From Streptomyces cavernae (GTDB lineage Bacteria > Actinomycetota > Actinomycetes > Streptomycetales > Streptomycetaceae): a stretch of DNA of 64,000 nt. Numbering within the stretch: the first letter of the stretch is position 1; the number at the start of each line of letters is the position of its first letter. The notes beneath the pieces are model-generated. The model saw only the letters and a program-made list of their open reading frames with translations, had not been told where the DNA came from and did not search any database. Made by a program: the position numbers and the translations under genes. Shown here in pieces: positions 1-64,000 of this stretch. Location: contig NZ_ML137711.1 in the NCBI RefSeq assembly GCF_004023625.1, forward strand, positions 147,207 through 211,206, in the 5' to 3' direction.

Positions 1-25
1 TTCTTGTTTTTTTTGTTCTTGCCGT

Positions 26-65
26 GGGGGGGGGTTGGCTGGGGTTGTAGGCCCCCCCCCCCCCC
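26..65. repeat. Homopolymer tracts (G9 and C14)
   Basis: A run of nine G (26-34) and a run of fourteen C (52-65) flank a short GGTTGGCTGGGG stretch, just after a T-rich segment. The two arms could pair into a hairpin, and the G-rich part could form a G-quadruplex. Long homopolymers are prone to slippage and to assembly error, so the exact lengths are uncertain. No gene is seen in 1-203. Confidence 0.7.
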
Positions 66-203
66 GCCCGTGTGTATGTCGTGAGCCTTCTCTCGTGCAT
101 GACAAATACTCACCAAAGCATATATATCGGTCATCCTGCCTGCGGCTGTCGTCCCTCCTGCGTGTATGTTCCGGGGCCGAGAGCCATGGAAGGGACCAAT
201 CCG

Positions 204-773
204 GTGAACAAGAAGCTCGCGGTCGCACTGTCCGGCGGTGCGGTACTGGTACTGGCGCTGTCCGGATGTAGCAGCGACGACAGCAGCGAGAAACTGAACG
301 CCTGGGCCAAGGAGGTCTGCGACGCGGTGCAGCCGCAGGCCAAGAAGATCGAGGCCGCGAACGCCGCGATCCAGAAGCAGACCTCGGACAACAGCACGCC
401 GGAAGACGTCCAGAAGACCGATTCGCAGGCGTTCAAGGACATGTCCGATGCGTACCGGGCGATGGGCACGGCCGTTTCCAAGGCCGGAGCGCCGGACGTG
501 GAAGAGGGCAAGGCCAAGCAGAAGAACGCGGTCGAGGAGCTCAACTCCATCGCCTCCGCCTACGCCGACCTCCAGAAGAAGGTGGAGGGGCTCGAGACAA
601 AGGACCAGGCGAAGTTCGCCGAGGGCCTCAAGGACATCGCCACCCAGCTCGACCAGCTGAGCAAGACCGGGAGCGACGCCCTGAAGAAGCTGGAGGAGGG
701 GGACGTGGCCAAGGCCATGACCCAGCAGAAGAGCTGCCAGGCCGCGACCACGGCACCCGCCACGCAGAGCTGA
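204..773 (+). CDS. Small secreted lipoprotein
   Basis: This encodes about 189 residues beginning at a GTG (MNKKLAVALSGG). A hydrophobic stretch is followed by the lipobox LALSGCSSD, so the mature protein should be lipid-anchored on the outer face of the membrane. The rest is hydrophilic, rich in Lys, Glu, Gln and Ala, and looks mostly helical; no catalytic motif is visible. An ATG at 186 is an alternative start, but GTG 204 has the purine-rich GGAAGGGA at usual spacing and puts the charged n-region first. The position next to the methyltransferase and topA suggests a conserved Streptomyces lipoprotein of unknown function. I do not recognise a named family. Confidence 0.75.
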   Translation: MNKKLAVALSGGAVLVLALSGCSSDDSSEKLNAWAKEVCDAVQPQAKKIEAANAAIQKQTSDNSTPEDVQKTDSQAFKDMSDAYRAMGTAVSKAGAPDVEEGKAKQKNAVEELNSIASAYADLQKKVEGLETKDQAKFAEGLKDIATQLDQLSKTGSDALKKLEEGDVAKAMTQQKSCQAATTAPATQS

Positions 774-1077
774 GGTTCCGTTTCACGACGGCAAACACGC
801 TCGGTCGGGGGTGGGGTCTGCGGTGCGTGCGGTTTGCGGTGCGTGCGGTCTGTGGTGCCTGCGGTTTCAGGTGCATGGGGTCTGTGCCGCGTGCGGTTTG
901 CCCTGCGTGCGGTTTGAGGTGCGTGCTGTGCGCGCGGTTTGCGGTGCGGTCCGGGCACCGTCGCGTCGGTGAACGCCGGTGGCGGGGCCGTCCCGCGGGG
1001 ATGCGGCCCCTTCGGCGACCGTCGGGGGCGGAGTCGGTGAGCGTCCCCTCGGGGCCGTGGAACGTCACAATGGGGCC
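774..1077. repeat. Intergenic stretch with degenerate GCGGTTTG repeats
   Basis: From about 815 to 950 the sequence is built of imperfect copies of a unit like GTGCGTGCGGTTTGCG. It is noncoding in appearance, and no stable terminator hairpin was identified. The end of the stretch leads into the GTG start of the methyltransferase. Confidence 0.55.
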
Positions 1078-2613
1078 GTGAGTACCTCCAGCCTGCCCCC
1101 TCTGCCCCCTCTGCCCTCCTCCGGCCGACGCGACGTCGCCGACCGGCTGCGGGCTGCCCTCCTCGAGGCCTCCTTCACCGCTGACGGGTTGCTCGAACTC
1201 CTCGGTGCGCCCGCGTACGCGGCGCTCGCGCGGAGTGAGACCGTGCCCGCGCTACGGGCCACCCGCGGTGACACCCCGCTGGAGGCGCTCGTACGACTGT
1301 TCCTGTTGCAACAGCCCGTGCCGTACGCGCGCGTGGCGGGCGTGCTGCCCGTCGATGACTGTCTGGACGCCGGATGGCTCTCCAGGGTGGGTGACGAGGT
1401 CGCGGCCACCGTCGATGTCCGGCCCTACGGCGGGCCCGGGGGCGAGGACTGGTTCGTCGTGTCCGACCTGGGGTGCGCCGTCGGCGGGGCGGGCGGCATC
1501 GGCAGCCGGGGCCGTCAGGCGGACGCGGACGTCGTACTCGGTGTGGGCGGTGCGTCCACCACGCTCGCCGGCATCACCGTCCGGACACCGGTGTCCGCCG
1601 CCCTCGATCTCGGCACCGGCTCCGGGATCCAGGCCCTCCACGCCGCCCAGCACGCCACCCGGGTGACCGCCACCGACCTCAACCCCCGCGCGCTGCACAT
1701 CACCGCGCTGACCCTCGCCCTGTCCGGAGCCCAGCCGGCGGATCTGCGCGAGGGATCGTTGTTCGAACCGGTGGGAGAGGAGAGGTACGACCTCATCGTC
1801 TCCAACCCGCCCTTCGTGATCTCGCCCGGCGCCCGGCTCACCTACCGGGACGGGGGCATGAGCGGGGACGATCTGTGCCGGACGCTCGTTCAGCAGGCGG
1901 GCGAGCATCTGAACGAGGGCGGGTTCGCGCAGTTTCTCGCCAACTGGCAGCACGTGGAGGGGGAGGACTGGCAGGAGCGGCTGCGCTCCTGGGTGCCGCG
2001 CGGCTGCGACGCGTGGATCGTGCAGCGCGAGGTGCAGGACGTCACGCAGTACGCGGAGTTGTGGCTGCGGGACGCGGGTGACCACCGCGGGGACATGACG
2101 GAGTACCAGGCGCACTACGACGCCTGGCTCGACGAGTTCGAGGCACGCAAGGTGAGGGCGATCGGCTTCGGCTGGATCACCCTGCGCAGGACGGACGCTG
2201 ACGAACCGTCGGTCACCGTGGAGGAATGGCCGCACTCGGTCGAGCAACCGCTCGGGGACGCGGTGCGCGCGCACTTCGAGCGCGTCGACTACCTCCGTAC
2301 GCACGACGACGCGGCACTGCTCGCCGACCGGTTCCGGCTCGCGGCCGAGATCGTGCAGGAGCAGGTCGGGCTGCCCGGCGCCGAGGACCCGGAGCACGTG
2401 GTCCTGCGACAGCACCGCGGCATGCGACGGGCCACCAAGGTCGACACGGTGGGCGCCGGCTTCGCGGGGGTGTGTGACGGGTCGTTGAGCGCGGGCCGGA
2501 TCCTGGACGCGATCGCGCAACTGATGGGCGAGGACCCTGTTCTGCTGCGCGACCGGACGCCCGCTCAGATCCGCGTTCTGGTCGAGCAGGGGTTCCTGGT
2601 GCCGTCGGCCTGA
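1078..2613 (+). CDS. Class I SAM-dependent methyltransferase (NPPF type)
   Basis: This encodes 511 residues. The central Rossmann fold shows the SAM-binding motif LDLGTGSGIQAL (about 180-190) and the catalytic loop DLIVSNPPFVIS typical of N6-adenine, N2-guanine and N5-glutamine methyltransferases of the HemK/RlmG group. The N-terminal ~170 residues resemble the extra domain common to actinobacterial members, and the C-terminal ~150 residues are a further extension. The target could be rRNA or a protein amide, and sequence alone does not decide. GTG 1078 (MSTSSLPPLPPL) was chosen because coding bias starts there; an in-frame ATG exists upstream at 979 inside repeat-like sequence. Confidence 0.85.
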   Translation: MSTSSLPPLPPLPSSGRRDVADRLRAALLEASFTADGLLELLGAPAYAALARSETVPALRATRGDTPLEALVRLFLLQQPVPYARVAGVLPVDDCLDAGWLSRVGDEVAATVDVRPYGGPGGEDWFVVSDLGCAVGGAGGIGSRGRQADADVVLGVGGASTTLAGITVRTPVSAALDLGTGSGIQALHAAQHATRVTATDLNPRALHITALTLALSGAQPADLREGSLFEPVGEERYDLIVSNPPFVISPGARLTYRDGGMSGDDLCRTLVQQAGEHLNEGGFAQFLANWQHVEGEDWQERLRSWVPRGCDAWIVQREVQDVTQYAELWLRDAGDHRGDMTEYQAHYDAWLDEFEARKVRAIGFGWITLRRTDADEPSVTVEEWPHSVEQPLGDAVRAHFERVDYLRTHDDAALLADRFRLAAEIVQEQVGLPGAEDPEHVVLRQHRGMRRATKVDTVGAGFAGVCDGSLSAGRILDAIAQLMGEDPVLLRDRTPAQIRVLVEQGFLVPSA

Positions 2614-3132
2614 GGCCTGCGGTGTCAGGGCCCTCGGCTACGCCCTGACGCCGACGAAAGAGGGTTCGGCGCGGCGGTGACCGTACGGCAGGTCTCGTAC
2701 TCGGCCGGCATGCCGCGATCGGTGGCGAAGTCGGCCGGTTCCGTGACGCCGGCCGGCTGCGCCGAACCGCGCCCCGAGAAGGTTCCGGCCGGCGCGGGAC
2801 CAACTCCGGGCGACGTATTCGAGTCGACTTGCGCGCCCGGATCGGGCCGCGGGGGCCTCGGCCGGACCCGCGGCGACGACGACCGGAACGCCTGATCCAC
2901 CGCGGTCGTGTGCACGGTGACGCACGGCACGGAAGGATCAGCCCCCGGAGAGAACCCGGAGAGACGCCCAAGCCCGGCACGCCGAGACCCCGGGCTGTGG
3001 CAGCCGCGGGCAAGGGCCATGAGGTACGCATGGGCCGCTGTCCCCCCGGTGTTCATCCGGGGTTCGCGTCCCGGTCGCCCGGGCGTGTGAGCCTCCCGGT
3101 CCTGGGAACCCAGGGGGCGGAAGGAACCAGTC
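2614..3132. other. Intergenic stretch, no supported gene
   Basis: Open frames with moderately high G/C at third positions exist on both strands (for example 2677-2895 plus and 2625-2920 minus), but they overlap each other and neither has a recognisable domain or a clear ribosome binding site. I leave the stretch unassigned. Confidence 0.5.
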
Positions 3133-3330
3133 ATGGAGAGCGGACCGGCGGTCTTCGCGGGGACGGTGTTCGCACTGTTCGGGGGCGGTCTGCTGATGTG
3201 GACGACGGTTCGGCTTAGGCAGGGCGCGCCGGTCGCCCGAGGTGTGAGCCAGATCGCTTCGGCGGCCCTCGCGAGTGTGACGGGAGTGGCGGCGCTGCTG
3301 CTCGGTGTCTGGTGCTTCACACAGATCTGA
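3133..3330 (+). CDS. Small two-helix membrane protein
   Basis: This encodes 65 residues with two hydrophobic helices (about 7-25 and 42-62) separated by a basic loop (RLRQG), so it probably inserts as a helical hairpin in the cytoplasmic membrane. The ATG is preceded by AAGGA at good spacing. The position between the methyltransferase and topA suggests a conserved hypothetical of the lineage. No catalytic residues are seen and no function can be given. Confidence 0.65.
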   Translation: MESGPAVFAGTVFALFGGGLLMWTTVRLRQGAPVARGVSQIASAALASVTGVAALLLGVWCFTQI

Positions 3331-3828
3331 CAACGCCTCCGGGATCATCCGCAGGCGGTGCGACGGTGATCCGACGGCGATCCCGACGGCATTCCGCAGG
3401 CGATCCGACGGTGACCCGGAGGCGACCTGAGGGCGATCTGAGGTGATCTGAGGTGATCTGAGGTGATCTGAGGGTTACCTCAAGGCGATCTGAAGGCGTT
3501 CCGACGGCGATTCGAGTACGGCGTTCCGGGCGGCGTGGAGCGTCTCCCTCCGGGAATCGCGGGCTGGACGGCCGGTAACTGAGAGGGCACCCTCCGGATG
3601 GGCCCGAAAGTGCCGGTGAGCACTCCGGGCGGCAGGAATGCCGGTAGTCGGGTTACCGTTCGAGTGGCCGTTGTGGGCTTTTCCCGTTTGACACGGGGGC
3701 GGGATGTACCGTCACACTCCGCAGCGTCAGCACGACCCCGCCCCAGGACTCAAGGCCTGGGGGCAGACCCGACCCCCGGGACGAAGGCCCTGGGGAGGAC
3801 CCAGCGTCGACCGGAGAGAAGAGCGAAG
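3331..3828. repeat. topA upstream region with 10-bp tandem repeats
   Basis: Three exact units of GATCTGAGGT lie at 3435-3464, inside a wider run (about 3360-3520) of degenerate GATC-GACGG/GAGG units. The remainder is the leader of topA. An in-frame ATG at 3598 exists but would add about 77 residues with no family counterpart. Confidence 0.5.
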
Positions 3829-6699
3829 TTGTCCCCGACCAGCGAGACCGCACGAGGCGGCCGCCGACTCGTCATCGTCGAGTCGCCTGCCAAGGCGAAG
3901 ACGATCAAGGGCTACCTCGGCCCCGGCTACACCGTCGAGGCGAGCGTCGGGCACATCCGCGACCTTCCCAACGGCGCCGCGGAGGTGCCCGAGGAGTACA
4001 CGGGCGAGGTGCGCCGCCTCGGCGTGGACGTCGAACATGACTTCCAGCCCGTCTACGTGGTCAACGCCGACAAGAAGTCGCAGGTCAGGAAGCTCAAGGA
4101 GCTGCTGCGCGACTCCGACGAACTCTTCCTCGCCACCGATGAGGACCGCGAGGGCGAGGCCATCGCCTGGCACCTCCTCGAGGTGCTGAAGCCCAAGGTC
4201 CCGGTCCACCGGATGGTCTTCCACGAGATCACCAAGGACGCGATCCGCGCGGCCGTCGCCAATCCGCGCGGTCTGAACCAGCGCATGGTCGACGCCCAGG
4301 AGACCCGCCGTATCCTCGACCGGCTCTACGGCTACGAGGTCTCGCCGGTGCTGTGGAAGAAGGTCATGCCCCGGCTGTCGGCCGGCCGCGTGCAGTCCGT
4401 CGCGACCCGCCTGGTGGTGGAGCGGGAGCGGGAGCGCATCGCGTTCCGCTCGGCCGAGTACTGGGACCTCACCGGCACCTTCGCCACCGGCCGCGCCGGT
4501 GACGCGTCGGACCCGTCGTCCCTGGTCGCGCGGCTGAACACGGTCGACGGCAGGCGCGTCGCCCAGGGCCGCGACTTCGACTCGCTCGGACAGCTCAAGA
4601 CCGCGAACACGCTGCACCTGGACGAGGCGAACGCCCGGGCGCTGGCCGCCGCGCTGGAGAACACCCGGTTCGCGGTGCGCTCGGTCGAGTCCAAGCCGTA
4701 CCGCCGCTCCCCGTACGCGCCGTTCCGTACGACGACGCTGCAGCAGGAGGCCAGCCGCAAGCTCGGCTTCGGCGCCAAGGCGACGATGCAGATCGCGCAG
4801 AAGCTGTACGAGAACGGCTTCATCACGTACATGCGTACGGACTCCACGACGCTGTCCGACACGGCCGTCGCCGCCGCCCGTGCCCAGGTCACGCAGCTGT
4901 ACGGCGCCGACTACCTGCCGCCGCAGCCGCGGACGTACGCAGGCAAGGTCAAGAACGCGCAGGAGGCGCACGAGGCGATCCGGCCCTCCGGTGATCGCTT
5001 CCGTACCCCGGCCGAGACGGGACTGACCGGCGACCAGTTCAAGCTCTACGAGCTCATCTGGAAGCGGACCGTCGCCTCCCAGATGAAGGACGCCACCGGG
5101 AACAGCGTCACGGTGAAGATCGGCGGCACGGCTGCCGACGGCCGCGACGTCGAGTTCACCGCGTCCGGCAAGACGATCACGTTCCACGGCTTCCTCAAGG
5201 CCTACGTCGAGGGCGCCGACGACCCGAACGCCGAGCTCGACGACCGCGAGCGCCGGCTGCCGCAGGTGGCCGAGGGCGACGCGCTGACCGCCGAGCGGAT
5301 CTCGGTCGACGGCCACGCGACCAAGCCCCCTGCTCGTTACACCGAGGCTTCGCTGGTCAAGGAGCTGGAAGAGCGGGAGATCGGCCGCCCGTCCACGTAC
5401 GCGTCGATCATCGGCACGATCCTCGACCGCGGCTACGTCTTCAAGAAGGGCACGGCCCTGGTGCCGTCCTTCCTGAGCTTCGCCGTGGTCAACCTCCTGG
5501 AGAAGCACTTCGGGCGGCTCGTCGACTACGACTTCACCGCCAAGATGGAGGACGACCTCGACCGCATCGCGCGTGGCGAAGCGCAGGCCGTGCCGTGGCT
5601 GAAGCGGTTCTACTTCGGCGAGACCGCGCCCGACGCCGGCTCCGGCGCCGACAACGGCGTGGGCAGTGCCGCCGAAGCCGGCAACGGCGACGGGGACCAC
5701 CTCGGCGGGCTCAAGGAACTCGTCACCGACCTGGGTGCCATCGACGCCCGCGAGGTGTCGTCCTTCCCGGTCGGCAGCGGCATCGTGCTGCGCGTCGGGC
5801 GCTACGGCCCGTACATCGAGCGCGGCGAGAAGGACTCCGAGAACCACCAGCGCGCGGACATCCCCGATGACCTGGCGCCGGACGAGCTGAGCGTCGAACT
5901 CGCCGAGGAACTGCTCGCCAAGCCGAGCGGTGACTTCGAGCTGGGGACGGACCCGGCCACGGGCCACCAGATCGTCGCCAAGGACGGCCGCTACGGCCCG
6001 TACGTCACCGAGGTGCTCCCGGAGGGCACCCCGAAGACGGGCAAGAACGCCGTCAAGCCGCGCACCGCCTCCCTCTTCAAGTCGATGTCCCTGGACACCG
6101 TGACCCTGGAGGACGCGCTCCGGCTGATGTCCCTGCCGCGGCTCGTCGGCAAGGACGCGGAGGGTGTGGAGATCACCGCGCAGAACGGGCGCTACGGCCC
6201 GTACCTGAAGAAGGGCACGGACTCGCGGTCGCTGCAGTCCGAGGACCAGCTCTTCACGATCACCCTGGACGAGGCTCTGGCGATCTACGCCCAGCCCAAG
6301 CAGCGCGGGCGGGCCGCCGCCAAGCCCCCGCTGAAGGAGCTGGGCACCGACCCGGTCAGCGAGAAGCCGGTGGTCGTCAAGGACGGCCGGTTCGGTCCGT
6401 ACGTGACCGACGGCGAGACCAATGCGACGTTGCGCTCAGGCGACAGCGTCGAGACGATCACCCCGGAGCGGGGGTACGAGCTGCTCGCCGAGAAGCGTGC
6501 CAAGGGGCCCGCCAAGAAGACGGCGAAGAAGGCGCCCGCGAAGAAGACCGCCAAGACGGCCAAGACCGCCGCGGCGGCTCCGGCGAAGAAGGCGGCGGCC
6601 AAGAAGACCGCCGCGAAGAAGACGACGGCCAAGAAGACGACGGCTGCGAAGACGGCCGCGAAGAAGGCGACGGCCGCCAAGGCCGCCGCGGAGGACTGA
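3829..6699 (+). CDS. topA: DNA topoisomerase I
   Basis: Type IA topoisomerase of 956 residues, which relaxes negatively supercoiled DNA. The N-terminal TOPRIM domain shows RRLVIVESPAKAKTIKGYL and the acidic DEDREGEAIAWH motif. The active-site tyrosine is in FITYMRTDS (Tyr334). Several C-terminal FGPYV/YGPY repeats follow. The last ~70 residues are a Lys/Ala-rich tail of PAKKTAKK-type repeats, as known for Streptomyces TopA, where such tails aid DNA binding and processivity. The TTG start is chosen because it has GGAGAGAAG upstream and gives LSPTSETA, the N-terminus I recall for the family. It is probably essential. Confidence 0.95.
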   Translation: MSPTSETARGGRRLVIVESPAKAKTIKGYLGPGYTVEASVGHIRDLPNGAAEVPEEYTGEVRRLGVDVEHDFQPVYVVNADKKSQVRKLKELLRDSDELFLATDEDREGEAIAWHLLEVLKPKVPVHRMVFHEITKDAIRAAVANPRGLNQRMVDAQETRRILDRLYGYEVSPVLWKKVMPRLSAGRVQSVATRLVVERERERIAFRSAEYWDLTGTFATGRAGDASDPSSLVARLNTVDGRRVAQGRDFDSLGQLKTANTLHLDEANARALAAALENTRFAVRSVESKPYRRSPYAPFRTTTLQQEASRKLGFGAKATMQIAQKLYENGFITYMRTDSTTLSDTAVAAARAQVTQLYGADYLPPQPRTYAGKVKNAQEAHEAIRPSGDRFRTPAETGLTGDQFKLYELIWKRTVASQMKDATGNSVTVKIGGTAADGRDVEFTASGKTITFHGFLKAYVEGADDPNAELDDRERRLPQVAEGDALTAERISVDGHATKPPARYTEASLVKELEEREIGRPSTYASIIGTILDRGYVFKKGTALVPSFLSFAVVNLLEKHFGRLVDYDFTAKMEDDLDRIARGEAQAVPWLKRFYFGETAPDAGSGADNGVGSAAEAGNGDGDHLGGLKELVTDLGAIDAREVSSFPVGSGIVLRVGRYGPYIERGEKDSENHQRADIPDDLAPDELSVELAEELLAKPSGDFELGTDPATGHQIVAKDGRYGPYVTEVLPEGTPKTGKNAVKPRTASLFKSMSLDTVTLEDALRLMSLPRLVGKDAEGVEITAQNGRYGPYLKKGTDSRSLQSEDQLFTITLDEALAIYAQPKQRGRAAAKPPLKELGTDPVSEKPVVVKDGRFGPYVTDGETNATLRSGDSVETITPERGYELLAEKRAKGPAKKTAKKAPAKKTAKTAKTAAAAPAKKAAAKKTAAKKTTAKKTTAAKTAAKKATAAKAAAED

Positions 6700-6904
6700 G
6701 TCTCCGGCTCGCGGGCTGGCGGGCACTCGGGCTCTCCGGCCCCCTTCCGGCTCTCGCGGCTGCTGCCGCCTGTGCCGCTTGTGGCCGCGTCCGCGTTCTG
6801 GCGCTTTCGGCTTCTCCGGCTGTTCGGCTTCTCCGGTCCTTCCGGCTCTTCGGTCCTTCCGGCCGTTGTGCCGCTTGCCGCTTCACCGAGGGTTCGCAAA
6901 ACGA

Positions 6905-6934
6905 ACGCCCCGGCACCACTTGGTGTCGGGGCGT
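6905..6934 (+). terminator. Probable topA terminator hairpin
   Basis: The arms ACGCCCCGGCACCA and TGGTGTCGGGGCGT pair over 14 positions with one G-U and a minimal loop. The hairpin lies between topA and the next gene. There is no U run, as is usual in Streptomyces. Confidence 0.65.
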
Positions 6935-6989
6935 GCGCATGTTCGGACGGTCTTTCCAGGCTGTCGGTGGCCTTGGATAGTCTGTCAGG

Positions 6990-9900
6990 ATGATGCGAGC
7001 CGACCAGCCAACGGCCCACACCTCCGACCCTGACGACGCGCTCGTGAAAGATTCCCGAGAGCGCGCCGTCCGTTCACTGCTGCGCACACCTCAGTTGAAG
7101 CGGTTGTGGAGCGCGCAGCTCGTCGGCGGCGTCGCGGACGTCCTCGGCGTGCTCGTCCTGGTCGTCCTCGCGCTCCAGGCGGCGATCGCCGAGGGGTCGT
7201 TCGGGGGCGGCTACCGCGGCGCGGCACTCGCCGTGGCGGCGGTGTTCGCGGTGCGCGCGCTGGCGACACTCCTCTTCGGAGCTGTCCTGCTCGGCCCGCT
7301 CACCTCGCTGACCTCGAAGGACGGGCCCCTCGACCGACGCTGGACCATGGTCGGCGCGGACGGACTGCGCGTCGTGCTGCTGATCATCGCCCCCCTGTGG
7401 ATCGACTGGATTCCGGCCAACGCACTCGCCGTCCTCCTGGTCACTGCCTTCGTGACCGGTGTCGCCGAGCGGCTGTGGACGGTGTGCCGGGAGAGCGCGG
7501 CGCCCGCGTTGCTGCCCGCGCCGCCCCTGGAGGGTGCGGCGGTCCGCCCGCTGCCGGACCATCTGGACGCGCTGCGCCGGCTGTCGCTGCGCACGGGGTT
7601 CGTCGCCGTCCCGCTCGCCGCCGCGACGCTGGTCGTGGCCTCGCTCGTCAACAATCTGCTGGGCGCCGGACTCGACTGGTTCGGCACACACCAGGCGGCG
7701 CTCGCCTCGTACGTGGCCGCCGGCCTGTTCGCGGCGTCGCTGTCCGTGCTGATCTTCCTCGAACTGCCCGACACCCGCACGCCCCGCGCGCGGTCGCCCC
7801 TGGAAGGACTGCGCCGGCCCAGGTCCGGCAACGGCGCCGACAAGGGGCGCACGGGCGCGCTGACACCGCTGGTACTCGCCTGCGCCGCCGTGGCCGGAGC
7901 GGTTGCCGTCGCCGTCTCCGTCTCCGTCCTGCACGCCAAGGACCTCGACGGCGGGCCGGTCCTCTACGGGCTGCTCGTCCTCACGCTGACCGGCGGAACG
8001 GTCATCGGCATCAGGACGGCGCCGCGGCTGCTGCCCGCGTTCTCCCGACGGCGTCTGCTCGCCCTGGCCATCGCCTGCACGGGGATAGCGCTGCTCGCGG
8101 CCGGGCTCGTCCCGGACGTCACCACCGTGCTGCTGATCGAGGCGTTCGCGGGCTTCTGCGCGGGCGTCGCCGCGAACACCGGGCACACGCTCCTCGACCA
8201 GGAGACCGAGGAACAGCGCCGGGCACGCGTCACCGAGCACCTGCACGCGGTCGTGCGGGTCTTCCTGGCGCTGGGTGCGCTGCTGGGCCCCTGCGTGGCC
8301 GCGCTGATCGGACCGCACCGCCTGGAGAACGGCAAGTTCGTGTTCGCGCACGGCGGCGCCGCCTTCACCCTCATGCTGGTGGGCGCGCTGCTGCTGCCGG
8401 TCGCGGCGCTGGTCCTGGCGAAGGCGGACGACCGCTCCGGAGTCCCGCTGCGGCAGGACCTGCGGGATGCGCTGCGCGGCGGCGACGACCCGGCGCAGGC
8501 ACCCGCCGCCACCGGCTTCTTCATCGCCCTGGAAGGCGGCGACGGGGCCGGCAAGTCGACGCAGGCGGAGGCCCTCGCCGAGTGGATCCGGGCCAAGGGT
8601 CACGAGGTCGTGCTGACCCGGGAGCCCGGGGCGACCCCGGTCGGCAAGCGGCTGCGGTCGATCCTGCTGGACGTCTCCTCGGCCGGGCTCTCGCACCGGG
8701 CGGAGGCGCTGCTGTACGCCGCCGACCGCGCGGAACACGTCGACACGGTGGTACGGCCCGCGCTCGAGCGGGGCGCGGTCGTCATCTCCGACCGGTACAT
8801 CGACTCGTCCGTCGCCTATCAGGGGGCCGGGCGGGACCTGTCCCCGACCGAGATCGCGCGGATCTCCCGGTGGGCCACCGCCGGGCTCGTACCGCATCTG
8901 ACGGTTCTGCTGGACGTGTCACCGGAAACCGCCCGGGAGCGGTTCACGGAGGCCCCGGACCGGCTGGAGTCCGAACCCGCGGAGTTCCACACGCGCGTGC
9001 GGTCCGGTTTCCTCACCCTCGCCGCGGCCGACCCGGGCCGCTACCTCGTCGTCGACGCAGGCCAGGAGGCCGAGGCCGTCACCACGGTGATCCGGCACCG
9101 GCTCGACATGATGCTGCCGCTCTCCGAGGCCGAGGTGAAGGCCCAGGAGGAGGCCCGGCGCAAGGCCGAGGAAGAGGCGCGCCGCAGGGCCGAGGAAGAG
9201 GCCGCGCGCAAGGCCGAGGAGGAGCGGCTGGAGCGCGAGCGCCAGGAACAGCTCGCCCGGCTGCGGGCCGAGGAGGAGGAACGCAAGCGGCGCGAGCTGG
9301 AGGAGGCCCAGCGGCGCGAGGCAGAGCGGCAGGCGGAGGAGGCCCGGCGGCGTGCCGAGGAGGCCCGCCGCCTGGCCGAGGAGGAGCGGGCGCGGCGTCT
9401 CGCCGAGGAGCAGGCCGCCGCCGCCGAGGCGGAACGGCGGCGCAAGCAGGCCGAGGAGGAGGCCCGGCTGCGGGCCGAGGCCGAGGCACGCCGCATGGAG
9501 AAGCAGCGCAAGGCGGAGGAGGCCCTGCTGCGGGCCGAGCAGGCGCGCGTGGCAGCGGCCGCGGCAGCGGCGGCCGAGGTCTCGTCGGCGGCCGAGGCCG
9601 TCGGTTCCGGTGCCGAGGCCGGTGGTTCCAGTGCTGCCGCCACGGACCAGCAGGTCACCGAGGAGACGACGGTGTTGCGGCCGGTCACCGAGGAGACGAA
9701 GGTGCTGCGGCCGGTGCGGCACCCGGAGCCCGGTCCGGCGCCGGCGGCGGGCCCTGAGCCGGCCGTTGGCACCGAGCCTGCGTCGGGCCCCGAGCCGGCC
9801 TCGGGCCCCGACGCGGAGGAGACGGCCGTGCTGCCGCAGCCACCGCATGGAGCCGCGGACGAGACGGCCGTGCTGCCTCCCGTGCCCGCCGACAACTCCG

Positions 9901-10211
9901 CGGACGAGACTGCGCTGCTGCCCCCCGTGCCGGCCGACAACTCCGCCGATGAGACCGCAGTGCTGCCCCCCGTACGGGACGATCGCGTGCCCCCGGGATA
10001 CTTCCGCGACGAGCGGCCCGGAGCCGAGGACCGGACCCGGCCGCTTCCGCAGGTCGACGAGGAAGGCCGACCGCGTCGCCGCTCCCGCTCGGACTGGGCG
10101 GAGGAGACACCGCTGGACGACCTGCCGACGCTGGCCGACGAACTGCTCGGACCGCACCAGGACGACGAGCGGGACGACCGCAACGGCCGGCGGGGACGCC
10201 GCGGGCGCTGA
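6990..10211 (+). CDS. tmk: Membrane-transporter-like domain fused to thymidylate kinase with coiled-coil tail
   Basis: This encodes 1073 residues in four parts. Residues about 40-495 form an MFS-like bundle of some 12 hydrophobic helices. Residues about 508-710 are a thymidylate kinase with P-loop GGDGAGKST, the DRYIDSSVAYQGAGRDL signature and the Arg-rich lid, which makes dTDP from dTMP. Residues about 710-865 are an almost uninterrupted Glu/Arg/Ala heptad segment, predicted as a long coiled coil. The end has repeats of ETTVLRP and ADETAVLPP followed by an acidic/basic tail. From memory, streptomycetes carry their Tmk in this membrane-linked form. The motifs look intact, so it is probably the working kinase. 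ATG 6990 and 6993 are both possible. Confidence 0.9.
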   Translation: MMRADQPTAHTSDPDDALVKDSRERAVRSLLRTPQLKRLWSAQLVGGVADVLGVLVLVVLALQAAIAEGSFGGGYRGAALAVAAVFAVRALATLLFGAVLLGPLTSLTSKDGPLDRRWTMVGADGLRVVLLIIAPLWIDWIPANALAVLLVTAFVTGVAERLWTVCRESAAPALLPAPPLEGAAVRPLPDHLDALRRLSLRTGFVAVPLAAATLVVASLVNNLLGAGLDWFGTHQAALASYVAAGLFAASLSVLIFLELPDTRTPRARSPLEGLRRPRSGNGADKGRTGALTPLVLACAAVAGAVAVAVSVSVLHAKDLDGGPVLYGLLVLTLTGGTVIGIRTAPRLLPAFSRRRLLALAIACTGIALLAAGLVPDVTTVLLIEAFAGFCAGVAANTGHTLLDQETEEQRRARVTEHLHAVVRVFLALGALLGPCVAALIGPHRLENGKFVFAHGGAAFTLMLVGALLLPVAALVLAKADDRSGVPLRQDLRDALRGGDDPAQAPAATGFFIALEGGDGAGKSTQAEALAEWIRAKGHEVVLTREPGATPVGKRLRSILLDVSSAGLSHRAEALLYAADRAEHVDTVVRPALERGAVVISDRYIDSSVAYQGAGRDLSPTEIARISRWATAGLVPHLTVLLDVSPETARERFTEAPDRLESEPAEFHTRVRSGFLTLAAADPGRYLVVDAGQEAEAVTTVIRHRLDMMLPLSEAEVKAQEEARRKAEEEARRRAEEEAARKAEEERLERERQEQLARLRAEEEERKRRELEEAQRREAERQAEEARRRAEEARRLAEEERARRLAEEQAAAAEAERRRKQAEEEARLRAEAEARRMEKQRKAEEALLRAEQARVAAAAAAAAEVSSAAEAVGSGAEAGGSSAAATDQQVTEETTVLRPVTEETKVLRPVRHPEPGPAPAAGPEPAVGTEPASGPEPASGPDAEETAVLPQPPHGAADETAVLPPVPADNSADETALLPPVPADNSADETAVLPPVRDDRVPPGYFRDERPGAEDRTRPLPQVDEEGRPRRRSRSDWAEETPLDDLPTLADELLGPHQDDERDDRNGRRGRRGR

Positions 10212-10532
10212 GTCCTCGGCGGACCGTGAGTCTTCCGCGGGCTGAGCCATGGGCGGGCGAATGAGTCGTGCGCGGGCGCTGAGTCTTCCGGGGCGGTGAG
10301 TCCTCCGAGCGGTGAGGCGGCCCGCAGACGCGGAGTCCGTGGAGCCGGTGTAGTTGCGAGTCCGTGGAGTCCGTGGAGTCCGTGGAGTCCATTGAGTCCC
10401 ACGAGTCATGGAGTCCGTGCAGCCATGGAGTCCATTGAGTCAGTGGTCGGTGGAGTCCGTGGCCCCGGCTGTCAGTGCCCTCCCGCACAATGGGACCCGA
10501 CGAGTCGGTGTGCGACAGAAGGGCGGCACTCC
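10212..10532. repeat. Intergenic stretch with GGAGTCCGT tandem repeats
   Basis: About 10331-10462 consists of imperfect copies of a 9-10 bp unit GGAGTCCGTG with variants GGAGTCCATT. A GAGTCTTCCG-type repeat precedes it. No gene is supported. Confidence 0.6.
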
Positions 10533-11738
10533 ATGCCCGTGTGGGACGACCTGGTGGGCCAGGAGAAGGTCAGCGCCCAACTCGACGCCGCCGCCCGGGA
10601 CGCCGACGCTCTGGTGACGGCCGTCGGCACGGACGCCCCGCTGCCCGATGCGTCCAAGATGACGCACGCCTGGCTCTTCACCGGCCCGCCCGGCTCGGGC
10701 CGCTCCACGGCCGCCCGCGCCTTCGCCGCCGCCCTCCAGTGCGTCAGCCCCGACCGCGCGCTCGGCGGAGCCCCCGGCTGCGGGTTCTGCGACGGCTGTC
10801 ACACCAGCCTGGTCGGCACCCACGCCGATGTGGAGATCGTCCGCACGGACCTGCTGTCGATCGGCGTCAAGGAGACCCGCGAGCTGGTGCGCCGGGCCCA
10901 GCTGTCACCGGCCGGCGGACGCTGGCAGGTCATCGTCCTCGAGGACGCCGACCGGCTCACCGAGGGCGCGGGCAACGTCCTGCTGAAGGCAGTCGAGGAG
11001 CCCGCTCCGCGTACGGTGTGGCTGCTGTGCGCGCCCTCGCTGGAGGACGTGCTGCCCACCATCCGCTCCCGCTGCCGCCACCTCACCCTGCGCACTCCGC
11101 CGGTGGACGCGGTCGCGGACGTCCTCGTCCGGCGCGACGGCATCGAGCCGGACGTGGCCGCCGCGGCGGCCCGCGCCACGCAGGGGCACATCGGTCGTGC
11201 CCGCCGCCTGGCCACGGACCAGCGCGCCCGGGAGCGCCGCGCGGCCGTACTCAAGCTTCCGCTCCGCGTCGACGAGATCGGCGGTTGCCTCAAGGCCGCC
11301 CAGGAGCTGATCGACGCGGCGTCGGAAGAGGCCAAGCAGGTCGCCGAGGAGATTGACGTCAAGGAGACGGAGGAGCTGAAGGCGGCGCTCGGCGCGGCGC
11401 AGGGCGGGCGCATGCCACGTGGCACCGCGGGGGTGATGAAGGAGTTGGAGGACAAGCAGAAGCGCCGCCGGACACGTACGCAGCGCGACAGCCTCGACCT
11501 GGCCCTCATCGACCTCACCGCCTTCTACCGCGACGTCCTCGCCCTCCAGTTCGGCTCGCAGGTCGCCATCGCCAACACGGAGGCGCGGGACGTGCTGGAA
11601 CGGCTGGCCCGGGGATCGGCGCCGGAGGCCACGCTCCGCCGTATCGAGGCCATCTCGGCGTGCCGAGAGGCCCTGGACCGCAACGTGGCGCCGTTGCTGG
11701 CGGTGGAGGCCATGGCAGTGGCCCTGCGGGAGGGGTGA
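10533..11738 (+). CDS. holB: DNA polymerase III delta' subunit
   Basis: This encodes 401 residues of the AAA+ clamp-loader family. The Walker A position reads GPPGSGRST (about 50-58), with Arg where ATP-hydrolysing subunits have Lys, as expected for a delta' stator. A zinc-module-like CGFCDGC follows, then the SRC motif (IRSRCRHLTL). The start DDLVGQEKV is typical of the family. The C-terminal ~170 residues form the collar domain with a basic, charged insertion (KEDKQKRRRTRTQ-like). It acts with tau/gamma and delta to load the beta clamp, and it lies downstream of tmk, a pairing common in bacteria. The ATG has GGGCGGCACTCC before it. Confidence 0.9.
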   Translation: MPVWDDLVGQEKVSAQLDAAARDADALVTAVGTDAPLPDASKMTHAWLFTGPPGSGRSTAARAFAAALQCVSPDRALGGAPGCGFCDGCHTSLVGTHADVEIVRTDLLSIGVKETRELVRRAQLSPAGGRWQVIVLEDADRLTEGAGNVLLKAVEEPAPRTVWLLCAPSLEDVLPTIRSRCRHLTLRTPPVDAVADVLVRRDGIEPDVAAAAARATQGHIGRARRLATDQRARERRAAVLKLPLRVDEIGGCLKAAQELIDAASEEAKQVAEEIDVKETEELKAALGAAQGGRMPRGTAGVMKELEDKQKRRRTRTQRDSLDLALIDLTAFYRDVLALQFGSQVAIANTEARDVLERLARGSAPEATLRRIEAISACREALDRNVAPLLAVEAMAVALREG

Positions 11739-11867
11739 GCCGGCAGGGGCGGGCCGGTCGGGTCAGGCCGGCTCAGGTCGGTCACCGCTGGTCCCGCCCT
11801 GTCACTCGTACGAGCCAGATCGGCGACCCTGAGCAATGCAGTGATCGCTTACGGTTACGCTCGCCCA

Positions 11868-13469
11868 ATGCACATCAGGCGCCACCTCCGGAACCGGGGC
11901 AACCGTTCCCTCCGCCGCTGCGGCACGCTGCTGGCCGCGGCCGGACTGCTCCTCACGGCCCTCCCGTCCTGTTCGCCGGGCAACTCCCCGGCCAGTTCAC
12001 GGACGACGATGGCGGTCACGGGAGACGCGGCGCCCGCCGGGCCGTACGCGCCCACGCCTGCCGCGCTCGCACCGTTCTACGGCCAGAAACTGCAGTGGCG
12101 CGGTTGCCCGGAAGCCGGTTTCGAGTGCGCCACGTTCAGGGCACCGCTCGACTACGACAAGCCGTCCGCGGGTGATATCCGGCTGGCCGTGGCCCGCAAG
12201 AAGGCGACCGGCCCCGGGAAGCGGCTCGGTTCGCTGCTGGTCAACCCCGGCGGGCCGGGCGGCTCGGCGGTCGACTACCTCCAGTCGTACGCCGCCCTCG
12301 GCTACCCGGCCCAGGTCCGGGCCCGCTACGACATGGTCGCCGTCGACCCCCGCGGTGTCGCCCGCAGCGAGCCGGTCGAATGCCTCACCGGCCCGCGGAT
12401 GGACGCGTACACCCAGACCGACAGCACACCGGACGACCGCTCGGAGGCCGATCGGCTGGTCGCCGCGTTCAAGGAGTTCGCCGAGGGGTGCGGGCGGCGC
12501 TCGGCGGGCGTACTGCGGCATGTTTCCACGGTCGAGACGGCCCGTGACATGGACGTGCTGCGCGCGGCGCTCGGGGACCCGACGCTGACGTACGTGGGCG
12601 CCTCGTACGGGACCTTCCTCGGCGCGACCTACGCGGAGCTGTTTCCCAGGCGGGTGGGCCGGCTGGTCCTGGACGGTGCGATGGACCCCGCGCTGCCCTC
12701 GCGCCGGCTGAGCCTGGACCAGACGGCGGGCTTCGAGACGGCCTTCCGGTCCTTCACCGAGGACTGTGTGCGGCGCGCGGACTGCCCGCTGGGCACGCGC
12801 ACGGACCGGGCGACAGCCACCTTGAAGGCGTTCTTCCGGCAACTGGACGAGACCCCGCTGCCCACGGGCTCGGCGGACGGCCGCAGGCTGGGGGAGGCGC
12901 TCGCCACGACGGGGGTGATCGCGGCGATGTACGACGAGGCGTCCTGGCCCCGACTGCGCGGTGCGCTGACCGCGGCGATGCGGAAGAAGGACGGGACGGG
13001 TCTGCTGGGCTTCTCGGACAGCTACTACGAACGGGACCAGCGCGGCCAGTACGGAAACCTGATGTTCGCGAACGCGGCGGTGAACTGTCTGGACCTGCCC
13101 GCGGCCTTCGCCTCGCCCGCCGAGGTGGAGGAGTCGCTCCCGGCCTTCGAGAAGGCCTCGCCGGTCTTCGGCCGGGCGCTGGCGTGGGCGTCGCTGAACT
13201 GCGCGTACTGGCCGGTGCGGGCCACGGGTGTGCCGCACCGTATCGAGGCGAAGGGCGCGGCCCCGATCGTGGTGGTGGGCACCACCCGAGACCCGGCCAC
13301 CCCTTACGTGTGGGCGAAGTCCCTGGCCGCCCAGCTGTCCTCGGCCCGGCTGCTCACCTACGACGGCGACGGACACACCGCCTACGGCCGGGGCAACGAC
13401 TGCGTGGACCGGGCGATCAACCGCTACCTGCTGAACGGAACCCCGCCCACCGCGGGAATGCGCTGCTGA
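11868..13469 (+). CDS. Secreted tripeptidyl aminopeptidase-like alpha/beta hydrolase (lipoprotein)
   Basis: This encodes 533 residues. A basic n-region (MHIRRHLRNRGNRSLRR) and a hydrophobic core end in the lipobox-like ALPSCSPG, suggesting a lipid anchor. The hydrolase has the oxyanion segment NPGGPGGSA, the nucleophile elbow GASYGTFLG (Ser246), the acid in TTRDPATPY (Asp475) and the base in DGDGHTAYG (His503). This is the architecture of the SlpD/SlpE/Tap group that removes tripeptides from secreted proteins. A C-terminal TAP-like domain is present. It is probably an extracellular peptide-processing enzyme, and its substrate is not determined. Confidence 0.88.
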   Translation: MHIRRHLRNRGNRSLRRCGTLLAAAGLLLTALPSCSPGNSPASSRTTMAVTGDAAPAGPYAPTPAALAPFYGQKLQWRGCPEAGFECATFRAPLDYDKPSAGDIRLAVARKKATGPGKRLGSLLVNPGGPGGSAVDYLQSYAALGYPAQVRARYDMVAVDPRGVARSEPVECLTGPRMDAYTQTDSTPDDRSEADRLVAAFKEFAEGCGRRSAGVLRHVSTVETARDMDVLRAALGDPTLTYVGASYGTFLGATYAELFPRRVGRLVLDGAMDPALPSRRLSLDQTAGFETAFRSFTEDCVRRADCPLGTRTDRATATLKAFFRQLDETPLPTGSADGRRLGEALATTGVIAAMYDEASWPRLRGALTAAMRKKDGTGLLGFSDSYYERDQRGQYGNLMFANAAVNCLDLPAAFASPAEVEESLPAFEKASPVFGRALAWASLNCAYWPVRATGVPHRIEAKGAAPIVVVGTTRDPATPYVWAKSLAAQLSSARLLTYDGDGHTAYGRGNDCVDRAINRYLLNGTPPTAGMRC

Positions 13470-13578
13470 GAGCCCCCACCCGCCCCGGAAGCCCACCGCC
13501 CGGGCCCCGTGGTCGGAGCACCCCCGGAAACTGTGTAGAATTTCCACCGTTGCCGACGACACCATGGTCGGACGACCA

Positions 13579-13652
13579 GCCGCCTTAGCTCAGATGGCCA
13601 GAGCAACGCACTCGTAATGCGTAGGTCTCGGGTTCGAATCCCGAAGGCGGCT
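13579..13652 (+). tRNA. tRNA-Thr, anticodon CGT
   Basis: The cloverleaf folds cleanly. The acceptor stem is GCCGCCT/AGGCGGC, the anticodon arm is ACGCA-CTCGTAA-TGCGT (anticodon CGT at 13613-13615, reading ACG), and the T arm is TCGGG-TTCGAAT-CCCGA. The discriminator base is T and no CCA is encoded. It marks the left edge of what looks like an accessory segment. Confidence 0.95.
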
Positions 13653-13683
13653 CTACCCTTTGATCAGGGAAAACGGTTCCAAC

Positions 13684-13716
13684 AAAGACCCTCCGTGAAG
13701 ATCACGGAGGGTCTTT
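13684..13716 (+). terminator. tRNA terminator
   Basis: A perfect 14-bp stem, AAAGACCCTCCGTG/CACGGAGGGTCTTT, with a 5-nt loop lies 31 bases after the tRNA. The T-rich end of the right arm resembles an intrinsic terminator. Confidence 0.85.
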
Positions 13717-13870
13717 GCATGAGCGGATGACGAAGCGCCGGAGCGGGGGCCCGCGGCCACCGCACGATCTTCGGGATTCCACACAACCCCCTGTCGATCG
13801 CGCGGTGGCCGCTCCCGTACCCGGCCCGGCCAGAAGGGCCGACGCAAGGTGGCGAAGTGGGACCGGAGTA

Positions 13871-16465
<2,595 letters not shown>

Positions 16466-18025
16466 TCAAGCCCAGGCCCTGCGTACGACGAAGGAAGCCT
16501 GGCCGGCGAAGGCCCTCGTGCCGTCGGAGCCGTCCAGCCAGATGCCACCGTCGCGGTGGCGGATGACCGATCCGGGATAGTTGTGCGCGTGCAGGGTCAC
16601 CGACCCGGCGACCGCCCCGGTGCGCGGACAGAAGGTGGCGTCTTCGCGGAAAAGTTCGCTGCCGTCGTTGGTGCTCAGCCGTAGCCGCAGGTAACTATGG
16701 CGCAGATAGCGGCCGTCGGCGGCGCGGAAGGTGACGCACCGTGTATCGGCCAGCCCCCGGACAACCGTGAAGGTGACCCGCTGCCGCGTCTGCGCGCTGC
16801 TGGACGCGGAGACCCGGCCGAGCGTCGCGAAGCCGCCGGCATACGTGAGGTACAGGCCGGGCTCGTCCACGGACTCCAGCGACTGTGCGCCCAGCGGAAC
16901 CATGCCCGCGACGGCGGACGGACTCACCGGGGACGGTCCGGCCGACGTGGTGGAGCGCGACGGGGCCGGCGTGGGACTGCCGACCGTGGGAGCGGCGGTG
17001 ACGCCGGGCACCCGATGCGCCGGTTCGGGCCAGGTCGCGTAGGTGGCGGTCCCGGCGATGACCACCGCGCCGGTGGTGAGACCCACCAGCGGATGAGCGG
17101 TCACCGCGTAGAGTTTGCCGATCAGCGAGCTGTGCAGACCGCCTGCTCCCGACGACGCCGCCGCCGTGCCGACGGCGACCTGTGCCGTGGCCAGCCCGGC
17201 GGCGCTCGCGGCCGTACCCGACAGCAGGCCCTTGGCGGCCAGCGCGGCGAGGAGCCCGGCCGGGACGGCCAGCGGCGCGAGGCTGAGGAGCAGTAGTTCG
17301 GCCGGAACCCGTTCTGTGGTCCTCGCCATGCAGACCGGGCAGCCGCGGGTGTGCCGCGCGATCCGCTTGCGCCACACCGAGGTGCGAAGACCGTCCCAGC
17401 CGACGACGGTCTCGTCCAACTGCGGACAGCGCGGGTCGGCCTCCAGCGCGGCGACGATCGTCCGGCTCAGTTCCAGCTGTTCGCGCATGCGTTGCAGGCT
17501 CACTCCGACGTGGGCGACCGTGAGCCCCGTCGCGGCGGCGATGTCGTCACGGCTCAGCGAGCCGGCGCGTTCCTGCCACCACAGCGACAGCAGCACCCGA
17601 TGGTCCGGGTCGAGCCACCGGCCGGCTTCGACAACCTGACGGCGCTCGTCCGAAGCATGCAGACGCAGGATCGCCATGTCCTCAGGTTTGGCGTCGGCGT
17701 CCGGTATGTGGTGTGCGTCGTCGATGACCGTGGTCCGGCCGGCGAAGGCGCGTTGCCGGTGCCAGTGGGTACTGATCTGGCGGAGCGTGATCGACACCAG
17801 CCAGGACCGGAAGCTCTCCGGGGCACGCAGGGCAGGCAGGTCGCGCACCACGCGCAGCAGGGTTTCCTGGACGACGTCGTCGACGTCGGCATGTCCGCTC
17901 AGGCTTCGCCCGACGATGTTGTAGAGCAACGGCAGGTACGCGGCGATCAGCTCCTCGCGCGCCCGATCGTCACCGGCCTGCGCCGCGACCACGAGCCGCG
18001 CGTGGTCCGCATCCGTGAGCCTCAT
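16466..18025 (-). CDS. Membrane-tethered ECF sigma factor with extracytoplasmic AbfB domain
   Basis: This encodes 519 residues. Residues about 24-90 fit sigma region 2 (DVDDVVQETLLRVVRDL, ESFRSWLVSITLRQ). Residues about 130-190 fit region 4 (LSRDDIAAATGLTVAHVGVS). Next is RIARHTRGCPVC (His225, Cys229, Cys232), which resembles the zinc motif of anti-sigma factors. Hydrophobic stretches follow at 243-263 and 312-331, the second a good transmembrane helix. After a Pro/Ser/Thr linker, residues about 378-519 match an AbfB (CBM42-type) arabinose-binding beta-trefoil (GLYLTYAGGF, RCVTFRAADGRYLRH, GSVIRHRDGGIWLD). The inferred job is to sense arabinofuranose-decorated polysaccharide outside and release or activate sigma inside. 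ATG 18025 follows GAGGTGGTGGGA; an upstream in-frame ATG at 18082 is less likely. Confidence 0.85.
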   Translation of the reverse strand: MRLTDADHARLVVAAQAGDDRAREELIAAYLPLLYNIVGRSLSGHADVDDVVQETLLRVVRDLPALRAPESFRSWLVSITLRQISTHWHRQRAFAGRTTVIDDAHHIPDADAKPEDMAILRLHASDERRQVVEAGRWLDPDHRVLLSLWWQERAGSLSRDDIAAATGLTVAHVGVSLQRMREQLELSRTIVAALEADPRCPQLDETVVGWDGLRTSVWRKRIARHTRGCPVCMARTTERVPAELLLLSLAPLAVPAGLLAALAAKGLLSGTAASAAGLATAQVAVGTAAASSGAGGLHSSLIGKLYAVTAHPLVGLTTGAVVIAGTATYATWPEPAHRVPGVTAAPTVGSPTPAPSRSTTSAGPSPVSPSAVAGMVPLGAQSLESVDEPGLYLTYAGGFATLGRVSASSSAQTRQRVTFTVVRGLADTRCVTFRAADGRYLRHSYLRLRLSTNDGSELFREDATFCPRTGAVAGSVTLHAHNYPGSVIRHRDGGIWLDGSDGTRAFAGQASFVVRRAWA

Positions 18026-18074
18026 TCCCACCACCTCAGGGGAGCGATCCGCCGGTATGGCGCCACACCATAGC

Positions 18075-18084
18075 GTTTGCAAAC
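18075..18084. promoter_or_regulatory. Palindrome GTTTGCAAAC upstream of sigma factor gene
   Basis: A perfect 10-bp palindrome sits about 50 bp before the sigma factor start. Its TTGCAA core is reminiscent of LacI-family operators that control polysaccharide genes in Streptomyces. No second copy was found in front of the GH10-GH62 gene, so a regulatory role is only suggested. Confidence 0.35.
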
Positions 18085-18248
18085 TTATGCGGGTAGCCGA
18101 CGGCCAAAACGGCCCATTCCAGACCGACGATCCCGGAGGGAGACAGCTTCGACCCAGGAGATGCCGTGCCGTGCAAAAAAGGTCGTGGCCACGTCAACGG
18201 CGCCGAACGCGTGGGACGGGGTCGGAACGGCCGGGGCGGACGCCGTCG

Positions 18249-20419
<2,171 letters not shown>

Positions 20420-21004
20420 CGTCTGCGTATGCGTGTGGTCCTCATGGTCTCTGCCCGTGAAGGCAGATCGGCGATTCACTGACACGGCAGGCTTCCCCCG
20501 CATGCCCGGGCAGTCATAGGTGGCACCAGAGAGGCGTATGCGTCACCTGCGCAATGACGTGACCATACCAACGCACGTCCATGTGGCAATTAATTTGGCC
20601 CGGTGAATGAAAAACAGCACGGGGCGCTCGGGGGAGGTTCGCCGGTAAACCTGCGGCGGGGCGAGAGGGTGCGGGTCGCATTCGTTATCGCTTCTTTATG
20701 GAATTCTGCACAACCGCCCCCCAGGTGTGTTCAGGGTCACAGTCCGATCCCCAACTTCCCGTCCTTTTTGAGGGAGTTGGAGCAGTGGACAAAGACGCAG
20801 AAGCGATGTGGCATACCAACGGCGAAGCGGCTCCCCGGACTTGGGAGAGCCCTTTTCTTCACGGGGGACGACGATGTGGAAACACTCGAGGAATGACTTA
20901 TTCCCCCCGGATGGCTGGGGGTTCCATCCGAATTGCGGACGCCTTCACGCCTGACTTGAACCACGTTTGTGCATCGCTCGGGAAGCAAAGAGCTTAGGAA
21001 TTCG
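20420..21004. other. Gap upstream of secreted protein genes
   Basis: The left part must hold the promoter of the ALF-repeat gene (minus strand). From about 20600 to 21000 G/C content falls, and open frames there lack third-position bias, so I see no gene. The stretch could be a long leader of the gene at 21005. Confidence 0.5.
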
Positions 21005-21586
21005 ATGAAGGCACGCACCATAATTGCGGCCAAGCCGCAGTTGAAGAGATTCATTGCGCGCACGGTGGGCGCGGCAGCGGTCGGCGCTCTGGCGTGGACC
21101 GCACTGGCGACCGGTGCCCCCGGCGGGACCGGTGGGTCCGGGGGTTCCGCCGGGTCCGACGGGTCCCGCTCGGGGGCGGGCGCCGCGGCCGTCGTCGCGG
21201 ACGACGCACCCGGCTACGCGGTCGAGAACTTCGACTACCCGGGAGCCGACAAGATCCTCGCCGAGCAGAGCATCGTCCTCAAGCGCGGCGACGGCCACAT
21301 AACGCTGGCCGACTGCGCGAGCGGCACCGGCCTCATCCAGATCATGGCCCGCAAGCAGTCGGAGACGGTCTGCTTCCGCGTCGTCGGCAACTCCGGATGG
21401 CTGACCATGGAGATTCCCGCGGTGTACGCCGTCAAGGGCAACGACTACGAGACCCAGGTCGACATGACCGTCGGCACCGAGGAGAAGTCCTTCGACATCG
21501 ACAAGAACACCTGGACCGCGGTGGGTGAGAGCGCGGACGAACAGGGCCGGGAGCACATGCTCGTGGAGATCAGGACCTCCAAATAG
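21005..21586 (+). CDS. Secreted protein with Gly/Ser-rich linker
   Basis: This encodes 193 residues. A basic n-region and a hydrophobic segment (VGAAAVGALAWTALATGA) look like a signal peptide or anchor. A Gly/Ser stretch (about 38-58) leads to a compact domain of about 130 residues with two cysteines (LADCASG, SETVCFRV) that may form a disulfide, and many beta-forming residues. No known family is recognised. The gene lies 47 bp upstream of the FG-GAP pseudo-protease gene and may be co-transcribed. The ATG has AGGAATTCG before it. Confidence 0.7.
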   Translation: MKARTIIAAKPQLKRFIARTVGAAAVGALAWTALATGAPGGTGGSGGSAGSDGSRSGAGAAAVVADDAPGYAVENFDYPGADKILAEQSIVLKRGDGHITLADCASGTGLIQIMARKQSETVCFRVVGNSGWLTMEIPAVYAVKGNDYETQVDMTVGTEEKSFDIDKNTWTAVGESADEQGREHMLVEIRTSK

Positions 21587-21633
21587 CCCCCGGAAAACGC
21601 CCGTTGTCCGATCAGCCAGCAAGGAATCGACTT

Positions 21634-23850
21634 ATGCGACCCATCAGACCTGTGCGCCTCGCCGCACTGGCAGCATCCCTGATCGCGGGATCCGTCGTGC
21701 TCACCGCCGTGCCCGCGTCCGCCGTGACCGGCCCCGCGGTCGCCTCCGGCGACACCACCTATGCCTACACCGCGCAGCTTCTGATCGGTGACTGGGACCG
21801 GGGCTGCTCCGGTGTCCTGGTCGACAAGGAATGGCTGCTCACCGCGGCCAGTTGCTTCGCCGCGAACCCGGCCGCGAGTCTGGCGGTGCCCGCAGGCAAG
21901 CCGGCCAAGAAGACGACCGCGACCATCGGCCGCGGCGACCTCACCGGCACCGGCGGCGCCGTCCGCACGGTCGTGGAACTCGTCCCGCGCGCCGACCGCG
22001 ACGTGGTCCTGGCCCGCCTGAACCGGCCCGTCACCAACGTCGCCCCCATCGCCCTGGCCTCCGCCGCGCCCACCGCGGGCGAGGAGCTGAAGTTCGCCGG
22101 GTACGGGCGCACCAAGACCGAGTGGGCGCCGCTGCAACTGCACACCGGCGCGTACTCCGTGAGTGCCTCGGACGCCACCACCGCCACGGTCACCGGCAAG
22201 GACGGCACGGCCGCGTGCATGGGTGACACCGGTGGCCCCGTGGTGCGCGTGGTGAACGGCACGGCCCAGTTGGTGGCCCTCAACAGCCGCTCCTACCAGG
22301 GTGGTTGCTTCGGCATCGACGCCACTGTGACCGACACGGGCGGGATCGCCGCCCGGGTCGACGGCCTGGCTTCCTGGGTGAACTCCCAGGTCGGCGCGAC
22401 CCGTATCACCGACTTCAACTGCGACGGCGTCGAGGACATCGCCGTCTCGGACCCCAGGGCGACGGTCGGCGGCAAGACGACCGCGGGGCTCGTCCGGGTC
22501 GTGTACGGCGGCGGCAAGGGCACCGCCGAGATCAACCAGGACCTCGACTGGGTGGAGGGCAACGCCGAGGCTGGCGACTGGTTCGGTGAGACCCTCGCGA
22601 CCGTCGACTACGACGAGGACGGCTGCACCGACCTGGTCGTCGGCGTCCCCTCCGAGGACATCGGAAGCACCGCCGACGCCGGCATGGTCGAGGTCCTGCA
22701 CGGCGCTGCGGGCGGCCTGGGATCGGGCGCGACGAAGGACACCCACTTCGAGCAGGGTGTCGGTTCGGGTTCGATCAAGGCGTCCGGCAGTGAGAGCGGC
22801 GACCGTATGGGACACGCCCTCGCCGCCGGCACCACCGCCTCCGGTGAGCCGTTCGTGGTGATCGGTGTGCCCGGCGAGGCACTCGGTTCCGTCGCCAAGG
22901 CGGGCCAGGTGTTCTATGTGCACGGCACCACAAATGTCTCCATCTCCCAGGACAGCACGAATGTTCCGGGCGCGGTGGAGGCCAACGACGGCTTCGGCGG
23001 CTCCGTCGCGGCCGACGCCAACCACATCGCCGTCGGCGCCCCCACCGAGACCATCGGCTCCGACGCGAACTCCGGCAACCTGGCGGTCTTCGACCCCAAC
23101 AAGCTGAACGCCGAGGGCAGGCCCACCCCGTTGTTCGGCATGGACCAGGACCTGGACACCGTCTCCGGCGAGGCCGAGGCCGGTGACCTGTTCGGCAAGT
23201 CCCTGGCTCTGGTGCCCTACCGCCCGTCGGGCGCGGCGGCCGCCACCGAGTCGATCCTGGCGGTCGGTTCGCCGGGTGAGGACCTGGCCATCGACGGCGC
23301 CAACAAGGCCGACACCGGTCGTGTCGTCGCGTTCCGCATCACCGCGGCGGGCACATACAGCCAGTCCAACGAGTACATGTCGGGCACCGCCTCCGACGAT
23401 GTGACCGGCACCTCCGAGGCCGGCGACCGCTTCGGTGCGACGGTGACCGCCGTGAACACCGCGCCGCGTGCGGTGAGCACCGCGGCGACGCTGAAGATGG
23501 CGGTCGGCATCCCGGACGAGGCCGTCGGTTCGGCTACCAAGTCGGGCGCGATCACGGTCTTCTCGCTCCTGGGTGCTCCCGGTGCCAACCACAAGTGGCT
23601 CGAGGCGGGCAACGCCGCCGGTATCCCCGGTACGCCGGGTGCCAACCAGACCCTGGGCTCGAGCATCCACTTCACCGGTACCAGGCTGTACGTCGGCATG
23701 CCGAACGGGCCGTCCACCTACGGCGCCCTGCACGCCCTGCCGATGTCCAACGTGACCGCGGGCGGAACGGCCGCCGCGGTGACCACGTACCAGCCCGGCC
23801 AGGGCGGACTCCCGGCCGCGGGCGTCGACTTCGGCTACGCGGCTCGGTAA
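21634..23850 (+). CDS. Secreted trypsin-fold pseudo-protease with FG-GAP repeats
   Basis: This encodes 738 residues. A signal peptide (LAALAASLIAGSVVLTAVPASA) is followed by a chymotrypsin-like domain (about 40-250) and then six or so FG-GAP/integrin-alpha-like repeats (about 259-735; DFNCDGVEDIAVSDP, DYDEDGCTDLVVGVP, repeated GDxFG and IGVPGEA segments with calcium-binding-like Asp clusters). The usual catalytic His segment TAAHC reads TAASC (Ser73), and GDSGGP reads GDTGGP (Thr199); Asp123 is kept. The protease domain is therefore probably inactive or altered, serving as a binding module. ATG 21634 has AAGGA upstream. Confidence 0.85.
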   Translation: MRPIRPVRLAALAASLIAGSVVLTAVPASAVTGPAVASGDTTYAYTAQLLIGDWDRGCSGVLVDKEWLLTAASCFAANPAASLAVPAGKPAKKTTATIGRGDLTGTGGAVRTVVELVPRADRDVVLARLNRPVTNVAPIALASAAPTAGEELKFAGYGRTKTEWAPLQLHTGAYSVSASDATTATVTGKDGTAACMGDTGGPVVRVVNGTAQLVALNSRSYQGGCFGIDATVTDTGGIAARVDGLASWVNSQVGATRITDFNCDGVEDIAVSDPRATVGGKTTAGLVRVVYGGGKGTAEINQDLDWVEGNAEAGDWFGETLATVDYDEDGCTDLVVGVPSEDIGSTADAGMVEVLHGAAGGLGSGATKDTHFEQGVGSGSIKASGSESGDRMGHALAAGTTASGEPFVVIGVPGEALGSVAKAGQVFYVHGTTNVSISQDSTNVPGAVEANDGFGGSVAADANHIAVGAPTETIGSDANSGNLAVFDPNKLNAEGRPTPLFGMDQDLDTVSGEAEAGDLFGKSLALVPYRPSGAAAATESILAVGSPGEDLAIDGANKADTGRVVAFRITAAGTYSQSNEYMSGTASDDVTGTSEAGDRFGATVTAVNTAPRAVSTAATLKMAVGIPDEAVGSATKSGAITVFSLLGAPGANHKWLEAGNAAGIPGTPGANQTLGSSIHFTGTRLYVGMPNGPSTYGALHALPMSNVTAGGTAAAVTTYQPGQGGLPAAGVDFGYAAR

Positions 23851-23864
23851 CCCACGAGTCCCGC

Positions 23865-23891
23865 GGGGTCGGCCAGGGGGAGGCCGGCCCC
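23865..23891 (+). terminator. Probable terminator after pseudo-protease gene
   Basis: GGGGTCGGCC and GGCCGGCCCC pair over ten bases (one G-U) across a 7-nt loop, 14 bases after the stop codon. Confidence 0.65.
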
Positions 23892-23952
23892 TTCGGACCG
23901 GCTGGACACGACAGCATGGGCCGGAACGCCACAGGTGTTCTGAACGGGGGGT

Positions 23953-24264
23953 TCATGAGGTGATGTATTGAGGGCGGCGAGGATGCGGGGGGTGGTCCGG
24001 GTGCTCGAAGCGGTGTCCCGTTTCACGCAGTGGTGCGCGTCGCTGTCGTAGGGAGAGTCGTACCGCAGCGAGGCGGGCGGCAGCCCGTGGGCCGTCCCGC
24101 CGGCACAGTAATCCGGTCGCATCCCAGTAGTAGTGGTGGACCCAGACCTGGCGGAGGATCCCCACCTGCGGCAGCCGCCGCAGGTGGGGCGGGGCCCAGG
24201 CTGCCGACGCCGCAGTGAGGATCATCTGGCCGTCCTGGCCGAACTCCTCGGCCCGCGCGGTCAC
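23953..24264 (-). pseudogene. Transposase remnant
   Basis: On the minus strand, one frame carries VGILRQVWVHHYYWDATG and the next carries GLPPASLRYDSPYDSDA then KRDT. Together these match the order of a segment of IS1182-type transposases (WVQ-YYWDA, then LPPA--ISSPYD-DAR--KRDT). The two parts are in different frames and both ends are missing, so it is a decayed fragment. No terminal inverted repeats were found. Confidence 0.6.
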
Positions 24265-24387
24265 GGCCGCCTCCCGCCCGGGCTGCCCGCGCGGTCACGG
24301 CCGCCTCCCGCCCGGGCTGCCCGCGCGGTCACGGCCGCCTCCCGCCCGGGCTGCCCGCGCGATCACGGCCGCCTTCCCGCCCGGCAG
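24252..24387 (+). repeat. Four tandem 34-bp units
   Basis: Three exact copies of a 34-bp unit beginning CCCGCGCGGTCACGGCCGCC are followed by a fourth with a few changes. The unit length is not a multiple of three. It lies directly between the transposase remnant and the metallo-beta-lactamase-fold fragment. Confidence 0.9.
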
Positions 24388-24393
24388 CTTGCC

Positions 24394-24900
24394 GATCCGC
24401 CGCCGGCCTTGCCCGTCTACGCCCCGCACGGCGCGGTCGATGCCGTTCTCGCCCTCGACTAACCGAGCATGCTCGCCGAGGCGTACCGCCTCCATGAGTT
24501 CGACCCCGGCGAGCGGTTCGACATCGTCCCCTTCACCACGGACACCTGGCTCCTGCGGCACTTCGTGCCCAACGCCGGCACTCGGCTCGCTACGCCCGAG
24601 GCCGTGCTCGCCTGCACCGGCGACACCGGTCCCGGTCCCGACATCCCGCGCCTCGCGCAAGGCGCGGATCTGTTCTCGTCGGAGGCAACGTACGTCCACC
24701 AGGTACCGACCGCCGACGCACCGTACCTGCTGACCGCACGACTGGCCGGTCAGTACGCCCACCAGGCAGGCGCTGCTCGACTCATGCGCACTCACCTCTG
24801 GCCGGGCACGGATCCGGCAGTCGCCCGAGAAGCAGCCGCGGAGTCTGGTTCGCGGTTGCCTGATCCACGCCGGGGGACGGTGTTCAGCGACGCGCGGTGA
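24394..24900 (+). pseudogene. Metallo-beta-lactamase-fold hydrolase fragment
   Basis: The reading frame LPVYAPHGAVDAVLALD is interrupted by TAA (24460-24462) and continues as PSMLAEAYRLHEFDPGERFDI. Later pieces, ACTGDTGPGPDIPRLAQ, GADLFSSEATYVHQVP and a terminal LMRTHLWPGTDP, match the C-terminal half of RNase Z-like metallo-beta-lactamase hydrolases. The metal-binding HxHxDH part is absent, lost at the repeat/transposase junction. It is inferred to be nonfunctional. Restart at ATG 24469 could only yield a truncated domain of 143 residues. Confidence 0.7.
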
Positions 24901-25056
24901 TCGTGCAGGTGACGTTGGTGGTCCCGCCGGTCGCCCATGCGGTGACGAAGACCGCAGCCTCACGGCAACGGCCGCTCATGTCCGTGCGGCGGGCGTGCTG
25001 TCGTCGCGCTGGTGGATTCCCTCGTCCGCTCTGGGGGCAGATCGGACATGCTTCGT

Positions 25057-25129
25057 GTTTACGGCGTAAGCGTACGGAGTTGACTTGCACCTCAAATCGG
25101 GTCATAGTCGGTAAATATACGACGTAAAC
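25057..25129 (+). promoter_or_regulatory. Promoter flanked by TetR-type palindromes
   Basis: TTGACT (25080-25085) and CATAGT (25103-25108) are spaced by 17 bases. GTTTACGGCGTA (25057-25068) and TACGACGTAAAC (25118-25129) form an inverted pair with one mismatch. Each also contains its own palindrome, TTACG-G-CGTAA and TACG-A-CGTA. Such TTACGNCGTAA sites are typical of TetR-family operators. The regulator is not encoded nearby. Confidence 0.55.
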
Positions 25130-25168
25130 TTACTAGCGGGGAAGCCGCTGGATACGAGGAGAAGCGCT

Positions 25169-25288
25169 ATGTATGGATCTCTCGCTCACACGGGGATCTC
25201 GTGGCCTCTGTACGCGCTCGTGGGGATCATCGCCCTGATCATCGGCATGATCGTCAAGCTCAGTGACCGGGTTCGGGGGCGTCGATGA
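25169..25288 (+). CDS. 39-residue single-span membrane peptide
   Basis: ATG 25169 is preceded by GAGGAGAAG. The peptide has a short outside-type N-terminus, one hydrophobic helix (WPLYALVGIIALIIGMIV, about 12-29) and a basic end (KLSDRVRGRR), so the C-terminus should face the cytoplasm. Its stop overlaps the start of the glycosyltransferase (ATGA), a sign of translational coupling. Small helper peptides are known beside membrane polysaccharide synthases, but no family is recognised here. Confidence 0.7.
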   Translation: MYGSLAHTGISWPLYALVGIIALIIGMIVKLSDRVRGRR

Positions 25289-26340
25289 GTTTCTCGATCA
25301 CCGCGCTGGTGCCCGCCCACAACGAGGAGCAGGGACTCGGGGACACCTTGGAGTCCCTGCTGGCCCAGACGGAGCCGTTCGACGAGATCATCGTCGTGGA
25401 CGACTGCTCGACCGACCGGACCTGGGAAGTGGCCCTCGCCTACGGGGTCACCGTGATCACGCCCGACAGCAATCAGGGCAGCAAGGCGAAGGCCCAGAAC
25501 TACGGGCTCGCTTCGGTGCGGACGGACCTCGTGCTCCCCGTGGACGCGGATACGTTGCTGGCGCCCGACTACGTCGAGCTGATCAAGGTCCCGTTCCGTG
25601 ACGGCCGGGTTGCGGTCGCCGCCGGGTGCGTCCAGACGCGGTTCGAGAACACCGCCACAGAGCGCGGACGGTCCATCGAGTACCTCTTCGGCTTCCACTT
25701 CCAGCGCCCGATCCAGAACGCCGCGAACAGCCCCGTCGTGTGCTCCGGGTGCTGCTCCGCCTTCCGGACGGACGAACTGCGCCGGTTCGGGGGCTTCCCC
25801 GAACGGACCATCGTCGAGGACATGGATTACACCTGGAGCAAACAGATCGAGGGCCGCAAAGCCGTCTACGTCGGGGACGCGATGGCGTGGGCCGCCGACC
25901 CCTCCGATCTCAAGTACCTGCGCAAGCAGGTCTGGCGCTGGATGGCGGGCTTCTTCCAGAACGTGCGCATCCATTCCCGCCACATGGTCCGAAACAAGCC
26001 GCTGCTGCTGCTCTGGGTCCTCATCGCGGTGTGGGACATCCTGACGGCACCGCTCTGGTACGCGATGCCCTTCGTCCTGATCTTCGGCATGCACCAGAGC
26101 GTGACCGTCACCCTCCTGTGGTGGGCCGTCGCGGAGTTGGTGCTGCTGACACCCCCACTGCTGTACGCCGCGAGACGCCGGAAGCTGCCTTATCTGCGGG
26201 TGATGCGGAACCTGCCGTACGTCTACCTCAACAAGATGGTCAACGTCTGGTACGCCTGGCGGGCCCTGATCGTGGAACTCGTCGCGGTCCCGCTGAAGCT
26301 CACCCAGGGGCTGTGCGTGTACGAGAAGGGCCGGGCGTGA
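25285..26340 (+). CDS. Processive family 2 glycosyltransferase
   Basis: This encodes 351 residues. The GT-A domain shows PAHNEEQGL, VVDDCSTDRT, the DAD metal motif (about 89), the acceptor-site TIVEDMDYTW and QVWRW (Gln215-Arg218-Trp219), the QxxRW signature of processive beta-glycan synthases such as hyaluronan, chitin or poly-GlcNAc synthases. Two or three transmembrane helices follow (about 235-300). It is therefore likely to make and export a polysaccharide or a lipid-linked glycan, with the nature of the sugar unknown. It is coupled to the upstream 39-residue peptide and no partner for export or hydrolysis is next to it. Confidence 0.85.
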   Translation: MSFSITALVPAHNEEQGLGDTLESLLAQTEPFDEIIVVDDCSTDRTWEVALAYGVTVITPDSNQGSKAKAQNYGLASVRTDLVLPVDADTLLAPDYVELIKVPFRDGRVAVAAGCVQTRFENTATERGRSIEYLFGFHFQRPIQNAANSPVVCSGCCSAFRTDELRRFGGFPERTIVEDMDYTWSKQIEGRKAVYVGDAMAWAADPSDLKYLRKQVWRWMAGFFQNVRIHSRHMVRNKPLLLLWVLIAVWDILTAPLWYAMPFVLIFGMHQSVTVTLLWWAVAELVLLTPPLLYAARRRKLPYLRVMRNLPYVYLNKMVNVWYAWRALIVELVAVPLKLTQGLCVYEKGRA

Positions 26341-26349
26341 CCCGCGCCG

Positions 26350-26690
26350 ACCGGGCCGTGACGCGGCGGCCACCCCACCCGTCCCGCTTCGCTCGGCCGG
26401 CCGTTCCCGTCCAGCGACGGGTAGGCGTGCAGGGCCGACGCGAGGCGGTGACCGGCACGGTGCCGGAGCGACACCGTGCCACTCCACTCCTGGGCGCCGA
26501 TCAGGGTGAGCCCGGCCGCGTCGGAGAACTCCAGGTCCGCGAGGAGATCGGCCGCCGCGCGCCCGGCGACTTCCGGGGCGCGGTGACCCAGCAGGTGCCG
26601 AGCACCCTCGCTCCAGCCTGTGACGATGCCCGCCAGGCTGACGGTGGCCGTGGCCGTGGCGTCGGCCGGGTACCCGATTCGGACAAGTCG
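26350..26690 (-). pseudogene. PAS-domain fragment
   Basis: One continuous minus-strand frame reads ADATATATVSLAGIVTGWSE, then GARHLLGHRAPEVAGRAAAD, and later GTVSLRHRAGHRLASALHAY. This is the pattern of a PAS sensor domain (GIVTGWSEGARRLLGY--EEVVGR) as found in Streptomyces SpoIIE-type phosphatases and sensors. There is no start, no partner domain and no clear end, so it is a decayed piece rather than a gene. Confidence 0.55.
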
Positions 26691-26739
26691 GATGGGGTGC
26701 GGTGGTTGGGGAAGGGGCCGTCGGTCCCGCGCTCCGGTG

Positions 26740-27501
26740 TCACCCCCCGGTCAGGAGCGAACAGCCGCCGTCCGCGAGCAGCACCGTCCCGGTGATGTAG
26801 TCCGCCGCCGGGGAGCACAAGATCGCCGCCGCCTGGGCCACTTCACGGGGGGACTGGAGCGCGCCCAAGGGGATGGCGCGGTCCGCCTTGGCGCGGTACT
26901 GGGGTTCCTCGCGGTACTGGCGCGCGGCCAGCCCTGTGTTGACGATGCCGGGGGCCAGGACGTTGACGCGGATGCGATGCGGGGCGAGCTCCAGGGCGGC
27001 GGAGCGGGCGAGCATCTCCAAGCCGGCCTTGGAGACGGAGTAGGCCGACGTCTCGGGCCACGGTCTGGAACCGATCCAGGAGCCGGTCAGGATGATGCGG
27101 CCCTCGGTGCCGGCCGCCACCATCTGGCGGGCCGCCGCCTGGGTCAGATGGAAGACGCCGGTGAGGTTGACGTCGAGTTGGGCCTCCCAGTCCGCCGTGG
27201 TGATCTTGAGGAACGGGGCGGAGCGGACGATGCCCGCGTTGCCGATCGCGGTGTCCAGTCCCTGGACACGCGCCAGCGCCGCGCCGATGGCGTCCGGGTC
27301 GGTGGTGTCGGCGACGTCGTAGCGCAGGGTGCCCGGGAACGGGCCGAGGTCCGCGATGCGGCCTGCGGCCTCGATCTCGTCGACGATGTCGATCAGTACG
27401 ACATCGGCTCCGCGGGACGCGAGCTCATGTCCGATGGCGAGGCCGATCCCGCCGACACCCCCGGTGATGGCGACCTGTCGCCCGACGAGATCCTGCGACA
27501 C
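26740..27501 (-). CDS. Short-chain dehydrogenase/reductase
   Basis: This encodes 253 residues with the classical SDR pattern: TGGVGGIG cofactor motif near the N-terminus, NAGIV, the catalytic Ser in LTGSWIGS, and YSVSK (Tyr-x3-Lys). An acidic residue after the second strand (VLIDIVD) favours NAD. It is divergent from the enolase-superfamily dehydratase and shares an operator type with it, so oxidation of a sugar or sugar acid in the same pathway is likely. GTG 27501 fits the family N-terminus (VSQDLVGRQVAITGG); upstream in-frame codons belong to repeat sequence. Confidence 0.85.
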   Translation of the reverse strand: MSQDLVGRQVAITGGVGGIGLAIGHELASRGADVVLIDIVDEIEAAGRIADLGPFPGTLRYDVADTTDPDAIGAALARVQGLDTAIGNAGIVRSAPFLKITTADWEAQLDVNLTGVFHLTQAAARQMVAAGTEGRIILTGSWIGSRPWPETSAYSVSKAGLEMLARSAALELAPHRIRVNVLAPGIVNTGLAARQYREEPQYRAKADRAIPLGALQSPREVAQAAAILCSPAADYITGTVLLADGGCSLLTGG

Positions 27502-27803
27502 CTCGGGGCCCCCTTCTCTGTGTCTGACGCCTGATGGCTGATGGCCTATGCCTGACGGTTGATGGCTGATGGCCTGGCTCCTCATGGCTGGTGCCTGAGT
27601 CGATGCCTGATGCGGTGATGCCTGATGCCTGAGTACCTGATGCCTGATGCCTGGGGTCTGATGACTGATGGGCCGTGGCGGTCGATGCCGTGCCTTCAGG
27701 GCTGCGCTCCGATGCCTGCTGGCGGTGCCTGTGTGTTGCGTGGTGAGGCGGTGCATGGCGAGCCCGCGCGACCAAGTCCGGTCCAGTCCTTTGGCAATAG
27801 CTT

Positions 27804-27821
27804 GGTCTAACTGGTCTGACC
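27804..27821. promoter_or_regulatory. GntR-type operator copy 1
   Basis: GGTCTAACTGGTCTGACC differs at two positions from the perfect palindrome found before the transporter operon. It lies in the SDR/dehydratase divergent region. Confidence 0.6.
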
Positions 27822-27906
27822 GAAACTCCTACCCCGTGCGCCGCCTGTCAAGAGGTACCCGGCGGTTCGGCCCGCTTGACCCACGGCGCGGTCTCGGCCA
27901 CGCTCC

Positions 27907-27924
27907 AGACTGACCGGTAAGACC
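27907..27924. promoter_or_regulatory. GntR-type operator copy 2
   Basis: AGACTGACCGGTAAGACC resembles GGTCTGACCGGTCAGACC with three differences, about 97 bp upstream of the dehydratase start. Confidence 0.5.
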
Positions 27925-28020
27925 GGCATGACCAGATCGCAGGCCGCGTCACCACATGACCCCGTGACCATGACCAACCTGACCATCGCGCGGACGCGCG
28001 GACCACAGTGGAGGACGATC

Positions 28021-29229
28021 ATGCACATCACCGCACTGGAGACCGTGCGCTCGGATCTCCAGCCCAACGTCTGCCAGGTGCTCGTCCACACATCCGAGGG
28101 GCTCGAGGGGCTGGGCGAGACATTCTGGGGTCCCGAGGCCGTTGAGGGGTATCTGCACGAGTCGGCCGCCCCGGTGCTGCTCGGACTGGAGGACCCGGCC
28201 CCTGAGAGGGTGGCGCGGCTCCTCGCGCCGTACGTCGGGTTCGGCGGCTCGGGAGCCGAGACGCGTGGCAACGGTGCCGTCGACATCGCGCTGTGGGACC
28301 TGCTTGGCAAACGCGCCGGGCTGCCGGTGACCGCGCTGCTCGGCGGGCCGGCACAGGAGTCGCTGCGGGTGTACAACACCTGCGCCGGGACCGGATACAT
28401 CCGTGACGAGGGCCGTCAGACGTCCACCAACTGGGGACTCGCCGCGGAGGCCGACCCGTACGAGGACCTGGAGGCGTTCCTGCACCGGCCCGGTGAGCTG
28501 GCCCGCTCCCTGCTCGATGAGGGCATCACGGCCATGAAGGTCTGGCCCTTCGACTCGGCCGCCGAGCGCACCGGTGGGCTGCACGTCTCAACGGCCGACA
28601 TCCGGCAGGGCATGAAGGTGCTGGAGGAGATCCGGGGGGCGGCGGGCGACCGGATGGACATCCTCGTCGAACTGCACGGACTGTGGTCGGCCAAGGCCGC
28701 CGTCGAGATCCTGCGCGCCCTCGCGGACATCGAGCCGTTCTGGGTGGAGGACCCACTGCGGCCCGACGGAGTGGACGGCTACCGCACCCTCCGGGCGCGC
28801 ACCTCCGTGCCGATCGCCACGGGGGAGACGCTGGGGGGCAGCCGTGCCTTCAAACCGCTGCTGGAGAGCGGGTCCATTGATGTCGCCATCGTCGACATCG
28901 GCTGGGCGGGCGGGCTGACCGAGGCGCGCAGGGTCGCCGCGCTCGCCGAGGTGTACGGGGTGTCGGTGGCGCCGCACGACTGCACTGGGCCCGTGTCGTT
29001 CGCCACCTGCGTGCAGTTCGTGGCGAGCCAGCCGAACGGGCTGATCGCCGAGACCGTACGGGCCTTCCATCACAGTTGGTACGGGTTGATGGCGCAGGGG
29101 TTGCCGGTTCCGACGGAGGGACGGGTACGGCCCACGGTCGCACCGGGGTTGGGGGTCAGCCTGCGGGCGGACCACCTCGCCCGTGCGAGCACACGGCGCC
29201 GGGTGTCCCGGCTGGGGGACCGGCGCTGA
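28021..29229 (+). CDS. Enolase-superfamily sugar acid dehydratase (mandelate racemase/muconate lactonizing type)
   Basis: This encodes 402 residues. The N-terminal capping domain (VLVHTSEGLEGLGETFWG) is followed by a TIM-like barrel with KVW at the end of strand 2, and metal ligands in VELHG, WVEDP and ATGETLGG. The later VDIGWAGG and VAPHDCTGPV (His-Asp) complete the superfamily pattern. The ELHG motif resembles galactonate-type acid-sugar dehydratases. The protein probably removes water from an aldonic acid derived from the sugar imported by the adjacent ABC system. The exact acid is not determined. Confidence 0.82.
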   Translation: MHITALETVRSDLQPNVCQVLVHTSEGLEGLGETFWGPEAVEGYLHESAAPVLLGLEDPAPERVARLLAPYVGFGGSGAETRGNGAVDIALWDLLGKRAGLPVTALLGGPAQESLRVYNTCAGTGYIRDEGRQTSTNWGLAAEADPYEDLEAFLHRPGELARSLLDEGITAMKVWPFDSAAERTGGLHVSTADIRQGMKVLEEIRGAAGDRMDILVELHGLWSAKAAVEILRALADIEPFWVEDPLRPDGVDGYRTLRARTSVPIATGETLGGSRAFKPLLESGSIDVAIVDIGWAGGLTEARRVAALAEVYGVSVAPHDCTGPVSFATCVQFVASQPNGLIAETVRAFHHSWYGLMAQGLPVPTEGRVRPTVAPGLGVSLRADHLARASTRRRVSRLGDRR

Positions 29230-29361
29230 GCGGAGGTCCCACCGGGGTTCCGCCTCCACGGCCCCCAAGTCCGCGCGCCGGGCGCCGCTCCGGGCTCCTG
29301 CCCTGGTTGGCGCCTGCATGTGGCGTGCTGCGTCCGGGCCGGTCGGCGCTTGGGACCCCTT

Positions 29362-29603
29362 AGGGGTCCTTGCACTATGCCCGCCCGGGTCGCGCGGCCT
29401 GGCACCGCTCCCCCAAGCTCTCGGCTCCGCTCGAGCAGGGGGCACCCCCATCGCCGCGTTGCCGAAAAGCCCACGTAGCTCCTCCCCCAAGCTCTCGGCT
29501 CCGCTCGAGCAGGGGGCACCCCCATCCAGGGCTCTCCGGCGCCTTGCGATGCACGGCACCAGACCACGCGACCTCATCGGACGCTCATAGTGCAAGGACC
29601 CCT
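29362..29603. mobile_element. MITE-like element with 17-bp inverted ends
   Basis: The ends AGGGGTCCTTGCACTAT (29362-29378) and its exact reverse complement (29587-29603) bound 242 bp without coding capacity. Similarity between the two ends continues imperfectly for about 25 more bases. Inside are two direct copies of a roughly 41-bp palindrome-rich unit beginning CCCCCAAGCTCTCGGCTCCG, which I recall as a repeat scattered through Streptomyces intergenic DNA. No target duplication is evident. Outside it, 29230-29361 and 29604-29718 show no gene. Confidence 0.6.
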
Positions 29604-29718
29604 CAGGGCCGCTGTCGTGGTGGGCGCGTGCGCGTGGGGGCGCTGCGTCCGGATCGGTCGGGGCCTGGGATGCTGCCCCGGCCCTTGCCATGGTCGGCGC
29701 CCGAACTCCGTCGGCTCG

Positions 29719-30501
29719 TCAGGCACCGGACCGGCTGGAAACCCCTGCCCACCCAGTCAGTTCGTCGTCCAGCCGTGCCACATGGATGCCCCGTCGCGCC
29801 AGCACGTCGTCCAGTGGTGTGTCCAGGTCCGGGCCGTAGAAGTCCAGGGCCAGGCGCAGGTGTTCGGCCATGGCCGCGCGTGCCGCCTCCGGGTCGCGGC
29901 GGGCGATCCCGTCGTAGATCGTCTGGTGCCAGGGGTCGCCCGCCTCCAGGACCTCGCGGTCGCTGAGGCTGCGCAGCATCAGGCCGTAGACCAGGGTGCG
30001 GATGGAGCCGAACATCACCGCGATCACCGGGTTGCCTCCGGCGTGCGCCACCGCCTCGTGGAACGCGAGGTCGGAGCGGGCGAGGGAGGTGAGCTCGCGA
30101 GCCATCTGGTGGGCCTCGAGGGCCTGTCGCACGAGGTCGATCTGCTCGTCGGTGCCGTGCGACGCGGCCATCGCCGCCGCCTCGCACTCCAGCATCGTGC
30201 GTGCCGTGACCAGGTCCCGCGGGGTGACCCCGGTGCGCTGGGCCATACGTGCCAGCGGGCGGGCCAGATCGCTGGCACCCACGGCGCGCACGAACGAGCC
30301 ACGCCCGGGGTGGATCTCGATGTAGCCGCGCTCCTGCAGCCCCCGCAGCACCTCCCGGATCACCGGCCGGCTCACGTTGTACTCGGTGCACAGGCTGCGC
30401 TCGGAGGGCAGCCGGTCGCCGACCTGGAGCGTCCCGCTCAGGATTCGCCGCTCCAACTGGCCCAGTACGGCGTCCTGGTTGGGATAGAGCGGCTGGGCCA
30501 T
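29719..30501 (-). CDS. GntR/FadR-type transcriptional regulator (FCD domain)
   Basis: This encodes 260 residues. The winged helix-turn-helix is at the N-terminus (DRLPSERSLCTEYNVSRPVIREVLRGLQERGYIEI-type), followed by an all-helical FCD ligand-binding domain containing the metal-binding His pattern (DLAFHEAVAHAGGN). It should repress the sugar genes on both sides and be relieved by a sugar acid or related metabolite. A site of the shared palindrome lies in its own upstream region, so autoregulation is likely. ATG 30501 has GAGAGGAACC before it. Confidence 0.88.
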   Translation of the reverse strand: MAQPLYPNQDAVLGQLERRILSGTLQVGDRLPSERSLCTEYNVSRPVIREVLRGLQERGYIEIHPGRGSFVRAVGASDLARPLARMAQRTGVTPRDLVTARTMLECEAAAMAASHGTDEQIDLVRQALEAHQMARELTSLARSDLAFHEAVAHAGGNPVIAVMFGSIRTLVYGLMLRSLSDREVLEAGDPWHQTIYDGIARRDPEAARAAMAEHLRLALDFYGPDLDTPLDDVLARRGIHVARLDDELTGWAGVSSRSGA

Positions 30502-30590
30502 GGTGTCCGGTTCCTCTCGGGAGCGGGGCGATGTCCGGGCGTCCGCGCAAGGGATACGTCGCAGGATCGCGGGTGCGTTGCAGGATCGCA

Positions 30591-30608
30591 GGATAGACCG
30601 GTCAGACC
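30591..30608. promoter_or_regulatory. GntR-type operator copy 3
   Basis: GGATAGACCGGTCAGACC has one full half-site and a degenerate left half. It lies about 90 bp upstream of the regulator gene, reading toward it. Confidence 0.55.
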
Positions 30609-30746
30609 GTCGTACGGAGAGCCCAACCACGCCGACCACGCGCACACACACCGGTCTCCGCGGGCGCGCACGGGCTCGCAACATCTTCCGCACCCCACCT
30701 TGACGCCCCCCGACCCCGATGGGAAGGTGTGCCCCGCGGACAGCCC

Positions 30747-30764
30747 GGTCTGACCAGTCAGACC
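30747..30764. promoter_or_regulatory. GntR-type operator copy 4 (perfect)
   Basis: GGTCTGACCAGTCAGACC is an 8-2-8 perfect palindrome 27 bp upstream of the substrate-binding protein start. It is the best copy and defines the motif. Confidence 0.7.
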
Positions 30765-30791
30765 ACCGGATCCACCGAGAGGTAGTGGGAC

Positions 30792-32046
30792 ATGAGGGTC
30801 ACAACAGACTCATCCTCGCCACGGCGGACTCAGCGCCACCGCCTCGCGGCGGTAGCGCTCGCCGCCGCCGTCTCCCTGGTCGCCGCCTGCGGTGGCGGCA
30901 GCGGTACGACCAGCTCCGACGGCACGGAGACGATCACCGTCGCGCTCACCGGCCTCGGTCCGGAAGGCAAGGCCACCACCGACGCAATCAAGGCGTTCGA
31001 GAGAGCCAATCCGAAGATCAAGGTGAAGGTGCAGGTGCTGTCCACCGACGCCACCCAGTACCAGCAGCAGATCCAGCAGCGGCTCATCGCCGGTTCCGGG
31101 GCCCCCGACGTCTTCAAGGTCGACGGCATCTACGCCGCCGCCTTCGCCAAGTCCGGCTGGCTGCTGGACCTCGCCAAGGTGAAGGCCGACACCTCCAAGT
31201 TCCTGCCGACCTCACTGACCGCGGGCGAGTACGACGGCAAGACGTACGCCGTGCCGTGGTTCGTCAACACCGAGGGCCTCTTCTACCGCACCGACCTCGT
31301 CAAGACGCCGCCCACGACGGCCGACGAGCTCGTCACCGCCGCCAAGGAGGCGATGGCGATGGACCCCAAGCTCAAGTACGGACTGGCCTTCGAAGGCGCC
31401 AAGTACGAAGGCGTGATCACCGCGTTCATGGCGATGGCGGGCGGCTTCGGCGGCAAGCTCGACCCGGAGAACCTCGACACCCCGGAGAACCGGCAGGCCC
31501 TCGCGTTCATGGACGACGCCATCCACAAGTACAAGATCTCGCCGAGCGCGGTCACCGGCTGGAAGGAGGGCGAGGTCCAGCAGGCCTTCAGCTCCGGTCA
31601 GGCGGCCTTCGCCATCAACTGGCCGTTCGTCTTCTCCACCACCAAGGGCACCCCCACCGAGGGCAAGGTCGGATTCGTGCCGTTCGCCGGCAAGGGCGCC
31701 ACGCTCGGCGCGGAGATGCTCGCCCTCAACGCCAAGAGCAGCCACACCACCGCCGCCTGGAAGCTGATCGAGTACCTCACCAGCACGGACGTCCAGGTCT
31801 CCCGGGCCATCGCAGCCGGTAACCCGCCGTCCGTCGCGGCCGCCTACAACGACGAACTGTTCAAGGAAGCGCCGTACTTCAAGGAGGTCGAGAAGGTGGC
31901 GAAGGTCGCGGTGCAGCGGCCCGTCTCACCCGCCTACCCGAAGGTCTCCGACCAGCTGCAGACCATGCTTTCCTCTGTCGTGTCCGACCTGACCGCACCG
32001 GACAAGGCCCTGTCCGACGCGGCCTCCAAGGTCCGGGACGCGGCCA

Positions 32047-32054
<8 letters not shown>
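30792..32054 (+). CDS. ABC sugar-binding lipoprotein
   Basis: This encodes 420 residues, with a signal peptide ending in the lipobox LVAACGGG. The mature part matches family 1 extracellular solute-binding proteins (MalE-like: DAIKAFERANPKIKVKVQ, RLIAGSGAPDVFKVDG, YAVPWFVNTEGLFYRTD). It captures a sugar or oligosaccharide outside the cell and passes it to the two permeases that follow. Its stop overlaps the start of the first permease by eight bases. Regulation by the GntR-type protein is inferred from the operator immediately upstream. Confidence 0.92.
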
Positions 32055-33011
<957 letters not shown>

Positions 33012-33015
<4 letters not shown>

Positions 33016-33929
33016 CCGGGCAGTTGCACGTGGCCGGGCCGCACCAACGCGTCACCGCGCGGCCCACGGCCGGACACACCCCCGCGCAGGCCCGCCGCCG
33101 GCGTGCCGCGCGGCTGCGCCGGGTTGGCTTCGCGCTGCTCGTGGCGGCGATCGTGGCGGTCTCGCTTTTCCCCTTCCTGTGGATCCTGCGCACCTCACTG
33201 ATGAGCTCGCAGGAGTTCTCCGAGGGCGTCTCGGGCTTCCTGCCCAAGCACCTCACCTTCTCCAGCTACGCCGACAACCTCTCCGACGAGAACTTCCTGC
33301 GTCCGCTGCTCAACAGCGTCGTCATCTGTCTGATCAGCACCGTGCTGTCGGTGGTGTGCGCGACGCTGGCCGGTTACGCGCTGTCCCGGCTGCGGGTGCG
33401 CGGCGCCGGTGTCGTGCTGGGCTTCGTGCTCTTCGCCGGGTTCTTCCCGGTCCTCGCCATGGTCGGCCCGCTCTTCCTGGTCTACCGCAACCTCGGACTG
33501 CTGGACTCGCCGGGCGGGCTGGTCCTCGCGTACATGGTCTACACGCTGCCGATCGCCACCTGGCTGCTCAAGAGCTTCTTCGACCAGGTGCCGCGCAGCC
33601 TGGAGGAGGCGGCGATGGTCGACGGCGCCTCCCGCCTGAGGGTGTTGTGGCACATCGTGGTGCCCGTGGCGATGCCCGCGGTCTTCACCTCCGCGATCAT
33701 CTCCTTCATCCTTGCCTGGAACGACTTCGCCTTCGCCACCTCCTTCCTGCAGACCCCGGACCGCTTCACCGCGCCGCTGGCCATCGTCAACCTGGGCCAG
33801 AGCCAGTTCCAGGTCTTCTACAACCGCATCGACGCGGCGGTGGTCCTGATCACCCTGCCCGTCGTGCTGCTCGTGCTGTTCGCGCAGCGCCGCATCGTCT
33901 CGGGACTGACCGCCGGAGCCGTCAAGTGA
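33012..33929 (+). CDS. ABC sugar permease, MalG type
   Basis: This encodes 305 residues. After a basic N-terminal tail it has six transmembrane helices and the EAA motif (EEAAMVDGASRLRVLWHIVVP). It pairs with the preceding permease. The stop overlaps the GTG of the glycosidase gene, so import and hydrolysis are translationally linked. Confidence 0.9.
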
Positions 33930-36190
33930 CCCGTCCCACCAGCAGCCCCACGACCCGTCCCACGTCCGGTCGGCCGACCAACGAAACGACCGGTCCCACC
34001 ATCGACTTCCGGCATGCGCCCGTCTCCTGCTGGACCTTGCTGTGCCGCCCCGACGACCCGCACAAGAGCCTCGTACGAGAGGACGGCGCTCTCCTCAGCG
34101 GCTTCCACGCGGCCGGGTTCGACGCGTGGTCCTTCGAGGAGACGGTGGCGTTCTGCGCGCAGACCACACACCGCCCGGTCCGGATCCGTCAGGACACCGA
34201 GAGCGCGCGGCGGGCCATCGTCCGTACCGTCGTCACCTACCCGAACCAGACGCTGGAGCTGACCGCCTTCGCCCACTACGGGCCGGGCGGCACCCGTCAC
34301 GACGTGGTCCTCTGGACGATCACCGCTGCCGAGGACGCGACCGGACTACTCACCGGACTGCACATCGACGCCCAGCTGCGCGGCCGGACACTCGCGAGCA
34401 CCGGCTCCCCGCACGAGGTGTACGCCGTCACCGGCACCCCGGCCACCCCGCGGTGGACGGACGACCTGCCCACCGTCGCAGCCACCGACCCCGTTCCCGA
34501 GGGCGCCTGGCGGCTGATCTCCTGCGGTCATCCCCTGGTCGGCGGCTCCGCCCATGGGTTTCGGCCGGCCGACGGGCTGGTCACCCGGCCGGTGGTGCTG
34601 AGCGCGGGGGAGAGCGTGAGCGGAGCGGTCGTCGTCCCGCTGAGCGAGGGGGAATGGGACCTTGCCGGGGCCCGCGCCGCACTCGACAACGAGCGCCGCT
34701 ACTGGGACGAACTCGACGTCCAGCCATTGCCGTTGACCGTGCCGGACCCGGCCGTGCAGGACATGCTCACCGCCTGCGCCCGCAACATGCTCCAGGCCCG
34801 CGAGATCGAGCAGGGCCTGCCGGTGCTGCACGTCGGGCCGACCATCTACCGGGGGCTGTGGCTGGTCGACGGTCACTTCCTGCTGGAGGCGGCGCGCTAT
34901 CTGGGGCTGGACGACACCGCCGACGCGGGCCTCGAAGTGGTGATGCGCCGGGTCCGACCGGACGGATCCATCGTGCAGTTGGAGAGCGAGCCGTACGTCA
35001 AGGAGACCGGCATCGCCGTCTCCACCCTCGTACGGCAGGCCGAACTCACCTCTGACGTGGACGAGTTGCGCCGCCGCTGGGCCACCGTGCGGGGAGCCGT
35101 TGCGCACATCGCCGAACTGATGGAGCGGGCCGCTGGGTTGCCCGCCGGTCATCCGCTGAAGGGGCTGCTGCCGGAGGCGTTCGGGGACGGCGGGCTGGGC
35201 GGCTGCCGCGCCGAGTACACCACCACGATGTGGATCCTGACCGGCCTGAAGTACGCGGTCGCGGGGGCCCGCATGCTCGGCGAGACCGCTGACGCCGAGC
35301 GGTTCGGCGACCTCTTCGACAGCCTGCTCGACGCCTTCCAGCGCTCGGCGAAGGTACAGCGGCGCACCACGGAGGACGGGCTGCGGTATCTGCCGATGAA
35401 CCTGCCGGGTAGCGGCCGGCACCAGTTCACCCCGCACGTCCCGGATGCCGAGGTGCCGGTGTGGCGGCGGGTCCGGCCCGAGACCGCGACATGGGCGCTG
35501 TGCCACGCCATCTGGCCCGGGGAGGTCTTCGCCGCCGACGACGAGGTGGTGCGGGATCTGCTCGAGCTGTACGACGCCCGCGACGACGAGCAGGGTGTCC
35601 CGGCCACCACCGGCTGGCTGCCGTACCAGGCGGTGTGGACCTACCAGGCGTCCTTCGCCGCGCACGCCTGGCTGTACGCGGGTCGCCCCGACAAGGCGGC
35701 CGACTACCTCTACGCCTTCGCCAACCACGCCGCACCGACCCGTGTCTGGCGCGAGGAACAGCCGCTGACGGGCAGCGGGCACGTCCAGATCTGCGGGGAC
35801 ATGCCGCACAACTGGGCCTCGGCCGAGTTCGTCCGCCTGGTCCGCCATCTGCTGGTCTTCGAACGCGGGCCGGGGCTGGACCTGCTGCCCGCCGCACCCG
35901 AGCACTGGTTCCGGGTTGGTGCCGAGATCCATGTCGATCGCACGCCCACACGGTTCGGACGGGTCACTCTCGATGTGCGGGTGGGCGAGCGCGGGATGGA
36001 GGTGCGGGTGTTGCGGACGGGGTCGGGCCCCGGGGCGGATGTGGGGGCCGAGCCGGTGGTGGGCCGGCTGCGACTGCCCGGGCGGTTCGGTGCCGACGTG
36101 CGGGTCGACGGTGTGTCCGTGCCGGCTGCGGACCAGCTCACGCTCTACCTGGCGGACGGTGCCCCGGTCGTCGTGGAGGCGTACGCCTGA
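33926..36190 (+). CDS. Cytoplasmic glycoside hydrolase-like protein, six-hairpin type
   Basis: This encodes 754 residues without a signal peptide. The N-terminal ~250 residues are a beta-sandwich-like part. The central ~450 residues look like an (alpha/alpha)6 barrel (GLWLVDGHFLLEAARYLGL, GSIVQLESEPYVKETGIA, GWLPYQAVWTYQASFAAHAW). The C-terminal part resembles the beta-sandwich cap of GH78/GH95-like enzymes. The family number cannot be fixed by eye, so the call is by fold. Being coupled to the importer, it probably hydrolyses the imported oligosaccharide. GTG 33926 overlaps the permease stop. Confidence 0.7.
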   Translation: MTRPTSSPTTRPTSGRPTNETTGPTIDFRHAPVSCWTLLCRPDDPHKSLVREDGALLSGFHAAGFDAWSFEETVAFCAQTTHRPVRIRQDTESARRAIVRTVVTYPNQTLELTAFAHYGPGGTRHDVVLWTITAAEDATGLLTGLHIDAQLRGRTLASTGSPHEVYAVTGTPATPRWTDDLPTVAATDPVPEGAWRLISCGHPLVGGSAHGFRPADGLVTRPVVLSAGESVSGAVVVPLSEGEWDLAGARAALDNERRYWDELDVQPLPLTVPDPAVQDMLTACARNMLQAREIEQGLPVLHVGPTIYRGLWLVDGHFLLEAARYLGLDDTADAGLEVVMRRVRPDGSIVQLESEPYVKETGIAVSTLVRQAELTSDVDELRRRWATVRGAVAHIAELMERAAGLPAGHPLKGLLPEAFGDGGLGGCRAEYTTTMWILTGLKYAVAGARMLGETADAERFGDLFDSLLDAFQRSAKVQRRTTEDGLRYLPMNLPGSGRHQFTPHVPDAEVPVWRRVRPETATWALCHAIWPGEVFAADDEVVRDLLELYDARDDEQGVPATTGWLPYQAVWTYQASFAAHAWLYAGRPDKAADYLYAFANHAAPTRVWREEQPLTGSGHVQICGDMPHNWASAEFVRLVRHLLVFERGPGLDLLPAAPEHWFRVGAEIHVDRTPTRFGRVTLDVRVGERGMEVRVLRTGSGPGADVGAEPVVGRLRLPGRFGADVRVDGVSVPAADQLTLYLADGAPVVVEAYA

Positions 36191-36423
36191 CCGGACTTGC
36201 GCTTGCGGCTGGTGCCGGGCAGCGGGTCGATGGCTGTGGGTGGAGGTTTTCGGGGGACCTGTGCGAGATCTTGCTCACGTTCGGTGGGGGCTGAGGTGTG
36301 ACCGGTGGTGCCGCCCATCACTGGTGGGGCCGGAATTCGTACGACGTGGCGAGGGCAGGCGTACTTAAGGGGTCCTTATTGTGAACGGCTAGAGTCGCCC
36401 GCACTGTTGCCGAGCGCTGTGGG

Positions 36424-37320
36424 GTGGGGGCCGTGTCCGAGGAGCCGCGGATCGCCGTCGCCGTGGTGACCATGGGGAACCGGCCCCTCGAGGTCGACGC
36501 GCTGCTCGCCTCCGTCGCCAAGCAGGACGTGGAACCCGCCCGGATCGTCGTGGTCGGGAACGGCTGCCCGCTGCCCGATTTCCCCGGCATTCCCGGGGAG
36601 TTGACCACGATCGAGGTGGACGAGAACCTCGGCTGCCCCGGTGGACGGAACGTGGCCCTGCGCCGGCTCCGGGAGTTCGGGGACATCGATGTGGTGGTCG
36701 AGCTCGACGACGACGGACTGCTGATCGACCAGGACGTGCTCCGCAGGGTGCGGGAGCTGTTCGCGGCCGACCCGGGGCTCGGCGTCGTCGGATTCCGGAT
36801 CGCCGACGAGCACGGCGAGACCCAGCGCCGGCACGTGCCGCGGCTCGGGGCCGCCGACCCGATGCGCGGGGGAGAGGTGACCGGGTTCCTCGGCGGCGGG
36901 CACGCGTTCTCCATGCGCATGCTGGACCAGATCGGCGACTGGCCCGCCGAGTTCTTCTTCGCGCACGAGGAGACCGACCTGGCCTGGCGGGCCATCGACG
37001 CCGGGTGGACCGTGCTCTACGAACCCGCCCTGCTGCTCCAGCACCCCAGGACCTCGCCCGCCCGGCACGCCATCTACCACCGGGTGACCGCCCGCAACCG
37101 CGTCTGGCTGGTCCGCCGTCGGCTGCCGTTGCCGCTGATCCCCGTCCACCTGGGGGTCTGGGTGGCGCTCACTCTCGTGCGCGCACGGTCGCTGGCCGGG
37201 CTGCGGGCCTGGTTCGGCGGGTTCGCCGAGGGATGGCGGCAGTCGGGCGGGGAACGACGGCCGATGCGCTGGCGGACCGTTTGGCGGCTGACGCGGCTGG
37301 GCCGGCCACCGGTCATCTGA
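36424..37320 (+). CDS. Family 2 glycosyltransferase (rhamnosyl/galactofuranosyl-like)
   Basis: This encodes up to 298 residues. The GT-A fold shows VVTMGNRPLEVDALLASV, the donor-site VVVGNGC, GCPGGRNVALR, the metal-binding ELDDDG and the acceptor-side EFFFAHEETDLAWR. It lacks the QxxRW motif and long membrane region of the other glycosyltransferase in this window, so it is a single-addition enzyme, probably acting on cell-wall or lipid-linked sugars. A second GTG at 36433 (MSEEPRIAVAVV) is an equally good start. It ends just before a strong terminator. Confidence 0.82.
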   Translation: MGAVSEEPRIAVAVVTMGNRPLEVDALLASVAKQDVEPARIVVVGNGCPLPDFPGIPGELTTIEVDENLGCPGGRNVALRRLREFGDIDVVVELDDDGLLIDQDVLRRVRELFAADPGLGVVGFRIADEHGETQRRHVPRLGAADPMRGGEVTGFLGGGHAFSMRMLDQIGDWPAEFFFAHEETDLAWRAIDAGWTVLYEPALLLQHPRTSPARHAIYHRVTARNRVWLVRRRLPLPLIPVHLGVWVALTLVRARSLAGLRAWFGGFAEGWRQSGGERRPMRWRTVWRLTRLGRPPVI

Positions 37321-37334
37321 CGAGAGACGACATA

Positions 37335-37367
37335 GGCCCTGGTCGTTCACCTCCGACGACCAGGGCC
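37335..37367 (+). terminator. Strong terminator hairpin
   Basis: GGCCCTGGTCGT and ACGACCAGGGCC pair perfectly over 12 bp with a 9-nt loop, 14 bases after the glycosyltransferase stop. Confidence 0.85.
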
Positions 37368-37591
37368 CGTTCAAGCCGCCGGATCCGGCCACGGCGGCGA
37401 CACTCCCCCGAGTTGCGCGTACTACGCGCGCACCGTCGGGGCCAGATCCGATGCGTTGATCAGATCAGGTTGCGCCAACCGATCGCTAACATGAGGCCAA
37501 CGACTCATGAGAGAGCCGTGTTCAGGGTGGCCGAAAGACGTCGGATGGCTCGGAGGCGCCGGAGGGCGCGGGAAGGCAGCAGGGCGACGGG

Positions 37592-40500
37592 ATGCGTTTC
37601 GGGCTTCTCGGACCGACGGTGATCTATGACGCCGCCGGTGCGCCCCGGCCGGTCGGCAGCCCCAAGATACGGGCGCTCCTCGCGGCACTGCTGCTGGAAC
37701 CGGGGCGGGTGGTCTCGGTCGACTCCCTCAAGGACGCCCTATGGGGCGGGTCCCCGCCGGCCTCCGCGCAGGCGTCGCTGCAGAACCACGTCACGCGGCT
37801 GCGGAGACTGCTCGACGATCCCGACCGGCTGCGCGCGGTACCGCCCGGCTACCGGCTGCGGGTCGAGGACGGGGAACTGGACGTACGCATCTTCGAGCGC
37901 CGTGTCGCGGCGGCGCGCGCGGCGCACGCCAGGGGTGACTGGGAGCAGGTCGCGCGCGAGGCCGCGGCGGCGCTGGAGCTGTGGCGCGGTAGCCCGCTCA
38001 GCGGGCTGCCCGGCGAACTCGGCGGCCACGCGCTCGTACCCCGCCTGGAGGAGGCCCGGCTACTGCTTCTGGAATGGCGCTACGACGCCGAACTGCACCC
38101 CGCCCGGCCGGACACCCCCGAAGGGCTGGCCGGGCTGGGCCCCGAACTCGCCGCGCTCGTCGCCGAGCACCCGCTGAGGGAGGCCTTCCACCGTCAGCTG
38201 ATGCTCGTACTGCACCGGACCGGTCGCCAGGCCGAGGCGCTCGCGGTCCACCGCGACCTGCGCGCACGGCTCGTCGAGGAACTGGGCATCGAGCCGGGGC
38301 CCGCCGTACGGGCAGCCCACCAGGAGATCCTGCGGGACCCGGGTGCGCCGCGGCGCGTGGTGGGAGCGCGACCACGCGGAGGCAGGGGCGCCGGAGGCGC
38401 GGACGGTTCCTTCGGAGGCGCCGGTGGTTTCAGAGGCGTGGGTGGTTTCGGACCGAAACCACAAAGCGGGGATGGTTCCGAAGGCGGCGAGCGTTCCGGA
38501 GGTGCTGAGCGTTCCGGAGGTGCCGGGGGTGGAAGTGCCGGAGGTGCCCGAGCCAACGGCGGTGAGCCCTATCGCGAGGGCGCCGACCCCGCGGGCAGGG
38601 GCCCTCGGGGCCCACGAACGGTGGCACGCCGGCACGCCGACGGCACCCCGGCTCATCCCGCCGCCGTCCAACCGGACACGGCCGATGTCTCCGACCAGGC
38701 CGCCGACCACGCCGCCGCCGCCGACGCCGGGCCGCCCGCTTCCGGCTCCGCGCCCGCCCCCTTGGCCCAACTCCCGCCCGCGCCCGCCCACTTCACCGGT
38801 CGCGGTGACGTGGTGGCGAGCGTGCGCCGGTCCCTGGACGCGCCCACGGCTGTCGCCGTGATCAGCGGTATGGCCGGTGTCGGCAAGAGCGCCCTGGCCC
38901 TGCATGTGGCCCATGACCTGCGTGAACGTTTCCCCGACGGTCAGGTGTATGTGAACCTGCACGGCGCCACGCCGGGCATGACACCGCTCACCCCCGGCCA
39001 GGCCCTCGCCGCGCTGCTGCGCGACCTTGGTGCCGACCCCCGCCGGATCCCGGAACACCCGGACGAGGCCTCCTCGTTGCTGCGGTCCCTGCTCGCGCCC
39101 ACCCGCACGCTCATGGTGCTGGACGACGCCGCGACCGCGGCCCAGGTACGGCCGCTGCTGCCCGCCGGTGCGGGCTGCGCCGTGCTCGTGACGAGTCGGT
39201 CGCCGCTCACGGCGCTCGACGGGGCGCACCGCTTTCCGCTCACGCCGCTCTCGGACGACGACAGCGCGGCGCTGCTGCGTGCCGTGTCCGGGCGGGCCGG
39301 CCTCGACGGCGGACATCCGCTGGTCGAACTCACCGGCCGGCTGCCGCTGGCCCTGCGTATCGTCGCGGCCCGGCTCGCCGCCCGGCGTGCGCTCACCCCG
39401 GACGCGTTGGCCGGGCAACTCGCCGCGACCGGGGGGCGGTTGCACCACCTCGAGTACGACGACCTGAGCGTACGCAGGTCCCTCGCGGTCGCCCTCGAGG
39501 CACTGCACTCCTCCGAACGCCAGGTGGACCGGGACGCGGCGCTGGCGATGAGCCGGATCGGGACGCTGGACCTGCCCGTCTACGGAGCGCCGCTGCTGGC
39601 CCGGCTCACCGGCACCGACGAGCGCCGCGCCGAGGCCGCGCTGGACCGGCTGGTCGACGTGGCCCTGCTGGAGGAGACGGCGTACGGGCGGTACGCGCCG
39701 CACGACCTCGTACGCGACTTCGCACGCGAGACCGCGACGCCGCCATCTCCGGGCGCACCGACGCCGTCCGTGGTCCGGGCGGCACTGCACTGGTACGCCG
39801 ACTCCGCCCGGCAGAGCATGCTGGCGATCCAGTCCCCGGGCAATGAGCGAGACGAGCGGCTGCGCCTGTCGGAGGCGGAACTGGACCTGGACGGCACCCC
39901 GGCCGCCGCGCCGCCGTTCGCCTCCGCCGAGGAGGCCTTCGCCTGGGGCGACCGAGAGTTGGCGAACATCGTCGCGCTGGTCGAGTACTGCGCCACGTCA
40001 GGCATGACCGGGACGGCGGCCGGTGGGACGGCGGACACCGGTGGGGCGAGGGCAGCTGGTGGGACGCCGACGGCTGGTGGGACGCCGACGGCTGGTGGGA
40101 CGGCGGCTGGGTCGGCCGACGCCGGTAGGACGGTGGAGGCCGGCCGGAGGACGACGGCGGGAGCGGCGGGGGCCGGCAGAACGGTGGAGGCCGGTGGTTC
40201 GGCGGACGCCGGGAGGACTGCCGCGGCCGGTGGGACGACGGTGGGGCCGGTGGACTCCGGCAGAACGGTAGAGGCCGCGCTGACGGCTGTGGACGGGATG
40301 GCGGGGGAACGGGACGGGGCACCGGATGCGTGCCGGCTCGTCCCCGCTCTCGTCCGCTGCCTCTTCCCCTATCTGCAGCGCACCGGCCGGCTCGGTGAGC
40401 TGGACGTGCTCGGCCGGATCGCGCTGGAGGCCGCACGGGCGCTCGGCGACGACGCGGCCGAGGCCTTCGCGCTCACCGACCGGGCCGGGCTGCACTTCCT

Positions 40501-41242
40501 GTCCGGGCGCGCGAACGAGGCGCTCGCTCTCAACGACCAGGGCCTCGCGCTCTGGCGCCGGCTCGGCGTCGACCCGTGTGTACGTAACTGCCTCAACAAT
40601 CGCGGCCTGCTCCTCGAAGGTCTCGGCCGGTACGCGGAGAGCGAGGCCGCGCTGCGGCAGAGCCTCGAGCTGTCGCGGTCCCTGGGCGACAAGTACGGCG
40701 AGGCCGTCACGTTCAGCCACCTCGGCAACCTCTACGAGCACACCGACGCACGGGCCGCCATCGCCCACCACGAGCGGAGCCTCGCGCTCGGCGAGGTCGT
40801 GGGCAGTGACCTGGTCCGGCAGACCGCGCACTGCAACGTCGGCTACGCCCGGCTCACCCTCGGAGAACCGGCCGCCGCCGTGGACTCCTTCGAGGAGTCG
40901 CTGCGGCTCCTGGCCCACAACGAGGACTGGCAGGGCGAGTCGCAGACCCGGCTCGGCTTCGTCCGTGCGCTGCGCGGGCTCGGCCGCGCGGAGCGGGCGG
41001 CGCACGAGTGCGCGGGCCTGCTGGAACGCGCCGAGCGGCGCGCCGACCGCTATATGAGCGGCCTGGCCCGCCACCAGCAGGGCCTCCTGTTGCACGCGGC
41101 CGGCCGCACCCGGGAGGCGTACGAACAGTGGGGGCTGGCCCTCGCCGCCCTGGACGGCACGGACAGCCCCGTCGTCGCGGAACTCAGGCGCCTCCTGGCC
41201 GACGCCGACGAGCGGGCACCCGGAAACGGCGGCCCCGGATGA
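37592..41242 (+). CDS. AfsR-like SARP regulator with NB-ARC and TPR
   Basis: This encodes 1216 residues. Residues 1-95 are an OmpR-type winged helix (RFGLLGPTVIYD, LKDALWGG, LQNHVTRLRRLL), then a bacterial transcriptional activation domain to about 250. A low-complexity linker follows (about 255-400), then an NB-ARC ATPase with P-loop GMAGVGKSA (about 425-433) and MVLDDAATA. A Gly/Thr-rich repetitive insert comes at about 808-900, and TPR repeats at about 905-1205 (NRGLLLEGLGRYAESEAALR, SHLGNLYEHTDARAAIAHHE). Such proteins control secondary metabolism or development after ATP-dependent activation. The gene is single, with a terminator before it and a converging polymerase gene after it. Confidence 0.9.
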   Translation: MRFGLLGPTVIYDAAGAPRPVGSPKIRALLAALLLEPGRVVSVDSLKDALWGGSPPASAQASLQNHVTRLRRLLDDPDRLRAVPPGYRLRVEDGELDVRIFERRVAAARAAHARGDWEQVAREAAAALELWRGSPLSGLPGELGGHALVPRLEEARLLLLEWRYDAELHPARPDTPEGLAGLGPELAALVAEHPLREAFHRQLMLVLHRTGRQAEALAVHRDLRARLVEELGIEPGPAVRAAHQEILRDPGAPRRVVGARPRGGRGAGGADGSFGGAGGFRGVGGFGPKPQSGDGSEGGERSGGAERSGGAGGGSAGGARANGGEPYREGADPAGRGPRGPRTVARRHADGTPAHPAAVQPDTADVSDQAADHAAAADAGPPASGSAPAPLAQLPPAPAHFTGRGDVVASVRRSLDAPTAVAVISGMAGVGKSALALHVAHDLRERFPDGQVYVNLHGATPGMTPLTPGQALAALLRDLGADPRRIPEHPDEASSLLRSLLAPTRTLMVLDDAATAAQVRPLLPAGAGCAVLVTSRSPLTALDGAHRFPLTPLSDDDSAALLRAVSGRAGLDGGHPLVELTGRLPLALRIVAARLAARRALTPDALAGQLAATGGRLHHLEYDDLSVRRSLAVALEALHSSERQVDRDAALAMSRIGTLDLPVYGAPLLARLTGTDERRAEAALDRLVDVALLEETAYGRYAPHDLVRDFARETATPPSPGAPTPSVVRAALHWYADSARQSMLAIQSPGNERDERLRLSEAELDLDGTPAAAPPFASAEEAFAWGDRELANIVALVEYCATSGMTGTAAGGTADTGGARAAGGTPTAGGTPTAGGTAAGSADAGRTVEAGRRTTAGAAGAGRTVEAGGSADAGRTAAAGGTTVGPVDSGRTVEAALTAVDGMAGERDGAPDACRLVPALVRCLFPYLQRTGRLGELDVLGRIALEAARALGDDAAEAFALTDRAGLHFLSGRANEALALNDQGLALWRRLGVDPCVRNCLNNRGLLLEGLGRYAESEAALRQSLELSRSLGDKYGEAVTFSHLGNLYEHTDARAAIAHHERSLALGEVVGSDLVRQTAHCNVGYARLTLGEPAAAVDSFEESLRLLAHNEDWQGESQTRLGFVRALRGLGRAERAAHECAGLLERAERRADRYMSGLARHQQGLLLHAAGRTREAYEQWGLALAALDGTDSPVVAELRRLLADADERAPGNGGPG

Positions 41243-41321
41243 CGCACAAGATCGGGCGCGGTCCCGCGCGGGACGCGGCACGCGGCAGGAGACACCCGGC
41301 TCACGGCACCGGCCGCGCACC

Positions 41322-43034
41322 TCACTTGGCGTCCGCGTAACACTCGACCACAGCCGTCGTGAACGGGAAACGCACCGGCGTCTGCCCGAAGGTCAGCCGT
41401 CCGGCCAGCTCCGACGCCTCCCGGATCGCCGCCACCACGGCGTCCGTCTCCTCGGCCGGACAGTGCACGATCACCTCGTCGTGCTGGAAGAACACCAGCT
41501 CGGCGGCGAGTTCCGCGCAGGTGCGGCGGAGCGCGGCGAGCAGCAGCAGGGCCCAGTCGGCGGCACTGCCCTGCACCACGAAATTGCGGGTGAAGCGGCC
41601 TCGCGCGCGGTGGGGGTGCCTTCCTGCGCGGGCGGAGTCGAGAGCCTGGGGGACCGTGGAGGCGTAGCCGGGGGTGTATTCGAGGGCCCCCTCGTCGTCC
41701 TGCGGGATTCCGGCCTCGTCCACGGCGTCCGAGGCCCCTTCCGCCCGGGGACACGTGCGCCCCAGCCAGGTGCGGACCAGCCGGCCCTCCTCCCCGGCCC
41801 GCGCCGCCTCGTCCACATAGGCGACGGCCCGGGGGAAGCGCCGCCGCAGTGCGGCCAGGTTCTTCAGGCCGTCCCCGGACGTCTGTCCGTACACCGCGCC
41901 GAGCACGGCGAGTTTCGCCTGGTCCCGGTCGCCGGCGAAGGCGTGGTCCGACACCGACTGGTAGAGGTCGGTGGCCCGGGCCGCGACGTCCATCAGCCCC
42001 GGATCGCGGGAGATGGCGGCCAGTACCCGCGGCTCCAACTGGTCGGCGTCCGCCACCACCAGCCGCCAGCCCGGGTCGGCGACCACGGCCCGCCGGATCA
42101 CCTTGGGGATCTGCAGCGCGCCCCCGCCGTTGGTGACCCAGCGCCCGCTGACCGTCCCGCCGGGCAGGTACTCCGGCCGGAACCGCCCGTCGCGGACCCA
42201 GTCCTGCAGCCAGGACCAGCCGTGGGCGACCCGGATGCGGTACAGCTTCTTGTACTCGACCAGCGGCTTCACCGCCGGGTGGTCGATGGTCTCCAGCTCC
42301 CGGCGACGGGTGGAGCGGATCTTGATCCCGGCCTCCGCGAACGCCTTCACCACATCGGCCGGCAGATCGGGCCGCACCCGTCGGCCGAACGCCGCCGACA
42401 CCTCGTCGGCGAGTTCGGCAAGCCGCCGCGGCTCGCCGCCCGCGTACCGCTCGCCGAGCAGTTCGCGCAGCACGTCGAGGTGCACGTCCGCGCGCCAGGG
42501 CAGTCCGGCCGCGGTCATCTCGGCGGCCACCAGCATCCCCGCGGACTCGGCGGCGGTCAGCAGCCGCATCCTGTCCGGGTGCTCGGCCACGTCATGGCGG
42601 CGCTGCTGCTCGGCGTAGACGGCGAGCAGGTCAGTCAGCGGCAGCCGTACGGGGCGCGGTTCGAAGAGGGAGGACTGAGAGCCGGGCTCGGCGGCGCGAA
42701 GGGGCGGATCGGGGGGCACCGGGCCGCCACGCAGCCGGGCCAGCGCCGCGGCGGCGGAGCGGGGCTCCCCGAGCCGGCCCTCGTGACCGATCAGCAGCGC
42801 CTCGGCGGCCTCGACGTCGTAGCACCGCTCGACTCGCACCCCCGTGGCGAGCAGTTGCGGATACACCTCGGCCGTCGACCGCCAGACCCACCGGGTCACA
42901 TCGGGCCGTCGCCGAACCGCCTCGACGAGGTCCGGCTCGCGCAGCACCGGCCCGGTGGGCAGCCCGTCCGGGCCGAGCGCGGCGAGTTCCACGCCTCCGT
43001 CCTCGGCCGGTGCGAGAGCCCAGCGGTCACCCAT
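41322..43034 (-). CDS. Family A DNA polymerase, PolA-like without 5'-3' nuclease
   Basis: This encodes 570 residues. The N-terminal half resembles a degenerate 3'-5' exonuclease-like part. The polymerase palm and fingers show motif A (VADADQLEPRVLA, about 323-335), motif B (RDQAKLAVLGAVYGQ, about 370-385) and motif C (QHDEVIVH, about 516). Compared with PolA it lacks the 5' nuclease domain and is 300-350 residues shorter. Streptomycetes carry such a second PolA-like enzyme in addition to the true PolA; its role is probably repair synthesis. ATG 43034 (MGDRWALAPAEDGGVEL) was chosen, since upstream in-frame sequence is repeat-like. Confidence 0.88.
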   Translation of the reverse strand: MGDRWALAPAEDGGVELAALGPDGLPTGPVLREPDLVEAVRRRPDVTRWVWRSTAEVYPQLLATGVRVERCYDVEAAEALLIGHEGRLGEPRSAAAALARLRGGPVPPDPPLRAAEPGSQSSLFEPRPVRLPLTDLLAVYAEQQRRHDVAEHPDRMRLLTAAESAGMLVAAEMTAAGLPWRADVHLDVLRELLGERYAGGEPRRLAELADEVSAAFGRRVRPDLPADVVKAFAEAGIKIRSTRRRELETIDHPAVKPLVEYKKLYRIRVAHGWSWLQDWVRDGRFRPEYLPGGTVSGRWVTNGGGALQIPKVIRRAVVADPGWRLVVADADQLEPRVLAAISRDPGLMDVAARATDLYQSVSDHAFAGDRDQAKLAVLGAVYGQTSGDGLKNLAALRRRFPRAVAYVDEAARAGEEGRLVRTWLGRTCPRAEGASDAVDEAGIPQDDEGALEYTPGYASTVPQALDSARAGRHPHRARGRFTRNFVVQGSAADWALLLLAALRRTCAELAAELVFFQHDEVIVHCPAEETDAVVAAIREASELAGRLTFGQTPVRFPFTTAVVECYADAK

Positions 43035-43118
43035 GCCGCGAGTGTCGCAGGAGGGTCTGACAACGGACCCGCCCGGCGGCCGGCAACTCGCGCGCCCGCC
43101 GCCGAACACGGCCTGAGC

Positions 43119-43212
43119 ACACGGCCTCGATGCGCACGGCCTCAAGGGCACGGCTTCAAGGGCACGGCTTCAAGCGCACGGCCTCAAGGGCACGGCCTCA
43201 AGCGCACGGCCC
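43119..43212. repeat. 15-bp tandem repeat, about six units
   Basis: The unit CACGGCCTCAAGGG plus one base occurs about six times with small changes. It separates the polymerase start from the stop of the HTH-Clp-N gene. Confidence 0.8.
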
Positions 43213-43229
43213 CGAAGCGCTCCGGCGCA

Positions 43230-43955
43230 TCAGCTCTTCTGCTGGAAGGCCGCCAGCGCCTCGGCCACGTACGCCTCCACCGCTTCCTTGCTGATGCCGA
43301 GCCCGCTCAGTACGCCCTCGCCGTTCTCGAACTCGAGGAGGGCCAGCAGGATGTGCTCGGTGCCGATGTAGTTGTGACCCAGGCGGAGGGCCTCGCGGAA
43401 GGTGAGTTCCAGGGCCTTCTTCGCCTCGGGGCCGTACGGGATCAGCTCGGGGACCTCGTCGGCGGCCGGCGGTAGCGCCGCCGTGGCGGCCTGGCGGACC
43501 GTGTCCAGCAGGACCCCCTGGTCCGTGATCGCCTTGGCGGCCAGCGCCTCGGGCTCGGCCAGCAGCCCGAGGATCAGGTGTTCGGGGCGGCCTTCGGGGT
43601 TGCGAGCCGCGACCGCTTCGTTGTGGGCGGCCATCACCGCGTTCCGGGCGCGCGGGGTGTAGCGGCCGAAACCTTGGCTGGGGTCGAGGTCCGTGGTCTC
43701 GCCCTTGGGGACGAAGCGCTTCTGGGCGGCCTGCCGGGTGACGCCCATGCTCTTGCCGATCTCCGTCCAGGACGCGCCCGAGCGGCGTGCCTGGTCGACG
43801 AAGTGGCCGATCAGGTGATCGGCGACGTCGCCCAGGTGGTCGGCGGCGATGACGGCGTCCTGGAGCTGGTCGAGCGGCTGCGTGTGAACCTTCTTGATGG
43901 CCTCGATCAGGTCGTCGAGGCGAATGGGGTTGGTGCTGCCGAGAGGATTCGTCAT
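43230..43955 (-). CDS. HTH protein with two Clp N-terminal repeats
   Basis: This encodes 241 residues. Residues 62-82 (SWTEIGKSMGVTRQAAQKRF) form a helix-turn-helix-like segment. Residues about 99-160 and 174-238 are two Clp-N modules (FGRYTPRARNAVMAAHNEA, EHLILGLLAEPEALA; then GPEAKKALELTFREALRLGH, GTEHILLALLEFENGEG). No AAA+ ATPase domain is present, so this is not an unfoldase. It may bind substrates or peptides through its Clp-N part and DNA through the HTH. Two palindromes just upstream of its start suggest autorepression. From memory, similar proteins are common in actinobacteria but uncharacterised. Confidence 0.82.
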   Translation of the reverse strand: MTNPLGSTNPIRLDDLIEAIKKVHTQPLDQLQDAVIAADHLGDVADHLIGHFVDQARRSGASWTEIGKSMGVTRQAAQKRFVPKGETTDLDPSQGFGRYTPRARNAVMAAHNEAVAARNPEGRPEHLILGLLAEPEALAAKAITDQGVLLDTVRQAATAALPPAADEVPELIPYGPEAKKALELTFREALRLGHNYIGTEHILLALLEFENGEGVLSGLGISKEAVEAYVAEALAAFQQKS

Positions 43956-43959
43956 GAGG

Positions 43960-44002
43960 CAACCTTAGGTTGACACTTGGAGGGTGTCAACCTAAGGTTG
44001 AC
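43960..44002. promoter_or_regulatory. Paired palindromes in front of the HTH-Clp-N gene
   Basis: CAACCTTAGGTTGACAC (43960-43976) and its exact reverse complement (43984-44000) are separated by 7 bases. Each contains the palindrome CAACCT-N-AGGTTG, and the right copy extends to GTCAACCTAAGGTTGAC. TTGACA/TTGACAC within the repeats can serve as -35 elements. The first copy starts five bases upstream of the ATG. Confidence 0.75.
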
Positions 44003-44123
44003 AGTGGCCGGAAGGGGGCGCCGGAGTGACGCCGAACCCTTGGAGCGGCGAGTTGTCCACAGGGTGTGGACGAACGACACCCATCGGCGCGGGAGTGACA
44101 CCCGCCCATGACACGATCAACGG

Positions 44124-45296
44124 GTGAGTACGAGCAGCAGCACGGTCGAACGCGCCTTCACGGCCGCACTCTACGAGGACACCGACGCCGGCCTCGACAC
44201 GGGAGCCTCCCTGCTCGCCGCCGACCCGGAGGCAGATGCCGAACTGGCGCGGCGCGGCGAGGAGTTCGTCGCCCAGGCCTATCGCAGGGGGTGGTGGCCG
44301 GCCGATGTCGTACGGGTGGTGCGGCGCGAGCTCGACGACACGCACATGCGCCTGGTGTCCTCGCTCGTCCTCGCCGAGGCGCGGCGGCGCGAGCCGCACC
44401 CGGCGCGCTGGGCCCGGCAACTGGCCGAGCTGTCGGGCGAGTCGTCGGGCGACCGGAAACCGCGCACCGACCGCTTCTCGTACGCGACCGCCGTCCTGGA
44501 GCTGTACCGGCTGCTGCTGCGGCTGCCGGCTCTCGAGCCGCTCGAAGCGGCCGGACCCGCGCCCCGCTCGTCACGGATGCTGACCCGGATCCGGGCGCTG
44601 CTGGCCAAGGCCGAGGCCACCGGGTTCCCCGAGGAGGCCGAGGCGCTGACCGCGAAGGCGCAGGAGTTGATGGCGCGGCACAGCATCGACGAGGCGGTCC
44701 TCGCGGCACGCGCCGACGCGCGGGGCGGGGCGGACGCGCCCGGTGCCTGCCGTATCGGTGTCGACCCGCCGTACGAAACGGCCAAGGCGGTCCTCCTCGA
44801 CGCCATCGCCACGGCGAACCGCTGCCGCACGGTGTGGAACGAACCGCTCGGCTTCTCCACGGTCGTCGGCTTCGACGCGGACCTCGAGGCCGTGGAACTC
44901 CTCTACACGTCCCTCCTGATCCAGGCGACCACGGCGATGACCAGGGCGGAGGCCGCCCAGCGCGCGGCGGGCCGCAAGCGTACTAAGACCTTCCGCCAGT
45001 CCTTCCTGGCCTCCTACGCCCACCGGATCGGCGACCGCCTGTCCGCGACGGCGACGGAGGTGACCGCGACGACGGACGGCTCGCTCCTGCCGGTACTGGC
45101 GGCACGGGACCTGGCGGTGGAGGAGCGGCTGGACCGCATGTTCCCCGAAACGGTGACGACGCGGGTACGCGGTGTCAGCGACGCGGCGGGCTGGACGGAG
45201 GGCGCGGCGGCGGCGGACCGGGCCGACACCGGAGCGGCCGGCCCGGCCCCGCGGAGCACCGCCTCCCGACGTGCCGTTCCGGGACGGGACGGGTAG
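44124..45296 (+). CDS. DUF2786 domain protein
   Basis: This encodes 390 residues. The recognisable part is RIRALLAKAEATGFPEEAEALTAKAQELMARHSID (about 155-190), the DUF2786 signature. It is flanked by a helical N-terminal half and a C-terminal part rich in Ala and Arg with FRQSFLASYAHRIGDRL. No enzymatic motif is seen and the function is unknown. GTG 44124 begins the coding bias. Confidence 0.8.
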   Translation: MSTSSSTVERAFTAALYEDTDAGLDTGASLLAADPEADAELARRGEEFVAQAYRRGWWPADVVRVVRRELDDTHMRLVSSLVLAEARRREPHPARWARQLAELSGESSGDRKPRTDRFSYATAVLELYRLLLRLPALEPLEAAGPAPRSSRMLTRIRALLAKAEATGFPEEAEALTAKAQELMARHSIDEAVLAARADARGGADAPGACRIGVDPPYETAKAVLLDAIATANRCRTVWNEPLGFSTVVGFDADLEAVELLYTSLLIQATTAMTRAEAAQRAAGRKRTKTFRQSFLASYAHRIGDRLSATATEVTATTDGSLLPVLAARDLAVEERLDRMFPETVTTRVRGVSDAAGWTEGAAAADRADTGAAGPAPRSTASRRAVPGRDG

Positions 45297-45354
45297 GGGC
45301 CGTCCCCCGGGACGGACGGGATAGGGGTGGGGCGGACGGGGCGAACGAACCCGG

Positions 45355-45588
45355 CCCCGCCCAGCCCCCGCCCGCGGGTTCAGGACGCGGAGGGGAGGTC
45401 GGTCGGGAACCCGGAGGGAACCTTTGCATCACCCGCCCCGCCCAGCCCCCGCCCGCGGGTTCAGGACGCGGAGGGGAGGTCGGTCGGGAACCCGGAGGGA
45501 ACCTTTGCGTCACCCGCCCCGCCCAGCCCCCGCCCGCGGGTTCAGGACGCGGAGGGGAGGTCGGTCGGGAACCCGGAGGGAACCTTTC
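45355..45588. repeat. 81-bp tandem triplication of a gene's 3' end
   Basis: Three near-identical copies with period 81 bp (marker CCCGCGGGTTCAGG at 45371, 45452 and 45533). The third copy contains the last ~15 codons and the stop of the minus-strand lipoprotein gene. The other two repeat that tail and the sequence following it. Confidence 0.9.
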
Positions 45589-46060
45589 CGCCCTCGGACT
45601 TCTGGAACTCCTCCGTCTTGAAGCCCTCCCAGGCCACCTTCATGGACGAGGACCCCAGCTCCGAGATCATGCCCTCGGAGCGGTCCTTGTTCCCGTCCGT
45701 GCAGTTCAGGCGGATCATCCGCATCCCGGCCGCCTCCCCGGCGGTCCCGCTGCACACGGACCCGCCGGTGGAGAAGAGGGCGGCCTGCTTCCCGTTGACC
45801 ACCAGTGCCACCGCCTTGCCGTCCGTGGTCGCCAGCCAGCTCCCCTGGAGGTCGTCGTCGGCCGAGCCGTCGGCGGACGCGGTCGCCGTGGGGGACGCGC
45901 TCGCGCTGGAACTCGCGGTGGCCGACGGCTCCTTGGAGTCGCCGTCACCGTCGCCGTCGCCGCTGCAGGCGGTGAGGGCGAGCGCGGCCGCCAGCCCCGC
46001 CGCCGCGGCCGCGATCCGCGCCCGCCTGCGCTGGAAGGTCGCAGAAGTCGCAGAAGTCAC
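45542..46060 (-). CDS. Small Ser/Ala-rich lipoprotein
   Basis: This encodes 172 residues. A basic n-region (QRRRARIAAAAAG) and hydrophobic core end with the lipobox ALTACSGDG. An acidic then Ser/Thr/Ala-rich tether (about 35-70) leads to a domain of about 95 residues with GSWLATTDGKAVALVVNGKQ, two cysteines (VCSGT and LNCTD) and EGFKTEEFQK. No named function is recognised. It follows rpsN on the same strand by about 50 bp, so co-expression under zinc limitation is possible but not shown. Confidence 0.8.
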   Translation of the reverse strand: MTSATSATFQRRRARIAAAAAGLAAALALTACSGDGDGDGDSKEPSATASSSASASPTATASADGSADDDLQGSWLATTDGKAVALVVNGKQAALFSTGGSVCSGTAGEAAGMRMIRLNCTDGNKDRSEGMISELGSSSMKVAWEGFKTEEFQKSEGGKVPSGFPTDLPSAS

Positions 46061-46110
46061 TGTGGTCCCCCTGTGGCTGGAAAGGTTGCCGGAACTGAAC
46101 GCCCCGCAAG

Positions 46111-46416
46111 CTACCAGGAGGACTTCCGCACACCGGGCAGATGGCCCGCGTGCGCCTGCACCCGCACATTGACCCGCGAAAGCCCGAACGCCCGCAGATA
46201 TCCGCGCGGCCGCCCGTCGACGGCGTCCCGGTTGCGCACGCGGACGGCGCCGGCGTCCCGCGGTTGCCTGCGCAGTTCGCGCTGGGCGGCGAGGCGCTCG
46301 GCCTCCGTGGAGCCCGGCCGGCGGATGATCTCCTTCAGCTCCTTGCGGCGCTCGGCGTACCGGGCGACCACCTCGCGCCGCTTGTCGTTCTTCGCGACCT
46401 TGCTCTTCTTCGCCAT
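46111..46416 (-). CDS. rpsN: 30S ribosomal protein S14, zinc-independent paralogue
   Basis: This encodes 101 residues ([38 protein letters not shown]). It is the long S14 form with no cysteine, hence cannot hold zinc. Its start shares one base with the stop of rpmB, so the two are coupled. Under zinc limitation it is expected to replace the short CxxC-type S14. Confidence 0.95.
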
Positions 46417-46652
46417 CAGACCTTCACTCCCCGGGCCCGGATCCGGGCGACGGCCGCCTCGACGCCGATCGCGTCGACGGTCCTGATCGCCCTGGCGCTC
46501 AGGAGCAGCCGTACGTACCGGCCCTCGCTCGGCAGCCAGTAGCGCTTGCGCTGGATGTTCGGGTCGAAGCGGCGCGGTGTGCGCCGGTGCGAGTGCGAGA
46601 TCGCGTTGCCGAAGCCGGGTGCGGTGCCGGTGAGCATGCAGTGGGCGGACAT
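46416..46652 (-). CDS. rpmB: 50S ribosomal protein L28, zinc-independent paralogue
   Basis: This encodes 78 residues ([40 protein letters not shown]). A single cysteine remains and no CxxC pair exists, which marks the zinc-free form. It is divergent from rpmG with a Zur-box-like site between. Confidence 0.95.
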
Positions 46653-46679
46653 GGTGACGAACGTCTCCTCACCTGTTGT

Positions 46680-46700
46680 TGGTAATGGGATCCATTTTCA
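46680..46700. promoter_or_regulatory. Zur-box-like palindrome
   Basis: On the minus strand the site reads TGAAAATGG-ATC-CCATTACCA, an imperfect inverted repeat with the TGAAAATG half typical of Streptomyces Zur boxes. It lies in the 61-bp gap between rpmB and rpmG and could repress both directions when zinc is plentiful. Confidence 0.8.
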
Positions 46701-46713
46701 GTAAGATACCAGC

Positions 46714-46878
46714 ATGGCACGCAACGAACTGCGACCCGTGGTGAAACTCCGCTCCACCGCCGGAACCGGCTACACCTACGTGACCCGCAAGAACCGCCGC
46801 AACGACCCCGACCGGATGACCCTGCGCAAGTACGACCCGGTCGTCGGGCGGCACGTCGACTTCCGAGAGGAGCGCTGA
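46714..46878 (+). CDS. rpmG: 50S ribosomal protein L33, zinc-independent paralogue
   Basis: This encodes 54 residues ([40 protein letters not shown]). No cysteines are present, unlike the zinc-ribbon form. It is followed by rpmE after five bases. Confidence 0.95.
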
Positions 46879-46883
46879 GCGAC

Positions 46884-47138
46884 ATGCGCGAGGGAATCCA
46901 CCCGGCGTACGGACCGGTCGTCTTCCGTGACCGCGCCGCGAACCACGCCTTTCTCACCCGGTCGACGATGACCAGCGCGAAGACGATCGAGTGGGAGGAC
47001 GGCAACACCTACCCGGTCGTCGACGTCGAGATCTCGAACGTGAGCCACCCCTTCTACACCGGCACCGCGCGCGTCCTGGACACGGCGGGCCGGGTGGAGC
47101 GCTTCGAGAAGCGGTACGGCAAGCGCGGGGCCAGCTGA
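46884..47138 (+). CDS. rpmE2: 50S ribosomal protein L31 type B, zinc-independent
   Basis: This encodes 84 residues ([40 protein letters not shown]). It is the type B form without CxxC. Its stop overlaps the start of the COG0523 gene (TGATG). Confidence 0.95.
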
Positions 47139-48292
47139 TGGCGGACGGCGAGCTGTCCGTCGTGATCGTCGGCGGGCTGCACGCCGAGGCCCGTGCCGCA
47201 GCCGTCGAGCAACTGCTGGCGGCCGTGCCCGGCAGTGTGGTGTTGCACCACGACCTCTCCACCGCCGGGCACGGCACGGTGGTGCGTACGGTGCGTGACG
47301 CGCGCGGCCCGCTGTCGACGGGCGAGGCGCCGCTGGTCAACGACTGTGCCTGCTGCGCACTGCGCGAGGACCTGGTGCCCGAGCTGGAGCGGCTCGCGGC
47401 GGCGGGGGAGGCCCGCCTCGCCGTCGTCGAGCTGTGGGACTCGGTCGAACCCAGGGCGATGGCCGAGGTGGTGGCGGACAGTGGGCTACCGCTGACCCAA
47501 GTCATCACCGCGATCGATCCCGCGCTGGTGCTGCCGTACCTCGGCAACGGTGACGACCTCGCGGAGGCCGGCCTCGCGGCGGCCGCCTCCGATCAGCGCA
47601 CCATCGCGGACACCTTCGCCCGGCAGCTCGAGTACGCCCCCGTGCTCGCCGTTCTGCCCGGCGGTGATACCGAGGACCAGGCCCTGCTCACCCAGCTCCA
47701 TCCGACCGCCCGCAGAGTCCCCGTCGGTCACGGTGACCCGGCGGGCATCGCGGCTCAGGAGCTCGCGGCGGCCGCGTTCGCCGGCTTCGACGTGGAGGCG
47801 GCCGCCGCCGCGCAGCACGCCGCCAGTGCGCTGCTCCCCGCCGAGGCCGACGCCTGCGGAGTCGCCACCCTCGTGTGGCGTCGGCGCCGGCCCTTCCACC
47901 CGGAGCGCCTGTACGCGGCACTGGAGGACCTGACCTGCGCGGCGGCCCGCAGCCGGGGGCGCTTCTGGCTCGCCGACCGGCCCGACACGCTGCTGCACTG
48001 GGACGCGGCCGGCGGCGCGCTGTGTGTGGAGAGCGCGGGGCCCTGGCTCGCCTCCCTGCCGGACGCGGCCTGGGAACTGGTGCCGCCCGTACGCCGGGCC
48101 GCCGCCGCGCTGGACTGGCACCCGGAGCACGGCGACCGCTGCCAGCACCTCGTCTTCACCTCACCCGGCCTGGACCGCGAAGGGCTGCAACTCCTGCTCG
48201 ACTCCTGCCTGTTGACCGATGCCGAGTACACCGCCGGGCGGGCCGCCTGGAAGCGGTTGCCGCCCGTCTTCGACTCCCTCCTGGAGGCCTGA
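47138..48292 (+). CDS. COG0523/CobW-like protein with degenerate GTPase motifs
   Basis: This encodes 384 residues. The family's metal-binding CxCC is intact (VNDCACCALREDL, Cys70-Cys72-Cys73), and the C-terminal CobW-C domain is present (FHPERLYAALEDL, WHPEHGDRCQHLVF). The P-loop position reads VVIVGGLHAEARAAAVEQ rather than GFLGAGKTT, and no NKxD is visible, so nucleotide binding is doubtful. It lies in the zinc-starvation operon after L31, which suggests zinc allocation or chaperoning to targets. His/Asp clusters near the end may bind metal. Confidence 0.85.
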   Translation: MADGELSVVIVGGLHAEARAAAVEQLLAAVPGSVVLHHDLSTAGHGTVVRTVRDARGPLSTGEAPLVNDCACCALREDLVPELERLAAAGEARLAVVELWDSVEPRAMAEVVADSGLPLTQVITAIDPALVLPYLGNGDDLAEAGLAAAASDQRTIADTFARQLEYAPVLAVLPGGDTEDQALLTQLHPTARRVPVGHGDPAGIAAQELAAAAFAGFDVEAAAAAQHAASALLPAEADACGVATLVWRRRRPFHPERLYAALEDLTCAAARSRGRFWLADRPDTLLHWDAAGGALCVESAGPWLASLPDAAWELVPPVRRAAAALDWHPEHGDRCQHLVFTSPGLDREGLQLLLDSCLLTDAEYTAGRAAWKRLPPVFDSLLEA

Positions 48293-48526
48293 ATGCGCCG
48301 CAAGGGCGACCGTTCCGCCGTCAAGTCCCGCCCCAATCCACTGGATCATGCAGGCATCACGTACATCGACTACAAGGACACCGAAACGCTGCGGAAGTTC
48401 ATCTCCGACCGGGGCAAGATCCGCAGCCGCCGCGTGACTCGCGTCACGGCAAGGCAGCAACGCCTCCTCACCCGGGCGATCAAGAACGCCCGGGAGATGG
48501 CCCTGCTGCCCTACTCGTCCCGGTAG
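48293..48526 (+). CDS. rpsR: 30S ribosomal protein S18, zinc-independent paralogue
   Basis: This encodes 77 residues ([40 protein letters not shown]). There are no cysteines. It starts immediately after the COG0523 stop and closes the operon. Confidence 0.95.
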
Positions 48527-48932
48527 GCAGAGCTTCGCAATGTAAGTAATCCACATCCCGTTTGCACCGAAAACGCCGCCGCGACGCCGTCGTGACGCCG
48601 CCGCGATCGCCCCCGACGATCCGCCGCCGGACTTGCCCTGACAAGAGGTGATTTCCGGAAGCGCTCCGCAAGGATCCAGCCACCCTGGGCGTCTTCACCG
48701 GACGGTCGCCGGGCGAATGGAACAGGAATGGCGGCGCTTACGTCTCTCCCTTGGGCACAAGGCAACGAACCAGGCCGAGTTCAGGGCAGACGGCGTCCCG
48801 GCTGTAACCGCAGGACCACCCCTCGTGCACGTGCATCTGCCCATGCATCTGCATGTGATCAGAGCTATGATCCGACGCAGTTGACCATTGCCTTCATGGC
48901 ACAACAGCCACTGCACCATCGGGGAGCGACCT
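48527..48932. other. Gap before the DUF397 gene
   Basis: No gene is seen. The right half holds a TGCATCTGC-type repeat element and the promoter of the DUF397 gene. Left of that the sequence is plain intergenic. Confidence 0.55.
48825..48860. promoter_or_regulatory. TGCATCTGC element upstream of the DUF397 gene
   Basis: GTGCACGTGCATCTGCCC is followed by ATGCATCTGCATGTGATC. It contains GTGCAC and TGCATCTGC repeats. A near-identical copy in reverse lies upstream of the HATPase gene. Confidence 0.6.
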
Positions 48933-49175
48933 GTGGACCACGTGTACAACGGCATGGCGGCCACGGAGTTGCAGGACGTGGTCTGGCAGAAGAGCCGGCA
49001 CAGCAACTCGCAGGGTTCCTGCGTGGAGTTCGCCCAGCTTCCCGACGGCGGCGTCGCCGTCCGGAATTCGAACTTCCCGGAGGGGCCGGCGCTGGTGTAC
49101 ACCCGCGCCGAGATCGAGGCCATGCTCCTGGGGGTCAAGGACGGCGAGTTCGACCACCTGGTCGCGGGCGGCTGA
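48933..49175 (+). CDS. DUF397 protein
   Basis: This encodes 80 residues with the DUF397 pattern WQKSRHSNSQGSCVEFAQL, VAVRNSNFPEGPAL and the end AMLLGVKDGEFDHL. Small DUF397 proteins accompany XRE/DUF5753 regulators and HATPase proteins in Streptomyces and modulate development in the WhiJ-type systems. GTG 48933 has GGGGAGCGACCT before it. Confidence 0.88.
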   Translation: MDHVYNGMAATELQDVVWQKSRHSNSQGSCVEFAQLPDGGVAVRNSNFPEGPALVYTRAEIEAMLLGVKDGEFDHLVAGG

Positions 49176-49315
49176 CCACCGTCCCGCGTCCCGTCCCGGA
49201 CGGCCGATCACCGTCCCGTGCCCGGTCCCGGACGGCCGATCACCGTCCCGGCAGGCGAAAGCCCCCGCTCGGCGTGCCGCCGTGCGAGGTGGTCGTTGGT
49301 CGATTCAGGAACGGC

Positions 49316-49801
49316 TCACAGCCGGAACAGCGCCCACACGACCTTCCCGTTGAGCGCGCCCGCGAGCGGGTGCCACCCCCAGCTGTCGGCGAACGAGTCG
49401 ACCAGGAACAGACCGCGCCCCGACTCGGCCGAGAAGTCCTCCGAAGCGCCCGCCACCGGGTTGTCGTGGCTGGGGTCGCGCACCGCGCACACCAGTCGCG
49501 AGGTCCAGCGCATCAAGTGCAGCCGCACGGGCGGCTCGTGACCTTCCCCGCGCGGGGTGTCCGAGGGCAGCGCGTGGCGCAGCGCGTTGGTGACGAGTTC
49601 CGAGACCACCAGGCAGACGTCGTCGTAACGGTCGCCTACGTCCCACTGGTCGAGGGTGCGGCGGGTGAACCGCCGTGCTTCGCGTACCGCTTCGTAGCGG
49701 GCGGGCAGGGCGCAGGAGGCAGAGCTGGACACGGCCGCGGGATCGAGCGGCGGAAGCCCCTGCCTTAAAGGCTCGAGCATGGTTGATCCATTCGTCCCCA
49801 T
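49316..49801 (-). CDS. Anti-sigma-type HATPase (serine kinase-like) protein
   Basis: This encodes 161 residues with a GHKL ATPase fold: N box SELVTNALRHA, then RDPSHDNPV and the G2-like GRGLFLVDSFADSWGW. It is of the RsbW/SpoIIAB-like class that binds sigma or anti-anti-sigma factors. The start was set at ATG 49801 (MGTNGSTMLEPL), because the upstream in-frame region contains the TGCATCTGC element and is probably promoter. It converges on the DUF397 gene. Confidence 0.85.
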   Translation of the reverse strand: MGTNGSTMLEPLRQGLPPLDPAAVSSSASCALPARYEAVREARRFTRRTLDQWDVGDRYDDVCLVVSELVTNALRHALPSDTPRGEGHEPPVRLHLMRWTSRLVCAVRDPSHDNPVAGASEDFSAESGRGLFLVDSFADSWGWHPLAGALNGKVVWALFRL

Positions 49802-49876
49802 GCGAGGCACTCCCGGGAGTTCGCGGTCGTTGCGATGCAGCGGTGGCGCGGGGACCATGGTTCCGAATGCGTACAG

Positions 49877-49903
49877 CAGATGCAAGGGCAGATGCACGTG
49901 CAC
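49877..49903. promoter_or_regulatory. TGCATCTGC element upstream of the HATPase gene
   Basis: On the minus strand this reads GTGCACGTGCATCTGCCC then TTGCATCTG, matching the element before the DUF397 gene with one difference. It lies about 76 bp upstream of the chosen start. Confidence 0.6.
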
Positions 49904-50089
49904 GCGCCTGAAATGCATCGGTGTGAGCCGGTTACAGGTTATTTATTCCTCGGTCAAGCGGTGCGGCTCTTTCCGGTCCTTTCCATTTCCGTAACCGAAC
50001 GAGTACGGGCTGGAGCGTTTTGATGGCAGACTTCGGGCTCTGTACGTGTGTTGGGGAGGGACTGGCCGAGTGACCGCAGAGGAGTCGAG

Positions 50090-50956
50090 GTGACCACAGG
50101 GGAGTCGAGCGGCTCAGTGGTGCGGCGCATCCTGCTGGGCTCGCAGCTCAGGCGATTGCGGGAGGGGCGCGGGATCACCCGCGAAGCGGCCGGTTACTCG
50201 ATCCGTGCCTCCGAGTCGAAGATCAGCCGCATGGAGTTGGGACGGGTGAGCTTCAAGGCGAGGGACGTGGAGGACTTGCTGACGCTGTACGGCGTGACCG
50301 ACGAAGCAGAGCGGGGCTCCCTGCTCGGGCTGGCCAGGGAGGCGAACGTCGCGGGCTGGTGGCACAGTTACTCGGACGTGCTGCCCGGGTGGTTCCAGAC
50401 GTATGTGGGCCTGGAGGGCGCCGCGTCGTTGATCCGGGTCTACGAGGTGCAGTTCGTGCACGGTCTGCTGCAGACCGAGGCGTACGCGCACGCCGTCGTC
50501 ACGCGCGGCATGGACAAGGGCGCGAGCAAGGCCGACATCGAGCGGCGGGTGGCGCTGCGTCTGGAGCGGCAGAAGATCCTCGTCTCGGAGCGCGCACCGG
50601 ACTTCCACGTCGTCCTCGACGAGGCGGCGCTGCGCCGGCCGTACGGCGACCGTGCGGTGATGCGCGGTCAGCTGGAGCATCTGATCGAGGTCTCCGAGCG
50701 GCCGAACGTCACCCTCCAGGTGATGCCGTTCAGCTTCGGCGGGCATGCCGGGGAAGCCGGCGCCTTCGCGATGCTCAGCTTCCCGGAGTCGGACCTCTCC
50801 GATGTTGTGTACCTGGAGCAGATGACCAGCGCCCTGTATGTCGACAAACGAGAGGAGGTCACACAGTATGAAAAGGCCATGGAACGGCTGCAAGCGGACA
50901 GCCCGAATCCGGCGGCTACACGTGACCTCCTCCGAGGTCTGCTCCAACTCTCATAA
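50090..50956 (+). CDS. XRE-type regulator with DUF5753 domain
   Basis: This encodes 288 residues. The helix-turn-helix spans about 17-70 (LGSQLRRLREGRGITREAAG, YSIRASESKISRMELGR). The DUF5753 domain (about 95-280) shows YVGLEGAASLIRVYE, VHGLLQTEAYAHAV and VTLQVMPFSFGGHAG. It is a WhiJ-like regulator that probably binds DNA near the neighbouring DUF397 and HATPase genes and pairs with the DUF397 protein. Twenty bases before the start are almost duplicated (GTGACCGCAGAGGAGTCGAG), giving two similar ribosome binding sites. GTG 50090 is preferred. Confidence 0.9.
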   Translation: MTTGESSGSVVRRILLGSQLRRLREGRGITREAAGYSIRASESKISRMELGRVSFKARDVEDLLTLYGVTDEAERGSLLGLAREANVAGWWHSYSDVLPGWFQTYVGLEGAASLIRVYEVQFVHGLLQTEAYAHAVVTRGMDKGASKADIERRVALRLERQKILVSERAPDFHVVLDEAALRRPYGDRAVMRGQLEHLIEVSERPNVTLQVMPFSFGGHAGEAGAFAMLSFPESDLSDVVYLEQMTSALYVDKREEVTQYEKAMERLQADSPNPAATRDLLRGLLQLS

Positions 50957-51020
50957 GACAGAAGTACGATGACGTCTCAACAGGCATCATCTGCGCTTGC
51001 CTTCTGCGGTTGGGGATCCT

Positions 51021-52478
51021 ATGTCCTTCTTCACTGACCTGGCCCACCAGTACATCGACGGCGAGTGGCGGACCGGCAGCGGCTCGTGGGACATCATCGA
51101 CTTCAACCCGTACAACGGTGAGAAGCTGGCCGCGCTGACCGTCGCGACGGTCGCCGAGGTCGACGACGCCTATCGCGCGGCCGAGCGAGCGCAGAAGCAG
51201 TGGGCGCAGACAAGCCCCTACGACCGGCGACAGGTGATCGAGCGGGTGCTGCGCATCGTCGAGGCGCGGCGCGGCGAGATAGTCGAAGCGATCATGGACG
51301 AGCTCGGCGGCACCCGCGGCAAGGGGGAGTACGAAGTCGCGCTCGCCGAGAGCTTTCTGCGGGAGGCGATGCTGATCGCGATGCGTCCGCAGGGCGAGCT
51401 CCTGCCCTCGCCGCTCGCGGGCAAGGAGAACCGCGTCTTCCGGCTCCCGGTCGGTGTGGTGGCGGTGATCAGCCCCTTCAACTTCCCCTTCCTGATCACC
51501 TTGAAGTCGGTCGCCCCCGCGATCGCCCTCGGCAACGCCGTGGTCATCAAGCCGAACCAGAACGCCCCGGTCGTCGGCGGCGGCCTGATAGCCCGGATCT
51601 TCGAGGACGCGGGGCTGCCGGCCGGTGTGCTCAACGTGGTGGTCACCGACATAGCCGAGATCGGTGACGCGCTCATCGAGCACCCGGTGCCCAAGGTGAT
51701 CTCCTTCGCCGGTTCCGACCGTGTCGGCCGCCATGTCGCGGCCGTGGCGGCCGCCCACTTCAAGCGCGCCGTACTGGAGTTGAGCGGCAACTGCGCACTG
51801 GTCGTGTGCGACGACGCCGACCTGGACTACGCGGTCGACGCGGCGATATTCAGCCGGTTCGTCTACGCGGGCCAGGTCTGCATGGCAGCCAACCGGATCC
51901 TGGTCGACCGGGCGGTGGAGCGGGAGTTCACCGAGAAGTTCGTCGCCCGCGTCGAGGCACTGAAGACCGGCGACCCGCGCGACCCGGAGACTCACATCGG
52001 CCCGGTCATCAACGAGTTCCAGGCCGAGGCGCTGACCGCCCTGATCGAGCAGGCCCTCGCCGACGGCGCCACGGCGCTGGTGCGGGGCCGGGCCGTCGGC
52101 AACCTCCTCGAGCCGACCGTCCTGACCGGTCTGCCCGACGACTCCCCGATCCTGCGCCAGGAACTCCTCGGCCCGGTCGCCCTGCTCATCCCGTTCGACG
52201 GCGAGGACGAGGCGGTGCGGATCGTCAACGACACCCCGTACGGGCTCAGCGGCGCCGTGCACACGGCCAACGTCGAGCGGGGCGTGGAGTTCGCAACCCG
52301 CATCGAGACCGGGATGTTCCACGTCAACGACTCCACGGTCAACGACGACCCACTGGTCCCCTTCGGCGGCGAGAAGTCCTCCGGGTACGGGCGCCTGAAC
52401 GGTGAGTCGACGATCGAGGCGTTCACCACCCACAAGTGGATCTCGGTGCAGCACGGGAAGGCCACGTTCCCCTTCTGA
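51021..52478 (+). CDS. Aldehyde dehydrogenase (benzaldehyde/vanillin-type)
   Basis: This encodes 485 residues. The nucleophile is Cys287 in AGQVCMAANR and the general base is Glu253 in VLELSGNCALVV. NAD-binding features are ISPFNFPFLITLKSVAPAIA and SFAGSDRVG. The closest well-known group is the aromatic aldehyde dehydrogenases, but the substrate is not fixed. ATG 51021 has GGGGATCC before it. Confidence 0.9.
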   Translation: MSFFTDLAHQYIDGEWRTGSGSWDIIDFNPYNGEKLAALTVATVAEVDDAYRAAERAQKQWAQTSPYDRRQVIERVLRIVEARRGEIVEAIMDELGGTRGKGEYEVALAESFLREAMLIAMRPQGELLPSPLAGKENRVFRLPVGVVAVISPFNFPFLITLKSVAPAIALGNAVVIKPNQNAPVVGGGLIARIFEDAGLPAGVLNVVVTDIAEIGDALIEHPVPKVISFAGSDRVGRHVAAVAAAHFKRAVLELSGNCALVVCDDADLDYAVDAAIFSRFVYAGQVCMAANRILVDRAVEREFTEKFVARVEALKTGDPRDPETHIGPVINEFQAEALTALIEQALADGATALVRGRAVGNLLEPTVLTGLPDDSPILRQELLGPVALLIPFDGEDEAVRIVNDTPYGLSGAVHTANVERGVEFATRIETGMFHVNDSTVNDDPLVPFGGEKSSGYGRLNGESTIEAFTTHKWISVQHGKATFPF

Positions 52479-52570
52479 GCATCCCCTCGACCGCCCTTGA
52501 GGACAGAACCTGACCGCAAGGGCCCGTAGCTTCGTCGGTGTCAGGAAGAACCGGCGAAAGGCGGCGGACG

Positions 52571-53119
52571 ATGGTCACTCACGTGGGTGCGGAGGCACGC
52601 GGCGACGAGCGTGGGGCACTGCTGGCGTTCCTTCAGGAGCAGCGCGGCGGTATCCGGCGGGCGGTGCTCGGGCTGACCGAGGAGCAGTCGGCGAGCAGGC
52701 CGAGCGCCAGCGAACTGTCGCTGTCCGGCCTGATCAAGCATGTCGCCGAGGTCGAGCAGGGCTGGGTCGCGCGGGCCAAGGGTGAGGCGCCGGCGGTCGA
52801 GCGGAACGAGTCCAACTGGCACGAGTGCTTCCTGCTCGTCGGCGACGAGACCGTCGAGTCGCAACTCGCGTACTGGGAGAAGGTCGCCGCGGAGACGGAG
52901 GCGTTCATCCGCTCGGTGCCGAGCCTGGACGACACCTTCCCGCTGCCGGACCAGCCGTGGTTCCCGCCGGAGGGGCGGGTCTCGATGCGCTGGCTCGTGT
53001 TGACTCTGATCCGTGAGATGGCCCGGCACGCCGGTCACGCCGACATCATCCGCGAGTCGCTGGACGGGAAGACGGCCTTCGAACTGGTCGCCGAGGAGCG
53101 GGGATCGGGCTGGGGGTGA
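52571..53119 (+). CDS. DinB-like (DUF664) four-helix protein
   Basis: This encodes 182 residues with the DinB/YfiT fold: LSGLIKHVAEVEQGW with a metal-binding His, and a C-terminal LTLIREMARHAGHADIIRE with two more His. Such proteins are metal-dependent, often thiol (mycothiol) transferases. The ATG is preceded by AAAGGCGG. Confidence 0.82.
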   Translation: MVTHVGAEARGDERGALLAFLQEQRGGIRRAVLGLTEEQSASRPSASELSLSGLIKHVAEVEQGWVARAKGEAPAVERNESNWHECFLLVGDETVESQLAYWEKVAAETEAFIRSVPSLDDTFPLPDQPWFPPEGRVSMRWLVLTLIREMARHAGHADIIRESLDGKTAFELVAEERGSGWG

Positions 53120-53163
53120 TCCTGGGTGATCCCCGCGGTCCCGGGTGGTCCTACGCTGGCCCC

Positions 53164-53805
53164 ATGTCAGCGATCCGCCTCCTCGTGCTGGGCGCGGTAC
53201 GCCAGCACGGCCGCGCCCACGGCTACCAGGTGCGCAACGACCTGGAGTACTGGGGCGCCCATGAGTGGTCCAACGCCAAGCCCGGCTCGATCTACCACGC
53301 CCTGAAGCAGATGGCGAAGCAGGGACTGCTGCACGCGCACGAGATCGCGCCGTCCACGGTCGGCGGGCCGCCGCGCACCGAGTACGAGATCACGGAGGCG
53401 GGCACCCAGGAGTACCTGGCGCTGCTGCGGGAGGCCCTCGCCGCGCGGGAGCGGACCATCGACGTGCTCTCCGCGGCGATCGGTTTCATGGTCGACCTGG
53501 AACGCGCGGAGGTGGTCTCCCTGCTGCGGGAGCGGCTGCGCCGGCTCGCAGAGTGGCGGGGCGCCGTCACGGAGCACTACGTGCCCGTGGGCGGCCCGGA
53601 GAAGCTCGGTCACATCGGGGAGATCATGAACATGTGGGTTCACGCGGCCGACGGCGAGGCGGCGTGGACCCGAGGTCTCATCGAACGCATCGAGGGCGGG
53701 GCGTACACCTTCGCCGGGGAGGGTGAGCCGTTCGTCGGCGTGCTGGCGGAAGGCGTGGAGAACCCGTACGCGACGGGGGATTCGCATCCCGGAGATATCC
53801 GTTAA
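53164..53805 (+). CDS. PadR-type repressor
   Basis: This encodes 213 residues. The winged helix starts at RLLVLGAVRQHGRAHGYQVR and includes KPGSIYHALKQMAKQGLL and RTEYEITEAG, the PadR pattern. A C-terminal coiled-coil dimerisation region follows. Two palindromes lie immediately downstream, before the ABC exporter genes, which it presumably represses until a drug or metabolite binds. Confidence 0.9.
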   Translation: MSAIRLLVLGAVRQHGRAHGYQVRNDLEYWGAHEWSNAKPGSIYHALKQMAKQGLLHAHEIAPSTVGGPPRTEYEITEAGTQEYLALLREALAARERTIDVLSAAIGFMVDLERAEVVSLLRERLRRLAEWRGAVTEHYVPVGGPEKLGHIGEIMNMWVHAADGEAAWTRGLIERIEGGAYTFAGEGEPFVGVLAEGVENPYATGDSHPGDIR

Positions 53806-53872
53806 TCAAGTTTGACTAATCTGCTGGCGGGGCATAGCCTCCGCTGGCGAGCAGGTAGTCAAGTTTGATTAG
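53803..53872. promoter_or_regulatory. Two PadR-type operators
   Basis: TAATCAAGTTTGACTAA (53803-53819) and TAGTCAAGTTTGATTAG (53856-53872) both fit TARTCAAGTTTGAYTAR, with TCAA-GT-TTGA at the centre. They are 53 bp apart, centre to centre, and end 39 bp before the ATPase start. The first overlaps the stop of the PadR gene. Confidence 0.78.
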
Positions 53873-53910
53873 TTGACGTGGTGGCCATCCGTGGTGACCG
53901 GAGGAGACGC

Positions 53911-54864
53911 ATGACCGAGGCGATCGTCATCGAGGGCGTACGCAAGCGATACGGGGACAAGGCCGCCCTGGACGGGCTGGACCTCACGGTGGGGCGGGGC
54001 ACCGTCCATGGGCTGCTCGGCCCCAACGGCGCGGGCAAGACCACGGCGGTACGCGTGCTGACCACCCTGCTGCGGCCGGACGCGGGCCGCGCGGAGGTCG
54101 CCGGGTACGACGTCGTACGGCAGGCCGACCGGGTGCGCCGCCGGATCGGCCTGCTCGGCCAGCACGCCGCGCTCGACGAGGAGTTGGGTGGACGGCAGAA
54201 CCTGGAGCTGTTCGGGCGCCTGTACCACCTGGGCGCCCGGCGGGCGGGTGCGCGCGCCGACGAACTCCTGAAGCGCTTCGGCTTGGCTGACGTGGGCCGA
54301 AAGTCGGTGAAGCAGTACAGCGGCGGCATGCGGCGCCGGCTCGACCTCGCCGTCTCGCTGATCACCGAGCCGGAGGTGCTGTTCCTGGACGAGCCGACCA
54401 CCGGGCTCGACCCGCGCGGCCGGGCCGAGGTGTGGTCGTCGGTGCGCTCCCTGGTCGACAGCGGCACGACCGTGCTGCTCACCACCCAGTACCTCGAGGA
54501 GGCTGACCAACTGGCCCACCGGATCTCGGTCGTCGACCACGGCCGGGTCATCGCGGACGGCACCGCCGACGAACTCAAGGCCCGCACGGGCGGCGACCGC
54601 ATCGATGTCGTCCTGCGCGACGCGGGGCAACTGGGCGCCGCCGTGGCCCTGCTGCCGGTCCCCGCCGAGGGCGTGACGGTGGACGCGGACCGCCGACTGA
54701 TCAGCGCCCCGGTCACCGACCGCATGAAGGCGCTCGCCGAGGTGCTGCGGGCCCTGGACGAGGCCGGCATCGAGGCCGAGGACATCGCCCTGCGCAGGCC
54801 GACGCTGGACGAGGTGTTCCTGCACCTCACCGGAGAGGACCACCGAGTGAAGGAGGCCGTATGA
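53911..54864 (+). CDS. ABC exporter ATPase, DrrA type
   Basis: This encodes 317 residues. Walker A is GPNGAGKTT, the signature is [12 protein letters not shown], and Walker B is [11 protein letters not shown]. The C-terminal ~90 residues are the extra domain of the DrrA/daunorubicin-resistance group. It drives the membrane protein that follows, whose start overlaps its stop (ATGA). Both genes are controlled from the palindromes in front. ATG 53911 has GGAGGAG. Confidence 0.92.
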
Positions 54865-55622
54865 ACACCTATGCCCTGACCGACTCCTGGACCATGACCC
54901 GCCGCGAACTCGCCCACTGGGCACGCCAACCCGTGCAGGTGCTGGTGGGGCTGGTCTTCCCCGTGATGCTGCTGCTGATGTTCGGCTTCCTGATCGGCGG
55001 CGGGCGCGGGGTGCAAGGTGAGTACGTGGACTTCCTCGTCCCCGGGATGCTCGCGCTGACCATGGCATTCGGCCTCGAAGGGACCATGCTCCAGGTCACC
55101 CAGGACCTCAACAAGGGCGTCATCGACCGCTTCCGGTCGATGCCGATGACCAACGGGGCGGTCCTGGTGGGTCGTTGTGCGGCCGACATGCTCCAGTCGG
55201 CGATCGGGCTCGCGGTGCTGATCGGCGTCGGCTACGCGATCGGCTGGCGGGCGCACGCCGGCGCAGGGGAATTCCTCGGCGCGGTGGGGCTGTTGCTGCT
55301 GTTCCGGTTCGCGATGCTGTGGATCGGCATCCATCTGGCGATGGTCGCGGGGAAGCCGGAGATGGTGCAGGCCGTGCAGATCCTGGTGTGGCCGGTGGGC
55401 TTCCTCTCCAACGCGCTGGCCACGCCGGAGACCATGCCGGACTGGCTGGGCACGGTGGTGGAGTGGAACCCGATGTCCCAGACGGCCACGGCGGTACGGG
55501 AGTTGTTCGGCGGGCCGGGCGGGGAGGCCGGGCACGTGTGGGCGGCGGTGGTCTGGCCGCTGGCGCTGGTGGCGGTGTTCTTTCCGCTGGCGGTGCGGAG
55601 GTTCGGGCGGTTGAGCCGTTAG
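54861..55622 (+). CDS. ABC-2 type exporter permease, DrrB type
   Basis: This encodes 253 residues with six transmembrane helices (about 28-48, 60-80, 104-130, 138-160, 170-190, 225-245) and the ABC-2 pattern [17 protein letters not shown]. With the ATPase it forms a drug or lipid efflux pump. Its last codons overlap the converging Uma2 gene by four bases. Confidence 0.9.
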
Positions 55623-56233
55623 GTGTCAAGCAGGTCGTGCTGGTTGATTTCGATGGGGAAGGGGACCTCGGTGACGAGTGTGTCGGTGTGTGTCGAAAGT
55701 CCAGGCCGAGGAACGAAGACTCCGGTTTCCTCGTCACGCCGGAACTCGTGTACCACCGGGTCGTCCTTCTCCCCTCGCTCGACGCGCCAGTAGTGGGCGA
55801 TGCCGGCTTCCGCGTACATGCCGGGCTTCAAGAAGCGGTCGTCCTTGAGCGAGCCGGGCGAGACCACCTCGACGGCGAGGACCACGCAAGCGACCGGGGT
55901 GCATTCCATGGTGCGCACGTCGGTCTCGGTCTTGTCGTACACGATGACGTCCGGCCAGAGGACGTTGTGGTTGTCGAACTGGATCGCCCGCTCGGCCTCG
56001 GCACCGTACGGAGACTGCTTGGCGAGCTCCATCGCCATGCACAGCCGGTTCCGGACCCGGTCGTGCCACCACTTCGTCGCTCCACGTACCACGATGTTCC
56101 CATCCACGAGCTCCCAGTCGAACGGGACGTCCAGTTCCTTGACCTGGTCCCATGTCCAGCCGTCCTCGGGCGGGAACGTCCAGTTCTCAGGAGTGGCCCG
56201 CGGGTGCTGCTCGGTGTGTGCCTCGGCGGCCAT
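55619..56233 (-). CDS. Uma2-family (DUF820) restriction-endonuclease-fold protein
   Basis: This encodes 204 residues. The PD-(D/E)xK-like core appears as [11 protein letters not shown] and [25 protein letters not shown] sequence. The family is abundant in Streptomyces and cyanobacteria, with unknown role. ATG 56233 has GGGAGCAG upstream; ATG 56245 is an alternative. Confidence 0.85.
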
Positions 56234-56350
56234 GACTGCTCCCATGCGGACGATCGTGGGCGGTGCTGTGCGTGCCTGTTTCCCTTTCGACGGTAGCGTC
56301 GTCACCCCCGCGAGTGGTGAGGCATCGTTCCTGCATGGGAGCAGGTGTCG

Positions 56351-57763
56351 TCAGTGGTGGAAGCCGGTGGCCGCACCCTTGTCGTGCGTCGACGGGTGCG
56401 GCTGCCGACGCAGTTCCGGGAGCAGACTGCCCAGGTCCTCCGCGAACAGTTCGGCGAGGTCCAGCGAGAACCCGTTGCGGCACACCACGCGCAAGACGGA
56501 CAGGTCCTCGCGGTGGGGCGGGAACGTGTACGCGGGCACCAGCCAGCCCTTCTCGCGCATCCGCCGGGACACGTCGAAGACGTCGTACGCCGTGACGTCG
56601 TCGGCGGTGGTGAACGCGAACACGGGCAGCTCGTCGCCCCTGGTCAGCAGCCGGAAGTCGCCGAGCGCCTCCACCCGCTCGGCGAGCGCCCGCGCGATGT
56701 CCCGGGTGGACTGCTGCACCGCCCGGTAGCCCTCCCGGCCCAGCCTCAGGAACGTGTAGTACTGCGCCACGACCTGCGCCCCGGGCCGCGAGAAGTTGAG
56801 CGCGAAGGTGGGCATGTCACCGCCGAGGTAGTTGACCCGGAAGACCAGCTCCTCGGGCAGTTCCGCCTCCGACCGCCACAGCGCCCAGCCGACCCCCGGG
56901 TAGACCAGCCCGTACTTGTGCCCCGAGGTGTTGATGGAGGACACCCGCGGCAGGCGGAAGTCCCAGACCAGGTCCTCGTCGAGGAAGGGCGCGACCATCG
57001 CTCCGGAGGCGCCGTCGACATGGACGGGGACGTCCAGGCCGGTGCGTTCCTGGAGGTCGTCCAGTGCCGCGCACAGTTCGGCGATGGGCTCGTACGACCC
57101 GTCGAAGGTGGAGCCCAGGATGCCGACGACACCGATGGTGTTCTCGTCGCACAGCTCGACCGCCGCCCGCGGGTCGAGGTGGAAACGCTCGCCCTCCATC
57201 GGGATCAGCCGCGGCTCCACCTCCCAGTAGGTGCAGAACTTCTCCCAGCACACCTGGACGTTGACGCCCATCACCAGGTTGGGCCGGGCCTCGGCGGAGG
57301 GATAGCGGTCGGCGTTCCGCTTGGCCCAGCGCCGCTTGAGGGCCATTCCGGCGAGCATGCACGCCTCGCTGGACCCGGTGGTCGAACAACCCATCACGGC
57401 CGTGGGGTCCGGCGCGTTCCACAGGTCGGCGAGCATCGCCACACAGCGCCGCTCCAGCTCGGCCGTGCGCGGGTACTCGTCCTTGTCGATCATGTTCTTG
57501 TCCCGGCACTCGCCCATCAGGAGACCGGCCTGCGGTTCCATCCAGGTGGTGACGAAGGTGGCGAGGTTGAGCCGGGCGTTGCCGTCCAGCATCAGCTCGT
57601 CGTGGACCAGCTGGTACGCGGTCGTCGGCGGCATCGGCCCGTCCGGGATGCGGTGCTTGGGCGGGGCCGTGACCATTCCGCTGAGCGGATTGGCCTCTCC
57701 GTAGAGGGGGTTCACGGGTACGGGGCGCTCGTCGTGTTTCTCGGGACCTTTGTGCAGCGGCAC
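56351..57763 (-). CDS. gadB: Glutamate decarboxylase
   Basis: This encodes 470 residues of fold-type I PLP enzyme. The PLP lysine lies in SINTSGHKYGLVYPG, and DVPVHVDGASGAMVAPF binds the cofactor. The length and the C-terminal TFPPHREDLSVLRVVCRNGF match GAD. It turns glutamate into GABA with proton consumption, and may support acid tolerance or nitrogen flux. No GABA antiporter is nearby. It is divergent from tipA and shares its intergenic region. Confidence 0.93.
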   Translation of the reverse strand: MPLHKGPEKHDERPVPVNPLYGEANPLSGMVTAPPKHRIPDGPMPPTTAYQLVHDELMLDGNARLNLATFVTTWMEPQAGLLMGECRDKNMIDKDEYPRTAELERRCVAMLADLWNAPDPTAVMGCSTTGSSEACMLAGMALKRRWAKRNADRYPSAEARPNLVMGVNVQVCWEKFCTYWEVEPRLIPMEGERFHLDPRAAVELCDENTIGVVGILGSTFDGSYEPIAELCAALDDLQERTGLDVPVHVDGASGAMVAPFLDEDLVWDFRLPRVSSINTSGHKYGLVYPGVGWALWRSEAELPEELVFRVNYLGGDMPTFALNFSRPGAQVVAQYYTFLRLGREGYRAVQQSTRDIARALAERVEALGDFRLLTRGDELPVFAFTTADDVTAYDVFDVSRRMREKGWLVPAYTFPPHREDLSVLRVVCRNGFSLDLAELFAEDLGSLLPELRRQPHPSTHDKGAATGFHH

Positions 57764-57851
57764 GGGGACTCCTCCGGTGGCGGTGGAACGGCTTCCCTTG
57801 CGAAACGGCCTCCTCCTGCGAGGTTACGTAGGGACCTCCGTCCGCGCGCGC

Positions 57852-57873
57852 TTGCACCTCACGCAACGTGAGG
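57852..57873 (+). promoter_or_regulatory. tipA promoter with TipA operator
   Basis: TTGCAC (57852-57857) overlaps the inverted repeat CCTCACG-CAA-CGTGAGG (57857-57873). The layout matches the known thiostrepton-inducible tipA promoter, in which TipAL binds between long-spaced -35 and -10 elements. Confidence 0.85.
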
Positions 57874-57909
57874 AGCCAACCTGGTGTGCGGACCGGGAAA
57901 GGAGCGGGA

Positions 57910-58671
57910 GTGAGCTACTCCGTGGGACGGGTCGCCGGTTTCGCCGGGGTCACGGTGCGCACGCTGCACCACTACGACGAGATCGGCCTGCTGGCGCCGA
58001 GCGAGCGCAGCCACGCCGGCCACCGGCGTTACAGCGACGCCGACCTCGACCGGCTGCAGCGGATCCTGTTCTACCGGGAGCTGGGCTTCCCGCTCGAGGA
58101 GGTCGCGGTACTGCTGGACGACCCGGAGGCGGACCCTCGGGAGCACCTGCGCCGTCAGCACCGGCTGCTGACCGACCGGATCGAGAAGCTGCAGATGATG
58201 GCCGCGGCCGTGGAGCGCGCGATGGAGGCGAGCAAGATGGGCATCAACCTCACGCCCGAGGAGAAGTTCGAGGTCTTCGGGGACAAGGACCCGGAGCAGT
58301 ACGCCGAGGAGGCGGAGCAGCGCTGGGGCGGCACGGAGGCGTACGCCGAGTCCCAACGGCGTGTCGCCCGTTACACCAAGGACGACTGGCAACGCATGCA
58401 GGACGAGGTCAAGGACTGGGGCGAGCGCTACGAGGCCCTCATGGAGGCCGGGGAGCCGGCGACCGGGGAGCGAGCCATGGACCTGGCCGAGGAGCACCGG
58501 CAGCACATCACCGGCTGGTACTACGAGTGCTCGTACGAGATGCACCGGGGGCTCGCCGAGATGTACGTCGCCGACGAGCGGTTCAAGACGTTCTACGACT
58601 CCATGCGGCCGGGGCTCGCCGAGCACCTCCGGGACGCGATCGTCGCCAACGCGGCCCGTCACGGTCAGTGA
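57910..58671 (+). CDS. tipA: Thiostrepton-induced MerR-type regulator TipAL
   Basis: This encodes 253 residues, the length of TipAL. Residues 1-70 are the MerR winged helix (VGRVAGFAGVTVRTLHHYDE, GHRRYSDADLDRLQRILFYR), then a coiled coil. From Met110 the C-terminal TipAS domain begins (MGINLTPEEKFEVFGDKDPE) that binds thiopeptide antibiotics covalently in the known protein. A ribosome site GGAGG (58224-58228) precedes Met110, so the separate TipAS form can be made. The TipAS part differs at many positions, mostly with conserved Trp/Tyr residues. GTG 57910. Confidence 0.93.
   Translation: MSYSVGRVAGFAGVTVRTLHHYDEIGLLAPSERSHAGHRRYSDADLDRLQRILFYRELGFPLEEVAVLLDDPEADPREHLRRQHRLLTDRIEKLQMMAAAVERAMEASKMGINLTPEEKFEVFGDKDPEQYAEEAEQRWGGTEAYAESQRRVARYTKDDWQRMQDEVKDWGERYEALMEAGEPATGERAMDLAEEHRQHITGWYYECSYEMHRGLAEMYVADERFKTFYDSMRPGLAEHLRDAIVANAARHGQ
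58224..58239 (+). promoter_or_regulatory. Internal start for TipAS
   Basis: GGAGG is eight bases before ATG 58237-58239 (codon 110). From there a 144-residue protein would be made, the length of TipAS. Confidence 0.75.
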
Positions 58672-58707
58672 GCCCTCGTCAGGAACTCTTACCGCACTCC
58701 TGTCACT

Positions 58708-58747
58708 CCGGTAAGGGGCGTCCGCAATGGCGGACGCCCCTTACCGG
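58708..58747. terminator. Bidirectional terminator between tipA and the YbjQ gene
   Basis: CCGGTAAGGGGCGTCCGC pairs with GCGGACGCCCCTTACCGG over 18 bp with a 4-nt loop AATG. It serves the convergent genes on both sides. Confidence 0.92.
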
Positions 58748-58800
58748 GCTCCTCCTTGGCTCCTGCCTGGCACCACGTTGGCCACGTCCGGCCTACTGGG

Positions 58801-59166
58801 CTACTCCTTGGCGACGACGGCGGCCGTCCCGTACGCGCACACCTCGGTGCCGACGTCGGCCGCCTCGGTCACGTCGAAGCGCATCATCAGCACCGCGTTG
58901 GCGCCACGCGCGCGTGCCTGATCGATGAGGCGCTCCATGGCCTGATTGCGGGTCTGCACCAGCGTCTTGGTGAGGCCCTTCAGCTCGCCGCCGACCATCG
59001 ACTTCAGGCCCGCGCCGATCTGACTGCCCAGGTGCCGTGAGCGCACCGTGAGACCGAACACCTCGCCGATGACCTGCTCCACCCGGAAGCCGGGGACGTC
59101 GTTCGTGGTGACGACCAGTACGTCGGACTGGGGACCGAGACCCCCGCCGTATTCTTCGAGGCTCAT
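58801..59166 (-). CDS. YbjQ/UPF0145 family protein
   Basis: This encodes 121 residues with the family pattern VVTTNDVPGFRVEQVIGEVF, GLTVRSRHLG and RGANAVLMMRFDVTEA. The fold is a small pentamer-forming alpha/beta domain once called heavy-metal binding. Function is not established. Confidence 0.88.
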   Translation of the reverse strand: MSLEEYGGGLGPQSDVLVVTTNDVPGFRVEQVIGEVFGLTVRSRHLGSQIGAGLKSMVGGELKGLTKTLVQTRNQAMERLIDQARARGANAVLMMRFDVTEAADVGTEVCAYGTAAVVAKE

Positions 59167-59302
59167 GGCTCACAGCTTCGCCGCAGTCGGTACACAGCGC
59201 ATCCCGGGGCGGCCGGTGGAACCTGGCGCCGTCACCCGACGTTGATAGCTTTGGACCGGCCAGAAGCCGTACTCTTCCTCACCCCCTCAGGAGCTCGGAC
59301 CC

Positions 59303-60322
59303 GTGCAGACGCTTGCCCTTGGACCAAGCTGGTTGGATCCGGACTACCTGCTCGACACCTTCGGCATCTGGGGTCTGCTCCTCATCGTCTTCGCCGAGTC
59401 GGGGCTGCTCATCGGCTTCTTCCTGCCGGGCGACTCGCTGCTGTTCACGGCGGGCCTGCTGATCACCTCCGACCAGCTGGACTTCCCGCTGTGGGCCGCC
59501 ATCGTGCTGATCTGCGTCGCCGCCATCCTCGGCGACCAGGCGGGCTACATGTTCGGCAAGAAGGTCGGGCCCGCGCTCTTCAAGCGCCCGGACTCCCGCC
59601 TGTTCAAACAGGAGAACGTCACCAAAGCGCACGAGTTCTTCGAGAAGTACGGTCCCAAGTCGCTGGTCCTGGCCCGCTTCGTGCCCATCGTGAGGACGTT
59701 CACGCCGATCATCGCCGGCGTCAGCGGCATGCGGTACCGCTCGTTCCTGATCTTCAACGTGGTCGGCGGCATCCTGTGGGGCGCGGGCGTCACCCTGCTG
59801 GGCTCGTGGCTCGGCAAAATCGACTTCGTCAAGACGAACATCGAGCCGATCCTGCTGCTGATCGTCTTCCTTTCCGTGGTGCCGATCATCATCGAGTTCC
59901 TCAGGGCGCGCAGCCAGGGGAAGAAGAACCCCTCCGGCCCCTCGGACCCCGCCGAGGCGGCACAGGGCCCCGCCATGGACGACGCGACGACCCCGCTGCG
60001 TCTGACGGAGCTCCACGACGGTCAGGACCACCAGCAGAACCACCAGCGGCCCTCCCACCCGCAGGGCCAGGGCCCCGGGCAGCCGGGCTACCCGCAGGGC
60101 CCGGGCTACCAGCAGTCCCCCTACCCGTACGGCCAGGGCCAGGGCGCCGAGCCCAACCCGTACCAGCAGGACCAGGGCTATCAGCAGCCGTCGTACCCGC
60201 AGGGGCCGGGTTACCAGCAGTCTCCGTACCCGTACGGCCAGGGCCAGGGCCAGGGGCAGGGCGCCCAGCCGAACCCGTACCAGCAGGACCACGGCCACCA
60301 GCCGAACCCGTACCAGCAGTAG
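59303..60322 (+). CDS. DedA-family membrane protein with Gln/Pro/Tyr/Gly-rich tail
   Basis: This encodes 339 residues. Residues 1-215 are a DedA protein: amphipathic/re-entrant FAESGLLIGFFLPGDSLL, then GDQAGYMFGKKVG, ARFVPIVRTFTPIIAGVSGM and two C-terminal helices. DedA proteins flip lipids such as undecaprenyl phosphate. Residues about 250-339 are a low-complexity tail with duplicated QGPGYQQSPYPYGQGQG and NPYQQ blocks, predicted disordered and cytoplasmic. GTG 59303 has AGGAGC. Confidence 0.9.
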   Translation: MQTLALGPSWLDPDYLLDTFGIWGLLLIVFAESGLLIGFFLPGDSLLFTAGLLITSDQLDFPLWAAIVLICVAAILGDQAGYMFGKKVGPALFKRPDSRLFKQENVTKAHEFFEKYGPKSLVLARFVPIVRTFTPIIAGVSGMRYRSFLIFNVVGGILWGAGVTLLGSWLGKIDFVKTNIEPILLLIVFLSVVPIIIEFLRARSQGKKNPSGPSDPAEAAQGPAMDDATTPLRLTELHDGQDHQQNHQRPSHPQGQGPGQPGYPQGPGYQQSPYPYGQGQGAEPNPYQQDQGYQQPSYPQGPGYQQSPYPYGQGQGQGQGAQPNPYQQDHGHQPNPYQQ

Positions 60323-60349
60323 CCGCCCGACCGGGCGGCAACGCTCGCG

Positions 60350-62002
60350 CTAGAAGCCGCGTGTCCGCTTGGCCGCGCGGCGGCCGGTCCCGCCGGCCGC
60401 GCCCGGCACCCGCAGGAACATCCGGGAGATCTCCGAGCCCAGGTGCACGCCGATGGCGATGGCCATCGAGAGGGTGGCGGCCTGGGTGATGGAGACCAAG
60501 CCCTTGTCGACGTTGTTCTGCGAGATCGCCAGGACACCGAAGTACGTGGCGGAACCGGGCAGCAGCGGCCCGATCGCGGCCGTCGTGTAGGGCAGCGCCG
60601 ACGCGAACCGGTAGCGGGACAGCAACTGCCCGAACAGGCCCACCAGGCCCGCCGCCGCGGCCGTGGAGGCGACCGGTGAGAGTCCGCCTGCGTAGTGCAT
60701 CGCCCCGTACACGCTCCAGGCCACGCCCCCGTTGAGCGTCACCAGCAGCACGGTCGACCGCTCTTGCTGGAGCAGGATCGCGAAGGTCAGCGACAGCAGC
60801 ATGGAGGCGGCGAGCTGCCACAGCGGCCGCTCGGCGCCCGCCAGCGCCGCGTCCGGGTTGAGCTCCGCGCCCAGTTCCACCCCGAAGTAGAGAACCAGCA
60901 GCACACCGATGACGATGCCGACGTAGAAGTACATGACCTCCAGCAGTCGGGCCGAGGCGGTGATGTAGAAGCCGGTGAGGCCGTCCTGGACGCCCGCCAC
61001 CAGCGCCCGGCCCGGCAGCAGCGCGAACAGCCCACCCGTGATGACCGCGGACGCCGCCACGTCCACGTGCGCGAGCGTCAGCGTCACCCCGATCGCGGCC
61101 GGCGGCATCGCCGCCACCGTGAACTGGTAGAACTCCGGCAGCCCTCGCCCCGCGCAGAGCCAGGCCAGCCGGTCGCCGAGCATCGCGCCGAGCGCCGCCG
61201 CCACGAACACGATCACGTCACCGCCGACCAGGACGGAGGCCGCACCCGCGAGGAGCCCGCTGGCCACGGTCAGCGCCCAGCCGGGGTAGGGGTGCCGGTT
61301 GCGGCGGATCTCGGCGAGCCGCCGGTAGGCCTCCTCCAGGGAGATGTCGGTCTCGGGGTCGCTCAGGTCGTCGACGAGCTGGAACACGGCCGCCAGCCGC
61401 GTGTAGTCCGTGCCCCGGCGGCGCACCGTCCGTGACGCGGTCACCGGATCGTCGACCAGGGACGGCTGGTAGGAGATCGACAGCAGGGTGAAGGTGACGT
61501 TGGGCTCGCAGCGGTCCAGGCCGTAGGACCGGCACACGGCGAACATCGCCGCCTCCACGTCCTCGGCGCCCTCCCCGCCGGCCAGCAGCAGTTCGCCGAT
61601 CCGGAGGGTGAGATCGAGCACACGCGGTACGGCGGGCCCCGTCTCGTCCTGCCGCTGCACCGGCTCCGGCGCGGGCCGCTCGGTCACCGGCAGCCGCAGC
61701 ATGGTGCGCATCCGGTCCTGCCAGGGGGCGTCCTTGGTGAGCCTCACCATCGGGACGCCGGTCGCCGGGGTGAAGGCGGCGGCGTGACCGTCGCTGTACG
61801 TTCTCGGCGTGTTGAAGGCGGAACCCTCGGGTTCAGCCTGCTGCGGCACCTCGAGCCCCTTGGGGATCGCGAACTCCGACGTCGTGGAGGACTCGTCGTC
61901 GACCCCACCGCGCTGCGGCGTCACCACGCCCAGCGGCTGGGTGAACGCGCTCCTCGCCTCGTCCGACTGCGGCTTGAGGTCCTCCGCCCCCGGCTCAGCC
62001 AC
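60350..62002 (-). CDS. ThrE-type threonine/serine exporter
   Basis: This encodes 550 residues. An N-terminal hydrophilic region of about 120 residues is followed by the DUF1212 domain (GELLLAGGEGAEDVEAAMFA, CEPNVTFTLLSISYQP) and some ten transmembrane helices (GWALTVASGLLAGAASVLVG and onward), the second half being the DUF3815 part. The two-domain single-chain form is typical for actinobacteria. Expected function is proton-driven export of threonine/serine. GTG 62002 is chosen; a GTG at 62137 would add 45 poorly biased residues. Confidence 0.87.
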   Translation of the reverse strand: MAEPGAEDLKPQSDEARSAFTQPLGVVTPQRGGVDDESSTTSEFAIPKGLEVPQQAEPEGSAFNTPRTYSDGHAAAFTPATGVPMVRLTKDAPWQDRMRTMLRLPVTERPAPEPVQRQDETGPAVPRVLDLTLRIGELLLAGGEGAEDVEAAMFAVCRSYGLDRCEPNVTFTLLSISYQPSLVDDPVTASRTVRRRGTDYTRLAAVFQLVDDLSDPETDISLEEAYRRLAEIRRNRHPYPGWALTVASGLLAGAASVLVGGDVIVFVAAALGAMLGDRLAWLCAGRGLPEFYQFTVAAMPPAAIGVTLTLAHVDVAASAVITGGLFALLPGRALVAGVQDGLTGFYITASARLLEVMYFYVGIVIGVLLVLYFGVELGAELNPDAALAGAERPLWQLAASMLLSLTFAILLQQERSTVLLVTLNGGVAWSVYGAMHYAGGLSPVASTAAAAGLVGLFGQLLSRYRFASALPYTTAAIGPLLPGSATYFGVLAISQNNVDKGLVSITQAATLSMAIAIGVHLGSEISRMFLRVPGAAGGTGRRAAKRTRGF

Positions 62003-62093
62003 CAGTGCCCCGCCCCACCTCTCGTGTCGTCGCGACCGTGATCCCGTACCCGTGTTCCTGGGCCACGCCTCAGTATGCGCACGGACAAGAGAA

Positions 62094-62129
62094 CGGGCCG
62101 CGTGCCCCCTCAGGAGTTCACGCGGCCCG
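62094..62129 (-). terminator. ppa terminator
   Basis: CGGGCCGCGTG pairs with CACGCGGCCCG over 11 bp with a 14-nt loop, just after the ppa stop on its strand. Confidence 0.75.
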
Positions 62130-62143
62130 CAGGTCACAGGAGG

Positions 62144-62635
62144 TCAGTGACCGCCCTGCTCCTTGAAGCGCTTGTACGACCGCTCGATCTCGGCCTCCGC
62201 GTCCGTGCGGCCCACCCAGTTGGCGCCCTCGACGGACTTGCCGGGCTCCAGGTCCTTGTAGACCTCGAAGAAGTGCTGGATCTCCAGGCGGTCGAACTCG
62301 GACACGTGGTGGATGTCACGCAGGTGCTCCACGCGCGGGTCGTGCGCCGGGACGCACAGCAGCTTGTCGTCGCCGCCGGCCTCGTCCGTCATGCGGAACA
62401 TGCCGATCGCGCGGCACTGGATGAGGCAGCCCGGGAAGGTCGGCTCGTCCAGGATGACCAGCGCGTCCAGCGGGTCGCCGTCCTCGCCGAGGGTGTTCTC
62501 GACGAAGCCGTAGTCCGCCGGGTAGCTGGTCGAGGTGAAGAGACGACGGTCCAGGCGGATCCGACCGGTCTCGTGGTCCACCTCGTACTTGTTCCGCGAA
62601 CCCTTAGGGATCTCGATCGTGACGTCGAACTCCAC
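62144..62635 (-). CDS. ppa: Inorganic pyrophosphatase
   Basis: This encodes 163 residues of family I soluble pyrophosphatase. Metal-binding Asp are in [10 protein letters not shown], with [14 protein letters not shown] and [10 protein letters not shown]. It hydrolyses pyrophosphate and pulls biosynthesis forward. GTG 62635 ([12 protein letters not shown]) has AAGGAG upstream; ATG 62650 would add five residues. Confidence 0.95.
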
Positions 62636-62720
62636 CGATGGCTCCTTCATGATCAACACATAGTTCTGGTGGTTAAGTGTCCCTCACGCAGGTGTGTGAT
62701 CGCGAAAGGGGCTGGTGGTC

Positions 62721-64000
62721 GTGCCAGAGCTGAAACCTTGGCGGGGCGCGCGACCGCATGTTGCGCGGGTCGTGCGCGCCCTGCGGCCGCACCGCGAGCG
62801 GCTCACGGCGCGGGTGAAACCGCATGGTCAGCGGCTCGCCGCGGCCGTGAAGCCGCACGGCGTCCGGCTTGCCGAGGCCGTCCGGCCGCGGGGTGCGCGG
62901 GTCGTCGAGCTCGTACGGGAAACGAAGCCGAACACCTGGCAGCTCACGGCCGGCGCCGCCACCCTCGGCCTGGTGCTGTCGGCCGGTGCGGTGACCGCGG
63001 CCGGTCCCTGGGACTCCACGGGTCAGCGTACGGCGGAGCGCGACCGGGCCGCTGCCCTCGAGACCGCGGGTGGCGCAGATCACGGCCCTACGTCCGGTAC
63101 GTCCGGCTCCGCTTCCGGGGTGGTCAAGCCCGCGCCGAGCGCCCCCGCGGTCCTCTCGGGCCTCGGCGGCGCCGTACCGTCCCCCGCGGAGCGCGCCCTG
63201 GCCCGGGTACTGGACCCGCTGCTCGACGCCCCGGCCCCGGGCGGGGCGAACACGGCCGCCGTCGCCGACGTGGCGACCGGGAAGCTGCTCTACGGCAAGG
63301 ACGCGGGGCGGATGCTCACCCCGGCCTCCACCACGAAGATCGCCACCGCGGTCGCAGCGCTGTCCGCGGCCGGCGCCGACCACCGCATCACCACGCGCAC
63401 GGTCCTCGAACCCTCCGCCGACAAGGTCGTCCTCGTCGGCGGCGGCGACCCCACACTCACCGCGCGCGAGAAGACGGCCGGCAACGCGAGCCTGCGTACG
63501 CTCGCCGACGCGACGGCCCGCGCCCTGAAGGCCCGCGGCAAGGACGCGGTGACCCTGTCGTACGACACCTCCCTGTACAGCGGGCCGACCGAGCACGCCA
63601 TCGGGGTCAACGACAACCTCGCACCGGTCGTGCCGCTCATGGCCGACGAAGGCCGGCTGGACGACTCCACCCGCGGCCCCGCACCGCGCGGCCCGGACCC
63701 GGCGGCCGACGCGGCCCGGACCTTCGCCGACCTGCTGGCCGAGCGGGGGATCAAAGCCAAGGCACCGGGCCGTCCCAAGGCACCGGGCCGAGCCAAGGCC
63801 TCCCCCCGCGCCACGGAACTGGCCTCGGTGCAGTCGCCGCCGCTGTCCGCCCTGGTCGAGCGGATGCTGACCAACAGCGACAACGACATCGCCGAGGCAC
63901 TTGCCCGGCAGACGGCGCTGGCGTCGGGAGAGCCGGCCTCCTTCGACGGCGCGGCGGCGGCGGTCGGTTCCCGGCTGGCCGAGCTGGGACTGCCGCTGAA
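62721..64000 (+). CDS. dacB: D-alanyl-D-alanine carboxypeptidase/endopeptidase (PBP4 family), 3' end outside window
   Basis: The open frame runs off the window after 426 codons. A cytoplasmic N-terminal part (about 1-70) has repeated VKPHGQRLAAAVKPHGVRLA-type units. One transmembrane or signal segment follows (TAGAATLGLVLSAGAVTAAG). The penicillin-binding domain has SxxK as STTK (Ser203-Lys206) and SxN as SDN (Ser386-Asn388); the KTG motif must lie beyond the window. The protein trims peptidoglycan peptides. GTG 62721 is preferred. The gene is divergent from ppa. Confidence 0.9.
   Translation, partial: MPELKPWRGARPHVARVVRALRPHRERLTARVKPHGQRLAAAVKPHGVRLAEAVRPRGARVVELVRETKPNTWQLTAGAATLGLVLSAGAVTAAGPWDSTGQRTAERDRAAALETAGGADHGPTSGTSGSASGVVKPAPSAPAVLSGLGGAVPSPAERALARVLDPLLDAPAPGGANTAAVADVATGKLLYGKDAGRMLTPASTTKIATAVAALSAAGADHRITTRTVLEPSADKVVLVGGGDPTLTAREKTAGNASLRTLADATARALKARGKDAVTLSYDTSLYSGPTEHAIGVNDNLAPVVPLMADEGRLDDSTRGPAPRGPDPAADAARTFADLLAERGIKAKAPGRPKAPGRAKASPRATELASVQSPPLSALVERMLTNSDNDIAEALARQTALASGEPASFDGAAAAVGSRLAELGLPL

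Follow-up and report, generated by a model that had tools for sequence, protein, structure and literature searches.

The locus described here, in a window of 64,000 nucleotides of Streptomyces cavernae (the window being the whole stretch of DNA that was analysed), raises the question of what a sigma factor and a sugar-binding domain, found in one and the same polypeptide, would report to the neighbouring gene of a secreted GH10-GH62 enzyme. The answer that we regard as fairly probable is that an ECF sigma factor, a zinc-finger anti-sigma-like motif and an AbfB domain outside the cell are joined through one helix, and that this protein would directly switch on GH10-GH62. That the fused sigma factor senses plant hemicellulose outside the cell is likely, judging from the sequence, because of its set of domains and because a promoter-like element recurs beside dozens of its relatives.

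The general design, i.e. ECF sigma factor, anti-sigma part, membrane helix and outside sensor, has already been described for groups ECF52 and ECF53 (PMC8999054, PMC5826349, PMC10766802). Some of their members are predicted to carry glycosyl hydrolase or carbohydrate-binding domains (PMC8999054, PMC10766802), WP_030276194.1 being an example of the ECF53 group (PMC8999054), and experimental validation of members with sugar or hydrolase domains is described as yet to come (PMC10766802). The parts of these papers drawn on describe neither an AbfB form nor a promoter of this kind; the shared promoter and the swappable sensors, both of them likely, are the part that a specialist would not expect. 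No paper on an AbfB-form ECF sigma factor or on the element motif was found in the open-licence literature.

The preliminary description of the locus had proposed sigma regions 2 and 4, an H-x3-C-x2-C motif, a Pro/Ser linker and an AbfB domain within a single chain of 519 residues, and all of these are recovered (table 1), with residue numbers that agree with the domain positions to within a few residues. The start codon adopted falls within a block conserved among relatives, an alternative open start being the TTG at 18082. The sigma part, with sigma-2 and sigma-4 but neither sigma-1 nor sigma-3, matches the sigma70-ECF model of NCBIfam (TIGR02937, E 9.8e-19, 67.6 bits against a cut-off of 42.9) and, above the Pfam cut-off, Sigma70_r2 (E 3.4e-14). 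Region 4 of the window protein is without a Pfam sigma match; when the threshold was set lax, Sigma70_r4_2 came up in 5 of the 48 relatives. The AbfB domain is recognised by Pfam with E 5.5e-41. The fused architecture is not a chance product, because the best 120 of the 3118 proteins that match the window protein at E <=1e-10 all share the pair of Sigma70_r2 and AbfB, at 79-92 percent identity. As for the surroundings, the sigma stop codon is followed, a few bases on, by a 9-bp tandem repeat (16395-16460; 7.3 copies of AGCTCAAGC, 98 percent matches), and upstream of the sigma gene, at 18249-20243 of the minus strand, a 664-residue protein is encoded that has ALF repeats and is very rich in Ala in its middle part.

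Table 1. Features of the fused sigma gene and its neighbourhood (positions in the window; residue numbers of the 519-residue protein in brackets).
Feature	Position	Strand	Basis
GH10-GH62 secreted enzyme, ATG 15979, likely target	13871..15979	minus	Pfam GH10 E 5.7e-119, GH62 E 4e-72
51-residue upstream ORF (MTRHTHEPR...), possible leader	15976..16131	minus	surrounding bases conserved
Candidate promoter, TTTTCTGTTAC (16265-16255) and CCTCC (16235-16231), toward GH10-GH62	16231..16265	minus	conserved, enriched
Fused ECF sigma gene, 519 residues, ATG 18025, stop 16466	16466..18025	minus	Pfam, NCBIfam, protein matches
Sigma-2 to sigma-4 (22-185; Sigma70_r2 26-92)	17471..17962	minus	NCBIfam and Pfam
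ZAS-like motif C200-x24-H225-x3-C229-x2-C232	17330..17428	minus	invariant in relatives
Hydrophobic stretch H1 (244-264), two prolines	17234..17296	minus	hydrophobicity scores
Predicted single membrane helix H2 (312-332)	17030..17092	minus	hydrophobicity, charge of relatives
Pro/Ser/Thr-rich linker (333-377)	16895..17029	minus	sequence; 333-373 with pLDDT under 50
AbfB/CBM42 beta-trefoil sensor (382-514)	16484..16882	minus	Pfam; beta pocket H443 and D462

The cysteine- and histidine-containing motif reads HTRGCPVC (H225-x3-C229-x2-C232), with C200 standing 25 residues ahead of the His. All 48 aligned relatives have C200, H225, C229 and C232 unchanged, and the same holds for W210 and W218-R-K-R221; the four ligand positions are also kept in 61 of 61 AbfB-type rows, a set that overlaps the former. 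An H-x3-C-x2-C motif with a further ligand some 25 residues before the His is what we take to be the ligand spacing of ZAS anti-sigma domains (the RsrA and ChrR pattern). Because the spacing fits this pattern, it is likely, on the strength of these residues, that the protein carries its own anti-sigma domain directly behind sigma-4. The zf-HC2 family was matched neither by the window protein nor, at Pfam E <=0.5, among the families listed (25 of 35) for the 48 rows.

At the other end of the chain, the match to PF05270, above the Pfam cut-off, is accompanied by a beta-trefoil fold, as in AbfB/CBM42 domains. The 50 matches listed in a structure search (VIA) are AbfB or beta-trefoil, which says nothing on the sigma-ZAS part, and the fold of the sensor is close to that of the CBM42 domains of AkAbfB and of Clostridium thermocellum RsgI5, an anti-sigma factor. 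The His and Asp of an arabinofuranose-binding beta pocket are present (H443 and D462 in the window protein; 46 of 46), with the same 19-residue spacing as H70 and D89 of AtAbf43C, a pair that contacts arabinose (PMC12493170). The third beta-pocket contact of AtAbf43C (a Tyr at His+3) is absent by spacing, and the gamma-pocket Asp is replaced by a residue read as Gln509. The domain is, from its sequence, likely to be of the arabinofuranose-binding type.

The locus has many relatives: at least 448 places were confirmed, the best 80 were kept, and the comparison covered 83 loci once the window and a pair of paralogues from its own genome had been added. Orthologues occur, for example, in S. exfoliatus and S. 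anulatus. The sensor is AbfB in 47 of them (including L034, which is frameshifted), CAP in 18, a glycosyl hydrolase core in three and Lcl_C in one; two have a domain that was not recognised, and in 12 the chain stops shortly behind H1. The outer domain of the former two (L082, 8128-9867; L065, 2523-4199), without a Pfam match at E 0.001, is an unrecognised sensor type. The 12 sigma factors of the truncated clade (L042-L048, L050, L053, L054, L056 and L063) keep the zinc motif, are without H2 or sensor, lie mostly near RICIN-domain genes and are candidates for soluble or decaying versions. Some match to the fused sigma factor occurs in 59 of 61 genomes searched, the full-length AbfB form in at least seven besides its own (G004, G007, G015, G017, G035, G036 and G045) and, among the matches listed, the sigma head only in many others.

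Whether the AbfB domain lies outside the cell is ambiguous from the window protein alone, because H1 (-0.52 on an insertion-energy scale for which we assumed the coefficients) outscores H2 (+1.63) and two spans would put AbfB inside. H1 and H2 might form a membrane hairpin, in which case a cytoplasmic AbfB domain would sense imported arabino-oligosaccharides or the protein would be regulated otherwise. H1 indeed scores better than H2 in 55 of the 70 full-length rows, and for ECF48/52/53 the number of transmembrane helices is given as one to two (PMC8999054), but H1 of the window protein contains two prolines, and H1 is weak (+2.0 to +3.1) and H2 the stronger stretch in L037, L038, L061, L064, L077 and L080; a stretch scoring +2.32 or better is present at the H2 position in 70 of 70 full-length rows. 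The hairpin is further opposed by the basic residues directly before H2 in the CAP relatives (18 rows), where the 20 residues ahead of it hold 6-10 K/R, with means of 8.6 before and 1.7 after H2 (D/E 0.8 and 4.4, respectively). According to the positive-inside rule, basic residues mark the cytoplasmic flank of a span, and K/R likewise fall from 2.6 to 0.7 across H2 in the AbfB types outside the window's clade (14 rows). Within that clade (32 rows) they are even (1.00 before vs 1.16 after), and only the acidic residues lean the expected way (D/E 0 before, 1.56 after). The exchanged sensors also speak against a hairpin, as AbfB, CAP and the glycosyl hydrolase core, all families usually found on secreted proteins, stand behind the Pro/Ser/Thr linker. 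AlphaFold2 models, from alignments of 48 and 61 rows, are confident for the sigma part, the zinc finger and AbfB, leave 268-373 without resolved structure, contain no helix at 312-332 (pLDDT under 50) and, at low confidence, break H1 into short helices (242-247 and 256-264); they neither support nor exclude a membrane helix. H1 may close the ZAS domain as its final helix, with no membrane span, and H2 is predicted to be the only span, with AbfB outside, a reading made mainly because of the charge pattern round H2 in the relatives. The helix placed at about 312-331 by the preliminary description is retained as the anchor mainly through these relatives, the stronger stretch at 244-264 having been omitted there. 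The higher scores of H1 in most rows and the even basic charge in the window's clade weigh slightly in favour of the hairpin, which stays quite unlikely, and slightly against the explanation with AbfB outside.

The putative target, the GH10-GH62 gene, is the downstream neighbour of the sigma gene on the same strand; its start was set from a conserved MKGLHR and looks signal-peptide-like. The possible leader ORF between them has a ribosome-site-like stretch, GAAGAAAG, and a TGA that overlaps the enzyme ATG (ATGA), and in L024, L026, L027 and L032 an MTRHT start is in frame with the enzyme. Pairing with such enzymes recurs: of the 47 AbfB-sensor loci, all but L029, L030, L036 and L038 (43 loci) have a GH10, GH62 or GH43/AbfB gene no more than 5 kb away, compared with none of 24 loci with other membrane sensors and 2 of 12 with truncated sigma factors; for some of the loci counted, the sequence extends less than 5 kb to one side. 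The difference between AbfB and other sensors has a Fisher p of 3.9e-15, a value that overstates the evidence as the rows are related, and an independent-pairs test of sensor against enzyme neighbour offered two pairs only, for which significance is impossible. The 43 of 47 AbfB loci, along with the shared promoter-like element, much strengthen the link to an arabinoxylan enzyme suggested at the outset. The arrangement varies: in Streptomyces, GH10-GH62 lies downstream of the AbfB-sigma gene, and in a second Streptomyces clade, which includes the own-genome paralogue at C2, GH43-AbfB is divergent from the sigma gene, with genes matching GH62, GH127 and GH27 queries beyond that paralogue; Actinoplanes relatives (L040, L041) have GH10-CBM2 beside the sigma gene, and in L037 a GH62 and a GH10 gene flank it, one to each side. 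A second case of a sensor resembling the neighbouring enzyme is L061, where the sensor (8328-9803) and the divergent neighbour (10001-11845) both contain a glycosyl hydrolase catalytic core (PF11790).

Between the window sigma gene and GH10-GH62 stands a paired element with the consensus YYGTTAY-N17-19-YCTCC; orthologues share TTTTCTGTTACG, followed about 20 bases on by CCTCC. The pair is also found before the divergent enzyme in L035, L058, L071 and L081 and, in 18 of 18 CAP types, 75-100 bases before the sigma gene itself. The strict form occurs at 59 sites, one each in 59 of 83 loci, and at none across five rounds of block-shuffled sequence; 58 of the sites lie no further than 1 kb from the sigma gene, and the 59th (L079) is upstream of a displaced GH43-AbfB gene. 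Among AbfB types, 38 of 41 strict sites are directed at the enzyme, the exceptions being L029 and L030, where the site is not ahead of an enzyme of these families, and L041, where it is directed away from the enzyme. In its relaxed form (GTTAY-N17-19-YCTCC) the element is 255-fold enriched, with 56 sites in 54 kb beside the sigma genes vs 6 in 1.47 Mb of flank, numbers to be read in the knowledge that the element was first seen by eye in upstream sequences, so that the pattern owes its shape to some of the very data counted. The relaxed form is missing from the counted zones of 27 of 83 loci; in L002, L034, L041 and L079 the strict form is present at other spacing or distance, and neither form is found in 23 of 83 loci, which are mainly of the truncated clade and the Micromonosporaceae and include the AbfB types L036-L040 and L077. 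The element precedes 33 of 45 enzyme genes adjoining AbfB-sigmas. It stands before none of 18 further genes for enzymes of the same families, among which are GH10(-GH62) genes next to truncated sigmas (L046, L056), although four of the 18 are not clean negatives (in L034 and L079 a strict site lies beyond the 500 bases counted, and in L014 and L019 the GH62 pieces are the second halves of split ORFs).

Searches of the whole genome and of other genomes are less dependent tests of the element. The T-run form has four sites in the 10.4 Mb of the own genome (none for a reversed-pattern control), which lie ahead of GH10-GH62 and of GH43-AbfB, beside both AbfB-sigmas, ahead of a secreted ORF that looks broken, and ahead of a PATR-like protein with a pair of GH43 genes next to it. 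In the third own paralogue a variant of the element stands at -149 before the sigma gene itself. The strict GTCTCC form has 10 sites in 41 genomes (control 0), two of them own. The remaining eight comprise four ahead of PF05426 alginate-lyase-family enzymes (L104, L106, L108 and L110), three ahead of PATR-type proteins (L105, L107 and L109; weak matches, two of the three under the Pfam cut-off) and one that lies inside an ATP synthase subunit gene and is due to chance. No fused sigma gene occurs in the 3.3-3.4 kb round the L104-L110 sites, the genes of which are possible distant regulon members.

Because the element is enriched beside the sigma family and directed at the enzyme or at the sigma gene itself, it is likely, as a reading of sequence, to be the promoter recognized by this family. 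It might instead be the operator of a separate regulator, or some other signal, with the sigma factor controlling other genes, e.g. those of development, as would suit SCO4117 (ECF52), which affects development and antibiotics and has a differing proposed motif, CSGYN-17-SRHA (PMC5826349), and as would suit the sites before alginate-lyase-family and PATR-type genes with no fused sigma gene in the stretches fetched. Such an operator is unlikely, however, given two short blocks at a near-fixed spacing of 17-19 with variable sequence between them and no evident dyad symmetry, the aim of the sites at the sigma gene itself (all 18 CAP types) or at the enzyme paired with it (38 of the 41 AbfB-type sites), the 255-fold enrichment, and a terminator scan with one candidate vs 1.1 expected. 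The same scan, with no excess over shuffles, disposed of the T-run as a terminator. Looking for dyads with exact 4-mers brought no decisive result, and TTTTCGTTA matches in the truncated clade, without CTCC and antisense in a degenerate tail, were dropped from the element.

With the element taken as a promoter, a sequence of events may be outlined. Without sugar, the fused zinc-finger domain would keep sigma-2/sigma-4 inactive at the membrane; arabinofuranose side chains bound outside would lead to cleavage in or near H2, by site-1 and then site-2 type intramembrane proteolysis, after which the zinc-finger part would be lost and the freed sigma factor could read YYGTTAY-N17-19-YCTCC ahead of GH10-GH62, which would be switched on without a separate partner protein. 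In the AbfB types no element was found directed at the sigma gene itself, so production of the AbfB sensor would be independent, with the enzyme gene as the output. The proteolytic step is proposed by analogy with IutY, a sigma factor fused to an anti-sigma factor that is activated by Prc and RseP (PMC8999054), and with RsgI factors, which are activated by self-cleavage, RseP and ClpXP (PMC12203970). The main rival for this final activation step is release of the sigma factor through a change in conformation of the fused zinc-finger domain, with no proteolysis involved. As the zinc-finger motif is covalently fused, movement about a hinge might be enough, a membrane-held sigma factor could still reach promoters, and for ECF52 Pinto and Mascher, cited in PMC5826349, proposed the one route as well as the other; against IutY and RsgI, precedents from other proteins, we consider release of this kind somewhat unlikely and keep proteolysis as the preferred step.

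How the protein compares with known systems can be seen from the closest of them. SCO4117 of Streptomyces coelicolor has the same parts, i.e. sigma factor, zinc finger, membrane region, proline-rich stretch and carbohydrate-binding domain, but it carries smart00776, lies downstream of atrA and has a differing candidate promoter element, where the window sigma factor has AbfB and lies by GH10-GH62 (PMC5826349). The window protein follows the ECF52 order of domains, its membrane region being a prediction. Unlike SCO4117, it has no smart00776 domain, which we take to be NPCBM, in the Pfam scan. No SCO4117-like NPCBM sigma factor was found in the own genome by ORF reading, which gave three NPCBM places in non-sigma ORFs and one long sigma frame with the zinc motif (L089). 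ECF53 and ECF48 resemble the window protein in a C-terminal zinc finger, one to two membrane helices and a long extension (PMC8999054). RsgI5/SigI5 of C. thermocellum has a CBM42 close in fold to the window AbfB, but consists of two proteins, with a sigma factor of the SigI type rather than ECF and a self-cleaving outside domain (PMC12203970); in the window protein sigma factor and sensor form one chain, and the Pfam scan finds no RsgI_N or self-cleaving domain. IutY of Pseudomonas putida (ECF243) is likewise an ECF sigma factor fused to a membrane anti-sigma factor and activated by proteolysis, but it responds to a siderophore (aerobactin) through cell-surface signalling, and the part of the source drawn on describes no sugar domain (PMC8999054).

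The history of the family bears on how its sensors were acquired. AbfB types are not one clade on the sigma-plus-zinc tree (AU p 8.8e-7, 21 rows vs 16), and on the AbfB tree the sigma-borne AbfB domains group together (95/93), apart from the nine enzyme domains included (selected by length out of 13 enzyme matches), which fits exchange between heads better than capture of AbfB twice from enzymes. Because the trees of sensor domains and sigma heads differ, sensors have likely been exchanged between sigma heads. More tentatively, with the balance slightly against it, the family may be a plug-in one, with a fused sigma head, interchangeable outside sensors (AbfB, CAP, glycosyl hydrolase core and others) and a single promoter, YYGTTAY-N17-19-YCTCC, in which the sensor copies the binding domain or the substrate class of the secreted enzyme that it turns on. 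If so, sensors would move between heads, and one protein would tie a cell-wall polymer to its own degrading enzyme.

Actinobacterial sensing of insoluble hemicellulose in soil is poorly known, and the literature covered, in the parts drawn on, gives neither a tested sugar nor a proven promoter for fused sigma factors of the ECF52/53 kind. The present locus, in a tractable genus, offers a sensor whose pocket is defined, a single likely target enzyme next to it and, as a specific candidate for the promoter, an element of 35 bp. If the proposed reading is true, it would be a one-gene switch, the specificity of which lies in an exchangeable outside domain, and which would parallel, apparently by convergence, the two-protein RsgI5 device of Clostridium.
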